A stretch of DNA of 21,029 bases from a virus, in IMG/VR virus record IMGVR_UViG_3300014933_000096, positions 1-21,029 of that record; one strand, given 5' to 3'. Below the pieces are notes generated by a model that saw nothing but the letters and a program-made list of their open reading frames with translations, was not told the origin of the DNA and made no database searches. Position numbers and translations under genes: made by a program. Positions 1 through 21,029 of the stretch are shown in pieces. Positions within the stretch are counted from its first letter, which is position 1. Each line of letters starts with the position of its first letter.

Positions 1-1
1 A

Positions 2-913
2 GCTACCATTCTTACAGGCGGCTTGGACGGTACTGCCCCTACTACCGCTAACATCGCCTCTGCTATTGCTGGCGGCGCGCTTGACTCGATCACTAGCGCA
101 CTACTACTAAACGCTCCTGGCCTAACACTAAAGGCTGACATCGACCTTCTACTAGCATACGCAGCTGGTCGTCAGGATGTATTCGTAGTAATCGACGGCA
201 TCAACGACACTGCTGCTAACCAGATTACTTTGGCAACTAGCTACGCTACGACTAACGCTGCTTACGGTGCTGTTTACTTCCCACAGTTGGTTATTCCAAA
301 CCCACTTCAGGTAACCACAGGCGCAACAGTATATGCTCCCGCAGGAGCCGCGGTTATCGGTCGTATCGTAACTACTGACGTATCGCGCGGTGTATTCAAG
401 TCCCCAGCCGGTCTTGAGGCTCGCCTAAGCGGAGTTGTTTCTGTAGCCAAGCTTACTAACACCGAACTTGACAACCTTAACTCAAGCACCGCTGCTGTAA
501 ACGCTATTCGCTACATCCCAGGTTCGGGGATCGTAGTAATGGGTGCTCGCACACTAAAGCCAGGATATGCCGACCGCTACGTAAGCGTTCGTCGTAGCTT
601 GATTTACTTACGCAAGCAGATGACTGAAGTTACTCAGTTCGCCCTATTTGAGCCAAACGACTTCCGTCTATGGAGCAAAATCGACACCACGCTACGTTCG
701 TTCCTAACGGACTTCTGGCAGCAGGGTGGTCTAGCAGGTAACACACCTAATGATGCTTTCTTTGTCAAGTGTGATGCTGAAAACAACACTGACATGACTA
801 TCGGTCAGGGTCAAGTTATCGTCCAGGTGGGTGTCGCTCTACAGCGTCCTGCTGAATTCATAATTATCCGCATTAGCCAGTACGACGGTGGATCTGTCGT
901 AACAATTTCCTAG
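2..913 (+). CDS. Contractile tail sheath protein, C-terminal part (5' end outside window)
   Basis: The reading frame is open from base 2, so the gene begins upstream; the TTG at 23 is an internal codon, not a credible start. The C-terminal half carries the conserved tail-sheath pattern: a segment reading NAIRYIPGSGIVVMGARTL, then a helix beginning RYVSVRRSLIYLRKQM, then FEPND, a Trp-containing helix ending in WQQGG, and GNTPNDAFFVKCD, closing with a basic-plus-strand end (RPAEFIIIRISQ). This is the handshake domain by which sheath subunits link into the contractile sleeve around the tube. The order sheath then tube (12 nt apart) is the standard one for contractile-tailed phages and related injection machines. 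It ends in TAG, which overlaps the Shine-Dalgarno of the next gene. The family call is firm; the N-terminal domains cannot be seen. Confidence 0.93.
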   Translation, partial: ATILTGGLDGTAPTTANIASAIAGGALDSITSALLLNAPGLTLKADIDLLLAYAAGRQDVFVVIDGINDTAANQITLATSYATTNAAYGAVYFPQLVIPNPLQVTTGATVYAPAGAAVIGRIVTTDVSRGVFKSPAGLEARLSGVVSVAKLTNTELDNLNSSTAAVNAIRYIPGSGIVVMGARTLKPGYADRYVSVRRSLIYLRKQMTEVTQFALFEPNDFRLWSKIDTTLRSFLTDFWQQGGLAGNTPNDAFFVKCDAENNTDMTIGQGQVIVQVGVALQRPAEFIIIRISQYDGGSVVTIS

Positions 914-924
914 GAGGAAAATAA

Positions 925-1518
925 ATGACTAACAAAACCTCAGCGAGTAGCATTCAGCGCTTCTCTAAGATTGCCACTGATCCATTACGCAATTTCCGAT
1001 ACGTTGTCATGTTTTCGGCCGCGGACCCTGGTACACAGTCACCAAGCAATAGCTTCCTATCGTTTGGTGGAGGATTTACCTCGGTGGGTGGATTGAACAT
1101 CAACGTGTCGAGCATCTCGTACCGTGAGGGTGGAATGAACACCACTCTACACCAGGTACCTGGCATGGCATCGTTTGACCCAATCAGCCTTTCGCGCGGT
1201 GTTCTACACGGCAATGACGAGGCTATCAACTGGATGCGTCAGCTATTTACTGCCGCAGCTGGTGAAGGTATCGCAGGATCTGCGGGCAAGAACTTCCGTT
1301 GTAACATCGACGTCTATTTGCTAGACCACCCGATGAATGGTGAGCCTGGAATCCTTAATGAGCTAGTTCAGGCCAAAGCCTACAAGATGCACTGGAAGAT
1401 CTACAACGCTTGGATTACCAGCCTTCGTTACAGTGACCTGAGCGCTACTGACAATGCCCTAATGTACGAGAACATTACTCTTGTACACGAAGGCCTTTCG
1501 GTCGAGTTCATGAACTAA
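925..1518 (+). CDS. Tail tube protein (T4 gp19-like)
   Basis: This 197-aa protein fits the T4 gp19/contractile-injection tube family in length and motifs. It has PLRNFRYVVMF near the N-terminus, a GGFTSVGGL strand, SYREGG followed by a Met/His loop, PGMASFDPISLSRGV, and near the end WKIYNAWITSL and LVHEGLSVEF. Subunits stack as hexameric rings to form the rigid inner tube through which DNA passes. The start is set by a strong AGGAGG at 912-917, six bases upstream of the ATG, overlapping the sheath stop codon; sheath and tube are therefore probably co-translated, as both are needed in large amounts. There is nothing truncated about it. Family assignment is from recognised motifs and the position directly after the sheath. 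Confidence 0.92.
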   Translation: MTNKTSASSIQRFSKIATDPLRNFRYVVMFSAADPGTQSPSNSFLSFGGGFTSVGGLNINVSSISYREGGMNTTLHQVPGMASFDPISLSRGVLHGNDEAINWMRQLFTAAAGEGIAGSAGKNFRCNIDVYLLDHPMNGEPGILNELVQAKAYKMHWKIYNAWITSLRYSDLSATDNALMYENITLVHEGLSVEFMN

Positions 1519-1536
1519 CCATTTATTTGGTAAAAT
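1507..1536 (+). promoter_or_regulatory. Weak candidate promoter before the chaperone gene
   Basis: The short gap 1519-1561 is the most AT-rich intergenic stretch of the tail module. It holds TAAAAT (1531-1536, five of six matches to TATAAT), with TTCATG (1507-1512) 18 bases upstream as a poor -35. An AGGAG at 1551-1555 serves the following ATG. The -10 match alone is not decisive in AT-rich sequence, so this is only a possibility; continued read-through from the sheath/tube genes is equally plausible. Confidence 0.2.
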
Positions 1537-1561
1537 AGTAATTAACTAATAGGAGCAAAAA

Positions 1562-2365
1562 ATGACAGACAACATGATGACTAGCGATCCAGCTGCTTTA
1601 GCTAAAGCAGCTGAGGAAGCTAACAAGACACCCGAAGTTCAGGTAACCACAATTGCCCCTTCTAACACAGATGTTACTCTCCCCGGTGGCTATGTCACCG
1701 CGGAGGGTGCTCTGGTTAAGTACGCCGAGGTGCGAGAGCTAAACGGCTCAGATGAAGAGGCGATTGCTAGGGCAGGGTCTACAGGTAAGGTTCTCGCAGC
1801 CATGCTGCAGCGTGGGCTTGTATCTGTAGGTGGCGAGAAGATCGACAAGGATGGACTTGACCGACTACTCAGCGGAGACCGTGACGCAATCCTAATTGGT
1901 ATTCGTCGCGTTACTTTCGGAGACACAGTTGAGTATGCTTTCGCATGTCCTCTCTGTAGAACTGACCTAACTGTAACTGTAGACCTATCTACTGATATTC
2001 CATCAGTAGAGTTGGACGACCCAATCGACGGACGTAGATTCACTTATACGTCTAAGAACAGCGGCGAGATTATTGTATCTCTCCCTACCGGACTAACCCA
2101 GAAAAAGCTTCTGGAAAACGATGACAAAACTCGAGCAGAACTAAACACCATCGTATTGGCTAGCTGTGTGCTATCAATCAATGGAGTTCCTTCTCTAGGA
2201 GCAAGTTCTGTGCTAAAACTTGGAATGCTCGACCGTGAGAACATCATTGACGAGATTATCAAGAGAAACCCTGGGCCACGCCTCGGGGAGGTGAAGACGA
2301 CCTGTGAGGCCTGCGGTGAGGACATTCCTATGCCGCTGTCGTTAGCAGATTTGTTTCGTCTATAA
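1562..2365 (+). CDS. Zinc-ribbon tail assembly chaperone / T4 gp26-gp51-like baseplate protein (zero-frame product)
   Basis: This 267-aa protein lies between tube and tape measure, the classical slot of the tail assembly chaperone. After a disordered N-terminus (about residues 1-45) comes a strand-helix region with YAEVRELNGSDEEAI and a segment LSGDRDAILIGIRRVTFG, a pattern I associate with T4 gp26/gp51-type baseplate proteins. Two CxxC pairs, C129/C132 (CPLC) and C248/C251 (CEAC), would bind one zinc ion and bracket the C-terminal half. The start is supported by AGGAG at 1551-1555. It ends in TAA at 2363, but a chaperone-like extension with no start codon continues in the +1 frame (see next entry), so a longer fused product is likely. 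The role inferred is guiding tape measure and tube assembly or hub assembly; the exact family is less certain than the location. Confidence 0.75.
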   Translation: MTDNMMTSDPAALAKAAEEANKTPEVQVTTIAPSNTDVTLPGGYVTAEGALVKYAEVRELNGSDEEAIARAGSTGKVLAAMLQRGLVSVGGEKIDKDGLDRLLSGDRDAILIGIRRVTFGDTVEYAFACPLCRTDLTVTVDLSTDIPSVELDDPIDGRRFTYTSKNSGEIIVSLPTGLTQKKLLENDDKTRAELNTIVLASCVLSINGVPSLGASSVLKLGMLDRENIIDEIIKRNPGPRLGEVKTTCEACGEDIPMPLSLADLFRL

Positions 2366-2504
2366 AACTGAAGATTACGAAGCACTACTTGACCAATATG
2401 AAGCACTATCTAAGTCATTTCCAGGCTGGACTCTTGCCGACATCAAGGGTCTTTCAGTAAGAGACCGTAGGAATTGGATTTCTAGGGCTATAGCAAGAAG
2501 ATAG
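2346..2504 (+). CDS. Frameshift-dependent C-terminal extension of the tail assembly chaperone
   Basis: In the frame shifted +1 relative to the preceding gene, the sequence is open from 2346 (a TAG lies just before, at 2343) to a TAG at 2502. From 2364 it encodes 46 residues: KTEDYEALLDQYEAL, then FPGWTLADIKGL, then SVRDRRNWISRAIARR. The 'GWTL..IK.L..R.R..W' pattern is typical of the second half of tail assembly chaperones, which is made by programmed frameshifting. The stretch has no ATG, GTG or TTG codon in this frame, so it cannot be an ordinary separate gene. The switch must happen in 2346-2365; candidates are P-site slippage of UUU to UUC at 2354-2357, or slippage at the CUA before the UAA at 2360-2365. 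The fused protein would be about 313 aa with either site. A -2 shift would give the same frame; a sequencing indel is the alternative explanation. Confidence 0.72.
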   Translation, partial: QICFVYKTEDYEALLDQYEALSKSFPGWTLADIKGLSVRDRRNWISRAIARR

Positions 2505-2517
2505 GTATTTAGTAAAT

Positions 2518-4521
2518 ATGGCAGGCAGTGTTTCTAACACGGGTAGTGGCGCATCTAAGCTACGCCTAGTAGCTGACCTTGCCACATCCTATAAAGACCT
2601 AAATAAGGTTCTTCAGGAAACTAAGAAGCTCACTGAAAGCATCGCCACTAATATTAAGAGCGCGTCGAACAAGGGCGGAAGTAACCCTGGCGACAGCATG
2701 AAGTTCGAGCACTCTACTAACGGTTCTGACAGTGCAGCAGGCGGAGGCGGTGGAGGCGGCGGTGCCCCAAGCCCAAATAATTTTGTAGGCGCTAAAGGTG
2801 GCACCATGGGTGCCTCCATGAAGTTTGCTGCCCTTTCTGTTGGTAACGCGATTAATGCAGGTACAAACGCAAGTGCCTACATTGAGAATGATATCTCACG
2901 CCGTCGCTACGGCTTCTATAATGGCGTAGGCGGCGATGCTGGAGCTGCTATGGGCAGCGCGATGTTTAACCGTACAATGCGTAACGGAACTGCTACCGAC
3001 CCGCTAGATGCCGCACGTGCCGCTATGATGGGTACTCAGTCAGGTATCGGTGGCGCAGGCGGTATGGCTAGCGCAGCCACTATGTCTAACCTAGTTCCTG
3101 GAACTGGTATCGCCGGAAGCATGCAGGCGCTAAATGCCCTGAACTCTGCACGTAGTGTGAACATGGCTCGTATGATCGGAATTAACATCCGTGACGACAA
3201 GACTGGTATGATGCGCAGCTTTACGGACATTGCAAACCAGATTTGGGACAACGTAATTATCAAAGGCTATCGTGGTCGTGGTAAGCCTACGGCGGCTGAA
3301 ATTCAATTGTCCCTTCAGCCGGGTAACGCATTGGCTAACCTACTTGATACCTATTTTGGTAACGACCCTATTCTCCGTGAGAACGTGCTTTCGGCAATTA
3401 TGCAGAAGGCCGCGGGAGGAAGCTTTAGCAAAGCCTCGCTGGCCGCTACAGGTGCCAACCCAGCAATTAGCCAAAGCATCGGTGCTAGAAACGCTAAGAA
3501 ATATGCCAGCCAAGACCAATCTACATCTGGTGGTGTGGCGGGTATCATTGGGGGTAACGATACACAAAATGCAATTACTAGCGCGCTTATGACTTTCGGT
3601 CCATTCAAAGACTTTATCACTATGGGTGCCACATTCTTTCAGACCGCGTTGGGCGGACCTGGTGGAGCGTTGGTTGGTTCTCTGCTCGGTAGCATAACTG
3701 GCGGAGGCGGAAGCGTCGGTATTCCGAGCGGGTCGTTCGGAGGTAATGGTTCAGCTATTGGCTCTGGTGGTGGGGAAGGAGTATCCGCTCCTATCGTCGG
3801 ATACTCACACCACATTACAAGCGGCTATGGTGCTCGTAAAAGCCCTCTTACAGGCAAGCCAGGTTTTCACTACGGTCTTGACATCGGTAGGCCTGCGGGT
3901 ACACCTATCTATGCCGCTAAAGACGGTAAGGTAATTAGCGTCGGCGCTAACATGGATAAGAGTCGCGGGTTTGGTCACAACGTGACTATTGCGCACTCTG
4001 ACGGTTACAAGACTACCTACGCACACATGCGCAATACCCCTATGGTATCAACTGGAAATGATGTCGTCGCCGGGCAGCAACTTGGTGAGGTAGGCATGAC
4101 AGGTGCGGCTACTGGAAACCACCTTCACTTCCAAGTTCAAAAAGCCAGCAGTTCCGGTAACAGCGGAACAATTGACCCTAAAGAATGGCTGGGCGGCACT
4201 GCTCCTGATCCTACGGGTGCTGCATCTAGTATGTCCTCTACTTCAGGCTCTGCGGACGCGACCACGCAGGGTAGTGCCACTAATCTTTTTGGAACACAGT
4301 CGGTTGCCCACTCTTTATTCGCAAACCCTTGGACGAGTTCGGCAAATGCTGGGCGAGGTGAAGGTGAAGGCCCGACCGTAATCGGCGCAACGTCATCTGC
4401 TGGGGGAACCGTAGTTCACATTCACGTAAATGGCGGAAACTTTAACGAAGAACGTTTGGCTCAGGAAGTCAAGCGAGTCCTGGACAAGCAAGGCCAAATC
4501 AGATCGGCGGTAAGTAGATAA
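2518..4521 (+). CDS. Tape measure protein with M23 (LytM-type) peptidoglycan peptidase domain
   Basis: This 667-aa protein follows the chaperone, as tape measures do. Residues 1-60 are helical and polar. A Gly-rich linker with eight consecutive glycines follows near residue 80, then a long Ala/Gly/Met-rich region with hydrophobic stretches (about 95-420). Residues about 430-545 form an M23 metallopeptidase: the HxxxD zinc motif is H451/D455 in HYGLDIG, YAHM supplies H503, and HLHF gives H535/H537. The C-terminus (about 630-667) is a strand followed by an amphipathic helix. The protein should set tail length (by the usual rule of about 0.15 nm per residue, near 100 nm at most) and be ejected to cut cell-wall cross-links during DNA entry. 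The ATG has only a weak upstream AGG (2503-2505), fitting coupling to the frameshifted chaperone 13 nt before it. Confidence 0.88.
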   Translation: MAGSVSNTGSGASKLRLVADLATSYKDLNKVLQETKKLTESIATNIKSASNKGGSNPGDSMKFEHSTNGSDSAAGGGGGGGGAPSPNNFVGAKGGTMGASMKFAALSVGNAINAGTNASAYIENDISRRRYGFYNGVGGDAGAAMGSAMFNRTMRNGTATDPLDAARAAMMGTQSGIGGAGGMASAATMSNLVPGTGIAGSMQALNALNSARSVNMARMIGINIRDDKTGMMRSFTDIANQIWDNVIIKGYRGRGKPTAAEIQLSLQPGNALANLLDTYFGNDPILRENVLSAIMQKAAGGSFSKASLAATGANPAISQSIGARNAKKYASQDQSTSGGVAGIIGGNDTQNAITSALMTFGPFKDFITMGATFFQTALGGPGGALVGSLLGSITGGGGSVGIPSGSFGGNGSAIGSGGGEGVSAPIVGYSHHITSGYGARKSPLTGKPGFHYGLDIGRPAGTPIYAAKDGKVISVGANMDKSRGFGHNVTIAHSDGYKTTYAHMRNTPMVSTGNDVVAGQQLGEVGMTGAATGNHLHFQVQKASSSGNSGTIDPKEWLGGTAPDPTGAASSMSSTSGSADATTQGSATNLFGTQSVAHSLFANPWTSSANAGRGEGEGPTVIGATSSAGGTVVHIHVNGGNFNEERLAQEVKRVLDKQGQIRSAVSR

Positions 4522-6062
4522 TGTCTAAACCAATAGATAGCGGCTCTAGTGTACGCTCCGCTAATTCAACCGCGGCCACTTACTTTACGTACTACAAAAA
4601 CTACTCGGACAAGTTTGCGCCCGCTCAGGATGTCACATTAGCAACGGGCTTAACTAACGCAGCTGCCCAAGGAAATTTACGCGGCTATACCGTGCCTTTG
4701 ACTTCCTCTAGCCGAATTTCTAAGGGTGTTCCGGTTGTAACGGGTAAGTACTCGGACACTGCGAACGGCGTGACCGACTACATCATCTCGGACGTTGTTC
4801 CTAAAGCATCTGGTGACTCAGGTTTCTATAAAGACCAGGTTAGTGGTCAAACAATTAACACTACCTACAAGTACATCAATACGCCTATTACGATTCCTGG
4901 AACTGATGGTAAGCCTATTTACTACAAAGGCTATTATGTTCCTACGGTCCTTCCTAATTCCCCTGGCAGTATAAGCACTGATGCAGGATCTACGGACGGT
5001 ACTCAAATAACTGACAGTACTGAGAACTATCAGTGGAACTTGCCTCCGCACAAATGGAGTATGCCCTTCGTCTCATCTAAGAATGGCATGGCTATTGAAC
5101 GCGCGACTCGTTCCGGATCCTCTGACCGATACCGTCGCGGCCGTATTTGGTCTGCCTACGCAGCTAACACATATACGCTAACTACTGATGCTAAGGGAAA
5201 CCAGGTTCAGAACTGGAGCAAGTCTAACAAGAGCAAACTTAACTATGGATTCCAATTTATGTGGAATCCTGAAGCACTGAGCACAGCCGTAGCTGTTCAG
5301 ATGGACGCTACCCCTAACGTAAACGACCAGTGGCTTGGTGCTGTAGGATTATTTCCTGCCACCGAAACGTTTAGCATTAACATCCGTTTAGACAGGACAA
5401 ACGACTTTGCTCGCGCTGGTGCCCGCTTTGGTCGTCCGACAAAGTTGGCTAAGGAAGACTCTGGAAGCAATGACTTTGTGAAAAACACGTCTTTAAGTGA
5501 CCTGCTTCCGGAGTACCAAGTTAAAGGCGGCTTCTCGCAAAAGGGAGTTAAGCTAGACGACCTCAAAGACTTATTTAATCGAGGAACTCTTGCCGATCTT
5601 GAGTATCTTTTCCGCGCAGTTAACGGAAAAGGTCCTACTGAGGATACCCCTTGGGTAAACCCTCGTGGACAAGAGACCGCCAACATCGGATGGCTACAGC
5701 CGAACCTTGTACACATTGACGTCGGTCCTCTATCTTACATCGGCTGGATTACCAATATCGGTATTACGCACACCTCGTTTACGCAGGACATGATTCCTAT
5801 TCGTACCGATGTTTCGATCTCATTTAATACTCTTGCTACTGCGGGTATTGGTAGCGCAGCGGCTGACGCCTCTGCTGCCTCTGCTACTACCACCAGCACT
5901 ACCACGCAGATTCCTACTCTAAATAATCAGCCTGCGAAACCCGCTAACTATTCCGCGTTACTTGGTGACTATTCTGTGAGTAACCAGAAGGCGGCAACTA
6001 CTGCTACAACCTATTTGTCTAAGCACAAGCCTAGTAGCGGTGCTGGAAAGGTACTGCCGTGA
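4521..6062 (+). CDS. Tail tube-initiator-like baseplate structural protein
   Basis: This 513-aa protein overlaps the tape measure stop by one base (TAATG). Residues about 1-190 are Ser/Thr/Tyr-rich and not recognised. The middle and C-terminal core (about 235-445) has a tube-like layout: LNYGFQFMWNPEAL, a strand FPATETFSINIRLDR, a helix DLEYLFRAVNG, then WLQPNLVHIDVGPLSYIGWI and a strand pair ending in RTDVSISF. This resembles contractile-injection-system tube/initiator proteins, in which an 'NP' strand, an EYL helix and a final 'G.I..++..T.F' sheet recur. It would sit where the tube meets the baseplate (role like T4 gp48/gp54). The tail end (about 450-513) is low-complexity Ala/Thr/Ser. The fold call is by pattern only; the position before the LysM-like gene supports it. 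Confidence 0.6.
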   Translation: MSKPIDSGSSVRSANSTAATYFTYYKNYSDKFAPAQDVTLATGLTNAAAQGNLRGYTVPLTSSSRISKGVPVVTGKYSDTANGVTDYIISDVVPKASGDSGFYKDQVSGQTINTTYKYINTPITIPGTDGKPIYYKGYYVPTVLPNSPGSISTDAGSTDGTQITDSTENYQWNLPPHKWSMPFVSSKNGMAIERATRSGSSDRYRRGRIWSAYAANTYTLTTDAKGNQVQNWSKSNKSKLNYGFQFMWNPEALSTAVAVQMDATPNVNDQWLGAVGLFPATETFSINIRLDRTNDFARAGARFGRPTKLAKEDSGSNDFVKNTSLSDLLPEYQVKGGFSQKGVKLDDLKDLFNRGTLADLEYLFRAVNGKGPTEDTPWVNPRGQETANIGWLQPNLVHIDVGPLSYIGWITNIGITHTSFTQDMIPIRTDVSISFNTLATAGIGSAAADASAASATTTSTTTQIPTLNNQPAKPANYSALLGDYSVSNQKAATTATTYLSKHKPSSGAGKVLP

Positions 6063-6340
6063 CAATCTATTTAGGCTCTCGCTATGAGAACTCTATTGTT
6101 GATTTTGTTTCGACTATTGAGGACGGCTCTGCTGCCCCTGTAGTTCGCTATTCATTCGGTCCGCTGGGACGTGTGTCATATATAAACTACACATGGCGTT
6201 CAGGCGACCGTCTTGACTACATCGCCTACAGGTTCTACAATCAATCGCAGATGTGGTGGATGATCCCTTATTACAATCCTGAGATAAAAGACTTCGACAA
6301 TATTCCTGAAGGAACGGTGCTAAGAATAGCGCATGTTTAA
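6059..6340 (+). CDS. LysM-like / gp53-type baseplate protein
   Basis: This 93-aa protein starts at a GTG that overlaps the previous stop (GTGA), so it is translationally coupled. Its second half reads GDRLDYIAYRFYNQSQMWW, then NPEIKDF and IPEGTVLRI, the pattern of a LysM-type fold as found in T4 gp53 and in P2 gpX-like small tail proteins: 'gD.ld.iA.rfYg....WW.I...N' and 'ip.Gt.L.i'. In contractile tails this protein bridges the tube/hub and the wedge ring of the baseplate. It is the usual length for a stand-alone tail LysM protein. It overlaps the next gene by 8 nt, and hub and spike genes follow, which fits the role. Confidence 0.8.
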   Translation: MTIYLGSRYENSIVDFVSTIEDGSAAPVVRYSFGPLGRVSYINYTWRSGDRLDYIAYRFYNQSQMWWMIPYYNPEIKDFDNIPEGTVLRIAHV

Positions 6341-7649
6341 TCACATTGAAGTAGAGATGCCAAATAGCCAATGGCAATTCAATCGTGTCTACAAAGCTGT
6401 AATCAGACAGCAAAACTACGAGCATGACTACTTATCTATTACATTCCGAGACTGGCACGGTAACCCGTCTAAAGCACGCCCGGGATCGCTAATCCGCGTA
6501 AAACTTGACGGCAAAGAATTCTGTGGATACATTCACGACATCAAGTCACATCAGGAGAATGGCAAAGACATTACTGAACTTGGCGTTATCGGTGCATCTT
6601 ACGTAATGCGTCAAAGCAGCCAGAAAGTTTACTACAACGTAACTGCAGACCAAGTTGTTGCAGACATTGCTCGCAGATATAACTTTGCCTATAAAGCAAT
6701 TGCGCACCCACGTGTCTACCCGCAGATCTCTCAGGCGGGGCTAACTGACTGGGAGTTTATGGTCAAGCTGGCTAAACAGTCTGGTTATTTCCTACGAGCT
6801 GAGAATGCTGCGCTATACTTTACACCATTCCAGCAGGACTTCAAAGACCGTATCTATGAGGCGCTTTCGTTTGTGAAAACAGACCTAGGTAAGAAGTATG
6901 AAAAAGCCCTGTACTCTTTCCGCCCTATCGTCGGTGAAACATTAGCACACCACGACGCAGATAAGTCCGCTACTTCCATCGCTGGAGTAGACCCTACTAC
7001 TGGCGCGTACTTTAAGTACACTACACCACAGCGTGCCGTACCGTCTCGTAAAGACGCTCACCCTGAGATGTTTGATAAGCACGCTACCTCGGTAGTTGTA
7101 AACGACTTTAAGACCGCTACCGCAGAAGCAAACTCGGCAGACCTTCGAAGCACCTACGCTTATATGGCTGAAGCTGAGATTCTAGGAACCGTAGCGCTAC
7201 ACCCTGGTATGCCTGTTCACTTTACTAACGTCGGCAAGGACTATTCTGGCTATTGGACGGTGCTTAGTGTTGAGCACCACGTCATAGAAGCATCTAGCAA
7301 CCGACAGACGTACACTACACGCTTGACCGTGGGAACGGACTCTCTGGGCGAGATTAACGACCCTGCTGTGCCTACAATCCCTGCGAATGTCGGCATTCGC
7401 CACATCACTCCTAACACTAGAAACACTCGTAAAAAAGTATCCACCGAAGCGTACTGGTCTGGACTTAATGTTAGACAGCCAAGCAAATTCTCTATTGTAA
7501 ACCGCACTAACCGCGCAGATCCTGAATCTAAATTATTATTAAAAAGCCGATGGATTTCCAGGGACGGTAATTTAAAGGAACGTTCATTGCCCCCGCAAAC
7601 ACCTGCCTTCATTCTAGAAAAGATACGAGCCTATAATGCACACTCATAA
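6333..7649 (+). CDS. Baseplate hub protein (gpD / T4 gp27-like)
   Basis: This 438-aa protein starts 8 nt inside the preceding gene. Its N-terminal half matches hub proteins of the late-control gpD family: a first beta domain with LSITFRDW, a second with GSLIRVKLDG and FCGYIHDIK, then DQVVADIARRYNF and the hallmark TDWEFMVKLAKQSGYFLRAENAALYF (two overlapping pieces of one motif, about residues 145-165 and on). The C-terminal part contains a strand PGMPVHFTNVG and a typical hub ending (VEHHVIEASSNRQTYTTRLTVG), then a roughly 80-residue extension that is not recognised. Three copies would form the ring joining the tube to the spike encoded next; the genes overlap by 14 nt. Length and order agree with P2, Mu and SPO1-like tails. 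Confidence 0.87.
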   Translation: MFNHIEVEMPNSQWQFNRVYKAVIRQQNYEHDYLSITFRDWHGNPSKARPGSLIRVKLDGKEFCGYIHDIKSHQENGKDITELGVIGASYVMRQSSQKVYYNVTADQVVADIARRYNFAYKAIAHPRVYPQISQAGLTDWEFMVKLAKQSGYFLRAENAALYFTPFQQDFKDRIYEALSFVKTDLGKKYEKALYSFRPIVGETLAHHDADKSATSIAGVDPTTGAYFKYTTPQRAVPSRKDAHPEMFDKHATSVVVNDFKTATAEANSADLRSTYAYMAEAEILGTVALHPGMPVHFTNVGKDYSGYWTVLSVEHHVIEASSNRQTYTTRLTVGTDSLGEINDPAVPTIPANVGIRHITPNTRNTRKKVSTEAYWSGLNVRQPSKFSIVNRTNRADPESKLLLKSRWISRDGNLKERSLPPQTPAFILEKIRAYNAHS

Positions 7650-8340
7650 TTACCCTGGGCTATATAGAGGAATTGTGGTAGATAGCGCTGACCCTCTGAA
7701 CGCCGGCCGAATCCGTATGAAGGTGCCTCAGATCCTTGGAGAAGAAGTTACCACCTGGGCTTGGCCTGTTATGGGCGGGGTCTCTCAGTATAAACCTGTG
7801 TACGGCGAATGGCGGGCTGACTACACTCAAAGCATCGTTAGCAATACTGTTGCCTACCCTGTAACCTTTGGAACTAACGATGGATCTAACGGAATCACTT
7901 TGCAGAATGGAAGTCAGCTTTTATTCCAGTACGCGGGTGTGTACAACATTCAGATCTCGATGCAATTCCAAAACACAAGTACGAGTACTCAAGACGCGTA
8001 CGTGTGGATGCGCACTAATGGCGCAGATGTTGCTGGTAGTACAGGTTTGGTTTCGATCCCATCTAGTCACGGTGGCATTCCTGGCCACATAGTTTCTTCT
8101 TGGAACTACGTGTCTAGTTTTAATGCTGGAGACTACTTCGAGATAGTGTGGTCTGCTTCCAATACTGGGGTAACTATGCAGTACTATGACGTGTTGTCTA
8201 ACCCTACAACTCCTACAACCCCAAGTGCGGTCGTTACCATATCCGCAGTTGGCAAAGTAGCCCCTAAGACCTCTGATGCTGTATGGGCAGCGTTTGAGGG
8301 CGGGGACCCTAACTTCCCACTATGGATAGGAACATTTTAA
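7636..8340 (+). CDS. Baseplate central spike protein with OB-fold split by a C1q/TNF-like insertion (gpV/gp5-like)
   Basis: This 234-aa protein overlaps the hub gene by 14 nt. Residues 8-46 are the first half of the spike OB-fold: YRGIVVDSADPLNAGRIRMKVP, continued by a WAWPVM strand. Residues 209-234 are its second half, with VWAAFEGGDPNFPLWIG, which in ordinary gp5/gpV proteins follows the first half after a short loop. Between them lie about 145 residues (about 61-205) with a C1q/TNF-like jelly-roll pattern: QFQNTSTSTQDAYVWMRTNG, then FNAGDYFEIVWSAS and SAVVTISAVG. There is no lysozyme domain and no beta-helical needle, and the protein stops directly after the OB-fold. It should still trimerise on the hub. 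The insertion could bind a surface ligand or brace the baseplate. The spike call is firm; the insert's function is inferred. Confidence 0.82.
   Translation: MHTHNYPGLYRGIVVDSADPLNAGRIRMKVPQILGEEVTTWAWPVMGGVSQYKPVYGEWRADYTQSIVSNTVAYPVTFGTNDGSNGITLQNGSQLLFQYAGVYNIQISMQFQNTSTSTQDAYVWMRTNGADVAGSTGLVSIPSSHGGIPGHIVSSWNYVSSFNAGDYFEIVWSASNTGVTMQYYDVLSNPTTPTTPSAVVTISAVGKVAPKTSDAVWAAFEGGDPNFPLWIGTF
7816..8250 (+). other. C1q/TNF-like beta-sandwich domain inserted in the spike OB-fold
   Basis: The approximate borders are judged from where the two OB-fold halves stop resembling gp5/gpV. The inserted segment alternates beta strands with polar loops. It has the pattern common in phage fibre C1q-like domains: a strand ending FQYAGVYNIQISMQFQN, an aromatic strand YVWMRTNGADV, then AGDYFEIVWSAS, and a closing SAVVTISAV. 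Such domains usually form trimers, which agrees with the trimeric spike. Confidence 0.65.
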
Positions 8341-8736
8341 ATGAGTGCAAATGGGTTTGCCGTACCATTTTCTTTTAACTCCCTAGGTAAAGTGTCAGTA
8401 TTTACTGATGACCGTGACCTATGGGCTAGTCGTGTTCACCTACTTCTATTAACCCGATTTGGCGAACGACTAATGCGCCCTGACTTCGGCACAGATCTAT
8501 CGTCAACCCTGTTTGAAGACGAGGATCTAGCCAGTGAACTCGCGGTTAAAACTATTAGTATTGCCTTTAATAAATGGCTTCCTGGTTTAAAATTAATTGA
8601 GGTATCACCACAATACGACAAAGGCTCCGGATCCCTGACTATCAATGTTCGTTATACACTTCCGAGTGGGGCAGAAGATCAGCTGACTGTCAACACCGGC
8701 ATTTTAACAAGGTCTGGCGACCTAATTCAGGAGTAG
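8341..8736 (+). CDS. Baseplate wedge protein (gpW / T4 gp25-like)
   Basis: This 131-aa protein begins immediately after the spike stop codon, with AGGAA at 8328-8332 as ribosome-binding site. It shows the gp25/gpW pattern: a first strand about the N-terminus, then a helix VHLLLLTRFGERLMRPDFG, TDLSSTLFE, a second helix, and the pair WLPGLKLIEVSP with LTINVRYTLP. The EPR-type core motif of the family is present as ERLMRPDFG. gp25-like proteins form the inner ring that triggers sheath contraction by templating the first sheath layer. Length is typical. It precedes the gpJ-like gene by four bases, as in P2 (W-J-I) order. Confidence 0.92.
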   Translation: MSANGFAVPFSFNSLGKVSVFTDDRDLWASRVHLLLLTRFGERLMRPDFGTDLSSTLFEDEDLASELAVKTISIAFNKWLPGLKLIEVSPQYDKGSGSLTINVRYTLPSGAEDQLTVNTGILTRSGDLIQE

Positions 8737-8740
8737 CATA

Positions 8741-10885
8741 ATGGCCAATAACATTCTATATGTTCCGCAGGTTGATTATACCTCTCGTGATTACCTTTCG
8801 ATTAGAAATGACTTGTTCGATCTAATCCCTTACTACGCCCCTAACTGGACTAGCCGTGACGCGGCTGACTTGGGTATTGCCCTTATTGAACTATTTTCCT
8901 ACATGGGCGACTCGCTAAACTTCTACATCGACCGCGCAGCTAACGAAGGTTTTATCGGAACCGCTAGTCAGCGAGATAGCATTCTTCAACTTGCCTCGAT
9001 GCTTGGCTATACTCCTAACGGGCTTACTTCCGCTACGGTTACTCTGACCTTTACTAACTCAGGAAGCACTGACCAAACAATTGCCGATGGTACTTTGTTT
9101 GCTACTTCTTCTGTATCTTCCGCATCATCTACTCAAATCTTCTTTGAGATTGATAACGCTGTTACCGTTCCTGCTAATGGCACCGCGACCATGACCGCTA
9201 CTGAAGGTGTCACAGTTCCGAATGAGAACGTAGGCTCTTCTAATGGTGCTCCTCAGCAAGTGTTTAAACTGGCGTTTCCGCAGGTAATCTTTGGAAGCGT
9301 ATCAGTAACTGTTGGTGGAACCGCCTTTACTTATGTGACCTCACTGCTTGACTATGGAATGGCAGATGCCGTTTTTACCACTTACAATGATTCTGACGGA
9401 AGCACTTATGTAGTATTCGGTGACGGCATTAACGGTGTTGTCCCAGCTGCTGCTGCGCAAATTCAGGTCACATACCGCTCAGGAGCAGGTGCCGACGGAA
9501 ACGTTCCAGCGGGTAGCATTACAAACCAAATGACTAACATCGTCAGTGGAATTCGAGTCACTAACCTAGTCGCGGCTGGCGGTGGCGCTAATGAAGAATC
9601 GACAGACTCTATTCGACTAAACGCACCTAAAGCACTTCGCGCAGGTCTACGCGCTGTGTCTCTTAAAGACTACTCTTCGCTCGCATTACTGTACCCTGGC
9701 GTGGCTAAGGCTGTTGCCAGCGCGGCCTCACCTAGCAGCGTGAATTTGTACATGTTACCAAGCGGCGACTACGGAGTTGTAAACGGCATTACTACTGCTG
9801 CCTTTAACTCCTTGGCCAATAACCTGTACAGCTTCTTTATGGACAAGGCTGCGCCTAACTCCTCGTTGACTATTCTTCCCCCTACATACGTACCACTGGA
9901 CATCGCCATGACTGTCCACGTACTGCCTCAGTACCAGAACTCAGTAGTTTCGTCGAACTTGCTGACTATGATTCGCTCGCTAGTTTCTCTAGACAACGCC
10001 TTCTTCTCAGACGTTATTCCTGTTCAGTACTTGATGAAGGCTGCGGCTTCGGTTCAAGGAATCGACTATGTAACTGTAGACGTACTTAAGCGCACAGGAA
10101 ACATTAACCTGTCGTACTGGATTCAGAACGGAAATACTGTAACCGCCGTCAGTAATGGTCCCCACAGCCTGACCTCGGGACAGACTGCTTACATCGATGT
10201 TACTAGTAACTCTGCGGTAGTTGAGGGTATCTGGAGTCTAACAGGAAACACCACTAACACCGTTACTTTCACTACTACCGCAACTTCTGCTCAGATCACC
10301 TCTGGGCACGCAGGATTGGCCACGACATCCACCCTCTCGTACACTAACCCTAACGCAACCATTACGATGTCTGCTGCTCACGGACTCACAGTAGGTCAGC
10401 AAGTTTTGATCTCTGGTGTTACCCCTACAGCGTACAATGGTGTTTGGACTACTGTCACTGGAACCACAGGAACTGCCCTTGTAATTAACGTAGGAGCTAC
10501 TTCATTAGGCCCAATAACTGCTGCCGGAAACGTAGTTGCTATCGCCCCTGTAATCGCTACCCAGACCGCTGATTACACCCTAGCACCTAGCGTAACTATC
10601 ACTACCGCGTCTGTTCACGGCTTTGCTGTGGGTGATGTGGTAACAGTTTCTGGCGTAGTTCCTACTGCCTACAATGGTACTTGGACAGTTACCGCTGTTC
10701 CGGCTACTAATAAGTTTGCAGTAAACGTCGGGTCAAACCCTGGTAACATCACTACCGCTGGAACCGTAACTCCTTACATCGGTACTATAGATCTTTGGCA
10801 GGGCGCTAACACAGTTACATGTGCCGTTAACGAAATCCCGTCTGAGGGTAGGTTCATACTAACCCCAACTGGCGGAATTAGTTAA
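8741..10885 (+). CDS. Baseplate wedge protein gpJ / T4 gp6-like, with inserted repeat modules
   Basis: This 714-aa protein starts at an ATG with AGGAG at 8729-8733. Residues 1-450 follow the baseplate J plan: an N-terminal DYTSRDYLSIRNDL segment, a helix ALIELFSYMGDSLNFYIDRAA, then SILQLASMLGYTP, the hallmark FGDGINGVVP, and PKALRAGLRAVSLKDYSSLA. The expected C-terminal closing strand is at the very end: WQGANTVTCAVNEIPSEGRF. Between these (about 455-690) sit tandem modules of 70-80 residues centred on H475, H547 and H626. Modules 2 and 3 share HG...G..V..SGV.PTAYNG.W and end in an ITxAGxV strand; module 1 is degenerate (no YNG). The J protein forms the iris-like wedge ring around the hub. 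The extra modules make it longer than a plain J protein and probably project from the baseplate. Confidence 0.87.
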   Translation: MANNILYVPQVDYTSRDYLSIRNDLFDLIPYYAPNWTSRDAADLGIALIELFSYMGDSLNFYIDRAANEGFIGTASQRDSILQLASMLGYTPNGLTSATVTLTFTNSGSTDQTIADGTLFATSSVSSASSTQIFFEIDNAVTVPANGTATMTATEGVTVPNENVGSSNGAPQQVFKLAFPQVIFGSVSVTVGGTAFTYVTSLLDYGMADAVFTTYNDSDGSTYVVFGDGINGVVPAAAAQIQVTYRSGAGADGNVPAGSITNQMTNIVSGIRVTNLVAAGGGANEESTDSIRLNAPKALRAGLRAVSLKDYSSLALLYPGVAKAVASAASPSSVNLYMLPSGDYGVVNGITTAAFNSLANNLYSFFMDKAAPNSSLTILPPTYVPLDIAMTVHVLPQYQNSVVSSNLLTMIRSLVSLDNAFFSDVIPVQYLMKAAASVQGIDYVTVDVLKRTGNINLSYWIQNGNTVTAVSNGPHSLTSGQTAYIDVTSNSAVVEGIWSLTGNTTNTVTFTTTATSAQITSGHAGLATTSTLSYTNPNATITMSAAHGLTVGQQVLISGVTPTAYNGVWTTVTGTTGTALVINVGATSLGPITAAGNVVAIAPVIATQTADYTLAPSVTITTASVHGFAVGDVVTVSGVVPTAYNGTWTVTAVPATNKFAVNVGSNPGNITTAGTVTPYIGTIDLWQGANTVTCAVNEIPSEGRFILTPTGGIS
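10319..10780 (+). repeat. Tandem 'HG-SGV-YNG-W' protein modules in the gpJ-like gene
   Basis: Two adjacent coding repeats (about 10319-10551 and 10552-10780) encode related beta-rich modules: an ATITMSAAHGL or SVTITTASVHGF start, VLISGVTPTAYNGVW or VTVSGVVPTAYNGTW in the middle, and ITAAGNV or ITTAGTV at the end. A third, weaker copy precedes them around H475 (about 10120-10318). The resemblance is clear in protein but weak in DNA, so the duplication is old or the DNA has been recoded. A further copy lies in the next gene (13834-14073). Confidence 0.75.
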
Positions 10886-10896
10886 AGGATACACTT

Positions 10897-13800
10897 ATGG
10901 CTCAACCATCGCCGGCGACATACGCTACATCGTATTCCAATTCGTACCGAATCTACGTTACCGTTACCCCTGGAACTTACGATCCTGTAACTAACTCTAC
11001 CCCTGTTACAGTGTATCTTGTGGCTGACGCTAGCGGTAGTCAGTGGTTCAGCGGGTGGTCGTGTAATGGCTACCTAAACATTACTTATCTCAATTCTTCT
11101 GGCGTATCTACTAACCTTAACTGGACTGAAAACACCAGTACTAGCCGCGCATTATCTGGTGCAGGCGGATACTACACCGCTCATACCTCTACATTCACCG
11201 CTTATCACAACTCGGCCGGTCTAGGAACATTTACTGTAGCTGCCTCGTACGGTATGAATAACCAGTCTCAGTCGTACTCTATGCCTCAGCGCACTATCTC
11301 GACCCAGACCTACACACTTTTAAGTGCCCCTGCCGCCCCTACAGTTTCTCGTTCTTCTGACGGAACTACGATCAACCTGACCTCACAAAATGCGCCTTCT
11401 ACTACTGCAGTAACTAACTACCAGTATGAGTACTCGACTGACAATACTAACTGGTCTACTGCTCAATCAATGTCTTCTACTGGAAGCCTTGTCGCCACCT
11501 TTGGCCCTACATCTCCGATTACGGTCGCGCCGTCATCTACCTACTACTTTAGGACAAGCGGTTACTCGGGATACTGGGGTCCTTATTCCAACAGCACTAC
11601 TAGTACAGGAATTGTGGTAAACCCGCCTTCAGCACCAGCTGGTATTTTCACTACTGTCACAGGATCCTCCGTAACAGTTACATTATCCGCATCAGCATCT
11701 GATAATGGGTCTGCTATTACCGGGTACTATGTCCAGTTTCAGAGATCTGTAGATGGATCTACTAACTGGTCAGACTGGTCGTCTCCTGTAAACGTTCCTC
11801 TTCTGTCGTACACATACAATGGGCTTTCTAACGCCTACTATAAATTCCGCGCATACTCTGTTAATGCTGGAGGTAACTCTCCTTATGTAACAACTACTTC
11901 GGCATTACAGATTAACGTAACCACTATATCTGTACCTGTGCCAGCAGTATTTGATGCTAACCCAATTTACTCAGGTCCTTTCGGTGTTCAACAGGTCCGA
12001 ATTAAGTGGCACAAACCGCTGGGTTCATGGGACTACCTGATGCTTGTACGAAGCACTTTAGGATTTCCGGTCACTCCGGAAGACGGCACCTCGTTACTGA
12101 CCGTAACTCCTGCGCAGCACGACAACCTACAATTCCCGTTGATTGACCCTTACATCAAGCCTAACGATAACTCACTTGCTGAAAATCAAGTGTACTACTA
12201 CTCAGTGTTTGTAAAGGGAACTGGCTCTACTGCCTGGACTCGCGCAGCTACTACTATGGCGATGTCAGTAAAAAGCTACGGCACAACGCAGTCGATGTAC
12301 GACAAACTTCCAGTCGCTTACAAAGCAAGCACCTACAACACTGGTCTAGTTGATGTCACAGAGACTAACTCAGACTTAGTAAACTTCTTGAGCATCTTCG
12401 CATCTGAGTACGATTCATTTAAAGCTTCGGCCGAGAACGTGAAAAACCGTTACGACATCGCTAACTTGGATGGGCGGCTTGTTCCCCTGATGATGCATCA
12501 GTTTGGGCTTAACTACGAGGCAGAACTAGGCCTTGCTCAAGGCCGTAGGTTAATCAAGTCTTTTGCTAAAAACTTGTCGATGAAGGGCACAACCTCTGGA
12601 CTAGCCTCTTTCGTAACAGCGTTCTCTGGCTACAATTGCTCTATCGGTACACCAGTTAACTTGATGCTAAATACCAATGATAGCTCTGCCGAAAACTCGA
12701 TCGGTTCGTGGGCGGCATATAGTAACGATAACTCTCTGTCAGTAGCTCTTCCTGCTACCGTGACTCCGTACGCGGCTACTCCAACCGCTACTAACGTTGC
12801 TAACTCGCAAAATGGTTCGCTAAAAGTTACTGTAAATAATGTTACCTCAATTGACATTCGATGTGGATACTCAGCTCCTATAACCGCAGGTGTACCTGTA
12901 AAGTCAGGAACAACGTACACATTCAGCGCTTACTCTAAGGCAGCTACAACCACCCGATCAATCGTGCTTAAGATTAACTGGTTTAACTATCTTGGCACGC
13001 TTATCTCTACAACCACAGGTACTGGCGTCACTAACAGTGCGGGCACTTGGGTCTCAGTATCTGTCACAGGTGCTGCCCCTACGGGAGCAGTTTTTGCTGT
13101 TCCTGCAATATCCACTGCTACAGCTGCTCTAAATGAAGTTCACTACTTTGACGGAATGCAGTTCCAAGTCGGTGCCTCAGTGCTTCCATTCGCAGATGCT
13201 CGTCGTGTGGACATCACCTTGCTACCTAATAGAACTAACCTCCTGCTTAACCCGCAGTTTGTAGGAAACGTAACTACTAACTGGGCTGCTGACGATGGAA
13301 TTAGCTTAAGCGCTCCAACTGTTAGCTGGAGCGTTAGTAAGATGGAGGTGCTCAGCGGTCCTGCTATAGGAACTTCAGACGTACGGGTCGCGTACCAAAA
13401 TGTAGCAATATCTGCTAACAAACAGTACTCATTTAGCGCCCAAATAAGTAGTCCGATAACTCCGGCCGCTGACGCATTTGATTCCGCGGGATCTCCAAAG
13501 GTTCAAGCGTACGTAGCGATTACTTGGTACGACTCATCTAACACAGCTTTAAGCACTATTAAAAGCGCTACGGTAGTTCCTATTTGGTATGGAGACCTTA
13601 CTCAGTACGCTATTAACTCTGTGTCAGGAACTGCCCCGGCCACTGCAGTAACTGCTAATGCTACCGTTTATGTAACGTCTACTGGTAACGCTGCCATAAG
13701 CGGGGTACACCCAGAACTATACATAAGCAAGCCTGTTTTCGAACTATCTTCGAATGCGCTTCCTTACTTTGATGGTGACTTAAATAGTATTGACTTAACG

Positions 13801-14244
13801 ACAATTTCTACTAGCGCAAGCCTACTTTTACCTATACCTATCCAGGCCTCAAGCGGAACTGGCGTAGTAACTTTAAGCACAGGCTTTACTCACGGTATTT
13901 TACCTTATCAAACGGTTACTATTAGCGGAGTAACTCCAATCGGATACAACGGTACATGGGAAGCTCAACCGGGAACATCGGGATCATCATTGGTACTCGA
14001 CGTTAGCAGTGTGTACGGGGCCAAGAACCCTGCGCCTGCGATAACAGCTGCGGGCAAGGTCTCTGTGGCTTCTTCTTACCTAAGCTCTAACGTATCAATT
14101 GCTGACGTGTCGTGGGACTCTACCGACCACGTCAATAGCATGAGCTATTTCTATCTAAATAAGTCTAAAGTCATTCAACGACTAAAGGCGGTAATTCCTG
14201 ATGCCCTCCCTATGGGTGCTCTTTGGGCTATTTTTTATAAGTAG
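10897..14244 (+). CDS. Large mosaic tail protein I-like baseplate/receptor-binding protein
   Basis: This 1115-aa protein follows the J-like gene in the place of P2 gpI; AAAGGA at 10884-10889 sets the start. Domains by eye: 1-140, Tyr/Ser/Thr-rich beta domain, unrecognised; about 143-243 and 244-345, Fn3-like repeats opening SAPAAPTVSRSSDG and PPSAPAGIFTTVTG; about 347-465, a third Fn3-like unit (VRIKWHKPLGSWDYLMLVR); about 467-583, the gpI-like core (MYDKLPVAYK, FLSIFASEYDSF, GLNYEAELGLAQGRRLI, KGTTSGLASFVTAFSGY). Then come two jelly-roll, carbohydrate-binding-like domains (about 585-775, and 779-980 opening NLLLNPQF), one HG/YNG module (about 980-1060) and a C-terminal segment (about 1069-1115) ending IPDALPMGALWAIFYK. 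The core attaches to the wedge; the rest probably reaches for the cell surface. Ordinary gpI proteins are several times shorter. Confidence 0.78.
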   Translation: MAQPSPATYATSYSNSYRIYVTVTPGTYDPVTNSTPVTVYLVADASGSQWFSGWSCNGYLNITYLNSSGVSTNLNWTENTSTSRALSGAGGYYTAHTSTFTAYHNSAGLGTFTVAASYGMNNQSQSYSMPQRTISTQTYTLLSAPAAPTVSRSSDGTTINLTSQNAPSTTAVTNYQYEYSTDNTNWSTAQSMSSTGSLVATFGPTSPITVAPSSTYYFRTSGYSGYWGPYSNSTTSTGIVVNPPSAPAGIFTTVTGSSVTVTLSASASDNGSAITGYYVQFQRSVDGSTNWSDWSSPVNVPLLSYTYNGLSNAYYKFRAYSVNAGGNSPYVTTTSALQINVTTISVPVPAVFDANPIYSGPFGVQQVRIKWHKPLGSWDYLMLVRSTLGFPVTPEDGTSLLTVTPAQHDNLQFPLIDPYIKPNDNSLAENQVYYYSVFVKGTGSTAWTRAATTMAMSVKSYGTTQSMYDKLPVAYKASTYNTGLVDVTETNSDLVNFLSIFASEYDSFKASAENVKNRYDIANLDGRLVPLMMHQFGLNYEAELGLAQGRRLIKSFAKNLSMKGTTSGLASFVTAFSGYNCSIGTPVNLMLNTNDSSAENSIGSWAAYSNDNSLSVALPATVTPYAATPTATNVANSQNGSLKVTVNNVTSIDIRCGYSAPITAGVPVKSGTTYTFSAYSKAATTTRSIVLKINWFNYLGTLISTTTGTGVTNSAGTWVSVSVTGAAPTGAVFAVPAISTATAALNEVHYFDGMQFQVGASVLPFADARRVDITLLPNRTNLLLNPQFVGNVTTNWAADDGISLSAPTVSWSVSKMEVLSGPAIGTSDVRVAYQNVAISANKQYSFSAQISSPITPAADAFDSAGSPKVQAYVAITWYDSSNTALSTIKSATVVPIWYGDLTQYAINSVSGTAPATAVTANATVYVTSTGNAAISGVHPELYISKPVFELSSNALPYFDGDLNSIDLTTISTSASLLLPIPIQASSGTGVVTLSTGFTHGILPYQTVTISGVTPIGYNGTWEAQPGTSGSSLVLDVSSVYGAKNPAPAITAAGKVSVASSYLSSNVSIADVSWDSTDHVNSMSYFYLNKSKVIQRLKAVIPDALPMGALWAIFYK
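13834..14073 (+). repeat. HG-SGV-YNG-W module shared with the gpJ-like protein
   Basis: This coding segment of the gpI-like gene encodes one copy of the module found in tandem in the gpJ-like gene: THGILPYQTVTISGVTPIG, then YNGTWE and a final AITAAGKV strand, with the conserved His at residue 999. It sits between the second carbohydrate-binding-like domain and the C-terminal segment. Presence in two neighbouring, otherwise unrelated proteins points to module shuffling within the baseplate operon. Confidence 0.72.
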
Positions 14245-14275
14245 TTGACAACATAGTCGCTTAAGAGTTACTCTT
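14245..14275 (+). promoter_or_regulatory. Candidate promoter with operator-like palindrome at the tail/replication junction
   Basis: A perfect -35 box TTGACA lies at 14245-14250, directly after the stop codon of the gpI-like gene. An 18-base spacer leads to TACTCT (14269-14274), which keeps the three most important -10 positions (T, A and final T). A 13-bp palindrome AAGAGT-T-ACTCTT (14263-14275) covers that -10, as an operator would. The gap 14245-14300 is one of the few real intergenic spaces in the window and separates two functional modules. No start site is demonstrated. Confidence 0.5.
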
Positions 14276-14289
14276 GTATCTCCGTTCAT

Positions 14290-14295
14290 AGGAGG
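14290..14295 (+). promoter_or_regulatory. Strong Shine-Dalgarno AGGAGG
   Basis: A full AGGAGG, continued by T, lies five bases before the ATG at 14301. It is one of only two complete consensus sites in the window (the other precedes the tail tube gene). It fixes the start of the first gene after the junction and suggests high translation of that protein. Confidence 0.75.
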
Positions 14296-14300
14296 TAAAT

Positions 14301-14930
14301 ATGAGACGAGTAACCATGGTGGTTATAGGTAATGGAAAGACAGCCCGCTCTAACGTAGACGCGCTTCTTTCTGACTTCGTAGATTCAGTGGACCAGGTAG
14401 GACTTATCGTTGTCTACGATAAAGAGATGTCTCAAGGCGCTATTTGGGCAAAGCAGTTTGCCGAAGATCAAGATATCAGTGTTGTTGAAATTGCAGACAA
14501 CAACTACCCAGCTCTTACAGAGTACGCCCCCGCACATGAACTAAGGTTCTTTATGCTTTGGGATGACGATGACCCAGAGTGTCAGGCTGCAGCTTCCTTT
14601 GCTCAGCAGTGGGGTATTTCAGCTTTTGACTTAACTGACGGCCTAATGATGATTGGCCTAAAGCAAGCCAAGATCGAGGCTCCTGTAGTCTCGGTTATCC
14701 CTAAGGCTGAAGTCGTAGAGGAAGTCGTAATCCCTGAGGCTGTAAAGGCTGTTGAGGTTACTGAACCTGAAGTCGAGCCTGTAGTAGAGGACGACGAAGA
14801 AGATTTCGTAGACCTTCCTACTGAAGAATACGATGTAGCCGAACTTGTAACTATGCTTATGGAACAGGCAGGCAAAGAACTTGCTCGCAGTTTCTTTAGC
14901 GAGTTTAAGAAGCTGCTAAATGACAAGTAG
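14301..14930 (+). CDS. Unrecognised acidic protein with Rossmann-like N-terminal domain
   Basis: I cannot name this 209-aa protein. Residues 1-125 alternate strands and helices in an alpha/beta (Rossmann-like) way: RVTMVVIGNGKTAR with a glycine turn, VGLIVVYD, a helix around GAIWAKQFAED, VVEI, LRFFMLWDDDDPE, and a helix before ISAFDLTDGLMMI. Residues about 128-175 are an acidic Val/Pro/Glu linker that repeats a VxEPEV/VVEEVV theme. Residues about 178-209 form an amphipathic helix with a basic end (FFSEFKKLLNDK). It is the first gene behind the junction promoter, has the strongest start signal of its unit, and overlaps the initiator-like gene by 11 nt. A regulatory or scaffold-like role is possible; nucleotide binding by the GNGKT segment is only a guess. 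Confidence 0.6.
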   Translation: MRRVTMVVIGNGKTARSNVDALLSDFVDSVDQVGLIVVYDKEMSQGAIWAKQFAEDQDISVVEIADNNYPALTEYAPAHELRFFMLWDDDDPECQAAASFAQQWGISAFDLTDGLMMIGLKQAKIEAPVVSVIPKAEVVEEVVIPEAVKAVEVTEPEVEPVVEDDEEDFVDLPTEEYDVAELVTMLMEQAGKELARSFFSEFKKLLNDK

Positions 14931-15813
14931 GCTAAGCAGACAGGCTCAGACCTGGCTTAAGTTCTTCATTGACAATCCTGAAATCCGTATTAATTATCTT
15001 TCGATAATGGACCACGGAGGCGTTAGCCGTCGCCGTAGCCTCGACATTGTTCGTGAGCTACGCGAGGCTAACCTTGTAATTGCTAAGCGATCAAGATACG
15101 TAGGAACAAATTTACAACTTACCACTGCGGTAATGTCTAAAAAGTTAGAACTTACCAGTTTGGTAAGCTCCGATTCCACCGTAACAGCAGTTCAGCTATT
15201 ACAGCCAATTAATCCTAATAGCAGTAATGCTAGAACAGTAGATATAGCTACAAATAAATTCTTTGACGAGGTCAAAGAGGAAGAGAAACAAGTGGGTTAC
15301 GACTTCTTTGAAAATGCATCCTCTGGCGATGATGAGTTCGCTAGCGAACGTGCTAAGCACCTGGCTAAGGTGAAGCAGGAATACGCAGAGGCTAAGCTGG
15401 CTAAGGCTGAGCAACGCCGTGATAGACACCGCTCTAACCTTGACCCTGCGCTGTGGAGCTGCAAGGATGTGGCCTACGAGTTCGCTGACCGTATGGCAGA
15501 TATCTGGAGCATTGCGCCTTTCAGCGTTACACAGTCTCGCTTTGTTCAGGCGTTAGCGGCGTTCCGTAAGCAGCACGATACCAATGGCGCTCTTGAGACC
15601 AAACTGATCGAGTTGTTCTTTGCGTCTTTGGATGCTGAGAAGTACACCGACGGTAATCACCTGTGGCGTGCGTTTATGTACAAGGCTCCGATGCTTTTGC
15701 AAACTGCTAAGGAACTAACTGTTACTGTTGAAGAGCGTGAGGCAAACATCATCAAGGATGCTGAACTTACATCCAAGAAGCTTTCACTATTCGATGAGGA
15801 CGACAATGTATAA
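14920..15813 (+). CDS. Winged-helix DNA-binding protein, likely replication initiator
   Basis: This 297-aa protein overlaps the previous gene by 11 nt and the helicase loader by 8 nt. Residues 5-65 look like a winged helix-turn-helix: WLKFFIDNPEIRINYLSI, a turn, SRRRSLDIVRELREANLVI and a basic wing KRSRYVGTN. A Ser/Thr/Asn linker (about 75-110) follows, then a charged helical stretch rich in Lys/Glu/Ala (about 145-175). The C-terminal domain (about 180-285) is helical with WSCKDVAYEFADRM and SRFVQALAAFRKQH. Its layout (DNA-binding N-domain, flexible middle, helical C-domain) and its place just before a DnaC-like loader recall phage initiators such as lambda O or DnaD-type proteins; this is inferred from plan and context, not sequence identity. 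A pair of dyads inside the gene (15116-15167) could be its binding sites. Confidence 0.6.
   Translation: MTSRLSRQAQTWLKFFIDNPEIRINYLSIMDHGGVSRRRSLDIVRELREANLVIAKRSRYVGTNLQLTTAVMSKKLELTSLVSSDSTVTAVQLLQPINPNSSNARTVDIATNKFFDEVKEEEKQVGYDFFENASSGDDEFASERAKHLAKVKQEYAEAKLAKAEQRRDRHRSNLDPALWSCKDVAYEFADRMADIWSIAPFSVTQSRFVQALAAFRKQHDTNGALETKLIELFFASLDAEKYTDGNHLWRAFMYKAPMLLQTAKELTVTVEEREANIIKDAELTSKKLSLFDEDDNV
15116..15167. repeat. Tandem inverted repeats inside the initiator-like gene (possible origin iterons)
   Basis: AACTTACCA occurs at 15116-15124 and again at 15149-15157, 33 bases apart. Each copy is followed by its partial mirror: TTACC/GGTAA with a 5-base loop at 15119-15133, and a CTTACCA/TGGTAAG hairpin with a 3-base loop at 15151-15167. 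The downstream stretch (about 15185-15262) is visibly AT-richer than its surroundings. The position in the linker-coding part of an initiator-like gene resembles the lambda origin inside gene O. Codon constraints could create such repeats by chance, so this is a hypothesis. Confidence 0.35.
15796..15800 (+). promoter_or_regulatory. Shine-Dalgarno fixing the helicase loader start
   Basis: GAGGA lies five bases before the ATG at 15806, inside the end of the preceding gene. No comparable site precedes the in-frame ATG at 15728, so this site decides the start in favour of 15806. Confidence 0.6.
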
Positions 15814-16492
15814 GCCGGAAGAACTAAAGCCACGTCGCCGTACTTGGATCAAGACTGCTAACATTCCTCCAGCAAAGCTAGGGATGGCTATGGATGAGTG
15901 CAAGGATGTACCCGTCTCGTCCCTAAATGCCATCAACAAATGGATGAACGGCATCTACCAAGACAAGGTTATCCGTGCTGAAGGCAAGCCGACATGTGGC
16001 GTGGGACTGATGCTATACGGGCTTCCTGGCCGTGGCAAGACCACCGTAGCTAACGTCCTACTTCAGGAAGTTATCCGCAAGGCAGAGGCCGCTACCCTAG
16101 GCATGGTTCCGGGCAAGGTTGTAAGTCGCCCTTGCTACTTCATCACCTACAACGCTCTCCTAGAACTCAAGGGGGAGCTTATGGGAGACCACGAGCCTAG
16201 TGACGACCTGCTTTACAACGGCATCCTCGGAGAAGCCGCTGACGACGCGTACAACGTCCGTCTGTTAGTCTTAGATGATGTAGGCAAGGAGCACGCAAGT
16301 GCGTCAGGCTGGCAGAAGAATATGCTTCACCACGTGTTGCGCACTCGCTTCAACAATGGCTTACCAACTATAGTTACTACTAACATCAAGTTAGACGACT
16401 GGGAATCCCATTATGGGACTGCTACACAGTCGTTTGTTCATGAGGCGTTTGTCTATGTGAATATGGACTCCACTACAGATCTGAGGAAGTAA
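15806..16492 (+). CDS. DnaC-like AAA+ ATPase, replicative helicase loader
   Basis: The protein is 228 aa from the ATG at 15806. The frame is open further up to an ATG at 15728, but that part lies in the previous gene and lacks a ribosome site, while 15806 has GAGGA at the right distance. Walker A is GLPGRGKTT (residues 72-80, K78), Walker B is LLVLDDVG (D157/D158), and a sensor strand reads LPTIVTTN. An N-terminal basic region (KPRRRTWIK) precedes the ATPase. DnaC/DnaI-type proteins open the DnaB ring and place it on melted origin DNA; here the matching helicase is encoded 700 nt downstream. The family is confident; a loader rather than IstB-like role is supported by context. Confidence 0.87.
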   Translation: MYKPEELKPRRRTWIKTANIPPAKLGMAMDECKDVPVSSLNAINKWMNGIYQDKVIRAEGKPTCGVGLMLYGLPGRGKTTVANVLLQEVIRKAEAATLGMVPGKVVSRPCYFITYNALLELKGELMGDHEPSDDLLYNGILGEAADDAYNVRLLVLDDVGKEHASASGWQKNMLHHVLRTRFNNGLPTIVTTNIKLDDWESHYGTATQSFVHEAFVYVNMDSTTDLRK

Positions 16493-16788
16493 TGAGCACT
16501 CGTCTTATTCAAGTATTTCTAAGCGGTCGCTCAGAACGTCCCGGACCAGCTATCTTTGAGGTTCACTCAACTGAGTACAAAGAGCTTACCTGCAACTGCC
16601 CTGGGTTTGAGTCGCGCAACAAATGCCGTCACACAAAGCTAGTAATGGAACGCATCGATGCTAATGATGGGCTATATCCGTTTGACTTCTCAGAGGAAGT
16701 AACTGTTGAGCAGATTAAGGATGCTATGAAGTCTGAAAAGGCTTTCCGCAACTTGATTATTCATCACGCTAAAATTGAGGTCTACTGA
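16492..16788 (+). CDS. Small SWIM-type zinc-finger protein
   Basis: This 98-aa protein starts at an ATG overlapping the loader stop by one base (TAATG), with GAGGAAG at 16483-16489. The motif C34-x-C36-x8-C45-x-H47 (CNCPGFESRNKCRH) is the SWIM zinc-finger pattern CxC...CxH. SWIM domains bind DNA or proteins and often accompany SNF2 helicases or recombination factors; an SNF2-family gene is encoded in the same cluster. The N-terminal 30 residues form a strand pair, and the C-terminal half is helical (VEQIKDAMKSEKAFRNLI). Its role is unknown; a DNA- or helicase-binding accessory factor of the replisome is inferred from the neighbours. Confidence 0.75.
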   Translation: MSTRLIQVFLSGRSERPGPAIFEVHSTEYKELTCNCPGFESRNKCRHTKLVMERIDANDGLYPFDFSEEVTVEQIKDAMKSEKAFRNLIIHHAKIEVY

Positions 16789-17195
16789 TGCTCGGAAATG
16801 ACATTAGTAACTCGATACCTCAAAGGATACTAGTAACGGCAGACGTTATTACTGATACCTACGAGAATGTCAAGAAGAAATTTTTAGTCGTTCCAGTAAA
16901 AGAAAAACGTAAAGAGTACAATCGACTAGTCCTTAGTCACCTGTATCTGTTTACTAGTAAAAGCCTCATGACTCTAGAGTTAATCAGTTTTGCACATTCT
17001 GATAAGCAGATGATAGAGTTGATGAATTATCTGGACAAGATCGGAACGAATCCTTTTCGTTACGGCTCGTCCTACAAATCGGTTGACTCGGTAGTTGCAG
17101 AACTTCCGTATCGGCCAGAAGTCGTTGGCGTTATTGACATTCCATCGCGGTTACTTCGGTACGGTCGATGGGGAATGGACTTTCCTACATTATGA
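16788..17195 (+). CDS. Unrecognised protein in the replication cluster
   Basis: This 135-aa protein begins at an ATG overlapping the previous TGA by one base, with GAGG at 16777-16780. No known motif is evident. The N-terminal third has strands (QRILVTADVITD), a Lys-rich stretch follows (VKKKFLVVPVKEKRKEYNR), then helices (LVLSHLYLFTSKSLMTLELISF and KQMIELMNYLDKIG, overlapping pieces of one helical region). The C-terminus contains a striking VVAELPYRPEVVGVIDIPS and RYGRWGMDFP. It sits between the SWIM protein and the helicase and overlaps the helicase gene by four bases (ATGA), so it is made together with them. No Cys pairs, signal peptide or membrane segment can be seen. A replisome accessory role is guesswork based on position. 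Confidence 0.6.
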   Translation: MLGNDISNSIPQRILVTADVITDTYENVKKKFLVVPVKEKRKEYNRLVLSHLYLFTSKSLMTLELISFAHSDKQMIELMNYLDKIGTNPFRYGSSYKSVDSVVAELPYRPEVVGVIDIPSRLLRYGRWGMDFPTL

Positions 17196-18418
17196 GCACA
17201 GAATCAAAACTACTTAGTGGCGTGATTCAGGTCAGAGACCTGTCCCCACTGTTTGAGAACAACGTATCGGACCACTGGTTCACTGACGATGATGACAAGC
17301 GCGTTTGGGTATTTCTCCGTACGCACTTCTCAAAGTACGCAGAGTGTCCCAGCGAAGAGGTCGTAAAGGCTAATTTCCCTGCATACGTAATTCAACCGCT
17401 CACAGACTCAATCGATTATCTGATTGATGAGATTGTAGACAAGCGCCGTAAGAACTCAATCGTCAGCACTCTACGTTCTGCCGTAGACGAGATCCAGAAC
17501 AATAAGGACCACGAGTCCGCGTTGCTACTAATGCAGAGCGGTATCGTCAAGCTTGAAGAAGAAGGTCTCAACAAGACTTCTGACGTCAACTTGATTACTA
17601 CTACTGAGTCCCGCTGGGAAGACTACCTGTTCCGCAAGAACAACCCTGGACTACTGGGTGTGGCAACCGGCTTCCCTACTATTGATGCGGTCACTAACGG
17701 TCTTCAGAAGGGTCAGCTGATTGTAATCGTGGCAACCCCAAAGACTGGTAAGTCAACGCTCGCTCTTCAGATTGCGAACAACATCCACAACCAGAACCTC
17801 TCACCGATGTTCCAGTCATTTGAGATGACAAACCGTGAACAGCAGAACCGTTATGACTCTATGCGTGCGCAGATTTCTCACAACCGTCTGATTACGGGTG
17901 CGTTGAACTCGGACGAAGAGAAGCGTTATCAAGAGGCTCTAAACAAAATGTCTGAGGATGAAAACGACTTCTGGTTGGTGGACTCGGCTCACGGAGTAAC
18001 CGTATCCGCTATCCACAGTAAGATTCAGACTCTTCAGCCAGACGTAGTGTTTATCGATGGTGTGTACCTGATGATGGACGAGCAGACTGGAGAGTCAAAT
18101 ACTCCTCAAGCTCTTACAGGAATCACTCGTTCGCTAAAGCGACTAGCGCAGAAAACTAATAAACCTATTGTGATCACTACTCAGGCGCTTAACTGGAAGA
18201 CCAAAAAGGGTAAGGTTAGCACCGACTCAATTGGTTACTCGTCCTCGTTCCTTCAGGACGCTGACGTTGTATTCGGCCTTGAGCGTGAGGACGAAGAGGT
18301 TGACGATACCAGGACTCTAAAGGTTATGGCCGCTCGTAACAGCGGTAACGTAGAAGCCTCGCTAATGTGGGACTGGGCAAGTGGTTTGTTCCGTGAGATG
18401 ACAAGTGATGACGTATGA
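17192..18418 (+). CDS. DnaB-like replicative DNA helicase
   Basis: The protein is 408 aa from the ATG at 17192, which overlaps the preceding stop as ATGA; an in-frame ATG at 17168 is possible but has no ribosome site and lies within the previous gene. Residues 1-125 form an N-terminal helical domain. The RecA-like core begins near 150 with LGVATGFPTIDAVTNGLQKGQ. Walker A is ATPKTGKST (K187), Walker B is VVFIDGVYLM (D289), and TTQALNWKT with SSSFLQDADVVFGLER are the later helicase motifs. Hexameric DnaB-type helicases unwind DNA 5'-3' at the fork and recruit primase, encoded next. The N-terminal domain is shorter than bacterial DnaB, as is common for phage versions. The phage therefore supplies helicase, loader and primase itself. 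Confidence 0.9.
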   Translation: MSTESKLLSGVIQVRDLSPLFENNVSDHWFTDDDDKRVWVFLRTHFSKYAECPSEEVVKANFPAYVIQPLTDSIDYLIDEIVDKRRKNSIVSTLRSAVDEIQNNKDHESALLLMQSGIVKLEEEGLNKTSDVNLITTTESRWEDYLFRKNNPGLLGVATGFPTIDAVTNGLQKGQLIVIVATPKTGKSTLALQIANNIHNQNLSPMFQSFEMTNREQQNRYDSMRAQISHNRLITGALNSDEEKRYQEALNKMSEDENDFWLVDSAHGVTVSAIHSKIQTLQPDVVFIDGVYLMMDEQTGESNTPQALTGITRSLKRLAQKTNKPIVITTQALNWKTKKGKVSTDSIGYSSSFLQDADVVFGLEREDEEVDDTRTLKVMAARNSGNVEASLMWDWASGLFREMTSDDV

Positions 18419-19365
18419 GAATTGATGAGATGGAGCGCGTCCTTGAGCGCCTTAACATTGACCCAATTAACACCCGTGGTTCCGAAATCCTGGCTCTATG
18501 CCCAGGACATAAAGAGATCACTGGCAAGGAAGATCACAACCCTTCCTGGTGGATCAACGCCGAGACTGGTGCGCACATTTGCTTTTCTTGCGGGTTCAAG
18601 GGAAGTCTATTTTCGCTAATCGCTACGGTACAAGGGCTTAAAGACGCCAACGGACTATTGGATTACGCTGATGCTAAAGACTGGCTCTACCTATCCTTCG
18701 ATAACCTTTCTATCGGTAACGATGAGGAAGAAGAGGAAGAGTCTGTATTCAAGCCCGTTACTGATATCAGTGAGGCCAGACTTGCTCTATTCACTTATCC
18801 ACCAGAGCACGCGCTAAAGGCTCGTGGGCTAACACTAGCCGCTGCTGAGAAACACCAGATACTTTGGGACCCTCAGCACTCAAATTGGATTACTGTAATT
18901 CGCGACCCGTATTCAAATAAATTACGTGGTTGGCAGGAGAAGGGTTTTAGCCGACGCTATTTTAATAATTACCCACAGGGCGTCGAGAAGTCGACAACCT
19001 TGTTCGGATTCAACCGCTACGAGGGCGGGCAGATGATCGTGGTCGAGTCTCCGCTAGATGTGGTTCGCCTAGAGTCTATAGGCATAAAGGGTGGCGTGTC
19101 GACATACGGCTCGCTATTCTCTAATGTTCAACTAAACTTGATTCTTGAGGCTGACGAAATTGTATTCGCGTTTGACAATGACGACTCCGGACGGGGTTCT
19201 TCACAGAAGATGCTGGAACTCTCAGTTAGCCGTGGATTTGAGGCGTGGTTCTTTAACTACTCTCACACTGAGATGAAAGACGTAGGGGCTATGAGCCGTT
19301 CGGAGATCCTCACAGGGATTGAGACCGCTAAGCATTCTGTACACGGACTGCGAGCGCTGTCGTGA
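18415..19365 (+). CDS. DnaG-like DNA primase (CHC2 zinc finger + TOPRIM)
   Basis: This 316-aa protein starts at an ATGA overlap with the helicase stop. The N-terminal zinc finger has C29/H32 (CPGH) and C56/C59 (CFSC), the CHC2 pattern of DnaG-type primases. After a linker with an acidic run (EEEEEE near residue 105) comes a TOPRIM domain: E211 and D215 in VVESPLDVV, and D254-N-D256-D257 in FAFDNDDSG, the metal-binding residues. It would make RNA primers for replication. The protein is about half the length of cellular DnaG and lacks an obvious C-terminal helicase-binding domain; coupling may instead be through the adjacent helicase. The family call is strong. Confidence 0.9.
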   Translation: MRIDEMERVLERLNIDPINTRGSEILALCPGHKEITGKEDHNPSWWINAETGAHICFSCGFKGSLFSLIATVQGLKDANGLLDYADAKDWLYLSFDNLSIGNDEEEEEESVFKPVTDISEARLALFTYPPEHALKARGLTLAAAEKHQILWDPQHSNWITVIRDPYSNKLRGWQEKGFSRRYFNNYPQGVEKSTTLFGFNRYEGGQMIVVESPLDVVRLESIGIKGGVSTYGSLFSNVQLNLILEADEIVFAFDNDDSGRGSSQKMLELSVSRGFEAWFFNYSHTEMKDVGAMSRSEILTGIETAKHSVHGLRALS

Positions 19366-20945
19366 GCTTTGTAGGTACGCTGCTTCCTTACCAACCAGAG
19401 GCTGTAGAGAAAATGTGCGCTCGCGGCAAGATGCTTGTGGCATACGACCTTGGGCTTGGAAAGACTGTACTAACTATCGCTGCTATTGAGAAGCTGATGG
19501 ACGAGGAGAAGGTTCTAGAGCCTGGCCTAGTCATTTGCCTATCTAGCCTTAAGTATCAGTGGGCAGCCTCAATCAAGAAGTTTACTAACGGCTCTACTCC
19601 GCTGGTAATTGACGGTAACGCTGACCAGCGCAAGAAGCAGTACGAACGCGCGTTCAAGTGGCGTTCCACCGGGATTGACTACGTAATCATGAATTACGAG
19701 CAGGTCGTAAATGACTGGGAGTACGTAAGCAAACTTCCACGTGGCTTCATCGTTTTGGACGAGGCTACTGCTATTAAATCATTTAAGTCCAAGCGTGCCA
19801 AGGCTACTAAGAAGCTGGCTACTTGCGAGTACCGCTTCGCGCTTACAGGTACCCCTATCGAAAACGGTAAACCTGAAGAACTTTACAGCATCATGCAGTT
19901 CGTAGATGATTCTGTGCTCGGCCGCTTTGACAAGTTTGACGCCACGTTTATTGTGCGTAACGCCTGGGGTGGCGTAGACCGCTACCGCAATTTACCTACC
20001 CTTCACGAGCACATGAAGGAGGCCTCTGTACGCAAGTCACAGAAGGACCCTGACGTGGCCCCATTCCTGCCTGAGACCATCCACAAGGACCCAATCTTCG
20101 TGAACATGGACAGGAAGTCAGCCAAGCTTTACAAGCGCATCAGCGACGACCTGCTGCTTGATTTGGACAACGCCCAGACCTTGTTCGGAAGCTCTTTTAA
20201 CATCATGGCTCACTACGGCGTAGAGAAGTCGTGGGGAGGACCTGCAGACGAGCTACGTGGTCAAGTTATGTCTAAGATTGGCGCACTAAAGATGCTTACT
20301 TGCTCGCCCCAGCTACTCAAGACTAGTGCTGTAAAGTTCCGCCAGGCCAACGGAGAAGGTTCTGCCTACGCCAGCCAACTGGATGACGAAGAACTGCTTG
20401 ACGGGCTTCCAGACACTAAGCTAGAGGCATTTGTGGCCTACGCTAAAGACTTCCTAGATCAAAACGACGCAAATAAGTTAGTGGTGTTCTGTAGCTATGT
20501 CGATATGGTGGATATTATCGTTCAACGTCTCGGTGCTGATCGCGCTGTTCCTTATACTGGGCAGCTCGATGCTAAGACAAAAGAAGCGCATAAAAACGCA
20601 CTCAACAACGATCCAAATATTAGGGTTATCGTTAGCTCTGACGCTGGCGGCTATGGTGTGGATCTTCCTGCTGCTAACATGCTTATAAACTACGACCTAC
20701 CGTGGTCTTCTGGACTTGCTATTCAGCGTAATGGTAGAATTCGTAGAGCGTCCTCTGAATGGAAGACTATCGTCATTCAGGACGTGCTAACCGCAGGGTC
20801 TATTGAGGTCCGTCAGTATGAGGCGCTTCAACAGAAGAACGCAATTGCTTCCGCCGTAATTGACGGAGAAGGAATCAACGATAAGGGCGGTGTCGATTTG
20901 ACAATTGGCTCACTTCGTGGTTTTCTAGTAGATACATCGGTATAA
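19362..20945 (+). CDS. SNF2-family DEAD/DEAH-like helicase/translocase
   Basis: This 527-aa protein starts at a GTG overlapping the primase stop (GTGA). The Q-like start LLPYQPEAVEKM precedes motif I DLGLGKT (K34). Motif Ia is ICLSSLKYQW, motif II is DEAT (D133-T136) in place of the usual DEAH/DEAD, motif III is ALTGTPIEN. In the second RecA lobe are VVFCSYVDMVDII, SSDAGGYGVDLPAAN and motif VI QRNGRIRR (455-462). The set defines SF2/SNF2-type double-stranded DNA translocases. Phage SNF2-like proteins have been linked to replication restart, recombination or removal of bound proteins; which applies here cannot be told. Two RecA lobes are complete with no extra nuclease domain visible. Confidence 0.9.
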   Translation: MSFVGTLLPYQPEAVEKMCARGKMLVAYDLGLGKTVLTIAAIEKLMDEEKVLEPGLVICLSSLKYQWAASIKKFTNGSTPLVIDGNADQRKKQYERAFKWRSTGIDYVIMNYEQVVNDWEYVSKLPRGFIVLDEATAIKSFKSKRAKATKKLATCEYRFALTGTPIENGKPEELYSIMQFVDDSVLGRFDKFDATFIVRNAWGGVDRYRNLPTLHEHMKEASVRKSQKDPDVAPFLPETIHKDPIFVNMDRKSAKLYKRISDDLLLDLDNAQTLFGSSFNIMAHYGVEKSWGGPADELRGQVMSKIGALKMLTCSPQLLKTSAVKFRQANGEGSAYASQLDDEELLDGLPDTKLEAFVAYAKDFLDQNDANKLVVFCSYVDMVDIIVQRLGADRAVPYTGQLDAKTKEAHKNALNNDPNIRVIVSSDAGGYGVDLPAANMLINYDLPWSSGLAIQRNGRIRRASSEWKTIVIQDVLTAGSIEVRQYEALQQKNAIASAVIDGEGINDKGGVDLTIGSLRGFLVDTSV

Positions 20946-20954
20946 GGAGAGAAA

Positions 20955-21029
20955 ATGGAAGACGCTACTAAACAAGCTCGACAAGCAGAGCTGGACGGCA
21001 TTAGAGCACAAGAAGCTGCTCTATATTTC
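20955..21029 (+). CDS. Start of an unrecognised gene (3' end outside window)
   Basis: An ATG at 20955 follows AAGGAGAG (20944-20951) and opens a frame that stays open for all 25 codons to the window edge. The visible N-terminus begins MEDATKQARQAELDG and looks like a charged helix rich in Ala, Glu and Gln. There is no basis for naming it. The short gap after the SNF2 gene and the good ribosome site suggest the same transcription unit. Confidence 0.6.
   Translation, partial: MEDATKQARQAELDGIRAQEAALYF

Follow-up and report, generated by a model that had tools for sequence, protein, structure and literature searches.

A +1 ribosomal slip at UUU-C very probably gives a T4-related phage tail chaperone a short and a long form

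Gene order and reading frames in the tail cluster

The window analyzed here, the whole of a 21,029-base virus record (IMGVR_UViG_3300014933_000096), is a single metagenomic contig. It carries a contractile-tail gene cluster, in which the sheath and tube genes are followed by an open reading frame (ORF) at 1562-2365, a tape-measure-like ORF, and then hub and baseplate genes (Table 1). The gp19-type tube gene lies 5′ of the ORF and the M23 domain-containing, tape-measure-like ORF directly 3′ of it. This is the gene order expected of a tail-assembly chaperone, the identity that an earlier note, made from the letters of this DNA alone, had inferred from the position of the gene.

The 3′ end of the ORF reads GAT TTG TTT CGT CTA TAA. 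The +1 frame is open over 2346-2504, overlaps the 0-frame ORF by 20 nt and continues for 46 codons beyond the 0-frame stop. It contains no ATG, GTG or TTG, and the first ATC occurs only after most of the extension has passed. Since 2.5% of dinucleotide shuffles contained an open run as long, the length of this frame is only mildly unusual and is weak evidence by itself.

Table 1 Features of the chaperone locus in the window
Feature	Position	Strand	Basis
Sheath	23-913		Contractile-tail gene cluster
Tail tube protein, T4 gp19 family	925-1518	+	PF06841, 7.4e-23
Short chaperone form, 0-frame ORF, 267 aa, two CxxC pairs	1562-2365	+	PF12322 (T4 gp26/gp51 family), phrog_150, AF2
Putative shift core, TTG TTT CGT	2351-2359	+	Intersection of family overlaps; base conservation
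Putative +1 slip site UUU_C, proposed tRNA-Phe move from UUU to UUC	2354-2357	+	TTT in 85/89, CTT in 4/89; next base C in 97%
0-frame stop TAA, end of short form	2363-2365	+	ORF call
+1-frame extension, 48 aa (VYKTEDYE...IARR), three helices	2358-2501	+	Homology to T4 gp51 C-terminus and cyanophage 'gp51'
+1-frame stop TAG; fused product 313 aa	2502-2504	+	Open frame
Probable tape-measure protein with M23 peptidase domain	2518-4521	+	PF01551, 2.7e-26; PHROG tape-measure matches; position

Two further genes of the window can be recorded here. The product of 7636-8340 is a gp5/gpV-like protein with Phage_base_V matches in two stretches, in which about 150 residues separate the N-terminal OB part from the C-terminal piece. 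The 513-aa product of 4521-6062 resembles a contractile injection system tube protein only weakly (PF19266, with a score below the cut-off).

Conservation of the extension and of the slip codon

We scanned IMG/VR, the genomes of GTDB and phage records and obtained 141 full-length loci, of which 89 were distinct, including that of the window. The 88 distinct relatives, 30-69% identical, came from IMG/VR contigs, isolated Streptomyces phages and actinobacterial prophages. Among them are the complete genomes of the Streptomyces phages BRock, GiJojo, LuckySocke and pSt2308, as well as chromosomal copies from assemblies of Actinomadura, Nonomuraea, Streptomyces and Saccharothrix. The Actinomadura and Nonomuraea copies have genes for terminase, portal and capsid next to them, indicating that these copies are prophages; on the same ground we rejected a contractile injection system as their origin. 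A match to MD18 was discarded: it is short, lies among unrelated genes and is due to chance. In Nonomuraea typhae (L261-L262), a prophage of the +1 type lies directly downstream of recA-recX. One relative (L245) is on a 4.5-kb contig of a metagenome-assembled genome labelled Bacillota, a host assignment that is doubtful.

A homologous extension is in the +1 frame in all 88 relatives, confirming the start-less +1 extension with its 46 codons past the stop that the earlier note had described. Relatives in which the two frames are fused without a shift, or in which the extension is decayed, would have counted against that note, and there were none (0/88 fused). Among 147 close pairs, which are not independent, the differences in the extension at codon positions 1/2/3 of the +1 frame numbered 530/295/1523, and the substitutions comprised 1173 synonymous versus 409 non-synonymous changes. 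This codon-position bias and synonymous excess indicate that the extension is translated and under purifying selection in the +1 frame. It is its conservation in relatives, and not its length, that makes the extension real.

In each member, the shift can lie only where the +1 frame is open and before the 0-frame stop; across the family, the intersection of these limits is an 11-nt core, from -5 to +6 of the TTT codon. The P-site slip codon was UUU in 85 and CUU in 4 of the 89 members and never UUC, and the base 3′ of it was C in 97%. The following A-site codon was CGC in 47 members, CGT in 20, CGA in 8, CAA and CTC in 3 each, CAG, TTA and CTA in 2 each, and CTT and TGA in 1 each. UUU_CGN was thus found in 75/89; the window belongs to this type, having UUU_CGU with the +1 frame open. 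The 0-frame stop is 1, 3, 4 or 8 codons from the slip codon across the family, and only one member (L036, UUU_UGA) has a stop codon directly in the A site. The divergent members L058, L062, L064 and L067 have CUU_UUA or CUU_CUA in place of UUU_CGN; in the GC-rich L062 and L064, the site is CTT_CTA, and the gene has no other CTA codon.

The wobble T of the slip codon is invariant across the family. Where the slip codon encodes Phe it is TTT in 85/85 cases, whereas elsewhere in the same genes 225 TTT and 180 TTC codons were counted. The GC-rich members (59-68% GC) use almost only TTC elsewhere (TTT in 0/9, 0/8, 0/11, 1/11 and 2/9) and yet have TTT at the slip site. Such constraint on a synonymous base, at exactly the slip codon, is the signature of P-site slippage. 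The locus also has what is expected of a frameshifted chaperone gene: the second ORF overlaps the first and has no start of its own, and a conserved slip site lies close to the 3′ end of the first.

We found no stimulatory element, and the frameshift efficiency therefore cannot be guessed. An upstream Shine-Dalgarno-like stimulator is depleted rather than enriched (3/89 members versus 18% of control positions), in agreement with the absence of an RF2-like one in the earlier note. With this depletion, and a stop in the A site of L036 alone, the locus is not of the RF2 type of +1 frameshifting. Nor is it of the -1 type with an X_XXY_YYZ heptamer, the extension being in the +1 frame in the window and all 88 relatives. 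The RNA downstream showed no sign of a structural stimulator against mononucleotide shuffles: the family mean z was 0.0, and that of the window was +1.9, less structured than the shuffles. A pause at a rare A-site codon was rejected as the cause of the shift: no Arg codons are commoner in the window than CGU and CGC.

Protein family, proposed shift and alternatives

The product of 1562-2365 matched PF12322 (T4_baseplate) with E = 3.3e-9 and 37.2 bits, above the cut-off of 24.5 and sufficient for membership, and phrog_150 at 1.5e-8. PF12322 also matched T4 gp26 (8.8e-64) and gp51 (3.9e-52), whereas phrog_150 covered gp26 to position 235 and gp51 to position 280 of 282. Since PF12322 is common to both and the phrog_150 coverage reaches further in gp51, gp51 is a gp26-like protein with an additional C-terminal domain. 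The end of gp26 is the point at which the short form ends, and gp51 carries the extension; on homology, the predicted short product is gp26-like and the predicted +1 product gp51-like.

In hhalign, the fused profile matched gp51 with a probability of 84% (local) or 92% (global), colinear across the junction, as required for membership, and matched cyanophage fused profiles with 96-97%. For the extension alone, the actinophage profile matched the cyanophage profile with E = 2.6e-5 and a probability of 75%, against at most 1.2% in column-shuffled controls, and the cyanophage profile matched gp51 at 3e-10. The direct match of the actinophage extension to gp51 is weak (5%), so the extension-only tie between them relies on the cyanophage link. 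AlphaFold, applied to the two parts separately, predicted a folded short form (pLDDT 88.5) and an extension of three helices (pLDDT 88.0). Foldseek matches included phage hub-assembly proteins such as gp26 of Aeromonas phage 25. No PDB sequence relatives were found for the family profile or gp51, and a PDB structure search gave no significant match; the highest probability among the matches listed was for 2ob9, the tail assembly chaperone of HK97 (0.47, TMt 0.59, E = 3.7), a resemblance between predicted and known folds that is a lead, not proof.

In phages lambda and P2, the tail-assembly chaperones gpG/gpGT and E/E′ are made by a -1 programmed frameshift. We consider a programmed +1 frameshift at UUU_CGU (2354-2359), giving a 267-aa short and a 313-aa long form, a very likely and the best explanation of the locus, although frameshifting itself was not measured. 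The tRNA-Phe (anticodon GAA) on UUU would re-pair with the overlapping UUC while the A site awaits CGU, a step inferred from known tRNA behavior. The next codon would then be GUC, the junction would read ...ADLF-VYKTEDYE..., and a fraction of ribosomes would pass the 0-frame stop to make the long form with its three-helix C-terminal domain. By analogy with lambda, and from homology and gene position, the short form may coat the tape-measure protein as gpG does, and the rare long form may recruit the tube subunit or start the tube, as gpGT does. Comparison of sequences has established two overlapping frames, an invariant slip codon, a selected extension, homology to T4 gp26/gp51 and the gene order. 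The comparative data thus support the +1 programmed frameshift in a tail-assembly chaperone proposed in the earlier note, while shifting at UUU_CGU and the status of the long form as the minority product are inferred, with no protein, ribosome-profiling or reporter evidence.

Other accounts of the two frames were weighed against this evidence. A single metagenomic contig could contain a sequencing or assembly indel that splits one real ORF, or a decayed gene, and open frames of this length do arise in 2.5% of shuffles; the same +1 arrangement in 88 distinct relatives from many assemblies and complete isolate genomes refutes this, and with the purifying selection on the extension it leaves the idea virtually no credence. 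It is highly unlikely that ribosomes re-initiate, or initiate in a coupled manner, past the 0-frame stop and so make the extension as a separate small protein. A separate short gene is indeed annotated in the more distant cyanophages, Schizotequatrovirus and Ackermannviridae, some with a TAATG junction, but the frame of the window lacks the usual start codons, in 19/88 members no start codon precedes the conserved RER motif, and re-initiation leaves the selection on the UUU wobble base unexplained. The earlier note had allowed that relatives with an own start codon would speak against a shift; 40/88 have none that could give the whole extension. A -2 shift, or a +1 shift at CUA_UAA (2360-2365), would reach the same frame, and -2 shifting is known in phages (PMC5009743). 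The earlier note had left open both +1 and -2 and both UUU-C and CUA-UAA. Only +1 at TTTC has held up: -2 is disfavored because it allows no re-pairing at UUU or CUA, and the codon before the stop varies widely, with the stop 1-8 codons from UUU and only TTT_C invariant. We regard both of these variants as very unlikely.

The role of the protein is less secure than the shift. A published list (PMC3004832) counts both gp26 and gp51 of T4 among the chaperones of hub assembly and gives gp51 as a protein that assembly requires but the finished particle lacks; according to the same source, genetics has assigned gp26 to the hub. It is conceivable that the frameshift is real and that the protein, as a chaperone or component of the baseplate hub found only in T4-type tails, does not work like lambda G/GT. 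We think this rather unlikely but worth keeping in mind; the chaperone gene adjoins the tape-measure gene, a C-terminal domain sets the long form apart from the short one, and in PDB the one fold match of note, not significant, is the HK97 chaperone. A G/GT-type tape-measure chaperone for the T4 lineage remains the best reading, for which data on the ratio of the forms, on tape-measure or tube binding and on absence from the virion are lacking.

A programmed frameshift in a tail chaperone is of an already known kind. Like G/GT and E/E′, the gene lies between those for the tube and the tape measure and encodes a short form with a frameshifted C-terminal extension; it differs in using +1 at UUU_CGN instead of a -1 heptamer and in the zinc-ribbon-like CxxC pairs of the window protein, and no sequence relation to either system was found. 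For influenza A PA-X and plant amalgaviruses, UUU_CGN has been reported as the motif of +1 shifting (PMC5052127), and the same tRNA-Phe re-pairing from UUU to UUC has been proposed for them, but on eukaryotic ribosomes and in unrelated genes; here, the ribosomes are bacterial and the CGY codons common. The rhizobial ICE protein FseA (msi172/msi171) also involves a +1 shift at UUU on bacterial ribosomes, but is not a phage protein, and a conserved upstream Trp-Gly was suggested as its stimulator (PMC5009743). As far as checked, what is new is the protein family, the UUU_CGN site in phages of bacteria and the link to genes 26 and 51 of T4; our literature search, which left out most subscription papers, found no description of frameshifting in the gp26/gp51 family. 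The T4 link, the UUU_CGN match and the cyanophage -1 version described below also go beyond the earlier note. The family provides dozens of natural bacterial UUU_CGN +1 sites that have common A-site codons and no recognizable stimulators, and in which one could test directly why CGN favors P-site slippage.

The -1 version in T4-related phages and a proposed ancestral frameshift

In cyanophages and Schizotequatrovirus, gp26 and a short 'gp51' ORF are annotated as separate genes. The protein is homologous to that of the window with the extension at the same position, and differs in that the putative shift is -1 at U_UUU_UUC. This heptamer was found just before the stop of the gp26-like gene in 77/77 distinct cyanophage-type loci, and the gp51-like tail is in the -1 frame at the same protein position in 75 of them; one of the two exceptions is truncated at the end of its contig. 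The other, in Synechococcus phage S-SCSM1 (L069:2663-2871), has the only +1 extension of the 77, after UUU_UUC; this may reflect a true switch of direction, or a single base that differs or is in error. At the cyanophage loci L085-L164 and at L070:2660-2869, what is annotated as a gene in its own right, 'gp51 baseplate hub assembly catalyst', continues the gp26 gene in the -1 frame and appears to be mis-annotated as independent. Many phage annotations, with a separate 'gp51' or a missing extension, need joining.

T4 has no frameshift here and instead two separate paralogous genes of the same Pfam family. In a midpoint-rooted tree of the short form, the +1 phages formed one clade (100/100), and gp26 and gp51, each monophyletic, grouped together with moderate support (93/74), nested among the -1 phages. 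This topology fits a frameshift that was ancestral and that gave way to gene duplication in Tevenvirinae. Bacillus phage 0305phi8-36 sets a precedent for such a change: there, two paralogous genes, gp143/gp144, stand in for the G/GT frameshift, although these are other proteins, reported by their authors as alpha-helical and G-like (PMC2147016). On balance we lean toward a frameshifted short/long chaperone as the ancestral state, with -1 in cyanophages and others, +1 in actinophages and a split into genes 26 and 51 in Tevenvirinae. In a review (PMC5009743), T4 is named as the exception ('except T4') to the conservation of the G/GT frameshift among long-tailed phages; if the ancestral reading is true, T4 is no exception to the rule and gp51 is a GT-type chaperone.

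Most sampled lineages of the gp26/gp51 family outside Tevenvirinae have the frameshift arrangement, which suggests a function for gp51, reportedly essential but of unknown function in a 2010 description, and a reason for the gp26/gp51 pair. The U-rich -1 heptamer is also present in Schizotequatrovirus, Menderavirus Moby, a Nitratidesulfovibrio phage, Melnitz-1, MED4-213 and Vibrio phage Bakedbeans, and other junctions occur in Ackermannviridae and Cygsa01. Ackermannviridae and some Vibrio and Pseudomonas phages (L255-L257, L073) encode the same two-part protein with junctions that lack a canonical heptamer (ATT TTC, CTT TTC or GTT TTT), often with TAATG at the stop.
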